Below are positions 1 to 50,858 of a DNA stretch of 50,858 nucleotides, in pieces. A program made the position numbers and the translations under genes. The DNA comes from an uncultured Opitutia bacterium. Lineage in GTDB: Bacteria; Verrucomicrobiota; Verrucomicrobiia; Opitutales; Opitutaceae. Numbering within the stretch: position 1 is the stretch's first letter; each line of letters starts with the position of its first letter. Location: NCBI GenBank assembly GCA_903827245.1, contig CAIKHO010000016.1:1-50858 (forward strand), given 5' to 3'. The notes under the pieces are model-generated. The model was given only the letters and a program-made list of their open reading frames with translations. It did no database searches and was not told where the DNA came from.

Positions 1-419
1 GTGGCGGCCAGACGGCGGACGCGAAGAAGGATGGGCAAAGTGGCGGTGGCGGAGGTGGCCAGCAGTCGGCCAGTAGCTCCAAGACAGGTGGCGGTGGCGG
101 CGATGCACAAGGCGGGGCGATGGGCGGACCGCAGGGTATCCAGGTGGGCCAGTTGCTCGGCGATGGCCAAGGGACGGCCCAGGGTCAGCAGGGGGCGCAG
201 ACCGGTGGCGGCAGCAACAAGCCGCAGCAGGTCGCCCTCGGCGACAAAGCCATGCAAATCAATCAGGCTCCCCCCACGCCCGGCGTGGTGGGAGCGCAGG
301 TCGCCGATCCCATGACCAGGCCGGCGGATGCGAAAATGGGCACCGGCGCGGGCGGCCCCGGCGGCGACAATACCAATCGCGGATCAGAAAAAGGGCGGAC
401 CATGCCCAAGGGGCTGTGA
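1..419 (+). CDS. Gly/Gln-rich protein, C-terminal part (5' truncated by window edge)
   Basis: The reading frame is open from base 3 to the TGA at 417-419 and continues upstream of the window, so only the C-terminal ~138 residues are seen. They are dominated by Gly, Gln, Ser and Ala in short runs (GGGGGGQQS, GGGGGDAQGG) and end in a polar tail, MPKGL. No fold or motif is recognisable. The next gene on the same strand starts 22 bases downstream and is also a Gly/Gln-rich protein, so the two probably form one transcript and may be related secreted or surface proteins. An ATG at 120 lies in this frame, but the frame is open well before it, so it is probably internal. Function unknown. Confidence 0.6.
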   Translation, partial: GGQTADAKKDGQSGGGGGGQQSASSSKTGGGGGDAQGGAMGGPQGIQVGQLLGDGQGTAQGQQGAQTGGGSNKPQQVALGDKAMQINQAPPTPGVVGAQVADPMTRPADAKMGTGAGGPGGDNTNRGSEKGRTMPKGL

Positions 420-441
420 GAAATTCCATATTTCCCGGCAA

Positions 442-1443
442 ATGAAAACGCGGCGCTTTGTCCTGGTTTTACTCGGACTTTTTTCTCTCTCGTGCTTGGC
501 GCGCGCGACTACCTTGATCTATCCGGTGGAGGCCATTGATGACCTCTGGAAACTCCCGGAGACCGAATTTCGCGACAAGTACGCGGGCATCAATGTCACC
601 AATCTCAGTGTCAGTGACGAGGGCTGGTACGTGCGCTACCGGCACGAGAACCTGACCTATTTTTTCGGCCCGCTCGCCGTCCGGGACGAGGCGCAGAAAA
701 AAATGTGGGAGCTCGAAGCGGTGCGCGACGCCGCGTTGAAAACCCGTCCGGCGCTGGCCAACAGCCAGATTGATTTCGTGAAGTTCACCTACTCCGGGGT
801 CTACGGCGCGCGAGGCAACACCCCGTACACGGGCAAGGGCGGCCAGGGGGGCAAGGACGGTTCCGGCACCCAGCAGGATGGCTCGGGCAAGGATGGCCAG
901 GGCAGCGACAAGACCGGCTCCGGCAAAGATGGCTCGGGCAAGGACGGCTCCGGGGGCAGCAGCGACAAACCGGGTGGAAACGGCAGTGGTGCAGGGCAGG
1001 GCGACATGGCGGGAGTGCAGCTGGCCGGGCTCGACGGAGGCCAAGGTGGCCAGGGCGGACAACAAGGCCAGGGAGCCAACTCCACCGGCAGCCAAAACGG
1101 GCAGCAGTATGGGACTGACGGCCAGAACGGGCAGAACGCGGGGCAATCAGGTCAATCCGGGACCGGAGGCAGTTCGAGCTCGGGCAGCAGTGGACAAAGC
1201 GGACAGCAGGGTGGGCAGCAAGGTGGCCAACAGGGCAGCCAGGGATCAAGTCAGGCCAGCTCAGGCGGCCAGTCCGGCAGCCAGCAAGGCGGAGGCCAGA
1301 GCGGCGGACAATCCGGTGGACAACAGGGTGGCCAGTCCGGCAGTCAATCTGGCGGCCAGAGTGGCGGCTCCTCGGGCCAGGGCGGAGGAAGCAATCCCCT
1401 GCAGTTGATCGTGGGCCTGTTTCGCTCGATTCTCGGACTCTGA
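442..1443 (+). CDS. secreted protein with long Gly/Gln/Ser-rich C-terminal tract
   Basis: The 333-residue product starts at the ATG at 442, which gives a clear signal peptide (basic MKTRR, hydrophobic VLVLLGLFSLS, Ala-rich cleavage area). An open frame extends upstream to an ATG at 328, but that start would bury the signal. Residues ~25-125 form an ordinary small domain of unknown family. From about residue 130 to 320 the protein is low complexity: GKDGSG-type units first, then GQ/GGQ/SGGQ units. A short hydrophobic tail follows (LIVGLFRSILGL). The tract is encoded by degenerate GGC-CAG-type repeats. It may be a cell-surface or matrix protein, but there is no direct functional evidence. It is convergent with the VWA/MotA operon, with a 25-bp palindrome between them. 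Confidence 0.75.
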   Translation: MKTRRFVLVLLGLFSLSCLARATTLIYPVEAIDDLWKLPETEFRDKYAGINVTNLSVSDEGWYVRYRHENLTYFFGPLAVRDEAQKKMWELEAVRDAALKTRPALANSQIDFVKFTYSGVYGARGNTPYTGKGGQGGKDGSGTQQDGSGKDGQGSDKTGSGKDGSGKDGSGGSSDKPGGNGSGAGQGDMAGVQLAGLDGGQGGQGGQQGQGANSTGSQNGQQYGTDGQNGQNAGQSGQSGTGGSSSSGSSGQSGQQGGQQGGQQGSQGSSQASSGGQSGSQQGGGQSGGQSGGQQGGQSGSQSGGQSGGSSGQGGGSNPLQLIVGLFRSILGL

Positions 1444-1452
1444 ACCGAGAGC

Positions 1453-1524
1453 TTGTAGGAGCCTGCTTGCAGGCGATGAGCAACGTAGGCTGACCGGAAA
1501 TCGCCTGCAAGCAGGCTCCTACAA
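1453..1524. repeat. perfect 25-bp inverted repeat, REP-like, between convergent genes
   Basis: Arms lie at 1453-1477 and 1500-1524 and are perfectly complementary, with a 22-base loop. The core reads GTAGGAGCCTGCTTGCAGG. It resembles the GTAGGAGC...GCTTGC type of REP sequence known from Pseudomonas, which transposase-related RAYT proteins mobilise. It sits in the 94-bp gap between two convergent genes, so it could also act on mRNA ends. No U-run follows on either strand, so it is not a standard intrinsic terminator. Confidence 0.85.
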
Positions 1525-1537
1525 AAAGCATGCCGGC

Positions 1538-2536
1538 TCAGAGATCCTGCAGCGCGATGAACGCCCCGCCATGTTCGTAGCAGACCGTGCGCATGAGATT
1601 GGCGAACTTCAGGCCGGTGTTGCCCATGGAAAATTGGTACTGGATCGTCGTGGGAAAGCCGATGGCATTGATGACCACCCTCCGGTTGCCCTTCTCATCG
1701 ACGGGATTGAGCTCGTCGAGCCGCTTGATGACCGGGTCGGCCGTGTCGATGAACTCGTCGCCGAAAACGTAGATACCCATCTTCATCTTTTCGTTGCCCG
1801 GCTCGTAGAGCGTGCGCATGGCGCGGAGCATGCCGGGAACGGGGCTGCTGATCGTCTCCTGGTTGTAATGACGAAGCGTGCGCTTGATGAGATCACGGGT
1901 CTCGGTCGTATCGGCGAGCCAGCCGGACCGGTTGTTTCCGAGAATGAAGCGCCCGTCGGCGTCGAGCACCTGGATCCCGTCGACCGAGGGATAGACATCG
2001 AGCACCTCGTCGATCTTGCGGATGGCGATGCCCCAGAGACCGTCCGTGTTCGGGTCGCGCATGCTGCCCGAGGTATCGATGATGAAGACGATATAATTGC
2101 TGCCCACGGGCACGCCGATGGGCAGGGGCTTGACGTTGGGGAGCACCATCTCGGGCTTCTTCTGGCGGGCGGCGATTTCCTTCTTCAACTCATCGATGTC
2201 GACCAGGAGCGCCTTCTGGCCGCGTTTTTCATTTTGCAGCTGCCCTTCCAGTTCGTCGATCAGCGCGTGGATCGAGTCGTTTTTCAGGCGGGCATCCACG
2301 ACAAGGTTGGTGATGCGCGCGTTGGACCTTTCGAGGTCCTCCTTGGTCGAGTGGATCCGAGCCAAGGCCGCGATGCGCTCGGCGAGAATGCGCCGCAGGC
2401 TGGCGAGGGTCTCCTCCTTGGCCTTGTCCTGGGTGCTCACACTGAGGACGAAGATCAGGATGATGGCGCCAAAACCGCAGCAAATGCAGTCGAGGAAGGC
2501 CAGGCTGAACACCGTGGTGGGGCGGCGGCGGATCAT
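1538..2536 (-). CDS. membrane-anchored coiled-coil VWA protein with intact MIDAS
   Basis: The 332-residue product has three parts. Residues ~9-34 are a single N-terminal membrane helix containing FSLAFLDCICCGFGA, with an Asp at 16. Residues ~36-125 are rich in charged heptads and look like a coiled coil. From ~145 there is a von Willebrand A domain whose MIDAS motif DTSGS (D154-S158) is complete. The anchor resembles MotB/ExbD in having one N-terminal helix with a membrane Asp, and the VWA domain would lie outside the cytoplasm. It is the last gene of a four-gene minus-strand operon and overlaps the preceding VWA gene by 4 bases (2533-2536). Its likely partner is the MotA/ExbB-type channel at the operon head. 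The VWA call is firm; the MotB-like role is inferred. Confidence 0.9.
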   Translation of the reverse strand: MIRRRPTTVFSLAFLDCICCGFGAIILIFVLSVSTQDKAKEETLASLRRILAERIAALARIHSTKEDLERSNARITNLVVDARLKNDSIHALIDELEGQLQNEKRGQKALLVDIDELKKEIAARQKKPEMVLPNVKPLPIGVPVGSNYIVFIIDTSGSMRDPNTDGLWGIAIRKIDEVLDVYPSVDGIQVLDADGRFILGNNRSGWLADTTETRDLIKRTLRHYNQETISSPVPGMLRAMRTLYEPGNEKMKMGIYVFGDEFIDTADPVIKRLDELNPVDEKGNRRVVINAIGFPTTIQYQFSMGNTGLKFANLMRTVCYEHGGAFIALQDL

Positions 2537-3600
2537 GTGTCGGGCCAGGATTTGGCGGGGCTGACCAGGGCTCCCTTGCTGGCGTTGGCCAGTTCCCAGT
2601 AGAGCCCGGGGGCGGCGGGATCGCCGTTCATGGGCATCAGGATGGTGCTGACCGGAATGCGCTGCGGCAGCTGGCGGACCGCGGCCTCGAAAAATTTCAC
2701 GCGCAACTGTTGGTCGACGTCGCCGTCGCTGGGCATGGAATCGCTCTGGGTGGGCAGGCCATCGGTGAAGAGCACGATGCTCTCCGGCAGGTGTTTCATG
2801 TAACGGATCGTGGTGAAGGCCCGCTCGAGGTTGGCGCCGCCTTGGGGCACGACGGCGTGCAGCTTGTTCACGACCTCTTGGATCGCCTGGCGGTCGTCAG
2901 TGCTGTACCACTCATCCGACCGGCCGGGCAGCACCGGGACGGTTTCATCGTTGAAAAACATGACTTGGAAACGGGTGTGGGGATCCAGCGTGGCGATCAT
3001 CCACTCGAGCCCGTGCAGCGTGCGCTGCCACTTGGGCGCCTCGCGTTTTTTCACGTCCGAATCCGCCAGGTGGCTGGCCGCGGCATCGATGGTGTCATCC
3101 AGCATGCTGCCTGACGTCCGCACCATGAAGAGAATGTAATCGCCCCGGAGCTTGACGCCCGTGAGGTACTGGCGGCGATCGGTGTTGGGGATCGGCAACG
3201 GCGCCGCCTTTTCATCCGTGGGCAGGGCCTTCTTCTCGCCCAGCAGGGTCGCGAGGGCGTCCTTCATCGCGCCGGTCTGCTGCAGCATGAGGAGCAGTTC
3301 TTTCTGGCGATCCGTCAGTTTGAGCTGGTCCTGCGTGTTTTTCGCATTGATGTCCTGCAACTCGACCTGCGCGGCGGCCAGCGCCCGGGCGATGCGGTCA
3401 ACCTCCTGCTGGCTCATCGCCACGTCGCTTTCCATGTGGCGGACACGGGACTGGGCATCCTCCAGGCTCTCCTTGTCCATGGCGGACTTTTGGGGAATCG
3501 TGAGGATGAACACGAGGATCATGGCCCCAAAGCCGCAGCAAATGCAGTCAAGGAACGCCAGGCTGAACACCTCCGTTTCGCGACGCTTGGAGGCGATCAT
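2533..3600 (-). CDS. membrane-anchored coiled-coil VWA protein with degenerate MIDAS
   Basis: The 355-residue product is a paralogue of the downstream VWA gene. It has the same anchor FSLAFLDCICCGFGA (Asp18) at the N-terminus, a Gln/Glu/Lys-rich coiled coil at ~40-125 and a VWA-type domain from ~150. The MIDAS reads RTSGS (R161-S165), so the first metal-binding Asp is replaced by Arg and metal-dependent ligand binding is probably lost or changed. The anchor DNA is also nearly identical to that of the paralogue, which suggests duplication with strong constraint. The gene lies 21 bases downstream of the actin-fold gene and overlaps the next VWA gene by 4 bases. The two VWA proteins may form a heteromeric stator-like unit. 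Confidence 0.88.
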   Translation of the reverse strand: MIASKRRETEVFSLAFLDCICCGFGAMILVFILTIPQKSAMDKESLEDAQSRVRHMESDVAMSQQEVDRIARALAAAQVELQDINAKNTQDQLKLTDRQKELLLMLQQTGAMKDALATLLGEKKALPTDEKAAPLPIPNTDRRQYLTGVKLRGDYILFMVRTSGSMLDDTIDAAASHLADSDVKKREAPKWQRTLHGLEWMIATLDPHTRFQVMFFNDETVPVLPGRSDEWYSTDDRQAIQEVVNKLHAVVPQGGANLERAFTTIRYMKHLPESIVLFTDGLPTQSDSMPSDGDVDQQLRVKFFEAAVRQLPQRIPVSTILMPMNGDPAAPGLYWELANASKGALVSPAKSWPDT

Positions 3601-3621
3601 GACTGGCGAAGATTAAGGGAA

Positions 3622-5115
3622 TCAGGCACGGGAAGCACCCGAGCCGGCCAAGTGGACAAAGAGCACCTCGGCGGCATGGGCCCCGCTGCGGATGACCATG
3701 TGATCGCCGGCCTCGACCACGGTTCGGAGGAGCGATTGGGCGCCCGTGGCTCCGGCCGGCGGCGGGGCCGTGTCGACAAACCAGAGCCGGCCACCCTCGC
3801 GTACCAGTTGAACAAGGCAGTCGCCGGCGGCATTGAAGACCTCGGGCAGCACGACGTCCGCGCACGCGCTGGCGGCACCGAGGGTGAGGCTGCCGTTGCC
3901 GCCCAGGATGTGGCCGATGCCGTCGATCACCGCATGCGTCGGCATCGGGCGCGGATCGGGCAGCGGCGCCCGATGCAGGCGGGCCTCCCAAGGTGCGCCG
4001 ACAGCCCGGCGGGCGTCGCCGGCCGGAACGGACGTTTCCACCGCGACATCGGCAAGGTCGGCCGGTACGGAGAGGCGTTTCTCGCCGATGCAGGCGGCGC
4101 CGGCCGCAGCCGCTCCACGGGGCAGGCGCAACAGCCGGCCGAAGCCCGCGGAACGCAAGCGGGTCTCCAGGCCGGGCAGCCAGGCGGCGCGATCAGTCAG
4201 CGCGATGGTACAGGCTTCGGGGCCATGGGAAGAGCCGGGAACAAAAAGCTGCAACGCGTGGACGAGGGCAGTCACAAAGCCCTGGGCGTCCGCCACAAAC
4301 TGCTCGTGCTTGACCAACATTTCATAGTTGCGGTTGGCGGTATTAACCTGGAAGCGGCACTCGGCCTCTCCACCCAACAGGAAATCCTTGGTCTGGCGGT
4401 AGAAGGTCTGCTCGATGCGGCCGTCGGCCAGGATGTCAAAGGCCGTGTGCCGCAGGAAGCGGTTGCCCATCGTGCCGTTGAGATGCTTGAGCAGCTGGGC
4501 GAAGCCCGATTGCGGGAGATGGATGAATTTTTTCCGCTCCAATTGCGTTCCGGTCGTCAGAAGCGTAAATTCTGCGCCGTGCAGATGGACATCCAAGACG
4601 ACCACCGGGAGGCTGGGATTGAAGCCGCCGGCCCGCGGATCGCAGAGCGATGCGCAAGCCATGTCGATGATCCCGGCCAGCGGCAGCTTGAGCTCGCCCG
4701 CCATGCCGAGGAGGAGCCCGACCTTCTCCTCTTCCGTCGTGATATCCTTCAGGTAGGAACCGGGAACGGCCAGGACCACCTTTTGTACCGATCCGGCCAG
4801 TGTCGCCAATTGCCGGGAGAAATCGCTGAGAAAGAGATAGGCCAGCTCGGAAAACGAGGCCGGCTTGCCGGCGACCGCCAGCGGCGACGGTTCGTGGGCC
4901 AGCTTCAACAGGAAGGTGTTTACCACGCTCCGGGGCTGCACGAACCAGACGTCCTCGGCCGCGCGGCCGAAATGGAATTTCCGCCCGTCGTGATAGGCAA
5001 AACCGGGCCAGTCGGGGCTGCCTGCGGCACCGGTGCCGAGCAGTGCCGGGTCGTTCATTTCCGCCGACGCCACCTGCAGGCCCGCGTCGCAAAGTTCAAT
5101 GCCGAGTGTTGCCAT
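3622..5115 (-). CDS. actin/Hsp70-fold (ASKHA-like) protein with possible FHA-like C-terminus
   Basis: The 497-residue product lacks a signal peptide and membrane segments. Its order of motifs follows the ASKHA fold: an N-terminal strand-loop (TLGIELCDAGLQVA) like the phosphate-1 loop, KVVLAVPGSYL like the Hsp70 VPA.. segment, GIIDMACASL like the NEPTAAAL segment, VVVLDVHLHGAEFTLL like the phosphate-2 loop, and CTIALTDRAAWLPGLE like the adenosine motif. The Gly-rich nucleotide-binding residues are eroded, so ATP binding is uncertain. Residues ~395-490 alternate short strands with GNGSLTLG and GDHMVIRSG, reminiscent of an FHA domain; this part is tentative. The gene lies between the channel gene (17-base gap) and the VWA genes, so it may be the cytoplasmic component of that complex. 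Confidence 0.75.
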   Translation of the reverse strand: MATLGIELCDAGLQVASAEMNDPALLGTGAAGSPDWPGFAYHDGRKFHFGRAAEDVWFVQPRSVVNTFLLKLAHEPSPLAVAGKPASFSELAYLFLSDFSRQLATLAGSVQKVVLAVPGSYLKDITTEEEKVGLLLGMAGELKLPLAGIIDMACASLCDPRAGGFNPSLPVVVLDVHLHGAEFTLLTTGTQLERKKFIHLPQSGFAQLLKHLNGTMGNRFLRHTAFDILADGRIEQTFYRQTKDFLLGGEAECRFQVNTANRNYEMLVKHEQFVADAQGFVTALVHALQLFVPGSSHGPEACTIALTDRAAWLPGLETRLRSAGFGRLLRLPRGAAAAGAACIGEKRLSVPADLADVAVETSVPAGDARRAVGAPWEARLHRAPLPDPRPMPTHAVIDGIGHILGGNGSLTLGAASACADVVLPEVFNAAGDCLVQLVREGGRLWFVDTAPPPAGATGAQSLLRTVVEAGDHMVIRSGAHAAEVLFVHLAGSGASRA

Positions 5116-5132
5116 GGCGGATCAGGCTCCGT

Positions 5133-5984
5133 TCAGGAATACACGTCGCTGGTCTCGTCCCGGGTCGGAACCTTCATGACATCGATCAGCTTGTCGCGGC
5201 AGTGGGTCTGGGTCTCGATGATGAAGGCTTCCTGCCGCGACTGCACGACGTGCAGGCAATACATCAGGACGATGCACAGGGCGAGGCCGACAAACGTCGA
5301 GTTGAAGGCGAGGCCGAGGTTCTGGGTCACCGGCGAGATGTCGCCGTGAATCGCGACTTCCGCGAAGGAGAGGGCGCCGCCGATGCCGCGTACCGTGCCG
5401 ATGAAGCCGATGGCGGGAATGGCCCACGCGATGTAACGGACGAGCGAGAGGGTGGAGTCGAGTTGGTCGGCCGCGAGTTCGGCGCGCTCCCGGACCGCAT
5501 TGGCGGCGTCCCGCACGGAGTTCGTGGCGTGCAGCCGGTGCAAGGCCGCGAGCATGCACTCAGGCAGCAGGCGCTCACGCCAGCGCGGCTCGCGCTCGAT
5601 CGTGGATTTGAGTTCCTTGTAGCGGTCGAGCGCGTCCTCCGGGATGATGCGCTCGCCGGGCTGGACCCGGACAAAGTCGTGCTTGAAGAGCGCCCGCTCG
5701 CGGCTGATCTGCATGAACTTGTACCCAAGCACGATCAGGCCCCAGAGACAGAAGGTAATTTCCCACTCGGGCTCGTGATCCTTGATGATGATGTAAATCG
5801 GCCGCTCCTGCATGATCTTCATGTCGCCCTGCGCGGCCATCACGCGCCGCTTGAGCATGAACTCGTCGGCGTTGGGCGTCACGTAATACGCGTAGAAGGT
5901 CATGACCGCCAGGATCGAGACCAGCAGGCCGACATTCGGCACGAGGAACTCGAGGGAAAGAAAGCCCTTGTTGCGCGAGATCAT
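5133..5984 (-). CDS. MotA/TolQ/ExbB-type proton channel protein
   Basis: The 283-residue product has a first helix at ~12-35, a second at ~74-91, a cytoplasmic region of about 95 residues, and a C-terminal helix pair. That pair contains AIPAIGFIGTVRGIGGAL followed by LAFNSTFVGLALCIVLMYCL, the typical helix-3/helix-4 signature of MotA/TolQ/ExbB proteins. Such proteins conduct protons in the inner membrane together with a MotB/ExbD/TolR partner. No ordinary ExbD or MotB follows; instead the operon encodes an actin-fold protein and two VWA proteins with an Asp-bearing membrane anchor. It is the first gene of the operon. Family assignment is firm; the specific function is unknown. Confidence 0.88.
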   Translation of the reverse strand: MISRNKGFLSLEFLVPNVGLLVSILAVMTFYAYYVTPNADEFMLKRRVMAAQGDMKIMQERPIYIIIKDHEPEWEITFCLWGLIVLGYKFMQISRERALFKHDFVRVQPGERIIPEDALDRYKELKSTIEREPRWRERLLPECMLAALHRLHATNSVRDAANAVRERAELAADQLDSTLSLVRYIAWAIPAIGFIGTVRGIGGALSFAEVAIHGDISPVTQNLGLAFNSTFVGLALCIVLMYCLHVVQSRQEAFIIETQTHCRDKLIDVMKVPTRDETSDVYS

Positions 5985-6097
5985 TTTTGGGGATGGTTCG
6001 TTGGATCGGAGGTGGTGATCGCCCGGTGCCCGGTTCGGACAGCAACCCGGGCGGCTGGCTCCATCGGCTTGTTTTTGCCGCCCGGCTGCATCAGTAG

Positions 6098-6144
6098 ATG
6101 CATATGCATTTGATTTGATAAAAAAAACGATCTCCCCTTATTTA
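6098..6144 (+). promoter_or_regulatory. candidate promoter with adjacent 12-bp palindrome
   Basis: A possible -35 box TTGATA (6115-6120) and -10 box TATTTA (6139-6144) are separated by 18 bases in an AT-rich stretch upstream of the lipoprotein gene at 6191. The perfect palindrome ATGCATATGCAT (6098-6109) lies just before the -35 box and could be a regulator site. Read from sequence only; start site not known. Confidence 0.35.
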
Positions 6145-6190
6145 ACGCGAGTCTAAAGTGGCAGCACCAACCACCTTTTAACCCAACCCC

Positions 6191-6862
6191 ATGGCGCCAA
6201 CATTCGTCGCAGTGAAACCGCAACCCGCGCTGAAAAAAATCATCTGCCTTGGCGCGGCCCTCGCCGTCGCCGGCCTGGCCGGTTGTTCCTCCGGCGTGGC
6301 ACCATCCTCGACCGTCAGCGGCGCAGGCAAGGGCGCGGCGATCGGCGGACTGGGGGGCGCCGTCATCGGCAATAACAGCAGCATGGGCACGGGGGCCGGC
6401 CTGGTGGGGGGCGCGGCGGCCGGCGCGCTGGTCGGCGGTATCATCGGCATGGTGCAGGATGCCAAGGACCGCAAGGAGCAGGACCGGCTCTCACAGGAGC
6501 GGGCGTACCAGCAGGAGCGGGCCCGGAAGCTCCAGGACGAGGCCAAGCAAAAGGCAGCCATGGACGAGGAGCTTTCGATTGCGCAGGGCTTTCAAATTTC
6601 CGACCTGGAACTGGGCGAAGCGCAGAAGCGCGAGGCCGTCGCGAACGAGCAGCTCAAGGCTCTCCGGGAGGAACGGGCGGCCGCCATGGCGCGGAAGAAG
6701 GCGCTGGACGACGCGCACGATCACACTCTCGCAGCCGAAGCGGAAATCGCCCGGCTGCAGGAAGAGCTGGCCCGCCTGAAGGGCGAGGGCACCGGACCCA
6801 AGGCCACGGGAACGGGAAGTGCGGCTGCCGCCGCCGGGACGGCGGCGGGTCCGGGCCCGTAG
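6191..6862 (+). CDS. glycine-zipper lipoprotein with coiled-coil C-terminus
   Basis: The 223-residue product starts with a lipoprotein signal ending in the lipobox LAGC (Cys32). Residues ~44-90 form a glycine-zipper segment (GAGKGAAIGGLGGAVIG, then GGAAAGALVGGIIG), which usually inserts into or oligomerises at the outer membrane. Residues ~95-200 are rich in Glu, Lys, Gln and Ala and look like a coiled coil. The end is a Gly/Ala-rich tail. Glycine-zipper lipoproteins are envelope components and their precise role here is unknown. A second lipoprotein gene follows 85 bases downstream on the same strand. A candidate promoter lies upstream at 6115-6144. Confidence 0.8.
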   Translation: MAPTFVAVKPQPALKKIICLGAALAVAGLAGCSSGVAPSSTVSGAGKGAAIGGLGGAVIGNNSSMGTGAGLVGGAAAGALVGGIIGMVQDAKDRKEQDRLSQERAYQQERARKLQDEAKQKAAMDEELSIAQGFQISDLELGEAQKREAVANEQLKALREERAAAMARKKALDDAHDHTLAAEAEIARLQEELARLKGEGTGPKATGTGSAAAAAGTAAGPGP

Positions 6863-6947
6863 TTTGCCCGGCCACACCCAGCCACCCGCCGTTCGCTTCA
6901 TGAGGGGAGTGAGTTTTAACCCAAGCCGAATTTAAACACCGCCTTTC

Positions 6948-7670
6948 ATGCTCCCTGCAGCCCGCCGACGTTTTTTGCAGGCCATCGCGGTCGCAGCTGT
7001 GGCCGTCGCTTGGACGGGATGTGCCAATACGTATGCGGTCAAGGTTGATGCCATCGCCAAGGACAAGGCGAAGGAAGCCTCCTCTTACCGGATAAAAAAC
7101 AAGAATGCATCACTGCCGGAGGACAACCTGCGGTACAAGGAGGCGACCAATTACGTGAAAACCGCCTTGTCCGGCCGGGGATTGTACGAGGCTCCCCCCG
7201 ATGTGGTTCCGGACATCATCGTGGAACTGGATTACGGCATCGCCCCTCCCAGTGTCCGTATGGAGGAAACCTCGGTGCCGGTCTATTCCCAGACTGGCGG
7301 CGGAGTCAGTTACACGCCGATGCCGGTAACGGACCCGAAGGGCAACGTGACCATGCGCACGGTGCCGGTATACGAGCCGACCCACTCGGAGCTGGTCGGC
7401 TACCGTGACGTGATCACGCCCGTGGCGATCTACGAAAAGTACCTTCACATCAGCGCACGCGAAAACCGGGAAAAGAGCGAAGGGAAGGCGCCCGCGGAAA
7501 TCTGGAGCGTGAACACGAGTCTGGAAGACGAGAGCAAGGACCTCCGGAAATATCTGCCGTTGCTGGCGTCGGCCTCGATGGAATCCATCGGCACGGACAC
7601 CGGCAGCCAGAAGACGATCAAGCTCAAGGAAAGCGACCAGAATGTCGGCTTCGTGAAAAAGGGGATGTGA
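6948..7670 (+). CDS. putative lipoprotein, DUF4136-like
   Basis: The 240-residue product has an Arg-rich, Ala/Val-rich signal followed by the lipobox WTGC (Cys25). The mature part begins with a VKVDAIAKDKAKEASSYRIK-type segment. It continues with YVKTALSGRGLYEAPPDVVPDIIVELDYG, which resembles DUF4136-type lipoproteins (a variable residue pair, then a D-x-x-V/I beta strand). The family link is by pattern only. It follows the glycine-zipper lipoprotein gene and probably shares its transcript. Function unknown; envelope location expected. Confidence 0.75.
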   Translation: MLPAARRRFLQAIAVAAVAVAWTGCANTYAVKVDAIAKDKAKEASSYRIKNKNASLPEDNLRYKEATNYVKTALSGRGLYEAPPDVVPDIIVELDYGIAPPSVRMEETSVPVYSQTGGGVSYTPMPVTDPKGNVTMRTVPVYEPTHSELVGYRDVITPVAIYEKYLHISARENREKSEGKAPAEIWSVNTSLEDESKDLRKYLPLLASASMESIGTDTGSQKTIKLKESDQNVGFVKKGM

Positions 7671-8013
7671 CCGCCGGCCGGCAGAGCAGGAACGGCCCGC
7701 AATAATTCTCCTATGAAGAGACTGTAGCGGCGGCAGGGAGACAGCCTCGTTATATCAATATCCCGTTGGTTTTGGACTTATGTCTTTGCAGGGTGGCCTA
7801 CTGGTATGAATTGGCCAGTAGGCTAAAGTACAAAACCTGGCGGACGTTGGTATTAGGCCGATTGTTGCCGTCAGTGACGGACTTTAAAAGGTGCGATGCC
7901 TCAGTCGGGACGACTCTTCTGACAGGTGGCACCGAGGTCACGAGGCTGGATTGAAGTAGAGGGCCCAACCCAGCCTCGTGACCTCGGCTGCTACGTTCGG
8001 CTGCGAGTCCGGC
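7671..8013. other. 343-bp gene-less stretch with hairpins
   Basis: No convincing gene is seen. The DNA is visibly less GC-rich than its flanks. It holds a perfect 9-bp hairpin (GCCTACTGG at 7796-7804 with CCAGTAGGC at 7815-7823), smaller stems near 7870 and 7905, and the 18-bp inverted repeat at 7932-7987. An open frame of 62 codons at 7766-7954 runs into that inverted repeat and looks accidental. Confidence 0.5.
7932..7987. repeat. 18-bp perfect inverted repeat (family B palindrome)
   Basis: CCGAGGTCACGAGGCTGG at 7932-7949 is perfectly complementary to 7970-7987, with a 20-base loop. The right arm continues as GCTGCTAC (7987-7994), a sequence also found at 27671-27678 (with one change) and 49782-49789. 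It lies just after the stop codon of pyruvate carboxylase on the minus strand. There is no U-run, so it is better described as a dispersed repeat than as a terminator. Confidence 0.85.
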
Positions 8014-11541
<3,528 letters not shown>

Positions 11542-12002
11542 TAACTGCGAAACGTGCGATTTAGGGGGATTCGGGCCGGAGGCAAAGGAGATTCGATGCC
11601 ACGGACAATATTCGATGGGCAAGCCGACGGGCGGAGACGGCGCCGTGCTGTTGTTCCCGCGATCGACCCGGAGGCCGAACAGTCTCCTGTTGCTTTTGCG
11701 GGTCGTGGTACCGTTTGAGATCAATTCCTCCAAGCCGGTTTCGCGCAGAGGCGCAAAGCCGCGGAGTATGGCGGGAGGTCGGGGTCGAAATTCGGAATTT
11801 CACCCCGAGGCACGAAGGACGCAGAAATCAATCATCGGCTAACGACTCCGTGTCCTCCGTGCCTCTGTGTGGAAATTGCACCACTGGCCTTTTGCGGTGC
11901 ATTTCGCCGGCAACGGAACAGCCTGCCATTCGTCAGGCCCAGACCCCACTTTGAATCAAGGCCCGCGACTTTTGCTGCCGGCGTGGGCCCAGCAACCTCC
12001 CC
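11542..12002. other. 461-bp gene-less stretch with dispersed-repeat sequence
   Basis: This divergent gap between pyc (-) and the lyase gene (+) carries no credible gene. At 11739-11758 lies TTTCGCGCAGAGGCGCAAAG, a repeat motif that recurs with changes at 15778. A 14-base inverted repeat with one mismatch lies at 11807-11820 (GAGGCACGAAGGAC) and 11852-11865. Promoters for both flanking genes must lie here, but no convincing boxes were picked out. Confidence 0.6.
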
Positions 12003-14795
12003 ATGACCAAAACTATTTTCCATCGTATCCTGATTGCCGCGGCACTCCCCGCCTTCCTGCTGCCGCTCGTCCGGGGTGATGTCGCCGTCAACTGGCTCGG
12101 GCAGAAAGCCCCGGCGGTGACGGGTGGCGTGAGTTTCGGCGTGCCGTTTGCCCGCGGGGCGATGCCGAAGAACCAATCCTTCACGTTGACGACGGCCGAC
12201 GGGAAAAGCCTGCCCGTCCAGACTTGGCCGCTCGCGTACTGGCCGGACGGTACGCTGAAATGGGAAGGGGTCGCCACGGTGGCCGGCCCGGATAACACCG
12301 GCGTTTTCACGGTCAAGCCGGGCCCATCGGCCGGGATGGAAGGCCAGCCGGTAGTGCGAGTGACCAACAGCGATACGACCTACGCGATCGACACGGGACG
12401 CATCCAGGTCCGCATTCCCAAGTGGGGATCGACGCTGATCGATTCGATCGTCATCGCCGGGCGCGAAGTGGCGCGCAAGGGCGAGCTGGTTTGCATCCTG
12501 CAGGACGGCCCGGACGCCGAGGCGGCCGACACCCCGGCGCCGCGCGAGAAATATGCGACCAAGGTCGTGAACGTCACGATGGAGCAGTCGGGCCCGGTGC
12601 GGGCGGTGGTGAAAATCGAGGGCGTGCATCGCGGCCTGAAGAGCAACCGGGAATGGCTGCCCTTCACTGTGCGGCTGTATTTTTACGCCGGGCAGGAGTC
12701 GATCCGGATGGTGCACACCGTCATCTACGACGGCGACCAGGAGAAGGATTTCATTCGCGGCCTCGGCGTCGTCTTTGCCGTGCCCATGCGCGAGGAGATT
12801 CAAAACCGCCACGTGCGCTTCTCTGGTGAGAACGACGGCCTGTGGGCCGAGCCGGTCCAGCCGATGAAGGGGCGCGACGGACGTTTCGTCGGCGATCCGC
12901 AGACCGGCGCGGATGTTTATCCCCTGCAGGCGGAGGGCAAACGCGTGCCCAATCGCGGACAGGTCAACGCGCGCAGCCAAGGCTGGCTGGCCGATTGGGC
13001 GGTGTGGGACGACTTCAAACTCGTGCAGCCGAATGCCGATGGCTTCACTGTGGTGAAGCGCACCAATCCCGCGAGCGTCTGGCTGCCCGCGGGCGGGGGC
13101 CATCGGGCCTCCGGGCTGGTTTTCGCGGGTGATGTGAGCGGAGGGCTCGCGGTCAGTTTGAAAAATTTCTGGCAGTCCTACCCGGCGTCGCTCGAGGTGC
13201 ACCACGCCGGCCGGGGCGAGGCCGAGCTCTATGTGTGGATGTGGTCGCCGGATGCGCCCGGCATGGACATGCGGCACTATGACACCCGCGCCCACGGGTT
13301 GCAGGCCGTGTACGAGGATGTGCAGCAGGGCCTGAGCACGGCGACGGGTGTGGCGCGCACCAGCGAGCTCATGCTTTTTCCGTCCGCGGCGGTGCCCTCG
13401 AAGGAGGACACTGCGAAGATGGCCCGGACCGGCGCGGAGCCCCCGGTGATGGTCTGCACGCCGCAAGCCCTCCACGAGGCCCAGGCCTTTGGCATCTGGG
13501 GCCTCGAGGATCGCTCGACGCCGGCCAAGCGCGCGATCGAGGAGCGGCTCGATGCCACGCTCAATTTCTACCTGACGCAGCCCGACCAGCGGCGCTGGTA
13601 TGGCTTCTGGGACTTCGGCGACGTCATGCACTCCTACGACAACGAGCGCCACGTCTGGCGCTACGACCTCGGCGGCATGGCGTGGGACAACTCCGAGCTC
13701 GGGACCGACATGTGGATCTGGTACAGCTTCCTGCACACCGGCCGCGCGGATGTGTTCCGCATGGCCGAGGCGATGTCGCGGCAGACCGGGGAGGTCTCTG
13801 TTTATCATCTGGGCCCGATGGCCGGGCTGGGTTCGCGGCATGCGGTTCGCCATTGGGGCGACGGCGCCAAGGAGGCCCGCATCAGCCAGGCCGGTTATCA
13901 CCGGTTCTATTATTACCTGACGACGGACGAGCGCACGGGCGACGTCATGCGCGACGTCCTCAACTCCGATTACAAGACCGTGCAGTTCGATCCCATGCGC
14001 GAGGCGCAGCCCATCACGGCGCGCGAGAAGGCGATCGCCCCGACCCGGGTGCGCCTGGGGCCCGACTGGCTGGCCTTCATCGGCAACTGGATGACCGAAT
14101 GGGAGCGCACCGGCGACACGAAGTGGCGCGACAAGATCCTCGCCGGTGTGGAGAGCATGTCCACGATGCCCCTCGGCATGCGCACCGGGCGCAACCTCGT
14201 GATGGGATACGATCCCGCGACGGGAAGACTCTACCAATTGGACGATCAGGCCGGCACCTACAATCTCGCCACCATCATGGGCGGCGCCGAAGTCGCATTC
14301 CAGGTCAGCCAGATGATCGACGATCCCCGCTGGGACAAACTCTGGCTCCAGTACTGCCGTCTCTACAGCGCGCCGAAGGAAATGATCATCCAGGACATGA
14401 AGACGGGGACCGAAGGAATGGACGGATCGTATGCGCGCGACGGTCGCCTGGCCGGGTGGGTTTATTACAAGACGGGCAACGAGGCTTTCAAGCAGGTGGC
14501 CTTGAATGCGCTTGAGGACCACGGCCGGGGCGGACGGGGAGGGGGCGGTGGCGCGCTCCGCCATGTGGAAGGACCCGCGGTACTCAACCCGGTGGACGAA
14601 GGGCTGGGCGGCACCAATGGCGCGGCGCAAAACGGATTGGAGACCATCACCATGCTGGGTTTTGTCGGCGCCTATCTGCCGGCTGAGCTTCCGCCGCCCC
14701 CCCCGTCAGCTGACGGTCGCGGTGGCCGTGGTGGCCAAGCAGGGCGAGGCGCCCGGGGCGGACCCCAGACGCCGCCACCCGCCGCAAAGGAGTGA
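12003..14795 (+). CDS. secreted PcRGLX/YetA-like protein, probable exo-rhamnogalacturonan lyase (PL26-like)
   Basis: The 930-residue product begins with a signal peptide (MTKTIFHRILIAAALPAFLLP). The mature N-terminus reads VNWLGQKAPAVTGGVSFGVPFARG and then WPLAYWPDGTLKWEGVA, the pattern of the RIFT-barrel domain of PcRGLX/YetA-like proteins. A central beta-sandwich and a C-terminal alpha-rich part (WYGFWDFGDVMHSYD, YDLGGMAWDNSELG) follow, as in PL26 exo-rhamnogalacturonan lyases, which cut pectin rhamnogalacturonan-I from the end. The last ~50 residues are Pro/Gly-rich and atypical. Activity is inferred from family resemblance, not from checked catalytic residues. It heads a carbohydrate cluster that includes a jelly-roll protein and a GH2 enzyme. 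Confidence 0.8.
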   Translation: MTKTIFHRILIAAALPAFLLPLVRGDVAVNWLGQKAPAVTGGVSFGVPFARGAMPKNQSFTLTTADGKSLPVQTWPLAYWPDGTLKWEGVATVAGPDNTGVFTVKPGPSAGMEGQPVVRVTNSDTTYAIDTGRIQVRIPKWGSTLIDSIVIAGREVARKGELVCILQDGPDAEAADTPAPREKYATKVVNVTMEQSGPVRAVVKIEGVHRGLKSNREWLPFTVRLYFYAGQESIRMVHTVIYDGDQEKDFIRGLGVVFAVPMREEIQNRHVRFSGENDGLWAEPVQPMKGRDGRFVGDPQTGADVYPLQAEGKRVPNRGQVNARSQGWLADWAVWDDFKLVQPNADGFTVVKRTNPASVWLPAGGGHRASGLVFAGDVSGGLAVSLKNFWQSYPASLEVHHAGRGEAELYVWMWSPDAPGMDMRHYDTRAHGLQAVYEDVQQGLSTATGVARTSELMLFPSAAVPSKEDTAKMARTGAEPPVMVCTPQALHEAQAFGIWGLEDRSTPAKRAIEERLDATLNFYLTQPDQRRWYGFWDFGDVMHSYDNERHVWRYDLGGMAWDNSELGTDMWIWYSFLHTGRADVFRMAEAMSRQTGEVSVYHLGPMAGLGSRHAVRHWGDGAKEARISQAGYHRFYYYLTTDERTGDVMRDVLNSDYKTVQFDPMREAQPITAREKAIAPTRVRLGPDWLAFIGNWMTEWERTGDTKWRDKILAGVESMSTMPLGMRTGRNLVMGYDPATGRLYQLDDQAGTYNLATIMGGAEVAFQVSQMIDDPRWDKLWLQYCRLYSAPKEMIIQDMKTGTEGMDGSYARDGRLAGWVYYKTGNEAFKQVALNALEDHGRGGRGGGGGALRHVEGPAVLNPVDEGLGGTNGAAQNGLETITMLGFVGAYLPAELPPPPPSADGRGGRGGQAGRGARGGPQTPPPAAKE

Positions 14796-14892
14796 TCATC
14801 CCTGCGGCAAGCCAGGGCGCAATGAGGCAAAGAAGGTATTTTGGAGTTCGGATTTTTGGCCTTTTCACTCCCCGTGCGGCGAACCGTGTTTA

Positions 14893-14924
14893 TTGGAGCA
14901 GCGACCGGGAGGTCGCTGCTCCAA
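14893..14924. repeat. perfect 14-bp hairpin with GGGA loop (family C palindrome)
   Basis: TTGGAGCAGCGACC (14893-14906) pairs perfectly with 14911-14924 around a GGGA loop. The central 16 bases GCGACCGGGAGGTCGC occur identically at 27622-27637. It lies in the 178-bp gap between the lyase gene and the jelly-roll gene. No U-run follows. Confidence 0.85.
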
Positions 14925-14973
14925 CACCGAACCATAAACAGGGTTTAAACATACATCCTGATATCAACTGACG

Positions 14974-15762
14974 ATGCCTCCGGTGTTTTCTTCAAATTGC
15001 AGCAGCCTGCTGACTGGCGCGCTTCTAACCGCCTTGATGGCCGCTGGGCCGCTGAGGGGATCGGATCCAAAGCCGGGCCCGAATGCTGCGCGCCCCATGT
15101 TTGTCGAAGACTTCGAGTCCGGCCGGATCGATCCAAACATCTGGTCGATTGACGCGACCGGCGGGAATGTCGTGGCCATTCAGACCGACAGGGCCGCGCA
15201 CGGCCGCTTTGCGCTCAAGGTGAGTTGCCCGGCGCCGGCCAACAAAACCTGGGCGTTTCTCAGCACCAGCCATCTCCCTGCCGCGCTGAAACAGCATCAG
15301 TTCGGCCGGGTCTACATGTACGTCACGCCCAAGCCGCCGGCCCGCCATACGATCTTCATCACGAGCGGCACACCAGGATTTCCCTTCAATACCTTCGAGG
15401 AGGTTGCGACGGCGAACGCCCGCTGGCAGCTCACCTGGGTCCGCCTGCGGCCGGCCGGGAACGAGGAGGATTATCATTCCGCCGGGTCCATCCCGCTCGA
15501 ACGCTGGTTTTGTCTGGAATGGGAATTCAACGACAATCCCAATCACGCCTCGATCTGGGTCGATGGAAAGCCGGTCTTTGACTCGGGCTTTGTCTCCAAG
15601 AGCAGCGGCGCGACAGCCAATCTGGTCGGCGGCTTCACGGACCTGGCGCTCGGTTTCCGCCTTTGGGGTGCGGCACCGGAGGCCTTTGATGTTTATTACG
15701 ACGACATCGCCGTCGACACCAAGCCGATCGGTCCGATCGAGACAAAGCCGCTGGAAAAGTAA
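14974..15762 (+). CDS. secreted jelly-roll (LamG/Cip1-like) carbohydrate-associated protein
   Basis: The 262-residue product has an N-terminal hydrophobic, Leu/Ala-rich segment consistent with a signal peptide. The mature part starts FVEDFESGRIDPNIWSID and contains HGRFALKVSCP, FGRVYMYVTPKPP, ERWFCLEWEFN and ASIWVDGKPVFDSG, ending with FDVYYDDIAVD. This is the strand pattern of concanavalin-like jelly rolls, close in style to Cip1-type and PL-associated domains. It may bind or cleave a polysaccharide, but catalytic residues were not identified. It follows the PL26-like gene on the same strand. Confidence 0.7.
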   Translation: MPPVFSSNCSSLLTGALLTALMAAGPLRGSDPKPGPNAARPMFVEDFESGRIDPNIWSIDATGGNVVAIQTDRAAHGRFALKVSCPAPANKTWAFLSTSHLPAALKQHQFGRVYMYVTPKPPARHTIFITSGTPGFPFNTFEEVATANARWQLTWVRLRPAGNEEDYHSAGSIPLERWFCLEWEFNDNPNHASIWVDGKPVFDSGFVSKSSGATANLVGGFTDLALGFRLWGAAPEAFDVYYDDIAVDTKPIGPIETKPLEK

Positions 15763-15777
15763 GACGGGGAAGAATTA

Positions 15778-15899
15778 TTTCGCGCAGAGGCACAGTGGCG
15801 CAGAGCCAACCGATCGGAAGATCCAATCGACGGTGATTGTCCGACCTGCAGCGATTGAATACGGGGTTCCCGACCCAGCGCCATTGCGTCTCTGCGCGA
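15778..15899. repeat. imperfect inverted repeat with CGCGCAGAGGC core (family D)
   Basis: The arm at 15781-15801 (CGCGCAGAGGCACAGTGGC and two more bases) matches the complement of 15878-15898 with 3 mismatches in 21. The first 13 bases of TTTCGCGCAGAGGC... also occur at 11739. It fills the gap before the DUF5107-TPR gene. Confidence 0.75.
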
Positions 15900-15946
15900 G
15901 ATCAATGGGAGGTTATCAAACGCACAACCGTGGTAAGGAGCGCTGA

Positions 15947-18900
15947 TTGACGCAACGTCGTGAATCTGGCGTGCTGCCGCTCCGCCCCATGCAAACACCG
16001 TCCGCCGTCCGCGTCTGGACCGAGGATCTGAACATCCCGACCTACCTCCCGTGCGAACCGGACAAAAACCCGATGTTCGTGGAGAAGCGGGTCTACCAGG
16101 GCAGCAGCGGCAAGGTCTATCCGCTGCCGTTCACCGACCGGATTGCGGGGCATAAAATCGATCGGCTGTGGCGCGGCATCTGGCTCGAAAACGATTTCAT
16201 CCGGGTGCTCGTTCTGCCGGAGATCGGCGGCCGCGTGCATATCCTGCAGGATAAAACCAACGACTATGATGCTATCTATCGCCAGGAGGTGATCAAGCCG
16301 GCTCTGGTCGGGCTCGCGGGTCCGTGGATCAGCGGCGGCATCGAGTTCAACTGGCCGCAGCATCACCGGCCGGCGACCTTCATGCCCGTCGATTGGAGCA
16401 TCGAGGAGCACGCGGACGGCTCCCGCACGGTCTGGTGCAGCGACCACGACCCGATGGCGCGGATGAAGGGCATGCACGGCATCTGTGTTCATCCCGGCAA
16501 GGCCTGGCTGGAGGTGAAGGTCCGAGCCTGCAACCGGACGCCGCTCATGCAGACGTTCCTATGGTGGGCCAACGTCGCGACGCGCGTCCATGAGGGCTAC
16601 CAGTCATTTTTCCCGCCGGACGTCCATGGCGTGGCCGACCATGCCAAGCGGGCGATGAGCGAGTACCCGCTCTGCCGCGGATCTTATTACGGCGTGGATT
16701 ACGGCCGGCGCGCGCGCGAGGGCGTGCCGGCAGACGAGCAGCCGACGCGTTATCGGCCGCTCGCGGGATGCGCGCCCAACGACCTGTCGTGGTACGCGAA
16801 CATTCCCACGCCCTGCTCGTACATGGCGATCGGCTCGCAGGAGGATTTCTTCGGCGGTTACGACCATCACCGTGAGGCGGGATTGATCCATGTCGCAGAC
16901 CACCACATAGCGCCGGGCAAGAAACAGTGGACGTGGGGCAACCACGCCTTCGGCTATGCATGGGATCGCAACCTCACGGATCCTGATCAGACGGGCGAAT
17001 GCGCGCCCTATATCGAGCTGATGGCGGGCGTCTTTACTGACAACCAACCGGATTTTTCGTTTCTGATGCCGGGAGAAACCAAGACGTGGAGCCAGCATTG
17101 GTATCCCATCCAGAAGATCGGCCCCGCGCAAAAGGCGAACCTCGAGGCGGCCCTCAGTCTGCGCGTGGCCAACGGCCGGGTGCGCGTGGGCGTGTCCGCG
17201 GCGGTGTGCCTGCATGCGGCGGTCGTCCGCCTCAAGGCGGGCAACCGGGCGCTGGGCGAGTGGAGCTGCGACCTCGCCCCGGGACTTCCCTTGGTGGCGG
17301 AGGTTGAGCTGCCGGCCCGAACGAGGGAAGGCAGCCTGCGCCTTTCGGTGAGTGCGAGTGATGGGCGAGAGATCATCGCGTATCAGCCGGCGCCGCCCCT
17401 AAGGACGCGCGACGCGGTACCGCCGCCGGCCACCGAGCCGACGCTGCCCAATGACGTTGCGACCAACGAGGAGCTTTATCTCACCGGCCTGCATCTCGAG
17501 CAGTACCGTCATGCCACACGCGCACCGGAGATCTACTGGCGCGAGGCGGTTCGCCGCGATCCCTCTGATTCCCGCTGCCTTAATGCGCTCGGTCGCTGGC
17601 ATCTCCGCCGCGGGGAGTTCGCGCTGGCGGAACGGCTTTTCCGCGCAGCCGTCACGCATCTCACCCGGCTCAATCCCAACCCCTTTGATGGCGAACCCAG
17701 CTACAACCTGGGCTTGGCGTTGCGCCACTTGGGCCGGGAGGACGAGGCCTATGGCGAATTATACAAGGCCGTCTGGAATCACGCCTGGCAGGCGGCCGGC
17801 TACCATGCGCTGGCTGAAATTGACTGCCGCCGGCACGACTGGAGCACGGCCCTTGACCATCTCGACCGGGCGTTGCGGGCGAATGCCGACAACATCCGGG
17901 CGCGCAATCTCCGGGCCCTCGTGTTGCGCCAGCTCGGGCGCGTTGTTGAAGCCGAGGCGCAGCTGCAGTCCGCCGTCGCACTCGACCCCCTCGACTGGTG
18001 GGCCCGTCATCTCCTTGCCGAACCGCTCTCCTGCGACACCCAGGTGCGGTTCGACCTTGCGCTGGACTATGCGCGCTCCGGCTTCTTCGCCGATGCACTG
18101 AAAGTCCTGGCGGACGCCCGACCGGAACCCGTCTCGGGCACGGCCCCGATGCTGGAGTATTACCGCGCCTGGCTTTGTCACCTATTGGGTGACAAAGCCA
18201 GCCGCCGTCGGCACCTCACGGCAGCCGCCAAGGCCGGTCCGGACTATTGTTTTCCGTCGCGGGCGGAGGAGATCGCGATCTTGAAGCAGGCCATGGCCGG
18301 GAACCCGCGGGATGCGCGGGCACCGTATTACCTGGGCAATCTCCTTTATGACCGGCGGCGGCACGCGGAGGCGATCCGGCTCTGGGAGAAATCCGCCCGG
18401 TGGGACGGGGCCTTTTCGATTGTCTGGCGGAATCTCGGGATCGGCTATTTCAACGTCGCGAAACAGCCGCGGAAGGCACGCGCGGCCTACGACCGGGCCG
18501 TGCGGGCGAATCCCGGCGATGCACGGCTGGTGTACGAGCGTGACCAGCTATGGAAACGCCTGGGCGTTTCGCCGGCGGTGCGGCTGAAGGAACTCGAGCG
18601 ACGGATTCCGCTCGTGAACCGGCGCGACGATCTTTCGCTCGAACTGTGCGCACTTTATAACCAGACCGGACAGCCGGCGAAGGCGCGGACGATCCTGTCC
18701 GCGCGCCAGTTCCAGCCTTGGGAAGGCGGGGAGGGCGTGGCACTAGCACAGCATGTGCGCACGCATCTCGCGCTGGGCCGGAGGGCGCTGCAGAGCGGTT
18801 CCGCCCCTGAGGCCCGCACCCTGTTCGAGCGCGCGCTGGGTTCGCCGGCGAACCTCGGCGAGGCCAGGCATCTGCTGGCGAACCAGAGCGACGTTCATTT

Positions 18901-19357
18901 CTGGCTCGGCGAGGCCGCTGCGGCGGCGGGAAACCGGGATGCCGCCCGGCGCCACTGGAAAGTTGCGGCGGCCTTCAAGGGCGATTTTCAAGCAATGCGG
19001 GTCCATGCTTTTTCCGAACTGACCTACGCTTCGGCCCTCGCGCTGGAGCGCCTGGGGCGGCGGGAGGCGTCGCGCAAACTATTGCGGGGGCTGCTGGCCT
19101 ACGCGCGGAAGCTGGCCCGGACACCCGCGAAGATCGACTACTTTGCCACGTCACTGCCCACGATGCTGGTGTTCGACGATGATCTGCAGCGACGGCAGAC
19201 TGTCACCTCAACTTTTCTGGAGGCACAGGCCAGGCTTGGGCTGGGCCAGCGCACGATGGCCGTGAAACTGTTGCGCCGGACGCTGCGGCTTGACCCGAGC
19301 CACGCCTTGGCGGCGGATTTGCTCGGTGGCTTTGGCAAAATCCGCGCCAAGCCTTGA
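15947..19357 (+). CDS. DUF5107 domain protein with tetratricopeptide repeats
   Basis: The 1136-residue product has an N-terminal DUF5107 region (~20-400) recognisable from DKNPMFVEKRVYQGSSGKVYP, IRVLVLPEIGGRVHILQDKTN, and GGIEFNWPQHHRP. The fold is mutarotase-like, so sugar binding or processing is plausible. From ~500 to the end it is a chain of TPR-like helical repeats (ARNLRALVLRQLGRVVEAEA, APYYLGNLLYDRRRHAEAIR). No signal peptide is evident, so it is probably cytoplasmic. The chosen start is a TTG with a good AAGGAG at 15934-15939, 7 bases ahead; an alternative ATG without such a site is at 15989. It sits between the jelly-roll and GH2 genes, which suggests a role in the same carbohydrate pathway. 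Confidence 0.88.
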   Translation: MTQRRESGVLPLRPMQTPSAVRVWTEDLNIPTYLPCEPDKNPMFVEKRVYQGSSGKVYPLPFTDRIAGHKIDRLWRGIWLENDFIRVLVLPEIGGRVHILQDKTNDYDAIYRQEVIKPALVGLAGPWISGGIEFNWPQHHRPATFMPVDWSIEEHADGSRTVWCSDHDPMARMKGMHGICVHPGKAWLEVKVRACNRTPLMQTFLWWANVATRVHEGYQSFFPPDVHGVADHAKRAMSEYPLCRGSYYGVDYGRRAREGVPADEQPTRYRPLAGCAPNDLSWYANIPTPCSYMAIGSQEDFFGGYDHHREAGLIHVADHHIAPGKKQWTWGNHAFGYAWDRNLTDPDQTGECAPYIELMAGVFTDNQPDFSFLMPGETKTWSQHWYPIQKIGPAQKANLEAALSLRVANGRVRVGVSAAVCLHAAVVRLKAGNRALGEWSCDLAPGLPLVAEVELPARTREGSLRLSVSASDGREIIAYQPAPPLRTRDAVPPPATEPTLPNDVATNEELYLTGLHLEQYRHATRAPEIYWREAVRRDPSDSRCLNALGRWHLRRGEFALAERLFRAAVTHLTRLNPNPFDGEPSYNLGLALRHLGREDEAYGELYKAVWNHAWQAAGYHALAEIDCRRHDWSTALDHLDRALRANADNIRARNLRALVLRQLGRVVEAEAQLQSAVALDPLDWWARHLLAEPLSCDTQVRFDLALDYARSGFFADALKVLADARPEPVSGTAPMLEYYRAWLCHLLGDKASRRRHLTAAAKAGPDYCFPSRAEEIAILKQAMAGNPRDARAPYYLGNLLYDRRRHAEAIRLWEKSARWDGAFSIVWRNLGIGYFNVAKQPRKARAAYDRAVRANPGDARLVYERDQLWKRLGVSPAVRLKELERRIPLVNRRDDLSLELCALYNQTGQPAKARTILSARQFQPWEGGEGVALAQHVRTHLALGRRALQSGSAPEARTLFERALGSPANLGEARHLLANQSDVHFWLGEAAAAAGNRDAARRHWKVAAAFKGDFQAMRVHAFSELTYASALALERLGRREASRKLLRGLLAYARKLARTPAKIDYFATSLPTMLVFDDDLQRRQTVTSTFLEAQARLGLGQRTMAVKLLRRTLRLDPSHALAADLLGGFGKIRAKP

Positions 19358-19442
19358 TGTTTTCATTTCCCATTCCTTTGTAGTCCCGGCTTGCGAGCGA
19401 GTCCCCGTGGAAGGCATGCTTTCAATCTCCAACCCCTCGATT

Positions 19443-22361
19443 ATGCCCCCTGAAAAATTTCGGCGTGCCACCGGCTGCTCCCTTCTCGCCATTCTCCTCG
19501 GCTCGGTTTCGCTCCTCGCCCAGGACCGTCCTGTCTCGCTGGCCGGCGACTGGCGTTTCGCGCTCGATCGCGGCGACGCCGGCGTGAAGGAGCAGTGGTT
19601 CAATCGTGACCTCACGGACAAGATCAAGCTGCCCGGCATTCTCCAGGCGCAGGGTTACGGCGATGACATCAGCCCGGCCACGCCGTGGGTGACCACGCTC
19701 GGCGATGCGTGGTGGAAGCTCCAGCCGGCCGCCCTGCGGGATCATTTTTCGCAGCCCGGTCATGTCGAGGTACCTTTCATCGCCCAGCCCCCACGGCATT
19801 ACCTCGGGGCGGCGTGGTACCAGCGCGATCTCGTGATTCCCGTCGCCTGGAAAAGTCATCGGGAGGTACTGTTCCTCGAGCGCGCACACTGGGAAACCAC
19901 CGTCTGGATCGATGACCAGCCCTACGCTTCGAACAACAGCCTCGTTGCCCCGCATGTCACGGATCTCGGCGTGCTCACGCCCGGCAAGCACCGCCTCAGC
20001 ATCCGCATCGACAACCGGCAGATCGTGCGCGATCCCGCCAACGACGGGCACGGGGTCGACTCGCACAGCGTCTCCGACTCCCTCGGCGCCACCTGGAACG
20101 GCATCGTTGGCCGCATCGAACTGGCCGCGACCAACCCGGTGTGGATCGATGACGTGCAGGCGTTTCCCGATGTCGCGAAGAAGTCGGTGCGCCTCAAGGT
20201 GAAGATCGCCAGCCTCACGTCGCAGCCTGGCTCGGGCACGCTGTCGGCTGGATCCACGTCCCTCGCGGTGACGTGGCAGGGCACCGGCGGCGAGGCCGAG
20301 CTCGAGGTGGCGCTTGGGGCCGACACACCGCTATGGGATGAATTTCACCCCAACCTCCAGCAGCTGAAGGTCACGCTCAACGGCACGGAAGTGGATGAGG
20401 CGAGGAGCGTCGCCTTCGGGCTTCGGGAAGTCACGCATGACGACAAGACCCTCCTGATCAACGGCCATGCCGTGAATCTGCGCACCACGCATTCCGGCGG
20501 CGATTTCCCACTCACGGGCTATCCGGCGACCGATGTCCCGTCGTGGAAAAAAATCTTCGAGGTCTGCAAAAATTACGGCCTGAACGGCATGCGCTTCCAC
20601 TCCTGGTGCCCGCCGGATGCCGCGTTCACGGCCGCCGACGAGCTGGGTTTCTACCTGCAGCCGGAGTGCGGCATGTGGAGCCCGTTCAACCCCGGCAGCG
20701 TTTACACCAAGCTGCTCGAGGACGAAACCGCACGGCTGCTGAAAGCCTTTGGCAACCATCCCTCCTTCATCCTGCTCTCGCCGAGCAACGAGCCGTCCGG
20801 ACGTTATCAGCTGGTCACGCCCAAGTGGGCGGCCGCCTGGTATGAAAAGGACAACCGCCGGCTCTATTCCGCCGGCACCGGCTGGAGCGATCCGGCGCAG
20901 GTGAACGGGGGAGCCCAGTTTGCCGCCCTCGTGCGCTTTGGCGGCGGGGAGTTGCGCAACACCTCCGGCTGGTTCGGCAAGGACTACCGCGCCGCGCTGG
21001 AGACCGCGCATATTCCCGTGCTCGCGCACGAAGTGGGGCAGTGGTGCGCCTATCCCGACTTCGACGTGATCAAGGAGTTCACGGGCTACCTGCGCCCGAG
21101 CAATTACGACATCTTCAAGTACATCGCGGAGCAGGAGGGTGTGCTCGACCAGAATCACGCGCTCGCGCAGGCCTCCGGGCGCTTCCAGCTCGCCTGCTAC
21201 AAGGAGGAGATCGAGGCCAATCTGCGCACGCCCGGCCTCGCGGGCTACCAGTTGCTCGACCTGCACGATTACCTCGGCCAGGGCACAGCGTTGATCGGGC
21301 TGGTCGATGCGTTCTGGACGCCGAAAAGCTACGTGACGGCCGCCGAGTTCCGACGCTTCAACGGCACGACGGTGCCATTGGCCCGCCTCGCCAAGCGCAT
21401 TTATACCACGGCGGACAGTTTCAGTTCGGACGTCGAGATCTACCACTTTGGCGAGAAGCCGATCCCACAGGCCCAACCCTATTGGAAGATTCTCGATGCC
21501 GCGGGCCGCACGGCTGCGCAAGGTGGATGGCCGGCCCGCGACATACCGATCGGCAAGAACATCCCCCTCGGCCAGGTCGCGGCGGACTTGGCGAAGCTCA
21601 GGGCGCCGGCCGCCTACCGGCTGGTGGTCGGCCTGCAGGGCACCGCGATCGAAAACGACTGGAATTTCTGGCTCTACCCGGCGCAGGTGGACCCGGCGGT
21701 CCCGTCGGGTGTGCTGCTGACGGACGATTGGGCGGCCGCCGAAAAGTCCCTCGCGGCCGGCGGCAAGGTGCTGTTCACCCCGCGCGCGGTGGATCTCGAT
21801 CCGGCGCGGAGCCCGCCGATGAAGAACGTGCCGGTCTTCTGGAACATCCAGATGACGGTCCGTCCCCCGCGCAATCCGACGGCGAGGTTCGATGCGATGC
21901 TGGGCCTGCTCTGCGAGCCACGGCACCCGGCGCTGGCGGGCTTTCCCACGGAGGCAAACTGTGACTGGCAGTGGACCCCGGTCATCAACGACGTGAAGTC
22001 GATCAACCTCGCCGGCGCGCCGCGCGAGTTGAAGCCCATCGTGGCCGCCATCGATGACTGGAACCGCAACTGGCGGCTCGGGGTGATCTTCGAGTGCAAA
22101 GTCGGCCCGGGCAATCTGCTCGTCTCGGCCATCAATCTCCAGGACCCGAATGCCGCGGCCGGGGTGCAGCAGCTGAGACGCTCGCTGCTCGACTACATGG
22201 CGGGCGGCAAATTCCGGCCAGAGACCAGCCTCAAGCTGGAGGACGTGCGCAAGCTCTGGACCGCGCCCGCGGCCGCGCCCGTTCCGGCATCAGGCCCCCG
22301 CTCGCTCGATCCGGATCTGGACGATGGCTCCGGGCGTCCGGCAGCAGCAAAAAAAATCTAG
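19443..22361 (+). CDS. secreted glycoside hydrolase family 2 enzyme
   Basis: The 972-residue product starts at ATG 19443, giving a signal peptide (MPPEKFRRATGCSLLAILLG...LLAQ). The open frame reaches back to 19290, overlapping the previous gene, but those residues look non-coding. The order is GH2 sugar-binding jelly roll (SLAGDWRFALDRGD, AAWYQRDLVIP, HWETTVWIDD), Ig-like domain, then TIM barrel. Candidate catalytic residues are the acid/base E450 in SPSNEPSG and the nucleophile E530 in VLAHEVGQW. A C-terminal region with VLLTDDWAAAEKSLAAGGKVLF looks like a flavodoxin-type or GATase-like add-on. The substrate cannot be read from sequence; the neighbouring PL26-like gene suggests plant cell-wall glycans. 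Confidence 0.88.
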   Translation: MPPEKFRRATGCSLLAILLGSVSLLAQDRPVSLAGDWRFALDRGDAGVKEQWFNRDLTDKIKLPGILQAQGYGDDISPATPWVTTLGDAWWKLQPAALRDHFSQPGHVEVPFIAQPPRHYLGAAWYQRDLVIPVAWKSHREVLFLERAHWETTVWIDDQPYASNNSLVAPHVTDLGVLTPGKHRLSIRIDNRQIVRDPANDGHGVDSHSVSDSLGATWNGIVGRIELAATNPVWIDDVQAFPDVAKKSVRLKVKIASLTSQPGSGTLSAGSTSLAVTWQGTGGEAELEVALGADTPLWDEFHPNLQQLKVTLNGTEVDEARSVAFGLREVTHDDKTLLINGHAVNLRTTHSGGDFPLTGYPATDVPSWKKIFEVCKNYGLNGMRFHSWCPPDAAFTAADELGFYLQPECGMWSPFNPGSVYTKLLEDETARLLKAFGNHPSFILLSPSNEPSGRYQLVTPKWAAAWYEKDNRRLYSAGTGWSDPAQVNGGAQFAALVRFGGGELRNTSGWFGKDYRAALETAHIPVLAHEVGQWCAYPDFDVIKEFTGYLRPSNYDIFKYIAEQEGVLDQNHALAQASGRFQLACYKEEIEANLRTPGLAGYQLLDLHDYLGQGTALIGLVDAFWTPKSYVTAAEFRRFNGTTVPLARLAKRIYTTADSFSSDVEIYHFGEKPIPQAQPYWKILDAAGRTAAQGGWPARDIPIGKNIPLGQVAADLAKLRAPAAYRLVVGLQGTAIENDWNFWLYPAQVDPAVPSGVLLTDDWAAAEKSLAAGGKVLFTPRAVDLDPARSPPMKNVPVFWNIQMTVRPPRNPTARFDAMLGLLCEPRHPALAGFPTEANCDWQWTPVINDVKSINLAGAPRELKPIVAAIDDWNRNWRLGVIFECKVGPGNLLVSAINLQDPNAAAGVQQLRRSLLDYMAGGKFRPETSLKLEDVRKLWTAPAAAPVPASGPRSLDPDLDDGSGRPAAAKKI

Positions 22362-22675
22362 GCCGGAACAATGAGTTGAAGTCCTGTTTCGCTATGAAAC
22401 ATGCCGGACTTAAAGGTGGCCGCCGACCTCCGGGCGGCGGTAGGGGCGTTGCCTGACGACGCCCGGGCGCAGTCAAGCTGCGCCCCTCCGTAAAACCAAA
22501 TTGCACGCAAGCCAACCGTGCCCGGAGGTCACGGTCCACCTCGATCCAACTGCATGAGCCCGGCTAGGCGGCCTAACCCGAGCGAACTTCTTCCGATCGC
22601 TGCTGGACGTGCCGATGGTTACGGGGACGCAAGAAACGGCAGGCGCGGCATTGCGCCGCGCCTGCCGCGCGATTT
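22362..22675. other. 314-bp gene-less stretch with nested GC-rich hairpins
   Basis: No gene is seen. GGGCGCAG (22465-22472) pairs with CTGCGCCC (22478-22485) around a TCAAG loop. Outer AGGGGCG/CGCCCCT segments (22442-22488) and a GCCGCC...GGCGGC stem near 22420 suggest another palindromic repeat. The rest is featureless to the eye. Confidence 0.5.
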
Positions 22676-22858
22676 CTAGCGATTCTGCTGATGCACGGCG
22701 ACCAGGTCGTGACGAGCGTCCATCGGGGCGGGTGTGCTTGTGAGCCAGATCAGGGTGCAAAACACCCCGACGCAGCACAGAACAAAGACCGGTTCCGCCA
22801 GTGAGCGCCCGAGCGAATGCCGGGGCCCCTGGGAGCTGAGAGAGTAATATGTTTTCAT
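22676..22858 (-). CDS. possible small single-pass membrane protein
   Basis: A 60-residue frame begins MKTYYSLSSQGPRH and contains one clear hydrophobic helix at ~23-40 (PVFVLCCVGVFCTLIWL), followed by a short polar tail ending HQQNR. The charge pattern fits a small inner-membrane protein. There is no strong ribosome site in front and no recognised family. It is included because the composition is protein-like and it sits in an otherwise empty gap. It could be spurious. Confidence 0.4.
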   Translation of the reverse strand: MKTYYSLSSQGPRHSLGRSLAEPVFVLCCVGVFCTLIWLTSTPAPMDARHDLVAVHQQNR

Positions 22859-23012
22859 GCGCCCATTTTAATCCCATTGGGTGCGCACGGGTAGTTAAGG
22901 CCTCCGGCATACCTGCTAAGAAAACATCAATTCAACCCCGAAATGGCGGCCCACTGCGCAGTCAGGGGCCCGGTGAGCGTGCAGCAACCGGTCGCGAAGG
23001 AAGCCGCGGCCG

Positions 23013-23696
23013 CTATTTCCTGGCGTCGGGTGTGGCGGGGCGAGCGAACTCGATCTTGGCGACCAGATCGAGCAGGCGCTGGCGCAGCAGTTCGTCCTCC
23101 TCGGCGGTGGTCCGCTTGGTGCCCGACCGCTCGAGCACGTGCTCGGCGAGCTCGGAACTGATGACGAAGATGTAGCCGGACTTCACGAACACGAGGTTGC
23201 CTCGCTTGGCCACGACCGACTTGGGGTCGGCACTCGCCAGCGCTGCGCGCCCCGCGAACACCGAGCCGCCGGGGAGCAGCGTGTAGGTCAGAAGCGTGCC
23301 ATCGTTGAGCGAGGGGAGAAACCGGGCGCTTTCGATGCTGGCCCCCTCGTAGCGGCGGAGGAAATCCGGCATGACAAAATTCGTGAAGAAGTAGACGAGG
23401 TAGTCCTTCGGTCCGCGGGTGCTCAATTCCCAGCGCTGGGTCGCGTCCTGCGCGAAGGCCGCGATGCTGACGTGGAGGGAAAAGTCGTCCTCGAACGTCA
23501 CGACATTTTCCGTGTCCGTCACCGAGCCGCCGAGATCCGGCAGCACGGGCACCGGCACCTTGAACACGCCCGTGGGAGAAATATAGGTGCCGCCCTCCAC
23601 CTTGCCGGTCAGCGGCGGAGCCGCCGCCGCCGGCTGCGCCTGCAGGCCGGGCGTCATGGCCAGAAGGCAGAGGGCACAGAGCGACAGCCGTTTCAT
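23013..23696 (-). CDS. secreted/periplasmic protein of unknown function
   Basis: The 227-residue product starts at ATG 23696 with a signal peptide (MKRLSLCALCLLAMTPGLQAQ). A longer frame to 23768 would put 24 residues before it and overlap rsmA. The mature part has GGTYISPTGVFKVPVPVLPDLGG and later DDFSLHVSIAAFAQD and FFTNFVMPDFLRRYEGASI. It resembles beta-rich periplasmic proteins that start with a 'yhspdg.f.v..P' pattern, but no named family is assigned. It lies 32 bases after rsmA and is probably the last gene of the trpC-DUF5069-rsmA transcript. Confidence 0.8.
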   Translation of the reverse strand: MKRLSLCALCLLAMTPGLQAQPAAAAPPLTGKVEGGTYISPTGVFKVPVPVLPDLGGSVTDTENVVTFEDDFSLHVSIAAFAQDATQRWELSTRGPKDYLVYFFTNFVMPDFLRRYEGASIESARFLPSLNDGTLLTYTLLPGGSVFAGRAALASADPKSVVAKRGNLVFVKSGYIFVISSELAEHVLERSGTKRTTAEEDELLRQRLLDLVAKIEFARPATPDARK

Positions 23697-23728
23697 GCAA
23701 AAATTATTTATGGAGGTGGGACACGTTT

Positions 23729-24586
23729 TCAAGCGGCGGGTTGCACGCCGGATGCCAGTTTGATCCAAAGGTGAACGGGGATTTCCTCGGGCCGGCTTTG
23801 CGCGCTGAATCCTTCGACTTTCAGGACCGCCAGCCAGTCCGCGGCACCGGCGGCGACCTGGTTGCGGAGCAGGGCGCCGATCTGCTTGCGCCGTTGCTGG
23901 AAGCAGGCGCGGATGATTTTTTTCACGGGAGCGGGAAAGACAAATGGCGCGGACTTGCGCACAAGGTGCAGGAGGTAGGATTCGATCTTGGGCTGCGGAT
24001 AAAAGCAGCCGGCGGCGACCTTGTGACCGGGAGCGATGTCATAGGCCGCCTGCAGAAAGATGGAGATGGAACCGAAAAGCTTGGTGCCCGGACTGGCCGC
24101 GTAGCGCTGGGCGGCCTCCCGCTGCAGCATCAGGACGAGCCGCGAGGGCAGCGGACCGGCGAGAATGGCGTCCATCCAGGGCGTGGAGATCGCGTAGGGC
24201 AGGTTGGCCACGATCTTGAAATCGGGCAGTGTCCCGGAGCCCGCTCGCGCAGCACCCAGTCCGGCGATGGGTTGGTCCATCGCATCCGCCTCCAGCAAAT
24301 GGAGTCGTTCCGGAAACCGCGCGCCGAGCGTCGCGGCAAGGTGTTCATGGAGCACGCGGTCCTTCTCAACCGCCCAGACCTCCGCGCCCGCCTCCAGCAG
24401 CGCCGTGGTGAGCGTGCCGAGCCCGGGCCCAACCTCCACCACGGTGTCACCGGCGGATACCGCGGCCAGCTCCAGGGACTTCCGGACGATATTGCCGTCG
24501 ACGAGAAAGTTCTGGCCGAGAAACCGCTTGGGCTGGTGGCCCAGCTGGGCGAGCAGGTCGCGCGTGGCCGTGGGCGAGAGCGGCAT
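23729..24586 (-). CDS. rsmA: 16S rRNA dimethyladenosine transferase
   Basis: The 285-residue product dimethylates two adjacent adenines in the 3' terminal helix of 16S rRNA using S-adenosylmethionine during small-subunit maturation. The diagnostic N-terminus KRFLGQNFLVD, SAM-binding loop VVEVGPGLGTLTTALLEAG, and catalytic NLPY (within KIVANLPYAISTP) are present. The C-terminal helical domain follows (CFYPQPKIES, FQQRRKQIGALLRN). Length is normal for RsmA/KsgA. The gene follows the DUF5069 gene with a 3-base gap, so they are likely co-translated. Confidence 0.97.
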   Translation of the reverse strand: MPLSPTATRDLLAQLGHQPKRFLGQNFLVDGNIVRKSLELAAVSAGDTVVEVGPGLGTLTTALLEAGAEVWAVEKDRVLHEHLAATLGARFPERLHLLEADAMDQPIAGLGAARAGSGTLPDFKIVANLPYAISTPWMDAILAGPLPSRLVLMLQREAAQRYAASPGTKLFGSISIFLQAAYDIAPGHKVAAGCFYPQPKIESYLLHLVRKSAPFVFPAPVKKIIRACFQQRRKQIGALLRNQVAAGAADWLAVLKVEGFSAQSRPEEIPVHLWIKLASGVQPAA

Positions 24587-24589
24587 GGT

Positions 24590-25021
24590 TCAGGGCGCGC
24601 GGCCCTCGTCGACCTCGTAATAGTCGAAAAACGTGAGGAGGTCGGTCCGGTGGGCGAGGCCGCTGCCGGCCTTGTTCTGCTCGAGCGCCGCCGTGGCCTC
24701 GTCCCGCCAGCCGCGCTTGGCGGCGAAGCCGTTCCAGATCAGCACGTCGATGTCGTCGATCCCCCGTCCATGCAGCTGGCACCACGCCAGGATTTCCTCG
24801 TCGGTCCCGCCGGACAGGACGCGAGTCTTCAGCGCCTCATAGTCGATGCGCAGGAATCGGCAGAGCCGCCCGTCGAAACCCTTGCCGAGATATTCGTGAT
24901 GGTCGCCATGGAGCTCGCCCCGGGCATGCAGGCGGATCTTGTCGAGCGTGCGGGCGAAGAAATACAGGCCGCCCACCTTGATGAATGCGCTGACAGGTCG
25001 TTGCTTCATGGTGAAAATCAT
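24590..25021 (-). CDS. DUF5069 family protein
   Basis: The 143-residue product shows the DUF5069 pattern: FFARTLDKIRLHARGEL, YLGKGFDGRLCRFLRIDYEAL and GGTDEEILAWC. The family is small, soluble and of unknown function. The ATG at 25021 overlaps the trpC stop as ATGA, supporting coupled translation; a second in-frame ATG lies at 25009. It is placed between trpC and rsmA in one run. Confidence 0.88.
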   Translation of the reverse strand: MIFTMKQRPVSAFIKVGGLYFFARTLDKIRLHARGELHGDHHEYLGKGFDGRLCRFLRIDYEALKTRVLSGGTDEEILAWCQLHGRGIDDIDVLIWNGFAAKRGWRDEATAALEQNKAGSGLAHRTDLLTFFDYYEVDEGRAP

Positions 25022-25818
25022 CCGCGGCGAAAATCGGCGACCAGCGCGGCCGGGTCGGGCGCCCGCATGAGCGCCTCGCCGACCAGGATGGCGTGGGCGC
25101 CGGCGGCCCGGACGCGGGCGGCGTCGGCCCCGGTGGAAATACCGCTTTCGCTGACGGCAATGACATTGGCCGGAAACTGCGGAATGAGGCGCTCGCTCAG
25201 GGCGAGGTCCGTCTTGAAGATGGCGAGGTCCCGGTTGTTCACGCCGATGATCCGGGCGCCGTGGCCGACGGCCCGGGCCAGGTCGGCCTCGTTATGCACC
25301 TCGAACAGACTGTCGAGGCCGGCCGCCTGCGCGGCGGCAAACAAGGCGGTGATCGCCGCGTCGTCCAGGGCCCGGACAATGATGAGGATCGCGCTCGCCC
25401 CGGCCTCGCGCGCCTGTCGCACCTGCACTGGATGAACCATGAAGTCCTTGCGCAGGCAGGGGACAGCCGGCGGTTCGCTGCGGAAAAGCGCGGTGACCTC
25501 GACCAGGTCGTCGAGGCCGCCGCCGAAGTATTTTTCATCGGTCAGCACCGAAAGGGCGCTGGCGCCGGCAGAGCGGTATCGCTCCGCCTGGCGGTCGGCA
25601 GGCATGCCGAGGGCGATGGCCCCGGCCGAGGGCGAACGCCGCTTGATCTCAGCGATCACAGCCAGCCGGCCATCGTCGCGCCGCAAGGCCGAGGCGAATG
25701 ACGGCGGCCGTGGCAGCTTGGCGTTCAGTTCGGCCAGTTCAGCCACGGAAACCGGGCGGACCAGAGCGGCGATCTCCTGCCGCTTCCAGGCCATGATTTC
25801 GGTGAGCTTGTCGGACAT
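25018..25818 (-). CDS. trpC: indole-3-glycerol phosphate synthase
   Basis: The 266-residue TIM-barrel enzyme closes the indole ring in tryptophan synthesis, converting CdRP to indole-3-glycerol phosphate. It shows VIAEIKRRSPSAG (catalytic Lys), SVLTDEKYFGG, PCLRKDFMVHPVQV, IIGVNNRDLAIF and VSESGISTGADAARV, all standard for TrpC. Length is typical. No other trp gene lies nearby, so the pathway is dispersed in this genome. It heads the minus-strand run DUF5069, rsmA and the secreted protein. Confidence 0.97.
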   Translation of the reverse strand: MSDKLTEIMAWKRQEIAALVRPVSVAELAELNAKLPRPPSFASALRRDDGRLAVIAEIKRRSPSAGAIALGMPADRQAERYRSAGASALSVLTDEKYFGGGLDDLVEVTALFRSEPPAVPCLRKDFMVHPVQVRQAREAGASAILIIVRALDDAAITALFAAAQAAGLDSLFEVHNEADLARAVGHGARIIGVNNRDLAIFKTDLALSERLIPQFPANVIAVSESGISTGADAARVRAAGAHAILVGEALMRAPDPAALVADFRRG

Positions 25819-25826
25819 GGATCAAT

Positions 25827-25951
25827 ACGAAATACACGAAATCCACGAAAACCAGATCAGAATGGGGCGATCGATTTCACCGGTGAACCGGCAGTGGCGC
25901 CACAGTCCCCGCTGTCGCGCTGATTTTTTGGTGTATTTAGTGTATTTCGTG
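25827..25951. repeat. imperfect inverted repeat of CACGAAA-type units (family E)
   Basis: ACGAAATACACGAAATCCAC from 25827 mirrors the complement of 25927-25950 (GTGTATTTAGTGTATTTCGT within it) with about 3 mismatches. It occupies the divergent gap between trpC and mazG. A related CACGAAA-rich palindrome is at 43669-43752. Confidence 0.7.
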
Positions 25952-25966
25952 CGTTCTCCTCTGCGC

Positions 25967-26656
25967 ATGAGTGCGATCGACGATCTGCGGCAGACCATCG
26001 CGCGGCTGCGTGGGCCCGGGGGCTGCCCGTGGGACCAGGAACAGACCCACGCCACGCTCGTGCGCTGCCTGATTGACGAGGTGAGCGAGCTCATCGACAC
26101 CATCGACCGGCTGGACCTGCCGCACATGCGGGAGGAACTGGGCGACGTCCTGATCCAGGTCGTGTTTCACGCGCAGCTGGCGGAGGAGGCCGGACACTTC
26201 GACCTCGAGGCGGTGGCGCGCGAGGTGAACGAAAAACTGATCCGCCGCCACCCGCATGTCTTTGGCGAGGGCCGGCTCGATACCTCCGAGCAGGTCCTGG
26301 TGCAATGGGAGCAGATCAAGGCCCTGGAGAAAAAGAACGGGCTGCCCCCCTCGCAGGTCTTCAAGGATCTCCCGCCGCGCCTGCCCGCGCTGATGTTCGC
26401 CGAGGCAGTCTGGAAGCAGATCGAAAAAAAACAGCTGCCCGCGGACGGCGCGGTGGACAACGCCCAGGTGCAGGCACTCGGACGACACCTGACCGTGGAC
26501 ACCCTCGGACGGATGCTGTTCGAGATCACCGCGGCCAGTCGCGCTCAAGGCCTTGACCCCGAGGGCGCGCTGCGGCTGCACACGGCGAAGGTGATGGAGC
26601 AGGTCAAGCGGAACCTGGAGGCGGCCGGCCAACTTTCCCGTGCCCAGCCGGCCTAG
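25967..26656 (+). CDS. mazG: nucleoside triphosphate pyrophosphohydrolase
   Basis: The 229-residue cytoplasmic product hydrolyses NTPs or dNTPs to the monophosphates and pyrophosphate, as a house-cleaning enzyme. The conserved pattern is present: LRGPGGCPWDQEQTHATLV, the metal-binding EVSELIDTID and EELGDVLIQVVFHAQ, then HPHVFG. The C-terminal repeat (VWKQIEKKQ, GRMLFEITAASRAQGLDPEGALR) is also typical. ATG 25967 is the natural start; an open frame extends upstream through the palindrome. Its end overlaps the next gene's GTG start by 17 bases. Confidence 0.96.
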   Translation: MSAIDDLRQTIARLRGPGGCPWDQEQTHATLVRCLIDEVSELIDTIDRLDLPHMREELGDVLIQVVFHAQLAEEAGHFDLEAVAREVNEKLIRRHPHVFGEGRLDTSEQVLVQWEQIKALEKKNGLPPSQVFKDLPPRLPALMFAEAVWKQIEKKQLPADGAVDNAQVQALGRHLTVDTLGRMLFEITAASRAQGLDPEGALRLHTAKVMEQVKRNLEAAGQLSRAQPA

Positions 26657-27602
26657 AAGCGTCCGGGTGCCCGGGTCCGTCACCTCAGCCTGGTGGGTGC
26701 CCTTTGCAGATTTCCTCGCGAAGGAGCGGCGTTATTCGCGCTACACCTTGCGCAATTACCACCAGGCGTTCGACGATTTCTACCGCTGGCTGCAAGCGCG
26801 AGGGGCGTGGGAACGCGGCTTCGAGGCGCTGACACCCCGCGACCTGCGGGACTGGGTCATCGAGCGCCAGCGCGGGCTGGACGGCCTGCCGCGGCTCGAC
26901 CGGCGCACGCTGCACAACCATGCGTCCGCGCTCCGGGCGTTTTTCAAGTACTGGGCGAGGCATGGACGCGTGCAGCGCAATCCGCTGGCGGGCATGCCGC
27001 TGCCGAAGCTGGAGAAACGTCTCCCGCAATTCCTGACCGAGGAGCAAATGAAGGCGCTGTTGACCGGGCCGCAGCGTCTCCTTGAAAATCAGGGCATCGA
27101 TGCTTTTACCGCCTGGCGTGACCGGCTGGTGATGGAGCTGCTCTATGGCGGCGGACTGCGGGTGAGCGAGCTGGTCAACCTGAACCACGGGGACATCGAC
27201 CCGGAATCCGGCGTCGCGCGGGTGCTGGGCAAGGGCCGGAAGGAACGGCTTTGCCCGCTGGGCCAGGTGGCCGCCGCGGTGCTCCGTAAATTTCGCAACG
27301 AGTTCACCCGGGAGGCTGGTCCGGCTGCGCCAGTGGTGATCAATCCCAACCAAAGCCGCATGACCGTGCGTGCCGTGCAGCTCATGCTCAAGCGTTACCT
27401 CGCCCTGGCCGAGCTGCCGCTCGACCTGACGCCGCACAAGTTGCGGCACAGTTACGCCACCCACCTCCTGAATGCCGGCGCCGACCTGCGCCTCGTGCAG
27501 GAGTTGCTCGGCCACGCCAGCCTGGCGAGCACGCAGATCTACACGCACGTGAGTATCGCCCGGTTGAAGGACATCTACAACCACGCCCATCCGCGGGCGT
27601 GA
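26640..27602 (+). CDS. xerC: tyrosine recombinase of the XerC/XerD type
   Basis: The 320-residue product has an N-terminal SAM-like core-binding domain (FADFLAKERRYSRYTLRNYHQAFDDF) and a C-terminal catalytic domain. The active-site residues are visible: Arg in GGLRVSEL, Lys in GKGRKERL, HKLRH, the second His in LLGHASLAST, and Tyr in QIYTHV. Xer recombinases resolve chromosome dimers at dif; a housekeeping role fits because no phage genes lie nearby. XerC rather than XerD is a guess. The start is a GTG inside the end of mazG, implying a shared transcript. Confidence 0.92.
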   Translation: MPSRPRSVRVPGSVTSAWWVPFADFLAKERRYSRYTLRNYHQAFDDFYRWLQARGAWERGFEALTPRDLRDWVIERQRGLDGLPRLDRRTLHNHASALRAFFKYWARHGRVQRNPLAGMPLPKLEKRLPQFLTEEQMKALLTGPQRLLENQGIDAFTAWRDRLVMELLYGGGLRVSELVNLNHGDIDPESGVARVLGKGRKERLCPLGQVAAAVLRKFRNEFTREAGPAAPVVINPNQSRMTVRAVQLMLKRYLALAELPLDLTPHKLRHSYATHLLNAGADLRLVQELLGHASLASTQIYTHVSIARLKDIYNHAHPRA

Positions 27603-27618
27603 GGCGGACACCAGCCTG

Positions 27619-27678
27619 ACGGCGACCGGGAGGTCGCCGCTCCATCGCCGTAAACAGCCTCGTGACCTCGACTGCTAC
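27619..27678. repeat. compound palindromic repeat (family C hairpin plus family B half-site)
   Basis: GCGACCGGGAGGTCGC at 27622-27637 is identical to the core at 14901-14916. ACGGCGA (27619-27625) mirrors TCGCCGT (27645-27651). Next to it, 27655-27678 carries CAGCCTCGTGACCTC and GACTGCTAC, matching the right arm of the 7932-7987 palindrome with one change. Both lie between two convergent genes. Confidence 0.75.
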
Positions 27679-27690
27679 CTTCGAACGGAC

Positions 27691-29988
27691 TCAACGCGGC
27701 AGATCCACCCGGCGGGCGGAGTTGTTGCCGGGGGCGTCATAGAGCAGGATTTCCACCGAGGTGGCATCCGCGACCCGGGACACCGGGATTTCCAAGCTGA
27801 AGGACTCCTCCTGCCCGTCCAGAATACCGTCGACCGGCTGCTCCACGGTTTCATGGACGCCGTTGTTGAAATTGAATTCCGCACCCGAGAGAAGGGAAAG
27901 CGCATCCCGGCCATGGACGGTCAGGCGCAGGCTTCCGGCCTCACGCTGGACCGTGGCCTCGAGAATGGCGGGCGGTGTGCGGTCGACGACCAGGTCATCC
28001 GTTTCAAAGGTGGTAGTCAGGCGGTCGGGGGCCAGGCGTGGAGCCTGTTCGCTGGCCACGAGGCGGGTGAAATATACACCCTCGGGGAGATGGGAGGTGT
28101 CGAACTGCGCATAGGAATCGTGCGAGGCCACGGCCAGGTCCGTCCAGGCCGTGTCGCCGTCCCGACGCAGCGAAAAGGTATACGTCAGGTTATCGCCATC
28201 GGCATCGCTGATCGTCCAGAGCACGATCTGTATGCCGGTTTGCGGCACAATCTGGCTGCTGAGGAAGGAGCTCTTCTTTTTGTCGTCGGGACTGTCGCCG
28301 CCCGGGGAAGATCCCCGGCCGAGCAGCTGCGCGAGCGACACCACAGTCGACGCGGGCGAGTCCGGGGCCGGGATCAGGCCGTAGTTCGGTGACACCACGC
28401 GAAAGTCCACCAGCACCGGCCGATGATTCTGGGGCAGGTGAAACAACGTGGCCTTGTCGATCTCCGGTGCACCCGTGGCCGAACCCGCGAGTTGCACCCG
28501 CAGCTTCAAATACCGTCCGCGCAATGCTTCGCCGTGCCAGCCCCCGTCGCCGGTGGCGAGCGTGGACCAGCCGGACCAACCCTCGATCTCGTCGCTGCCG
28601 AAGTTGGTGTTCAATGCCAGCGTAAGCCGGGACGGATCAATCTCGCGCAGGCGGTTGAAACGCACCGCGCCAAGCGCACCCGGCGTGCCGAGGTCAAGGC
28701 GGCGGGTCTCGGCCGATCGTGGGCCGGTGGCCGAAAAATCGAGCAACGCGAATCCAGGGGCGTTGTTCTTTATCAGGAGAAAGCGGCCGGCCGAGGCATC
28801 CGTGGGGGCGAGGCCGTTGAGCTGCGCCGCCGCGCTGCCGGCGAAGGTGAGGCTGGTGCGCGTCGCGAGGTCATATCCGAGGACTTCGCCGGAGTCGCCG
28901 CCTGCGATCAGCAGCGTGTCGCCCCGGCGGGCCAGCCGGTAAAAAGCGAGATTGGCGCGGGTCACGAGGGTCTCGGGGAATCCGTTCGCCGGAAACCAGG
29001 CAAGGGTGCTGCGCCCGGAAAACTTATCCGCTGACGGCGGGGTAATGATCAGTTCCATCGCCGGTGGCTCAGGGGCGGCCGGTGCGCCCGGGCCGGCCGG
29101 CGCTTTCGGACGGTTGATGCGGGCCTCGCCGGTGCTGCCCGCAAACACGAGCGTAGCGTAGAGATCGCCGTTGGGTTGCGGGAGAAGATCCGTGACCTCT
29201 GCGTCGCGGTTTTCCTGCAGGATCGCCGGGGCGCCGCCGTCGCGCGGGAAGGCGTAGATGTTTCCCTTGGGCGCGGAGCCCGCAATCACGCGGCCGTCAG
29301 GCAGGCGGACGACACGGCGGATATTGCGGTCGCGAATCTCGCCGAAGAGGGTGATGCCATGATCGGCGAGCATCCGGGTGTCCGGCGTCTTGTCGGCCAC
29401 AATTCCGCCCGCGGCGAACTTGGCCGGATCAAGCCGGTAGAGACGGCCGGGATTGCCGGTCGCAACGAGGACCGTCTTGTCGTCCAGCACGAGCAGGTCA
29501 AAAATCGAGTCCACCGGCAGTGTCACGCGGGCCACCGGCTTGCCGTCCCGCAAAAGGTACAGCCCGCCGCGCGGCGAGGTGCCGGCGAGAAGGGTGCCGT
29601 CGGACAGGCGGCGCAGGGCGAACACGTGCGGGTCGTCCAGCTTGACGACGTCACGCGTGGCATAGGAGGAACGGGTCGCATCGAGGGTGACCTCAAAAAT
29701 CCTCCCGTCGGGCCCGGTGCCGACGAGCCATTTGCCGGCGTCGCCGGAAGGCTCGAGGCTCCAGAGCAGGTCGGCGGGGGCGGCGCCTTCCAGTTCGGTC
29801 AGCACCGGGCCTGCAACCAGGCGGCCGTCGGCCCGGGTCGCCAGTCCCTTGAGGCTGCGGCTCGGTACATCGCGGTAAAAATCGATTTCAAACTTCTTGG
29901 AGAGCGGATCGGCGCGAAGCAGGCCGGTGAAGCCGGCGCACAGGACGAGAAGGAAGGCAGGATTCCGCAGCGTGGAAGGAAAGGGCAT
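27691..29988 (-). CDS. secreted beta-propeller-like protein
   Basis: The 765-residue product starts at ATG 29988, giving a signal peptide (MPFPSTLRNPAFLLVLCAGFTG...A); the frame is open to 30102, but that would overlap the upstream gene. Residues ~40-400 contain repeated units of the type LPDGRVIAGSAPKGNIYAF, LSDGTLLAGTSPRGGLYLL and LLVATGNPGRLYRLDP, as in WD40/NHL-type propellers. The C-terminal third is beta-rich with ISDADGDNLTYTFSLRRDGD, like fibronectin/Ig or Y_Y_Y-type modules. The role is unknown; binding rather than catalysis is likely. It follows the S55-like protein gene by 41 bases. Confidence 0.8.
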   Translation of the reverse strand: MPFPSTLRNPAFLLVLCAGFTGLLRADPLSKKFEIDFYRDVPSRSLKGLATRADGRLVAGPVLTELEGAAPADLLWSLEPSGDAGKWLVGTGPDGRIFEVTLDATRSSYATRDVVKLDDPHVFALRRLSDGTLLAGTSPRGGLYLLRDGKPVARVTLPVDSIFDLLVLDDKTVLVATGNPGRLYRLDPAKFAAGGIVADKTPDTRMLADHGITLFGEIRDRNIRRVVRLPDGRVIAGSAPKGNIYAFPRDGGAPAILQENRDAEVTDLLPQPNGDLYATLVFAGSTGEARINRPKAPAGPGAPAAPEPPAMELIITPPSADKFSGRSTLAWFPANGFPETLVTRANLAFYRLARRGDTLLIAGGDSGEVLGYDLATRTSLTFAGSAAAQLNGLAPTDASAGRFLLIKNNAPGFALLDFSATGPRSAETRRLDLGTPGALGAVRFNRLREIDPSRLTLALNTNFGSDEIEGWSGWSTLATGDGGWHGEALRGRYLKLRVQLAGSATGAPEIDKATLFHLPQNHRPVLVDFRVVSPNYGLIPAPDSPASTVVSLAQLLGRGSSPGGDSPDDKKKSSFLSSQIVPQTGIQIVLWTISDADGDNLTYTFSLRRDGDTAWTDLAVASHDSYAQFDTSHLPEGVYFTRLVASEQAPRLAPDRLTTTFETDDLVVDRTPPAILEATVQREAGSLRLTVHGRDALSLLSGAEFNFNNGVHETVEQPVDGILDGQEESFSLEIPVSRVADATSVEILLYDAPGNNSARRVDLPR

Positions 29989-30029
29989 GGGATTGGAAGT
30001 GCGCGCCGCACGGACCGGCGCGCGGTGCG

Positions 30030-31817
30030 CTATTCCACGACCTGCAGCGGGCGCACCAGCTGGGCCGGGACGAGTTTTCCGGGCAGCAGATGCTTCTCCC
30101 ACAGCGGCACAAAGGTGTCGCGCTTCTGGTAGCGGGCTTCATCGGCGCCCCGCGCGATGCGCTCGAAGGAGCCCGGCAGATCCGGCGTCGCCGCGGTCTG
30201 GTCGGTGAAAACCGGCGTCTTCTCGACCACGACGAGGTACAGGCCGTCGGTATGGCGGTCGTCATTCAGGGCAGTGAGGTAGGCATCGAAGCTGCGGAGC
30301 TGGGCCGCCGGGATGGTCCGGGAATGCCCGGTCAATTCATCCAGCACGCGCCCGGGGGCGAGCACGACGTCGAGCGTCCGGCCCGTCCAGTCCGGGCTGA
30401 TCGCGAGCGGGACGATCTCGCGATGGCTTTCGCCCTGCCAGTCACGCCAGGCGACGGTCGCCTGGATGGTCTCGCCCGCGCGCGCCGTGGTGCGGGAGAG
30501 TTGAAAGCTGTCGAGGACCGCGGACGGATTTTGCGCGAGCGCCTCGACCGTGAACTTCACATGATCGGGGAAGGTTTTTTCGTAGGGATTCTGGAGATTG
30601 GCCGACAGGCTCTGGACGAAGTCGCCGAGACCCTGGGCGAACGCCTGCGGGCCGGCATAAAGCGTCTCGCTCGCCAAGGCCTGCCCGGCGGGAAAGGCCA
30701 CGTCGCTGGTCAGGCGGAATCCCTCGGACAAGCCGGCCTCGTTGGAGCTGAGGATGGCCTGGGTCACGCCCGCCGCGACGACCGCGGGTGTGAGCTGGGC
30801 TTGGCGGACGACGGAAAAATGCAGCGTGCGGGTTTCGTGATGGGAGGAGGTGACGGCCACTTCCACCGGGATCATCGCAGGCCCGGCGCCCAAGGTGCCG
30901 GCGATCGCGGACAGGCGGTCCTGGGCAATGGTACCGATGACCGCGCCCGTGTTGGCCACCTTGATCGACTGCAGGTTTGAGGGAAGAATGGTGACGATCT
31001 CCGCCTCGCACATGGGAAGATCCACATCGCCCAGTGCGAGCAAGGGATGGCCGAACGCCGTCACGCGCTTTCCCTCAATCCGCGAAACCGTGCCGGTGCC
31101 GGCGAGCGTGATATCGCCCGTGGAAAGGGCGACGGAGACGGCGGACCCGGGGACGAGCGGGGTGCTGGCGGTGACGGAAGACACGGCGCCGGTTTCGCTG
31201 CCACCGAGCGCACTCGTACCGAGACCGAGCGCGGCGAAGCGCGGGGCGAACAGTTCCGCCACGGCGGGACTCAAGCCGCTGAAAGTGAAGACCGGCTGAA
31301 GGGGCTGATAGCCTGAACCCGACGTCAAAGTCGCGGAAGAAGCGGCGACAGACCGGGAGGAGCCTACGCGTGATTGCACCTCGGCGAGATCGGCCGCCGG
31401 GGTAAACCCGGCATAGTGGACGGTCTCGAAGCGCTGCACCTGGTAGCTCAGGGCGCCGGCCAGGCGGCCATCGATGTAGAGCGGGCTGCCGCTCATGCCC
31501 GCGACGGCGCCCATGTTCTGGACGCGCGGATCATTGAGCTCGCAGATGATCATCGCCTTGCCTGGGCCGATGGCATTCTGGACGACACCGGTGACCTCGA
31601 CGGCAAACGGCTCGGGCTGCCGGCCGCGAAATACGGTCCAGACTTCGCCTTTCATGCCGGGCTTGAGCTCGGAAAGGGGAAATAACGGCGCGTCCACCGG
31701 CTGGTCCGCCGCGCGCAACGCGGAGATATCCATGAAGACTGCGACGAAACCGCAAAGGACGCCGGCGAAAATCGCCCGGCATGGGGCGGTTGGTGTCTTC
31801 TGGCGAAAAAAAATCAT
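30030..31817 (-). CDS. SpoIVB peptidase S55-like protein
   Basis: The 595-residue product has an N-terminal hydrophobic segment ([13 protein letters not shown]) and probably works outside the cytoplasm. It carries [21 protein letters not shown] and [19 protein letters not shown] (candidate serines 109/111), then [18 protein letters not shown] (His257) and [16 protein letters not shown]. These match the SpoIVB S55 serine-protease-like family. In SpoIVB the His segment precedes the Ser motif; here the order is reversed. Whether it is an active protease is not shown. Its start overlaps the hemL stop by 4 bases. Confidence 0.85.
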
Positions 31818-33097
31818 AGTTCCTTGATGGCGCCGGTCATGACTTCACAGGCGCGGGCGATGGCGGATCCCTCGTGGGCGGTGCTCAGGAAAACTGTCTC
31901 ATAGGCGCTGGGAGGCAAGTAGACACCGTCGCGCAGGCAGGCGTGGAAAAACCGGGCGAAGAGCTTCGCGTCAGCCTGCAGGGCGGTGGCATAGTCCCTG
32001 ACGGGTGTGGACGTGAAAAAGATACTTAACATCGAGCCGAATTGGGGGACCTGAACGGGCAGGCCCTTGGCGCGCGCGGCAGACAGCACCGCGTCGCGCA
32101 ACTGGCTGCCGAGCCGGTCGAGGCGGGCGTAGGGATCTTGTTCCTCCAGCAGCCGCAGGCCCGCGATGCCGGCGGCCATGGCGAGCGGGTTCCCGCTCAG
32201 GGTACCGGCCTGGTAGACGGGCCCGAGGGGCGCCAGCTGGTCCATGATGTCGGCGCGCCCGCCGAACGCTCCCACCGGAAGGCCGCCCCCGATGATTTTG
32301 CCGAGGCAGGTAAGGTCGGGCTCGATTTTTTCGACGGCCTGGACGCCGCCGGCAGAAATCCGGAAGCCAGTCATCACCTCGTCGAAAATCAGCACGGCGC
32401 CGTGGGCGGTGCACGCCGCACGCAAGTGGAGCAGGTATCCGGGCTCCGCGCGGATGAATCCGACATTGCCCATGTAAGGCTCGACGATGACACCGGCGAT
32501 CTTGCCCGGGTTGGCGGCGAAGGCGGCGTCGAGCGCGGCGGGATCGTTGAACGGCAGCACGATCGTTTCCTGGGCAAACGCGGCGGGGATGCCGGCGCTG
32601 TCGGGATGCCCGTGCGTGAGGGCGCCCGAGCCCGCCTTGATGAGCAGCGAGTCCGAGTGGCCGTGATAGCAGCCGGAAAACTTGATCAGCTTGTCGCGCC
32701 CGGTGAAGCCGCGCGCGAGCCGGACGGCCGACATGGTCGCCTCGGTGCCGCTGTTGCACATGCGCACCTTTCGGATCGAGGGCACCAGGCGCACAATCAG
32801 CTCCGCCATCTCGACCTCGTAGGGATTGGGGGTGCCGAAGGACGTGCCGCTTTCGAGGGCGGTGGCGATGGCCGCGCGGATCCGCGGGTGGTTGTGCCCG
32901 TGGATGGCCGGCCCCCAGGTGCAGACGAAATCGATCAGCTCGCGGTCATCGGCGGTGATGAGCGTCGCGCCATGCGCCGCCTTCACGAAGAACGGCGCTC
33001 CGCCGACGGAGCGAAAGGCCCGCACGGGCGAGTTTACACCACCGGGGATGAGCTGTTTGGCGCGGGCGAAGAGGGAGTCGGAGATTGGGTTTAGCAC
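31814..33097 (-). CDS. hemL: glutamate-1-semialdehyde 2,1-aminomutase
   Basis: The 427-residue PLP enzyme turns glutamate-1-semialdehyde into 5-aminolevulinate in the C5 tetrapyrrole pathway. Signature segments are [58 protein letters not shown] and [16 protein letters not shown] (PLP lysine in LGK). Length equals the family norm. The frame is open to 33331, but the extra residues overlap the VOC gene. The start is taken as GTG 33097 ([15 protein letters not shown]), without a strong ribosome site. It lies in the run nadE-VOC-hemL-S55-propeller. Confidence 0.95.
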
Positions 33098-33111
33098 GGT
33101 GAAAGATCTGG

Positions 33112-33465
33112 TTAACGAAGTCCACGGTCGCCGATGCACAGCAGGTTTCCCTCGGGATCCTTGCCGTTGCAGAAAGTCGAATGCGGCGTCCGGTGAATGG
33201 CGCCGAGCCGGAGGCCGCGACGCTCCAGCAGGGCCTTGGTCTTGGCGACGTGTTTCACGCCGAAGACAATCTTGGCCGCCGCACGGCGAAAATCGACCGT
33301 TTTCGACGCTTGGTGCAGCGCGATGTTGCACCCGCCCGCGCCGAGCTCGATCCAGCCCTTCTCCGGCGGAGCGACCGGCTTGAGCTCGAAGACGCGCTGG
33401 TAAAACTCGGCGGTTTTCTCGATGTTTTTGACGTAGAGGACGATGCGTGTGACCGGTGCCAGCAT
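33112..33465 (-). CDS. VOC (glyoxalase-fold) family protein
   Basis: The 117-residue product is one vicinal-oxygen-chelate module: [24 protein letters not shown] at the start, [15 protein letters not shown] in the middle, and [15 protein letters not shown] at the end, the usual betaalphabetabetabeta layout. The metal-ligand pattern is not complete enough to name a substrate. It lies 5 bases after nadE and 14 bases before hemL, so it is part of that operon. Confidence 0.88.
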
Positions 33466-33470
33466 GGGAT

Positions 33471-35168
33471 TCAGCTCACGTACTTCTGCACAATGGGGAT
33501 CCGGCGGCCGACGCCGAAAGCGAGGGGAGTGATCTTCAATCCAGGCGCGGCCTGCTTCCGCTTGTATTCGTTCAGATCGACCTTGCGGACGACGTCCTTC
33601 ACGACGGCCTCGGCAAAACCTTGCGCGATCAGGTCGCGGGAAGACAGCCCCTCCTCGACATAGCCCTTCAGGATGGCGTCGAGCACATCGTAGGGCGGCA
33701 GACTGTCCTGGTCGATCTGGTCCGGCCGCAACTCGGCGCTGGGCGGCTTGTCGATGCTGGACTGGGGGATGGGCGGTGTGCGGCCCGCCCGGCGCGCGTC
33801 GGCGTTGATCCAGTTGGCGAGGGCGTAGACCTGGGTCTTGAACAGGTCGGAGATGACCGCCAGGCCGCCGGCCATGTCGCCGTACAAGGTGCAGTAGCCG
33901 ACTGCGATTTCGCTCTTGTTACCAGTGGTGAGGAGCAGCGCCGCGAACTTGTTGGAGAGAGCCATCATGATCACGCCACGCACCCGCGCCTGGATATTTT
34001 CCTCGGTGACGTCAGGCCGGTGGCCGCTGAAGATCGGGCCGAGCGTCTGCTCGAAGGCGGAGACCGCGGCGGTGATGGGAATGGTCTCGAAGCGAATGCC
34101 GAGGTTTTCCGCGAGGATGCGGGCGTCGTCCCGGGAGTGCTGGGACGAGATCAGCGAAGGCTGGGAAACCCCGATGACATTTTCCGGGCCAAAGGCGGCC
34201 GCGGCAATCACACCGACGACGGCGGAATCGATTCCGCCGGAAAGGGCGATCAGGGCGCGCTTGAAGCCGCATTTGCGGGCGTAGTCGCGCAGGCCCAGGG
34301 TGAGCGCGGCAAAGATGTCCGCCATCTCGGGCTGGTCGAAGGAGGGATGCAGGAGCGAAGGAACGGCCACGGCAGGTGCGGCCACCGTCCCGGGGCCGGT
34401 CGCGAGGATCTCCACGACCCGCAACTCCTCGGCAAAGGCGGCCAGGCCGGCCGTGATCCGGCCCGTGGCATCGCTCACCAGCGAACGACCGTCAAAGACC
34501 AGTTCGTCATCGCCGCCCACGGCATTGACGTAGGCGAGGGGGCAGCCGAGCAGCTTGGCCGCATCGGTCACGAGCGTCTGGCGCACACCGCCCTTGTCAT
34601 TATTCCAGGGGCTGGCCGAAAGATTGACCACGAGGTCGCATTTCTGGCCGGCGAGCTGCCGCACCGGGTCCAGCCCGTGATAGAGCCGCCGCGTGCTGAT
34701 CATGGGATGCGTCCAGATGTCCTCGCAGATGGTGATGCCGATGCGCAGGCCGGCATGGGTCACGACCGTGGGCTGCGGCGCGGGCTCGAAATACCGGTCC
34801 TCGTCGAACACATCATAGGTCGGCAACAGGCACTTGGCAGCGACCGAGACAATCCGTCCGCGATGGCAGAAGGCGGCGGCATTGTAGTAGGGCCGGCCGC
34901 GGCCGGACGGATTCGTTTCAACCGTGCCCACTAGCGCCGGTACCTCGCCGATCGCGGCGGCGATCGTGCGCATCGACTCCTCGACATCGGGCACGAAGCG
35001 GCGCTTGAACAAAAGATCCCGCGGGGGGTAGCCGCAGACGATCAGCTCGGGGTAAACCACCAGTTCGGCGCCGACCGCCACCAGGGCGTCATAGGCGGCG
35101 AGGATGAGCCGGCGGTTGCCGGCGAGGTCTCCGACGGTGGGGTTGAGCTGGGCGAGGCCGATGCGCAT
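33471..35168 (-). CDS. nadE: glutamine-dependent NAD+ synthetase
   Basis: The 565-residue enzyme amidates nicotinate adenine dinucleotide to NAD+. The N-terminal nitrilase-type glutaminase carries Glu in [16 protein letters not shown], Lys in [16 protein letters not shown] and the nucleophile Cys in ITICEDIW. The C-terminal ATP-pyrophosphatase domain has [11 protein letters not shown] and [18 protein letters not shown]. The start is ATG 35168 ([14 protein letters not shown]); the open frame extends to 35222 without similarity. It is the first gene of the minus-strand run and is divergent from the TolC-like gene. Confidence 0.97.
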
Positions 35169-35266
35169 GAAAGTGAGGGGCCGGAAAACGTGAACGTCTT
35201 TATGCGACCTGACAACTCGCAAGGCTTGCGCTGGTCCGGGCCGGCAGGATTTGCTGTCGTTTTCTC

Positions 35267-36586
35267 ATGCGATCCAAACTCCCTTATCTGGCGCTGCTGG
35301 GACTGATGACAGCGTTGACCAAGACGGTGGCTGGCGCCAGCGAGGCCGCCGCCCTCACGCTGGAGGACGCGTTGCGCTCGGCCGAACAGGTGAACACGGG
35401 CGTACTGCTCGGCCGCGAGGGCGTGGCCCAGGCCCAGGAACAAGCCAACCAGACGCGCGCCGGTGTGCTGCCCAATGTGGGCCTGAGCGCGCAGCAGCGG
35501 CGGACGTCCGCGGTCACCATCGCGAATAACACCGCGGTCGCCGGTGCGGCGGCAAATCGCTTTGATGGCAACCTGACGGGCAGTTTCGATATCCTTAACC
35601 CCCAGCAGCTGTCCGCGCTGCGCGCCGCACACACGGGGGTTGACGTGGCGGGATTTGACTATCGCACGAGCATCCAGGTCGCGCTGACGAGCGTGGCGCA
35701 GACGTATTTCACCCATCTCCGCGACCTTCACCGCATCCCGCTGCTCGACGACACGGTGTCACGGGCGCGCCAGCTGCTCGACCTCGCGGTCAACCAGCTC
35801 TCGGCCGGGGTCGCGACGCAAATTGACGTCACGCGGGCCAAGTCGGAGCTCGCCCAGGCCGAGCAGGCCCGCCTGCAGCAGGATACCGTGGTCTACCAAA
35901 GCGAGCTGGCGCTGAAACGCCTGCTCAACCTCGAAACCGCGGGTACCTTGCAGCTGGCGGATTTCACGGTCCGCCGGGCCGCCGCCGGGGAGTATGCGGC
36001 CGCGGACGAGCAGGCGGCTTACCGGCAGCGAGCCGATTGGCTGTCGGCCCAAAAGGCGCTGGAGCGCGCGAAGCTCGACGTGCGCACAGCGCGTCTCGAG
36101 CGACTGCCAGACTTGTCGCTGGCGGGCCAGTACGGCTATACAGGGACGGAATTCGACGACGGCGGCAAGCAGACGGGCTGGTTTGCCGGCGCGATTGTGT
36201 CCGTCCCGGTGTTCAACGGCTTGAGGACCGGCGCCGACCGCCGGCTCGCCCTGTCCCGGCAGCGGGCGCAGGAATACCGGCTGCGGGACCTCGAGCTCCA
36301 GATTTCGGCCGAGATCCGGCTGGCGCTGCAGGATGCCGGCTCGCGCTTCCGCCAGATCGCCGTGGCGGAGACGGGACTGCAACTCGGCCAGGAAGAACTG
36401 CGACTGGCCCGCGTGCGCTTCGAGCAGGGCGTGGCCGACAACCGCGAGGTCATCGACGCCCAGAACACCCTCGCCCTGGCCAGCGACAACTACAACGAGG
36501 CCATCTACCAGTATAACCTCAGTCGGCTGGAGCTGGCGCGGGTCCGGGGCGATGTGCGGGGCATCCTGGCGGAAAAGACGGAATGA
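35267..36586 (+). CDS. TolC-family outer membrane protein
   Basis: The 439-residue product has an N-terminal signal-like segment, then two copies of the TolC helical-hairpin architecture: LTLEDALRSAEQVN and QANQTRAGVLPNVGLSAQQR early, and SVAQTYFTHLRDLHRI, KALERAKLDVRTARLERLPDLSLAGQYG and LARVRFEQGVADNREVIDAQNTLA later. Such proteins form trimeric channels for efflux or type I secretion. No inner-membrane pump or adaptor gene is adjacent, so its partner must be elsewhere. Its stop overlaps the maf start as ATGA. Confidence 0.93.
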   Translation: MRSKLPYLALLGLMTALTKTVAGASEAAALTLEDALRSAEQVNTGVLLGREGVAQAQEQANQTRAGVLPNVGLSAQQRRTSAVTIANNTAVAGAAANRFDGNLTGSFDILNPQQLSALRAAHTGVDVAGFDYRTSIQVALTSVAQTYFTHLRDLHRIPLLDDTVSRARQLLDLAVNQLSAGVATQIDVTRAKSELAQAEQARLQQDTVVYQSELALKRLLNLETAGTLQLADFTVRRAAAGEYAAADEQAAYRQRADWLSAQKALERAKLDVRTARLERLPDLSLAGQYGYTGTEFDDGGKQTGWFAGAIVSVPVFNGLRTGADRRLALSRQRAQEYRLRDLELQISAEIRLALQDAGSRFRQIAVAETGLQLGQEELRLARVRFEQGVADNREVIDAQNTLALASDNYNEAIYQYNLSRLELARVRGDVRGILAEKTE

Positions 36587-37188
36587 GCGGATCCCCGCGC
36601 CTGATCCTGGCCTCGGCTTCGCCCCGGCGGCGCGAACTTCTGGTGAGCCTCGGCGTGGCCTTTGAGGTCATCCCCGCCGAGGTCGTCGAGCACGAGGATC
36701 CGGCCTCCGACCCGCGCCTGATGGTCGCTCACAACGCCGCCTTGAAGGCGGACTGGGTGGCCGCGCGGCACCCCGAAGCCTTGGTTCTCGGTGCCGACAC
36801 CACCGTCTTCATCGATGGAACTGTGCTCAACAAACCGGCCGATTTGGCGGAGGCGCGGGCGATGCTCCGTCGCCTGAGCGGCCGCATCCATACGGTCTTC
36901 ACCGGCCTGGCGCTGAGGCGATCAATCGACGGCGTGCGGGTGGATGAAGGGGTCGCGAGCGAGGTGACCTTCAAGGCGCTGCAGGAGGACGATATCACCC
37001 GGTACCTCGCGCTCGTGCACGTGCTGGACAAGGCCGGCGCCTATGCGATCCAGGAGTATGGGGACCTCATTGTGGCCGGCCGCTCCGGCTCGCTGAGCAA
37101 CATTATCGGGCTGCCGCTCGAAACGACGAAACAAATTTTGACGAGATGCGGTCTGACCGCTACCTTCCCGCCTCAACCGCCAGCATGA
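36583..37188 (+). CDS. maf: Maf-like nucleotide pyrophosphatase
   Basis: The 201-residue cytoplasmic product shows LILASASPRRRELL, a LVLGADTTVFIDG segment and AYAIQEYGDLIVAGRSGSLSNIIGLPLE. These mark the Maf/HAM1 family, which hydrolyses non-canonical or modified nucleotides and is linked to septum inhibition. Length is standard. It overlaps the TolC-like gene by 4 bases upstream and the TonB-like gene by 4 bases downstream. Confidence 0.95.
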   Translation: MSGSPRLILASASPRRRELLVSLGVAFEVIPAEVVEHEDPASDPRLMVAHNAALKADWVAARHPEALVLGADTTVFIDGTVLNKPADLAEARAMLRRLSGRIHTVFTGLALRRSIDGVRVDEGVASEVTFKALQEDDITRYLALVHVLDKAGAYAIQEYGDLIVAGRSGSLSNIIGLPLETTKQILTRCGLTATFPPQPPA

Positions 37189-38294
37189 GTTCCGTCCTAT
37201 CCGCACCACCCGAACGCCCGCGCCGGCGCATGGCCGTGCCGCGGTTTTCCAAGGACCCCGATGTCCGGTCCGTCCAGGTGGGCGTGGTCGCGACGATCAT
37301 CATTCACCTGCTGCTCCTGCTCCTGATGCCCGAGATGTTCCGGAACGACATGACCGGCATTGTGCGGCCGACCACTGCCAAGCCGCAGTTCAACATCGAG
37401 ATCGCCCCCGAGACCTTCACGCAGCCGAAGCCGCCCGATCCGTTCAAGTTTGTGGAGACGAATCCGGACGCGCCGGACAACCCACCCGACAAGACCAATA
37501 ATTTCGGCGCGCAGAACCAGCAGGTGGCGCAGGAAAAGCCCACGCCTGACAGCAAGAGCGACCGGCCGGCCATCGAGGGCCAGAAGGACATCCAGTCGAC
37601 GCAGATCGTGGACGGGCGCCTGATGCAGCCGAATACGCCGAAGGATGCGGCCCCTCCCGTGGTGACTCCGCCGGCCACACAGACGGTGGAGGCGCCCAAG
37701 CGGGAGCAGGATCCGCTGACCGGCTTTGAAAAGGCCACCGGCGAGAGCAAAGATAGCATCGGCACCAACGTCGCCAAGGTGCCCGAGCGGGCCGAGGACG
37801 TGCCGGAAAAGGTCGAGGGCGCAAAGGATGCGCCCTTGGTCCAGGGCGCCACGGCGACGACCATCAATATCGACCCCAAGCGGCCCCAACCCCGGCCCCA
37901 ACTCGTCAAGAATGTCCGCCCGGCCATCTTCCAGGAAAACAAGATCGGCACGATGAACATCGGCCCGGTGGCCTACGACGCCAAGTGGAGCAACTACGGC
38001 AAGTACCTCCAGACGATGATCGAGGCCATCCAGGCGCGCTGGGACGATTTGATCGCGGCCAGCCGGCACTATCCCCAGCAGGGCAGCCGCGTGAGCGTAA
38101 CTTTCGTCATCGATTCGGAGGGCAAGATCGCCACCATCCGCACTGTCGACGGGGACGCGGGCGAGCTGGCGACCAACTGGTGCGTGACGGCGATCAGCCC
38201 CAGCCAGGATTTTTCCTACGGCGTCTGGACCGACGACATGAAGGCGCTGCTTGGCGAAAAGCAGGAGCTCACCTTCACCTTCCTTTATCGGTGA
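37185..38294 (+). CDS. TonB-like energy transducer
   Basis: The 369-residue product begins at ATG 37185, overlapping maf as ATGA; an earlier in-frame ATG is at 37146. A cytoplasmic Arg-rich start is followed by a single helix (VGVVATIIIHLLLLLLMP, ~30-50), a long Pro/Lys/Asp-rich linker (~60-260) and a C-terminal beta domain with SRVSVTFVIDSEGKIATIRTV, as in TonB C-terminal domains. It would span the periplasm and pass proton-motive energy to the outer membrane. No ExbB/ExbD is adjacent; such a pair is at 48469-49685. The outer-membrane partner cannot be named. Confidence 0.82.
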   Translation: MSSVLSAPPERPRRRMAVPRFSKDPDVRSVQVGVVATIIIHLLLLLLMPEMFRNDMTGIVRPTTAKPQFNIEIAPETFTQPKPPDPFKFVETNPDAPDNPPDKTNNFGAQNQQVAQEKPTPDSKSDRPAIEGQKDIQSTQIVDGRLMQPNTPKDAAPPVVTPPATQTVEAPKREQDPLTGFEKATGESKDSIGTNVAKVPERAEDVPEKVEGAKDAPLVQGATATTINIDPKRPQPRPQLVKNVRPAIFQENKIGTMNIGPVAYDAKWSNYGKYLQTMIEAIQARWDDLIAASRHYPQQGSRVSVTFVIDSEGKIATIRTVDGDAGELATNWCVTAISPSQDFSYGVWTDDMKALLGEKQELTFTFLYR

Positions 38295-39049
38295 GCGGGC
38301 CCACCGAGAATTTCTGGACGACGCTGCCGCTGGGCCGTGGGGTGCAGGTTCTCAATCGTGACGCCAACGGGGTCGCGGCCCTGGCCAAGCCCGCCGGCGT
38401 CCTCTCCCATCCCAACGAGCCCGGTGACGAGCCCCGGTCGTTGCTTCAGGCGCGCTATGACCTGGACACGGAAACCTACGAGTGGGCCGGTGCGGGCCAG
38501 GCGCCGCACCGCCTGCATCTGCTGAACCGGCTGGATTCGGCGACGTCGGGCGTGATCCTCGCCTGCGCCGACGCAGGACTGGCCCGCGAGATCCGCGCCC
38601 AGTTCAAGCGCAAGCAGGTGCACAAAATTTACCACGCCCTGGTCTTCGGCCATCCGGCCCTGTCCCGGCAGCTGTGGCGGGACCGTCTGGCGGTCGTCAA
38701 ACGCGGCGAAAAAATCCGCACGACCGCCGGCGGCCATGTGCCGGCGGAATGTGAAATGACCGTCATCCGCGCAGGAGGAAAGGAGTCGGGCCTGACCCTC
38801 ATCCGCCTCGCGCCGCGCACCGGCCGGAGCCACCAGCTCCGGGTGCAGTGCGCCCGGCACGGGCTGCCGATCGTCGGTGACCAGACGTACGGGGACTTCG
38901 CCCGCAACCGTGAATTTGCCCGGCTCGCGGGGATGAAGCGGATGTTCCTGCATTCCCAGGGAACCGATTTCGAGTACGAGCACGGCGGCAAAAAATTTAC
39001 CTTTGCCGCCCACGCCCCATTGCCGCTGGAATTCCAGCAGTTCCTTTAA
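38291..39049 (+). CDS. RluA-family RNA pseudouridine synthase
   Basis: The 252-residue product isomerises uridine in rRNA or tRNA. It contains ALAKPAGVLSHPN, the catalytic-site pattern HLLNRLDSATSGVIL (Asp), KQVHKIYHALVFG, LAPRTGRSHQLRVQCARHGLPIVGDQTYG and a C-terminal AHAPLPLEF. There is no S4 domain. The start is a GTG overlapping the TonB-like stop (GTGA). The exact target nucleotide is not predictable. Confidence 0.93.
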   Translation: MSGPTENFWTTLPLGRGVQVLNRDANGVAALAKPAGVLSHPNEPGDEPRSLLQARYDLDTETYEWAGAGQAPHRLHLLNRLDSATSGVILACADAGLAREIRAQFKRKQVHKIYHALVFGHPALSRQLWRDRLAVVKRGEKIRTTAGGHVPAECEMTVIRAGGKESGLTLIRLAPRTGRSHQLRVQCARHGLPIVGDQTYGDFARNREFARLAGMKRMFLHSQGTDFEYEHGGKKFTFAAHAPLPLEFQQFL

Positions 39050-39121
39050 GAGGCCGCAGCCGGAAGGCCCCGAAGTTTTCTCTTCGCCCCGTTTTGTTCA
39101 CCCTGCCGGCATAACCCCCGT

Positions 39122-40171
39122 ATGATCCTCCCCAAATCCAACCGTCTCACCCCTGCCCAGCTCACCGAGGTCACATCGATCGTCGCGGAATTCGGCTGCA
39201 CCATCCAGCCGATCATCGGCGCCGTCCGGACAATCTACGCCATCGTCGGTGACGAGCGGGACGATCTCATGATCAACCGGCTGGAAGGTTTGGATTACAT
39301 CGACCGGATCGACCGCATCCAGTCCCCGTTCAAGCTGATGGACAAGCGCTCGGACCTGGCCAGCCATCGCATTTCCCTCGGTGGGGTTACGCTCGGCGAG
39401 GAACTCCTCGTGATCGCCGGGCAGTGCACCATCGATCCGAAGAACCCCAATTACTTTTACGAGACCGCCGCAGCAGTGAAGGAGGCGGGCGCGCACGTCA
39501 TCCGCGGCGGCGTGTGGAAGCCGCGGACTAACCCTTACTCCTTCCAGGGCGACACCAAGTCGCTCGACATCCTCATGGAAGGCCACCGGCGCACCGGCCT
39601 GCCAGTCGACGCCGAGGTGATGGACGAGCAGCAGCTGCAGCTCGCGCTGGCGGCCGGCGTGCACCTGCTGCAGGTCGGCGCCCGCAACGCCCTGAATTAC
39701 TCGCTGCTCCGCGCCATCGGCCGCGCGGTGGCCGAGCGCGACACGGTCGTGCTCCTCAAGCGCGGCCTGCACATGGGGTCGCTCAGTGAGTTCATCTCGG
39801 CTGCCGAATACATCGCCGCCTTCGGCAACCCGAATATCATCCTGTGCCCGCGCGGCACCGCCCCGACGCTCGATGGGTACCGCAGTCATCCCGACGAGAG
39901 CATCACGCCGTTGCTGAAGGAGAAGACTTGGGCGCCCGTCGTGGTGGATCCATCCCACTCGGTCGGCAAGGCCGTCTACGTGCCGGCCTGCGCACTGGCC
40001 GCTGTGGCTTACGGAGCCGACGGCCTCTGCATCGAGGCGCATGTCAGCCCAAGTCACGGCATCGGTGACGATCCCAAGCAAGCACTGACGCCCGAGGTGC
40101 TCGCCGACACGATTGTCCGGGCGAAACAGGTCTGGGAGTTGGCTCACAAAGTGAAGACTGGAAATTCTTGA
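39122..40171 (+). CDS. aroF: 3-deoxy-7-phosphoheptulonate synthase (DAHP synthase, AroF-like), divergent
   Basis: The 349-residue product has an N-terminal ferredoxin-like regulatory domain (~1-75) and a TIM-barrel catalytic domain, as in type I-beta DAHP synthases that open the shikimate pathway. RGGVWKPRTNPYSFQG, LLQVGARNALNYSLL, VVLLKRG and VVDPSHSVGK are present. Likely metal ligands are Cys102, His279, Glu305 and Asp316/317. Two otherwise near-invariant sites differ: GPCS-x-E reads GQCTID at 100-105, and CERG reads CPRG at 242-245. It may be a divergent isozyme or act on a related phosphosugar. It stands after rluA on the same strand. Confidence 0.85.
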   Translation: MILPKSNRLTPAQLTEVTSIVAEFGCTIQPIIGAVRTIYAIVGDERDDLMINRLEGLDYIDRIDRIQSPFKLMDKRSDLASHRISLGGVTLGEELLVIAGQCTIDPKNPNYFYETAAAVKEAGAHVIRGGVWKPRTNPYSFQGDTKSLDILMEGHRRTGLPVDAEVMDEQQLQLALAAGVHLLQVGARNALNYSLLRAIGRAVAERDTVVLLKRGLHMGSLSEFISAAEYIAAFGNPNIILCPRGTAPTLDGYRSHPDESITPLLKEKTWAPVVVDPSHSVGKAVYVPACALAAVAYGADGLCIEAHVSPSHGIGDDPKQALTPEVLADTIVRAKQVWELAHKVKTGNS

Positions 40172-40174
40172 CGA

Positions 40175-40194
40175 TGTGGCCACATGTGGCCACA
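40175..40194 (+). promoter_or_regulatory. tandem palindrome, probable toxin-antitoxin operator
   Basis: TGTGGCCACA occurs twice in a row (40175-40184 and 40185-40194). Each copy is a perfect palindrome and the pair together is also a palindrome. It lies 8 bases before the antitoxin ATG. Phd/YefM-type antitoxins bind palindromes at this position and repress their own operon, so an autoregulatory operator is the natural reading. The AAGGAG ribosome site (40194-40199) begins at its last base, so a bound repressor would also cover it. Confidence 0.65.
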
Positions 40195-40202
40195 AGGAGA
40201 GG

Positions 40203-40523
40203 ATGAAGGCAAAACGAGGACAAAAAGCACCCGGCAAGACGGCCAAAAGCTGGCTGGCGAGCGAGGCCGCGGCGGCGTACGGCAAACAAACGGAGGTCAG
40301 CGTGCGGGAGGCGAAGGATAATCTGTCCGACCTCCTGGAGCGCGCCGCCAACGGCGAGGAGATCGTCATCACCAGCGACGGCAAGCCGAAGGCGACGCTG
40401 AGCCGTTACCGGCCGAAACTGACGGGCAAACCCTTCAAGCCGAATTGGGAACTCCTGCGCTCAATGCCCATGACTTCTGACTCGACCGAATTGATCCGGA
40501 AGATGCGGGACGAAGGTTACTGA
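40203..40523 (+). CDS. Phd/YefM-type antitoxin
   Basis: The 106-residue product starts at ATG 40203, just after AAGGAG. Its core reads TEVSVREAKDNLSDLLERAANGEEIVITSDGKPKATL, the usual Phd fold for DNA binding and toxin neutralisation. A Lys/Ala-rich N-terminal extension of about 30 residues precedes it. The C-terminal tail (TELIRKMRDEGY) would bind the toxin. It lies 9 bases ahead of the PIN-domain toxin gene and is preceded by a tandem palindrome. Confidence 0.9.
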   Translation: MKAKRGQKAPGKTAKSWLASEAAAAYGKQTEVSVREAKDNLSDLLERAANGEEIVITSDGKPKATLSRYRPKLTGKPFKPNWELLRSMPMTSDSTELIRKMRDEGY

Positions 40524-40532
40524 GCGACGGGC

Positions 40533-40952
40533 ATGTATCTTGATTCCTCGATCCTGGTTAAGCTCTTTGTCCGCGAACCGGATTCCGAAAAGTGCGCCAG
40601 CACCGTGGCCGGAGCGGTGCTGGTGTCCTCGGAACTGGCCTATGGCGAATTGTGGTCGGCCCTGCTGCAGAAGGAAAAGGCCGGCCAGCTGACGCCGGAA
40701 CTACGGGCGGCGGCGTGGGCCGACTTCATCCTGCGACTGGAGGAGGAGAGCATCCGGCTGCTGCACCTTGATGTGACGAGCATTCGGGCGGCGGTCGAGA
40801 TCATGACCGAAGTGCATCCCTATGTGAGCTTGCGCACCCTCGATGCGATTCATCTCGCCGCCATGCGAAGCCTGGAAGGCCAGTATCTTTATTCCGCCGA
40901 CAAACGCATGAAGGCGGCAGCGCGCTTTCTGGAGTTTCCGGTGGTTGAATGA
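40533..40952 (+). CDS. PIN-domain toxin (VapC-like)
   Basis: The 139-residue product has the acidic residues of PIN ribonucleases: Asp4 in MYLDSSILVKLF, Glu in VSSELAYGELWSAL, Asp in RTLDAIHLAAM and Asp in YSADKRM. VapC-type toxins cut RNA, often tRNA, in a magnesium-dependent way. It follows the antitoxin gene by 9 bases. Type II toxin-antitoxin pair; the RNA target is unknown. Confidence 0.9.
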   Translation: MYLDSSILVKLFVREPDSEKCASTVAGAVLVSSELAYGELWSALLQKEKAGQLTPELRAAAWADFILRLEEESIRLLHLDVTSIRAAVEIMTEVHPYVSLRTLDAIHLAAMRSLEGQYLYSADKRMKAAARFLEFPVVE

Positions 40953-40986
40953 CGCGGTCCGACGCCGTCTACGGGCGTCTAAGAAT

Positions 40987-41020
40987 TGTGCAGCCGGGGT
41001 CGGCGACCTCGGCTACAGCA
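40987..41020. repeat. imperfect hairpin related to family B
   Basis: AGCCGGGGTCG (from 40992) faces CGACCTCGGCT with one mismatch, and the flanks extend it (TGTGC.. / ..ACAGCA). The right half, CGACCTCGGCTAC, resembles the arms at 7981 and 27661. It lies between the convergent toxin gene and mutS. Confidence 0.5.
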
Positions 41021-41034
41021 CATTTGAAACAGCC

Positions 41035-43590
41035 CTAGAGCAAATTCAACTGCGAGTCGTCGACGGGCGCCACGGTGATCTTCTTCCTGGGCCGGGTTTG
41101 GGGCGCCGGGACGGAAACGCTGGCGTCATCGCTTTCCAGCTTGGAGAGGATGACCTTGGCGCGCTCGATCACGGCCGGCGGCAGGCCGGCGAGGCGCGCC
41201 ACCTGGATGCCGTAGCTCCGGTCGGCCGCGCCGGGCACGACGCGGCGGACAAAGACGATGTCGTCGTTCCATTCCTTCACCGCGACGGAGAAGTTGCGCA
41301 GCCGCGGCAGGTGCTTCTCGAGCTGCGTGAGCTCCTGGTAGTGCGTGGCGAACAGGGTGCGTGGACCCAACTCCGGATTCTGATGCAAGTGCTCGACCAC
41401 GGCCCAGGCGATGCTGAGGCCGTCGTAGGTCGATGTCCCGCGGCCGATCTCGTCGAGGATGATCAGGGAACGGACCGTGGCGTTGTTGAGGATGTTGGCG
41501 GTCTCGTTCATTTCCACCATGAACGTGGAGTTGCCGCGCGCGAGGTCGTCGCTGGCCCCGACGCGGGAGAATATCCGATCGACGAGGCCGACCCGGCAGG
41601 ACTGCGCCGGAACCCAGCAGCCGACCTGCGCCAGCAGCGTGATCAACGCCACCTGGCGGATGTAGGTAGATTTGCCGGCCATGTTCGGTCCGGTGATCAG
41701 GGCGATCTGTGCATCGTCGCACGCGAGGAGGGTGTCGTTCGGCACAAACGCGTGGCTCATGCCGCGCGCCAGGGTGGCGTCGGGAGATTTCAACACCTGC
41801 TCCACCACCGGATGCCGCCCGCCCACAATCTCCAGGACGTCTCCTTCATCGAGGACCGGACGGCAATATTCCCAATCGCGCGCCAGTGCCGCCCAGCCAG
41901 CCAGCACATCGAGCTCGGCGAGCGCATCGGCCGTCCCGGTGAGGGCGAGCGATTCGTCCAGCACGGCAGCGACCAGCGCGTTGAACAGCTCGAGCTCGCG
42001 GGCGAGGGAGTTTTCCTCGGCGTGGAAAATTTCCTTTTCCTTCAGCTTGAGTGCCTCGGTGACGTACCGCTCGCCGCCCACGGTGGTCTGGCGCCGCACG
42101 TAGTCGGCGGGGACGAGGTGCAGGTTGGCCTTCGTGACCTCGATGTAATAACCGAAGTTATTCGTGAACCTGACCTTCAGGCTGCGGATGCCGGTGCGTT
42201 CCTGCTCGGTGCGTTCCAGGTCGGCCAGCCAGTTCTTGTTGCCGCTCGTAAGCGTGCGCATGCGATCGAGCTCGGTATCGTAGCCTGGACGGATGAAATT
42301 TCCGTCGTTGAGGTCTGCCGGGAGCTCGTCGGCCAGGGCATGCTTGAGCAAGTCGCGCAGGCCGGGCAGTTCGGCGAGACGCGGGCGGTAGTCCGCCGCG
42401 AATTGGCCCCCCAGGTCCGCCAGTTCGGTTTGCAGCGCGGGCAGCTGGGCGAGGGTGTCCCTGATTCCGCCGAGCTCGCGAGGGTTGCGCAGGCGGTTTT
42501 GCAGCCGGCCGAGGATGCGCGGAATGTCCCGCACCTGCCCGAGAAGTTCGCGGAGGGCCGCCAGGCGTGATGGTTGGACCAACAGTTCTCCGACCATCGT
42601 CTGCCGGCGGTTGATCTCCGGCAGGTCGAGGGTGGGGGAGGCCAGCCATCGCTCGAGCAGGCGGGCACCGGCGGAGGTCGTTGTGCGGTTGATGGCGCCA
42701 AGCAGCGAGCCGTCGCGGGTGCCGCGGCTGGAGGAAAAAATCTCGAGGTTGCGCAGGGTGGCGGGGTCGAGCAGCAGGGTGCGTGCGCTGCGGTATTCCT
42801 GCAGGCCGCGGAGGTTCTCAGGTTTCGCGCACAGATTTTCCGTCGCGTAATAGACCAAGGCGCCGGCCGGCCCGAGCGCCGGGTGCGAGTGGGCGAGGCC
42901 AAATCCCTGCAGGTTTAGCACGCCCAGCGTGTCGATCACCGTCTTGGCACCGGTCGCGGTGTCGTAGTGGTAGCCGGCGAGTTCGGTGCTAAGCCGGGCG
43001 GTGCAGAAGGCGTGGAGCGCGTGGGTCTCCGCCCGTTCGTGGGGGGCGGCCTGCCAGCGGGCGAGGTCGCCCTCGATCACGAGGATTTCGGCGGGATCGA
43101 GCGCGGTGAGAACGGGAAGGAGGTTGGCGACGAGCGGATCGGTCGCGACCTTGAACTCGCCGGTGGACAGGTCGAGCCACGCTGCATGCAGGCCGGCGCC
43201 GTCGAGGGCGACGGCGCAGAGGTAGTGGTTGCGCGCGGCATCGAGCTGGCTGGCGGCCAGGGTCGTGCCCGGGCTGAGGATGCGCGTGAGCTGGCGCCGG
43301 ACGAGTTTGCCGGCCGTGGCCGGCTCGGCCTGGTCGCAGATGGCGACCTTCTTGCCGGCGGCGAGGAGCTTGTTGACGTAGGTGTCGAGCGCGTGGGCGG
43401 GGAGGCCGGCCATCGGGTGCTCCTGGCGCTTCGTCAGGGTGAGCCCGAGCAGCTGCGACGCGACCATGGCATCGTCGAAGAACATCTCGAAGAAATCGCC
43501 GAGCCGGAACAGTAGGAGCGTATCGCGCGGCAGGCCGCGCCGCACCTCGAAGTACTGCTGCATCATGGGCGTAAGCTTCGCTTCCGACAT
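41035..43590 (-). CDS. mutS: DNA mismatch repair protein MutS
   Basis: The 851-residue product recognises mismatches and starts repair with MutL. The mismatch-reading Phe-x-Glu lies in LFRLGDFFEMFFDDA near residue 35, followed by GLTLTKR and MAGLPAHALDTYVNKLL. The C-terminal ATPase has the Walker A TGPNMAGKSTYIRQVALI, a Walker B region LIILDEIGRGTSTYDG and TLFATHYQELTQLE. Length is typical of MutS1. It stands alone on its strand, with palindromic repeats on both sides. Confidence 0.97.
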   Translation of the reverse strand: MSEAKLTPMMQQYFEVRRGLPRDTLLLFRLGDFFEMFFDDAMVASQLLGLTLTKRQEHPMAGLPAHALDTYVNKLLAAGKKVAICDQAEPATAGKLVRRQLTRILSPGTTLAASQLDAARNHYLCAVALDGAGLHAAWLDLSTGEFKVATDPLVANLLPVLTALDPAEILVIEGDLARWQAAPHERAETHALHAFCTARLSTELAGYHYDTATGAKTVIDTLGVLNLQGFGLAHSHPALGPAGALVYYATENLCAKPENLRGLQEYRSARTLLLDPATLRNLEIFSSSRGTRDGSLLGAINRTTTSAGARLLERWLASPTLDLPEINRRQTMVGELLVQPSRLAALRELLGQVRDIPRILGRLQNRLRNPRELGGIRDTLAQLPALQTELADLGGQFAADYRPRLAELPGLRDLLKHALADELPADLNDGNFIRPGYDTELDRMRTLTSGNKNWLADLERTEQERTGIRSLKVRFTNNFGYYIEVTKANLHLVPADYVRRQTTVGGERYVTEALKLKEKEIFHAEENSLARELELFNALVAAVLDESLALTGTADALAELDVLAGWAALARDWEYCRPVLDEGDVLEIVGGRHPVVEQVLKSPDATLARGMSHAFVPNDTLLACDDAQIALITGPNMAGKSTYIRQVALITLLAQVGCWVPAQSCRVGLVDRIFSRVGASDDLARGNSTFMVEMNETANILNNATVRSLIILDEIGRGTSTYDGLSIAWAVVEHLHQNPELGPRTLFATHYQELTQLEKHLPRLRNFSVAVKEWNDDIVFVRRVVPGAADRSYGIQVARLAGLPPAVIERAKVILSKLESDDASVSVPAPQTRPRKKITVAPVDDSQLNLL

Positions 43591-43593
43591 TGG

Positions 43594-43829
43594 AGAGAGG
43601 AGTCAGGATTCAGGCGACAGAGGGGGCAAGCCTGCGCTGAATTACCAGGCACCAGTCGCGAATTTTTTTGGCCATGAAAAAGCGCGAAATGACACAAAAA
43701 TATAAATCCGGATGGTATTATTTTCATGCCATTTCGTGCTTTTTCGTGGCCAAAACTCCGATCTCGGAATGAACACCCCGCTCGCATGATTTCTACTGGC
43801 TCCTGCCTCCGGTCTCCTGTCTCCTGCCG
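43594..43829. repeat. nested palindromic repeat (family E) between mutS and hydrolase gene
   Basis: TGGCCATGAAAAAGCGCGAA (starting at 43669) mirrors the complement of 43730-43752 with 2 mismatches in 23. Outside it, GGAGTCAGGATTCAGG at 43601-43616 and a CTCCTGCCTCCGGTCTCCTG run at 43800-43819 form a looser outer pair. The inner arms share the CACGAAA/CGAAAT pattern with 25827-25951. Confidence 0.75.
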
Positions 43830-43831
43830 CG

Positions 43832-44614
43832 GTGATCCTCTTTCATCGCGACCTCGGCGAGGCGGGGAAACCGCCGCTGGTCATCCTGCACGGTTTCCTG
43901 GGTTCCTCGCGCAACTGGCAGACGGCGGGGCGCGATCTGGCGGAAAACTTTCATGTTTTCGCCCTGGACCTGCGGAATCACGGCGGGTCGCCGCATGAGG
44001 ACGAGATGACCTATGAGGCGATGACGGCCGACGTCCTCGCATGGCTCGATGGCCAGGGATTTCCGCGGGTCAGCCTGCTGGGCCACAGCATGGGCGGAAA
44101 GGTCGCCATGCAGCTGGCCTGCCGTCACCCGGAACGCGTGGAGCGGCTGATCGTCGTGGATATCGCGCCCAAGGATTACCACTGGCCGGAGCGCCGGGAG
44201 GAATTCACGGCCATGAACGAACTCGACCTCACGCACCTCGCCTCGCGGGCCGAGGCCGAGCGGCAGTTCGAATCCCGCGTGCCCGACTGGGCGATGCGAA
44301 AATTTCTCCTGACCAACCTCGACCGCGGGCCCGGCGAATCATGGCGCTGGCAGATCAATCTGCCCGTACTTACCGCGGCGATCGGGAATTTGGAAAAAAA
44401 CTCCCTCGAGCCGGATGATCGGTTTGCCGGACCGACACTCTTCGTCACTGGCGGCAAATCGCGCTATATCAGGCCGAAGGACGCCGGCGAAATCAGGCGG
44501 CACTTTCCTGCCGCTATGATCGAAACCATCGCAGAGGCAGGTCACAACCCGCACATGGAGACGCGGGAGGCATTTGTCCGGGCGGCACTGGCAGCGAATC
44601 AATCAGGCGTCTAG
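43832..44614 (+). CDS. alpha/beta-hydrolase, esterase-type
   Basis: The 260-residue product starts with a GTG. The oxyanion segment VILHGFLGSSRNW, nucleophile elbow LLGHSMGGKVAM (Ser) and acid and His regions (IAEAGHNPHMET) are all present. The overall layout matches YbfF-type esterases and related hydrolases acting on small acyl esters. The substrate is not predictable. No signal peptide; cytoplasmic. It is flanked by repeats and is divergent from mutS. Confidence 0.92.
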   Translation: MILFHRDLGEAGKPPLVILHGFLGSSRNWQTAGRDLAENFHVFALDLRNHGGSPHEDEMTYEAMTADVLAWLDGQGFPRVSLLGHSMGGKVAMQLACRHPERVERLIVVDIAPKDYHWPERREEFTAMNELDLTHLASRAEAERQFESRVPDWAMRKFLLTNLDRGPGESWRWQINLPVLTAAIGNLEKNSLEPDDRFAGPTLFVTGGKSRYIRPKDAGEIRRHFPAAMIETIAEAGHNPHMETREAFVRAALAANQSGV

Positions 44615-44820
44615 GTCGACCAGGAGCTTTGCCGTTCAAAGGGCCGCGGATCTCACGAAGCGCCTTACCTCCGGAGGCGCCGAGAACTGGGCGAGCACAT
44701 AGAATGACATCTTTCCCGTGGTTTCCCACCTCCAAGGCGCCAAAATCAGATCGGGTCCAATATAGACAGGGTGTCACCGTTACCCATGTGCACTGCCTCC
44801 GTGTGGCCGATCGCTCCCTT

Positions 44821-45414
44821 TTACTTTTCGAGCGACAAGTCGGAGACTGAAGCGGAAACCGTCGCCGCCTTCCGTAACGCCAGTACATCCTCTTTCTCAT
44901 TAAAATCCCCGAGTGTGCGCTGCACCGAAAACCCTTGCTCTTGACCCGGCTTAATCGTGCCTGGCACACGGGCAAAGTCAGATGCGACATCGATTAAGTT
45001 TCCGGCTTTATCGCGCATGATCATTACGAGTTGAACGTTCGAAACGGCGACGTTGCTGTCATTCCTGAGGATGCCAATCACACGCTCCATGTTCTTCGTC
45101 TGGCCCGCCACGATCTTCGTCTCCTTGATCGCAAGCTTATCGCGCACGGAAAGTTTTTCGTCGTCCGTCTTCAGAGTTGGGCCGGAACTGAAACCGGCTT
45201 TGAACCCCGCGGCCACCGAACTTGAGGCCCCCTGAATAATTGTCTCGAGGCGTGTCTTCCCGCTGCCGTCCTTCTTCTGAACCGACTCATCAATCTTGGA
45301 CAGGACAGCTTCAAGTTGGGTACCGGCAAAATTCACCGCGGTCTGCCTTAACATAAAGCCGGTGCCAACGATGGCCGCCGCAACGATGAGGGCAGGGAGG
45401 GTATTATTACTCAT
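44821..45414 (-). CDS. hypothetical membrane-anchored protein, FxLYD-like
   Basis: The 197-residue product begins MSNNTLPALIVAAAIVGTGF, a likely membrane anchor or uncleaved signal. The C-terminal ~95 residues (MERVIGILRNDSNVAVSNVQLVMIMRDKAGNLID, then VPGTIKPGQEQGF) resemble FxLYD-type beta domains, which often occur in small envelope proteins. The base composition is visibly less GC-rich than the neighbours, which may signal acquisition. No related gene adjoins it. Confidence 0.7.
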   Translation of the reverse strand: MSNNTLPALIVAAAIVGTGFMLRQTAVNFAGTQLEAVLSKIDESVQKKDGSGKTRLETIIQGASSSVAAGFKAGFSSGPTLKTDDEKLSVRDKLAIKETKIVAGQTKNMERVIGILRNDSNVAVSNVQLVMIMRDKAGNLIDVASDFARVPGTIKPGQEQGFSVQRTLGDFNEKEDVLALRKAATVSASVSDLSLEK

Positions 45415-45557
45415 GGTTCGAACCTGATGTTGGTAATCATGGCCGGGTTCATTTTATAAGTCACGTCCTTGCTCAAGCAGGTTTGAACGCCCGCTTCCAT
45501 CAATGAGCACCCACTTGCGCTCTACTTGGGCGTCTCCTACAAATGAACGATTCCGGT

Positions 45558-46544
45558 TCAGCCCCGGCGGGTCCAGATGCGCAATGATGCCAGCATAAAA
45601 TCTTCCAGTGCCGTGGCGACGTTGAGGTTCAGGCGCAGGAGTCCGGCGGCGTGCTCCAGCTTTTCCACGGCGGCGATCAGGGCGCGCCGGCCGGTTTCAG
45701 CCTGCTGGGTCATGAGCCCGGGCAACGCATGGTTGCGCGTAGCAAGCTCGATCTCGGCGAAGAGCCGGGCGCGCAGGCCGTTGGCGATGCCGGTTTCGAT
45801 CGCGACCTGCTCGTCCTCGTCGAGGTCGGACGGAAGTTTTTCCTTCTGCTGCTTCCACACCTCGTCCGTGGCGAAATCGAGCACCGCGGTAAAGCGCGCC
45901 ACCAGGCCGTAGAGCGTGAAAATGTGATCGGCCACGGCGCGTTTGTCCGGCGAGCCGGCCCCGAGGCGGCCCAGCCAGGCGCGGTAGTCGTCCAGCCAGG
46001 CGGGCCAGCTGTCAACGGCCAAGGCGGTGGTGGTCGAGGGAAAGCGAAAGTTCAGCACGCGGCTGCGGATCGTCGGCAGCAAGGCGTAGGGCCGGGTGGT
46101 GAGGAGCAGCAGGGTGGTGCGGGCCGGCGGTTCCTCGAGGGTCTTCAGGAAGGCGTTGGACGACTCGGTGTTCATCCGGTCCGCCTCATAGATAATGGCG
46201 ACCTTTTGCGGCGCGACGGCCGGCGTCACATACAGCTTGGGCAGAAATTCGCGCATCGATCCCGGCTCGGGCGAGGCGGATTTGCCGATGGGAATGATCC
46301 TGGTTTTGCCCTTGGGCCGCAGATCGAGGTAGTCGGGGTGTTCCTTGACCGGAAAGCGGGCAGGGGAGTCGGGTGTGTTCAGCAGGCGGTCCGCGATCGC
46401 ATGGGCCACGCCGACCAACATGCCAAGGTCGTCCCCCTGCAAGAGAAGGCTGTGCGACAGGCGCCGGCGGGCGATGGCCTGCTCAATGACCGCGACGGCC
46501 GGGGTGCCGGCGAGAGCGGAGGGCCAGGGGAGGGCGGCGGTCAT
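45558..46544 (-). CDS. holB: DNA polymerase III delta' subunit
   Basis: The 328-residue product shows LSHSLLLQGDDLGM (degenerate P-loop region), VAPQKVAIIYEADRMNTESSNAFLKTLEEPPARTTLLLLTT and TIRSRVLNFRFP, the pattern of the clamp-loader delta' subunit. The start is ATG 46544, 30 bases after the tmk stop; the frame remains open upstream across tmk. It loads the sliding clamp together with tau/gamma and delta. Co-occurrence with tmk is common in bacteria. Confidence 0.9.
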   Translation of the reverse strand: MTAALPWPSALAGTPAVAVIEQAIARRRLSHSLLLQGDDLGMLVGVAHAIADRLLNTPDSPARFPVKEHPDYLDLRPKGKTRIIPIGKSASPEPGSMREFLPKLYVTPAVAPQKVAIIYEADRMNTESSNAFLKTLEEPPARTTLLLLTTRPYALLPTIRSRVLNFRFPSTTTALAVDSWPAWLDDYRAWLGRLGAGSPDKRAVADHIFTLYGLVARFTAVLDFATDEVWKQQKEKLPSDLDEDEQVAIETGIANGLRARLFAEIELATRNHALPGLMTQQAETGRRALIAAVEKLEHAAGLLRLNLNVATALEDFMLASLRIWTRRG

Positions 46545-46573
46545 GGACAGGGGCGGCGCAGCCGCAGGCGCGC

Positions 46574-47221
46574 TCAAGCGAGCCGCGCCTTGACCGCCGT
46601 CCAGATTTTCTTGGCCACGGCATCCTCGCCCGCGTTGCCTTCCACGACAATGAAGCGCTGGGGCATGCCCTTCGCGAGCAGCAGGTAGCCCTCGCGCACC
46701 TTGTTGTAGAAATCGACGTTCTCGCGCTCCATGCGGTCCGGTAGGTCGGAGGCGCGCTGTTTGAGCCGCGCGAGGCTGACCTTGGTCGGCACGTCGATGA
46801 CAATGGTGACATCCGGCATCACGTTGCCGACGGCGAAGCGGTTGATCTGGTTGACCGGGTCGAGCGCGAGATTGCGACCGATGCCCTGGTAGACGGTGGA
46901 GGAATCGAGGAAACGGTCGCTCAATACGATCGCGCCGCGAGCCAGCGCAGGCGCGATGACCTCGCGCACCAGCTGGGCGCGGGCGGCGGTGAACAGCAGC
47001 AGCTCGGTCTCGGCGCACATCTCGTCACCCTTGGAATTATGGACGATGATGTTGCGGATCTGCTCGCCGATCTCGGTGCCGCCCGGTTCGCGCACGGTCA
47101 GGACCTCGCGATGGGTTTTCTGGAGGTGGGCGGCGAGGCGGGCGATCTGGGTGGACTTGCCGCTGCCTTCCGAGCCTTCGAAGGAAATGAGTTTGCCGGT
47201 GGTTTTGGACTTGAGTGGCAT
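46574..47221 (-). CDS. tmk: thymidylate kinase
   Basis: The 215-residue enzyme phosphorylates dTMP to dTDP. The P-loop SFEGSEGSGKSTQ, VREPGGTEIGEQIR, SDRFLDSSTVYQGIGR and the LID-like RMERENVDFYNKVREGY are all there. ATG 47221 is chosen; a GTG at 47233 would add four residues. It sits 25 bases after the PfkB-type kinase and just before holB on the same strand. Confidence 0.96.
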   Translation of the reverse strand: MPLKSKTTGKLISFEGSEGSGKSTQIARLAAHLQKTHREVLTVREPGGTEIGEQIRNIIVHNSKGDEMCAETELLLFTAARAQLVREVIAPALARGAIVLSDRFLDSSTVYQGIGRNLALDPVNQINRFAVGNVMPDVTIVIDVPTKVSLARLKQRASDLPDRMERENVDFYNKVREGYLLLAKGMPQRFIVVEGNAGEDAVAKKIWTAVKARLA

Positions 47222-47246
47222 GGTTGCGACCACGATTTCGTGCGGA

Positions 47247-48353
47247 TTAGAGGCGGTTGGCGAGAAAAGTTTCTAGTTCGTCCAGGCTGGGGCTACGGGC
47301 CGTGCGGACATAATACCCAGAAGTCCCAACCCCGAGGCCCAGGCAGGCGGAAGGAGAGAGGCCGAGGAGTTGCCCGGTCGCAAAGCCGGCGTTGAAGTGA
47401 TCCCCCGCGCCGGTGGTGATAAGCGGTTGCGCCAGGTACGGACCGGGCATCCAAAAGGTATCGCCGCCCGTCGCGCAGGCGGCCGCGGCCGTCAGGTGGA
47501 TCACCACCGTCGTGACCGGTAGTTTTTGGCCGATGGCGAGCGCCATGGCGCGGACCGCCGGCTCATCCTCGCCCGCCATACCCAGCCCGAGTGCGGCGGA
47601 CACGGCGTGGGCCTCCTTCAGGTTAAGCCCCAGCGTGACGCGGCCGGATGCCCCGAAGCGCGCGATGGCGGCGAGCGCGGCGCGGAGATCCGCGGCGGAA
47701 CGTTTTTCGGGATCGGCGAGGTCGAAGAAGAAAAGCCGGTCGCGGTCCGGCAGCAGCGGCAGCACGCGGTCGGCAAAGGCCGTGTAGATCGCGGTCATGT
47801 TCGGCACCATCGTCCAGTTCAGCAGCGCCACCAGATCCGCCGTGCCTACCTCCTGCACCAGCTCCGCCTCGCCCATCGCCGTACAGATGCGCTCGTAGGT
47901 GACCTCATCGAGGCTGCGCATGATGCCGAGCATGAGCTTGCCGTCGGTGAACTCGATGGCCGTGGTCCGGGCCGGATCGCAGAGGGAAACCAACCGCGCC
48001 GCCCCGGCGAGCGGCGAAAACACCGGGTGGATTTGTGACTGGCCGAACGCACCGATGCAGGTGAGATGGCATCCGTTGGCGAGGAGGGCGCCGGCCATGA
48101 TGGGTCCGTTGCCGCCCAGTTTTTCCCAGCGGGGGTGAAGCTCGAGGTTGGTGCTCTTGCCCGCGGCGCCGAGGATGCGCCGGCCGAATTCCGTGATCGT
48201 CGGGATGGGCGTGAAATCCTCGCCGGCGGCCCGCCGCTGGCCGACGGGCGTCACGATGGTGTCCACAAACCCGTCGAGGCCGACGACCGCCTTCCGCGGG
48301 CCGGCCGTGGCGCGCCGGGCGCGGAGTTCCTCGAGGGTGCGGGTGAAGGGCAT
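47247..48353 (-). CDS. PfkB-family carbohydrate/nucleoside kinase
   Basis: The 368-residue product has VVGLDGFVDTIVTPVG at the start, LGGNGPIMAGALLANGC and the C-terminal ATP/catalytic segment TTGAGDHFNAGFATGQ. In the usual PfkB motif this reads GAGD-A-F, so a His replaces Ala next to the catalytic Asp. The substrate (sugar or nucleoside) is not predictable. It begins the minus-strand run with tmk and holB. The frame extends upstream to 48722, but that part overlaps the divergent exbB. Confidence 0.88.
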   Translation of the reverse strand: MPFTRTLEELRARRATAGPRKAVVGLDGFVDTIVTPVGQRRAAGEDFTPIPTITEFGRRILGAAGKSTNLELHPRWEKLGGNGPIMAGALLANGCHLTCIGAFGQSQIHPVFSPLAGAARLVSLCDPARTTAIEFTDGKLMLGIMRSLDEVTYERICTAMGEAELVQEVGTADLVALLNWTMVPNMTAIYTAFADRVLPLLPDRDRLFFFDLADPEKRSAADLRAALAAIARFGASGRVTLGLNLKEAHAVSAALGLGMAGEDEPAVRAMALAIGQKLPVTTVVIHLTAAAACATGGDTFWMPGPYLAQPLITTGAGDHFNAGFATGQLLGLSPSACLGLGVGTSGYYVRTARSPSLDELETFLANRL

Positions 48354-48468
48354 GGCGGGGCGGGGTGCGTCAGGAAAAAATCGCGCGGCGGCCGCCGCAA
48401 CGAGATTCTTGGCCCGGCGGGGCAATTTCCGTTGAACGCCTCCGTCAAACTCTCCAACTCTGGTCATC

Positions 48469-49173
48469 ATGCCTGTGCCGCTCACGCTCGCGCCCGTTCT
48501 CGCCGTCACCAACGTCGTCCAGGTCTTCGCCGGCGCCGACCACATCGGCCAGATCATCACCGGGCTGCTCGGCGTGTTCAGCATCATCGCCTGGGCCATC
48601 ATGTGGGGAAAGCACCGCGACCTGAAGGAACTGCGCCGGCTCAACCTGATCTTCGAGTCCCAGCTCCGCAACGAGCGCTCGCTGCTCGACCAGCCCGAGG
48701 CGGCGCGCAACCAGCGCGACATTCCCTACGCGGACCTGTTCGCCGACGCGGTCGAGGCCTACTGGCGGGCGGCGGCCATCGGCAAGGAACGGGGCTCGAC
48801 CGACACCCGCGCCCGCCTCGAGCATGCCGAGAACGCCCTGCAGCGGGCGTTGGCGCGGCAGACGCTGCGCTATGAATCCAGCATGGTCTTTCTCGCCTCC
48901 ATCGTCTCTGGTGCCCCTTTTCTCGGGCTGCTCGGCACGGTCTGGGGCGTGATGACCGCCTTCAGCGATGCCGCGGCCCGGGGCTCGGCCGACATCATCA
49001 CGCTGGCCCCCGGCGTGGCGGGGGCGCTGCTCACCACCATCGCCGGCCTGCTGGTCGCCATCCCGTCGGTCTTCGGCTACAATTATCTGTTCGCCTGCAC
49101 CAAGCGCCTGATCACCGAGCTGGAAAATTTCGCCAGCTCGCTGGCGGATCGCATCGAACTGGAGAGCAAGTGA
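48469..49173 (+). CDS. exbB: ExbB/TolQ-type proton channel protein
   Basis: The 234-residue inner-membrane product has a first helix at ~28-45 (ITGLLGVFSIIAWAIMW), a cytoplasmic stretch, and the signature pair APFLGLLGTVWGVMTAF and TIAGLLVAIPSVFGYNYLF. It forms a pentameric channel with ExbD/TolR. It is followed by the ExbD-like and TonB-like genes, the classic exbB-exbD-tonB order. TolQ is the alternative name. Confidence 0.93.
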   Translation: MPVPLTLAPVLAVTNVVQVFAGADHIGQIITGLLGVFSIIAWAIMWGKHRDLKELRRLNLIFESQLRNERSLLDQPEAARNQRDIPYADLFADAVEAYWRAAAIGKERGSTDTRARLEHAENALQRALARQTLRYESSMVFLASIVSGAPFLGLLGTVWGVMTAFSDAAARGSADIITLAPGVAGALLTTIAGLLVAIPSVFGYNYLFACTKRLITELENFASSLADRIELESK

Positions 49174-49256
49174 TGACGCGCGCCCCATCAACCGATCAGG
49201 CGCCACGCGTAGCCGGGCCGGCCTGATTTCACCGCGGCCAGACCAACGACTTTCCC

Positions 49257-49685
49257 ATGGCGAGAACCTTCCGACGTCAGCGCACCGGCCAGCCGATCGC
49301 GGAGCTGAACGTCACCAACCTCATCGACCTCGGGTTCATGCTGCTGATCATCTTCATGATCACGGCGCCGCTCATCAAGCCGGAGCAGACGATCCCGGTC
49401 AATCTGCCGTCCGAATCGAAGAGCCCGCAGGCCAAGCCGGATCCCGCCACGAAGTTTGAAACCGTCACGGTGAAGGCCGACGGTACCTACCTGCTGGGCA
49501 CCCAGGCGCTCTCGCTGGCGCAGCTCTCGCGGGAGTTTGCGAACTTCGCACTCCAGCCCAAGCCGCCGGTCTTCCGCTTGCGAATGGATGCCAAATCGAC
49601 GGCCCAGCAGTATGTCGCCGTGCTGGCGGAAATGGAGAAGCACCACCTCTCCCGCATCAGCATCGATACACAGATCCAAAACTAA
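49257..49685 (+). CDS. exbD: ExbD/TolR-type protein
   Basis: The 142-residue product has one N-terminal helix, NVTNLIDLGFMLLIIFMITAP, with the proton-carrying Asp at the expected place, then a periplasmic ExbD-like domain (LPSESKSP..., VTVKADGTYLLG). It follows exbB by 83 bases and precedes the tonB-like gene, so it should complete the channel. Confidence 0.95.
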   Translation: MARTFRRQRTGQPIAELNVTNLIDLGFMLLIIFMITAPLIKPEQTIPVNLPSESKSPQAKPDPATKFETVTVKADGTYLLGTQALSLAQLSREFANFALQPKPPVFRLRMDAKSTAQQYVAVLAEMEKHHLSRISIDTQIQN

Positions 49686-49719
49686 GGCGGAGCGATGCCA
49701 TTGAAACTCAGCCATCAAT

Positions 49720-49789
49720 GTAGCAGCCAAGGTAACGAGGCTGGGTTTGGTGACCCACCTCAAACCAGCCTCCTCACGTCGGCTGCTAC
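49720..49789. repeat. imperfect 25-bp inverted repeat (family B palindrome)
   Basis: GTAGCAGCCAAGGTAACGAG starting at 49720 mirrors the complement of 49765-49789 with 4 mismatches in 25. The right arm starts CCAGCCTC and ends TCGGCTGCTAC, as at 7970-7994. It lies between exbD and the tonB-like gene and may separate their expression. Confidence 0.8.
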
Positions 49790-49825
49790 CGGCGACTGCA
49801 TCGTTGCTGCTAAGGATCGGCCCCT

Positions 49826-50722
49826 TTGCCCGTTTATATCCGCATGAGTACCGCCATGGCCGACCGTTATCCCAATGCTGTTCTCGCCTCCTCGCTGATC
49901 CACGGCGCGGTGATCGCCTTGTTGTTGCTCATGACCTATGTCGTGCACCGCCAGGTGAAGGAGAGCCCGCATATTTTTGAGCTGGTCGCAGGGGAGGGTG
50001 ACAACTACGGCGCCAAGGAAGCTCCGGCCCTGGGCATCGCGGGCGGACTCAAGGTGCCGGCGACCGAGGCGCCGAAACCGGCGGAGCCCGCGCCCATTGA
50101 ACCGGCCGCGCCGGTCCCGGCCCCTTTGGAGGCGGTGGTGCCGCCGAAACCCAAGCCGGCCGATCCCGCGGCCAAGATCGGGACACTCGTCAGGAACATC
50201 GAAAAAAAGAGCGACCGGGCGGTAAAAAAGGTCCAGGCGGATGCGGAGAAGCAGCGCAAGCTGACGAAGGAACAGTTCGACCAGCAGAACAAGAGCAAGG
50301 CGGCGGTCACGTCCAAGAATTCGGCCGCCGGGATGAAGATCACGAAAGTGGACAGCGAGGGCATCGCCAAGGGCGTCGTCGGGGGCTCCACCGCCAACAC
50401 CACCGGCGGCGCCGGCGGCAAGGCGCTGGTGCGGGAGGACGGCGATGTGCTTGACGCCTATTTCTCGCTGCTCAAGCAGAGGTTAAAGTCCGCCTTCGAG
50501 CCGCCGCCCGGGCTGAGCGACACCCTGGTGGCCAGCGTGGAGGTGCGCAGCAATTCCGACGGCACCCTGTCACGCGCCCGGATCACGAAATCATCGGGCA
50601 GCGCGGAGTTCGACCGTGCCGTGCTGGATGCGATCACCCACACCCAGATGCCGGCCCGTCCGGATGGGCGCAGCGAAACGATCAGCTTCCCGTTCACCAT
50701 GCGGGAGAAGGATGCCGAGTGA
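49826..50722 (+). CDS. tonB: TonB/TolA-like energy transducer
   Basis: The 298-residue product has an N-terminal helix (VLASSLIHGAVIALLLLMTYVV), a Pro/Ala/Lys-rich periplasmic linker, a Lys/Gln-rich helical part like TolA, and a TonB C-terminal domain with VASVEVRSNSDGTLSRARITKSSGSAEFDRAVLDAI. The TTG start at 49826 has AAGGA 9 bases ahead; ATG alternatives are at 49844 and 49856. It would transmit the exbB/exbD energy to outer-membrane transporters. A second TonB-like gene lies at 37185. Confidence 0.88.
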   Translation: MPVYIRMSTAMADRYPNAVLASSLIHGAVIALLLLMTYVVHRQVKESPHIFELVAGEGDNYGAKEAPALGIAGGLKVPATEAPKPAEPAPIEPAAPVPAPLEAVVPPKPKPADPAAKIGTLVRNIEKKSDRAVKKVQADAEKQRKLTKEQFDQQNKSKAAVTSKNSAAGMKITKVDSEGIAKGVVGGSTANTTGGAGGKALVREDGDVLDAYFSLLKQRLKSAFEPPPGLSDTLVASVEVRSNSDGTLSRARITKSSGSAEFDRAVLDAITHTQMPARPDGRSETISFPFTMREKDAE

Positions 50723-50781
50723 AAAAGTCCTTGCGTTCGCGCCGGGAACTTTGATTTTTCAACCCTTCCGGCAGTTGGCAC

Positions 50782-50857
50782 GGGCTCTTAGCTCAGTTGG
50801 TAGAGCGCCTCAATGGCATTGAGGAGGTCAGCGGTTCGAACCCGCTAGGGTCCACCA
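50782..50857 (+). tRNA. tRNA-Ala (anticodon GGC)
   Basis: The 76-base sequence folds into a normal cloverleaf: acceptor GGGCTCT with AGGGTCC, D arm GCTC/GAGC, anticodon stem CCTCA/TGAGG around ATGGCAT (GGC anticodon), and T arm AGCGG/CCGCT with TTCGAAC. The G3-U70 wobble pair, the alanine identity element, is present, and CCA is encoded (50855-50857). It reads GCC and GCU codons. It may serve as an integration site elsewhere; none is used here. Confidence 0.96.
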
Positions 50858-50858
50858 C

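Follow-up and report, generated by a model that had tools for sequence, protein, structure and literature searches.

Four adjacent minus-strand genes lie within the window, the 50,858-nucleotide stretch of Opitutaceae DNA analysed here. They encode a MotA/TolQ/ExbB-type channel subunit (gene 1), a protein with the predicted fold of the Hsp70 nucleotide-binding domain (gene 2) and two membrane-anchored VWA proteins (gene 3, VWA1; gene 4, VWA2). The reading that we favour, as moderately probable, is that genes 1, 3 and 4 form an ion-driven trans-envelope motor with a VWA axle, which would act on lipoproteins and surface proteins, gene 2 serving as a regulator. Ion motors of the 5:2 type are at work in flagella and gliding, in nutrient uptake and envelope upkeep, and in phage defence. 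In 2025, a motor with a VWA-headed axle was proposed, with no function assigned (PMC12204202). The parts list given below (two lipoproteins, a TPR protein, a secreted protein and the Hsp70-fold protein) provides this orphan motor with named candidate partners, which are open to knock-out, tagging and pull-down; it also places an Hsp70-fold protein beside a putative proton motor.

Organization and conservation of the cassette

The four ORFs run 5984–5133, 5115–3622, 3600–2533 and 2536–1538. They are spaced by a 17-base gap, a 21-base gap and then a 4-base overlap between the VWA1 stop and the VWA2 start; the tight packing reported in the preliminary description is confirmed exactly by these coordinates. 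Long antisense ORFs also cross the cassette (for example 3436–5349, plus strand) and are taken as probable artefacts of GC-rich sequence.

The gene order is unbroken in all of 24 independent loci. All four genes are present in 22 of them, including L007, in which VWA2 is truncated by the contig end; in the other two the contig stops inside VWA1 (L019) or past the channel (L009). In other Verrucomicrobiota families the synteny is largely conserved as well, with some exceptions, and the conserved synteny to which the preliminary description had looked was thus found. Among 387 Verrucomicrobiota genomes, the channel scored above 200 bits in 24, and the VWA pair was present in 23, all among those 24; in the remaining one the channel lies 269 bases from the contig end. 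VWA1 and VWA2 are neighbours in 22 of the 23 genomes. In G157, VWA2 sits on a different contig, and in G294 the VWA pair is separated from the channel; the pairing is therefore not strict. A tblastn search of a plasmid collection gave no match to the queries.

The protein distances of the four genes are correlated, with Pearson coefficients of 0.95–0.98 (0.98 for VWA1 and VWA2) when L007 (VWA2 fragment), L065, L074, L075 and L076 are omitted. L065 lies on the same contig as L014, and this duplicate was removed from the residue counts as well; L079, being a VWA1 row, was removed from the VWA2 set for the residue counts and the correlations.

The channel subunit

Gene 1 (5133–5984, minus strand; 283 residues) scores 50.6 bits against Pfam MotA_ExbB, for which the cut-off is 22.9. 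It aligns with the ExbB of the same genome (hhalign E 3.8e-8), the channel Thr being aligned with the ExbB Thr, and both results agree with the channel type assigned earlier. Four hydrophobic stretches were located (residues 9–27, 76–94, 180–212 and 229–247), and the two pore-type threonines, T197 and T230, are invariant (44/44). In the PDB sequence search, the channel matched TolQ just at E 0.25 or worse, behind an unrelated enzyme (E 0.034).

The VWA proteins and the proposed replacement of ExbD/MotB

Gene 3 (2533–3600, minus strand) encodes a membrane helix with Asp18, a predicted coiled coil and a VWA domain, the last of which matches Pfam VWA_3 with 36.3 bits (cut-off 27). Gene 4 (1538–2536, minus strand) is built likewise, with Asp16 in the membrane helix followed by a coiled coil and a VWA domain. 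It falls under the Pfam cut-off (VWA_2 E 0.034); its AF2 model resembles VWA/I domains (Foldseek E 2e-6), with BatB among the bacterial fold matches, and has a helix spanning residues 36–124. Each VWA protein has a single strong N-terminal hydrophobic segment, which contains the Asp; an additional weak segment in gene 4 (residues 135–153) corresponds to the beginning of the VWA fold. The order described earlier for these two genes, an N-terminal helix with a membrane Asp and then a VWA domain, was reproduced, and the Asp is invariant in both (D18 of VWA1, 45/45; D16 of VWA2, 43/43).

The metal sites (MIDAS) of the two proteins are different. VWA2 retains an intact DxSxS motif (D154, 42/42), whereas that of VWA1 is altered in the window to R161xSGSM, with Arg in place of the first Asp; across 45 rows, residue 161 is Arg in 28, Glu in 10 and Asp in 7. 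These data bear on how the helices would be paired. With a single channel gene, the cassette might support two separate homodimeric motors, in which the pentamer would hold two copies of VWA1 or two copies of VWA2. Such an arrangement fits the homodimeric state of known B subunits and the separate contig of VWA2 in G157; however, the adjacency in 22 of 23 genomes, the stop/start overlap in the window, the VWA1–VWA2 distance correlation and the complementary metal sites speak against it, and we regard it as rather unlikely.

The preliminary description had proposed that the VWA proteins replace ExbD/MotB. The genome contains five ExbD genes, each beside one of four other channels, leaving none spare, and this agrees with the proposal, as do the invariant Asp and Thr residues. 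However, when the N-terminal helices of the VWA proteins were compared with ExbD by hhalign profiles, no significant sequence relationship emerged, so the likeness to ExbD rests on position and on the Asp. In Pfam, the VWA proteins gave neither an ExbD match nor an OmpA-type peptidoglycan-binding (MotB) match. The VWA proteins might instead be passengers at the channel edge, attached to the side in the manner of TolA/TonB, while an ExbD encoded elsewhere occupies the pore. Such side attachment has been reported for a first vWA family, which has tolR-like pairs and a TPR gene (PMC12204202). Here, no ExbD is spare, the helix Asp is invariant and, by reading, the SHLS motif is absent from both VWA proteins and their helices contain no His; side attachment is thus very improbable for this cassette.

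The Hsp70-fold protein

Gene 2 (3622–5115, minus strand) encodes a protein of 497 residues. In its AF2 model (pLDDT 79.2), residues 1–351 adopt the fold of the Hsp70 nucleotide-binding domain (Foldseek E 4.6e-16; VIA Z 31.4, rmsd 2.9 over 340 residues) and are followed by a C-terminal β domain; the ASKHA-like nature proposed for the middle gene is thereby upheld at the level of the model. The fold is shared with Hsp70s including Ssz1: the Ssz1 ATPase gave Z 31.0 and ordinary Hsp70s gave Z 29.5–30.6, all within about 2 Z units. Different from Hsp70, gene 2 has no Pfam HSP70 match, and nothing in Pfam, NCBIfam or PADLOC matched it up to E 1. A Pfam scan of 24 homologues gave eight weak families, each in a single homologue, and no HSP70, and the PDB sequence search gave no match. 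At the columns of DnaK DLGGGTFD, gene 2 carries DLHLEGAD (D175, 33/33), as mapped through a weak alignment (probability 3.9%); judged from the sequence, the glycine loops of Hsp70 are apparently lost. An FHA-like C-terminal domain, suspected by eye, was unsupported; the PDB sequence search listed four matches, the best at E 0.43.

At E up to 1e-5, gene 2 was found in 11 of the 387 genomes; all 11 carry the cassette, and the gene adjoins the channel. It is missing from family f2 and was not recognized in f28, so the core does not require it.

The combination of VWA and Hsp70-like parts recalls the NorD- or Bat-type VWA chaperone systems, and the cassette could encode a sensor or assembly device around a static or gated pore. 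BatB among the fold matches of VWA2, the Hsp70-like partner and the typical use of VWA heads in protein binding are in line with such a device. However, the four proteins of the cassette have no AAA+ match in Pfam, and the residues that form the ion path in 5:2 motors, namely the channel Thr and the helix Asp, are invariant, which makes this explanation decidedly unlikely.

Partner families in Opitutaceae

The flanking genes, which were omitted from the preliminary description, appear to be part of the system. Head-to-head with gene 1 lies a gene (6191–6862, plus strand) for a coiled-coil lipoprotein, its lipobox recognized by eye, with a Gly-zipper (Pfam Gly-zipper_YMGG E 8e-5, under the cut-off). 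Among 120 Opitutaceae genomes, it scores above 140 bits in 42/42 genomes with the cassette and 1/78 others, the 140-bit line having been chosen post hoc, once scores were seen to fall from 144 to 97 bits. At E 1e-6 the family is found in 80/120 genomes, comprising 42/42 with the cassette and 38/78 others, the latter with short or weak likeness. A second lipoprotein (6948–7670, plus strand; lipobox by eye) is DUF4136-like (E 0.004, under the cut-off) and occurs in 42/42 genomes with the cassette and 7/78 without it; four of these seven are at least 92% complete.

A secreted protein whose N-terminal domain is conserved and whose tail is rich in Gly, Gln and Ser (328–1443, plus strand; likely Met start at 442) and a TPR membrane protein are each present in 39/42 genomes with the cassette and 1/78 others of the same 120. 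Both are retained with the cassette even when 0.6–2.2 Mb distant, and the L029 version of the secreted protein carries a TSP_3 repeat. These co-occurrences are raw genome counts that ignore phylogeny; the single control gene does not track the cassette (22/42 vs 39/78). The 3′ part of another secreted protein, rich in Gly/Gln, occupies 1–419 (plus strand), and contig C62 (L110) ends with its 5′ part, adjoining the TPR gene; this protein is likely a further partner.

The neighbours recur in many Opitutaceae loci. Beyond this family, just a Gly-zipper lipoprotein recurs, in 2/4 loci of f2 by profile; families f4, f28, f33 and f70 gave no lipoprotein match.

This recurrence also bears on a Zorya-like anti-phage role. 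In PADLOC, the channel weakly matches ZorA2 (E 9.4e-5), and the Gly-zipper lipoprotein weakly matches LeoBC (E 5.6e-5) and BrxB (E 0.006); the latter two matches are taken as coiled-coil and low-complexity likeness. Like ZorAB, the cassette would be a MotA-type channel rewired for another use. However, the VWA proteins have no OmpA-type match, ZorB-, ZorC-, ZorD- and ZorE-like matches are absent from the four proteins of the cassette and from six others scanned, the same neighbours are seen at many Opitutaceae loci and the co-occurring proteins are of envelope and surface type. We find an anti-phage role scarcely credible.

Proposed mechanism

In the VWA-axle motor that we favour, a TolQ-like channel pentamer would encircle two VWA-protein helices in the inner membrane, in the manner of 5:2 motors, the pair most likely being a VWA1–VWA2 heterodimer. 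When the helix Asp, opposite the Thr ring of the channel, is protonated, the VWA pair would turn, and the coiled-coil stalks would pass the motion on to periplasmic VWA heads. VWA2, with its metal site intact, may grip a partner, whereas VWA1 would have lost such grip in this lineage. Towards the outer membrane, the heads may act via the two lipoproteins (Gly-zipper and DUF4136-like), in concert with the TPR protein in the inner membrane and the secreted proteins. If so, the motor would serve to place, export or anchor surface material. Gene 2, its ATPase activity probably lost, may bind the cytoplasmic part of the channel and control assembly or gating.

A broader proposal, to which we give somewhat less than even credence, makes the motor the driving unit of a distinct trans-envelope machine with eight or more proteins, powered by the proton gradient and able to export, place or retract surface material. 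Its parts would be the proton-driven channel, a VWA heterodimer axle, an Hsp70-derived pseudo-ATPase acting as a regulator on the cytoplasmic side, the TPR protein of the inner membrane, the two lipoproteins at the outer membrane and secreted proteins, one or two in number, of low-complexity or calcium-repeat type.

Comparison with known systems

The core was put forward as a candidate undescribed system in the preliminary description, which does not hold, since the idea of VWA proteins in place of ExbD/MotB within a TolQ-like pentamer was published, with an AF3 model, in June 2025 in Mol Biol Evol (PMC12204202), where it concerns the second of two vWA families. Within the literature searched, this is the only paper with the architecture. 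Its TPH-vWA/TolQ-like sets, for which Verrucomicrobia are named and the function is given as unknown, resemble the cassette in the TolQ-like gene beside a pair of unlike vWA genes, the absence of a tolR/exbD for the channel (here, no spare exbD in the own genome), the helix Asp, the lack of an SHLS motif (here by reading) and the Thr ring; the likeness is one of architecture, as described for that family, whose seed protein is from Idiomarina. Different from the cassette, a term search of the paper's text found no actin, Hsp70, ASKHA, FHA or chaperone, and its section 8 mentions neither a lipoprotein nor a TPR or secreted partner in connection with the second family. In a term search, 'von Willebrand' and 'Zorya' did not occur in PMC9389320, nor did 'VWA' and 'von Willebrand' in the text of PMC12505986. 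Within the literature searched, two elements are new here: the four further families that track the cassette in 120 Opitutaceae genomes, and a middle protein whose model has the Hsp70 nucleotide-binding fold, apparently without glycine loops.

ExbBD and TolQR(A)-Pal share with the cassette a TolQ/ExbB-type channel, a partner with one Asp-bearing helix and linked lipoproteins. The cassette differs in having VWA heads for the ExbD/TolR domain and a helix unalignable to ExbD, and in lacking TolA/TonB; from MotAB it differs in that its VWA proteins show no Pfam match to an OmpA-type peptidoglycan-binding domain. The Agl-Glt gliding machine of Myxococcus (AglR, AglQ, AglS) likewise combines a MotA-type subunit with two MotB/TolR-type partners and outer-membrane lipoproteins (PMC4488436). 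It also has the β-barrel outer-membrane proteins GltA/B; in that machine, VWA is carried by the outer-membrane lipoproteins CglB and CglD, whereas here it is carried by the proteins with the putative pore helices.

Conservation of the cassette within Verrucomicrobiota

The source genome is 3.55 Mb in size and distributed over 91 contigs; the window covers bases 1–50,858 of contig C16. On the minus strand of the window, the channel gene (5133–5984), gene 2 (3622–5115), VWA1 (2533–3600) and VWA2 (1538–2536) have the positions and spacings reported in the preliminary description. We collected 24 related loci, with channel identities of 65–85%, from assemblies labelled Opitutaceae, Opitutae, Opitutus, Oleiharenicola or Verrucomicrobia. 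None of them departs from the same-strand arrangement channel–gene 2–VWA1–VWA2. All four genes are present in 22, counting L007, whose VWA2 is truncated by the contig end; in the other two the contig ends inside VWA1 (L019) or after the channel (L009).

The VWA1 profile matched 24 of 387 Verrucomicrobiota genomes, one of them weakly (G222, E 3e-4). The remaining 23 all contain both VWA1 and VWA2, which adjoin each other in 22; in the exception, G157, they are on separate contigs (loci L079 and L123). In 21/23 genomes the channel is directly upstream of the VWA pair, whether or not a middle gene intervenes. The contig of G158 ends before this position, and G294 (locus L085) has the channel and gene 2 on another contig. 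Taken together with the unbroken order in the 24 related loci, the synteny proposed as a check on the system is largely conserved in Verrucomicrobiota.

At E 1e-10 the channel profile matched 92/387 genomes. Scores above 200 bits occur in 24 (lowest 217; next score 104 bits), of which 23 are the VWA-pair genomes; in the 24th, G320, the channel is 269 bases from the contig end. Protein distances of the four cassette genes are correlated (Pearson 0.95–0.98, 30 to 40 rows), a pattern compatible with joint inheritance but one that any vertically inherited genes would show.

At a threshold of E 1e-5, gene 2 was detected in 11/387 genomes, all with the cassette and all adjoining the channel. Families f4 and f33 carry weaker relatives at the same place, and all four loci of family f2 have no gene between the channel and VWA1. 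In family f28 (L077, L078, L079, L083 and L084), this place is taken by one ORF of 268–457 aa, the longest overlapping the channel ORF, which does not match the gene 2 profile. By eye, it resembles a shortened gene 2.

No spare ExbD for the channel in its own genome

The channel protein scored 50.6 bits against MotA_ExbB and aligned with three ExbB proteins of its own genome (hhalign probability 95%, E 3.8e-8). Two residues aligned to the ExbB Thr positions, T197 and T230, are invariant in 44/44 rows; G196, R199, G200, F227 and N228 are also invariant (45/45 rows, one genome counted twice). The genome contains five MotA_ExbB genes and five ExbD genes. As judged from coordinates, each ExbD adjoins one of the four non-cassette channels: one at C16:49296 beside the channel at C16:48799, two on C30, and one each on C78 and C90. 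No spare ExbD is left for the cassette channel in its own genome, in line with the preliminary description. The C16 pair belongs to a separate ExbB, ExbD and TonB/TolA-like set at 48469–50722 on the plus strand, the TonB/TolA label being assigned by eye.

The VWA pair

Both VWA proteins start with a positively charged stretch, followed by one helix (in the window, FSLAFLDCICCGFGA). The helix Asp is kept in 45/45 rows of VWA1 and 43/43 rows of VWA2. Because the N-termini are positive, the VWA heads would be located in the periplasm. When the N-terminal helices were compared by profile with four ExbD proteins encoded in the source genome, the result was not significant, and hence, at the sequence level, the likeness to ExbD is one of position and residue, without detectable descent.

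The first MIDAS Asp of VWA2, D154, is conserved in 42/42 rows, and both Ser residues are also kept; the corresponding position of VWA1 is R in 28, E in 10 and D in 7 of 45 rows. The predicted VWA2 model (pLDDT 73.5, falling below 50 at the N-terminus and over most of the membrane helix) matches VWA/I domains, among them BatB and the LapA vWFA domain. Since the VWA genes pair and their metal sites are complementary, we favour a mixed VWA1/VWA2 axle.

Gene 2 has a predicted Hsp70-like fold

Gene 2 matched no family in Pfam, NCBIfam or PADLOC. Its predicted model (pLDDT 79.2) adopts the fold of Hsp70 nucleotide-binding domains (Foldseek E 4.6e-16), which bears out its earlier assignment as ASKHA-like; residues about 370–490 form a separate β domain. 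The best VIA match was a chain of the ribosome-associated complex (Z 31.4, rmsd 2.9, 340 residues), followed by the Ssz1 ATPase (Z 31.0) and ordinary Hsp70s (Z 29.5–30.6); with values so close, the model points to no single kind of Hsp70. Residues 3–241 are co-linear with DnaK of the same genome, but weakly (probability 3.9%, E 0.011). On this weak mapping the phosphate motif 2 Asp is conserved (D175, 33/33), the GGGT loop reads HLEG in the consensus and the adenosine motif has no Gly pair. Owing to the latter two changes, the ATPase activity may be weak or absent.

Four partner families occur with the cassette

Recurrent neighbours were identified by reading the flanks of 47 loci and then tested in 120 Opitutaceae genomes, 42 of which carry VWA1 at E 1e-30 (cassette genomes) and 78 of which do not. 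A Gly-zipper coiled-coil lipoprotein (6191–6862; lipobox and location by eye) is head-to-head with the channel gene. It exceeds 140 bits in 42/42 cassette genomes and 1/78 others; the best match in all remaining genomes is below 84 bits, yet 80/120 genomes match at E 1e-6. PADLOC also matched it weakly to LeoBC and BrxB, probably through low-complexity likeness. A DUF4136-like lipoprotein (6948–7670; lipobox and location again by eye) was found at E 1e-15 in 42/42 cassette genomes and 7/78 others. Among the 42, it lies no more than 6 kb from VWA1 in 33 and on another contig in 9. Four of the seven other genomes are 92–100% complete, with matches of 103–133 bits; therefore, this family also exists without the cassette.

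The secreted protein (328–1443), whose gene is convergent with VWA2, occurs at E 1e-8 in 39/42 cassette genomes and 1/78 others. A REP-like inverted repeat lies between the two genes (about 1437–1522). The TPR inner-membrane protein (C62:4605–6299) shows the same counts, 39/42 and 1/78, at E 1e-20. Its gene is probably just beyond the left end of the window, because the first 40 bases of the window recur at C62:6676, although over the 290 bases up to where C62 ends the two sequences are not letter-identical. Beside the TPR gene, divergent, is an M48-type metalloprotease lipoprotein gene (L110, contig C62, 3559–4455, minus strand; by eye, HExxH). Such a gene accompanies the TPR gene in 9/13 loci, even with the TPR locus distant from the cassette, and is a possible further partner.

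The sole non-cassette genome with the Gly-zipper, secreted and TPR families, G450, is 75% complete, and the cassette genomes without one partner (G403, G407, G408 and G410) are 80–86% complete. As the control, one gene from the window (PcRGLX-type, 12003–14795) was present at E 1e-100 in 22/42 cassette genomes and 39/78 others. In three genera of mixed presence (g2, g6 and g20), the cassette and its four partners are present or absent together (12 genomes among the members listed, same thresholds). Fisher p values range from 1e-25 to 1e-31 but take no account of shared descent, and so serve as description only. The TPR and secreted genes are retained at about 60 kb from the cassette in G405 and 0.6–2.2 Mb away on the contig in G463, G223 and G393, so linkage alone does not explain their presence.

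Relation to published systems and proposed function

The preliminary description called the system undescribed. Its core architecture is already in print: PMC12204202 describes a TolQ-like channel with an unlike TPH-vWA pair and no exbD, Verrucomicrobia included, and proposes that a TolQ-like pentamer encloses two Asp helices, which turn. Our data agree with that proposal as presented there; conservation within Verrucomicrobiota is an addition. In our searches of open-licence PMC papers we found neither an Hsp70-fold partner nor lipoprotein, TPR or secreted partners for this architecture, the second vWA family of that paper.

The two lipoproteins, the TPR protein and the secreted proteins, which are Gly/Gln/Ser-rich or, in one relative, carry a TSP3 repeat, point to the outer-membrane side. 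We therefore favour a machine that would pull on or move outer-membrane and surface components, with adhesion, surface export, coat assembly or movement as candidate outputs. The TSP3 relative is at L029 (12468–13988, minus strand; Pfam TSP_3, 25.0 bits, at the cut-off). Thrombospondin type 3 repeats usually bind calcium.

Partner genes in other families

In two loci of f2, a family without gene 2, a Gly-zipper lipoprotein gene and the channel gene are again arranged head-to-head: L082 (E 1.1e-9) and L086 (E 9e-6). A gene in L081 is similar by eye but fails the profile, and L080 has none. Loci of f4, f28, f33 and f70 matched neither lipoprotein profile. Upstream of the channel and on the same strand, L076 of f33 (3107–7501) encodes two proteins: one of 729 aa matches the TPR profile (E 1.2e-31), and the other, of 698 aa, looks PEGA-like and sulfatase-modifying-factor-like by eye.
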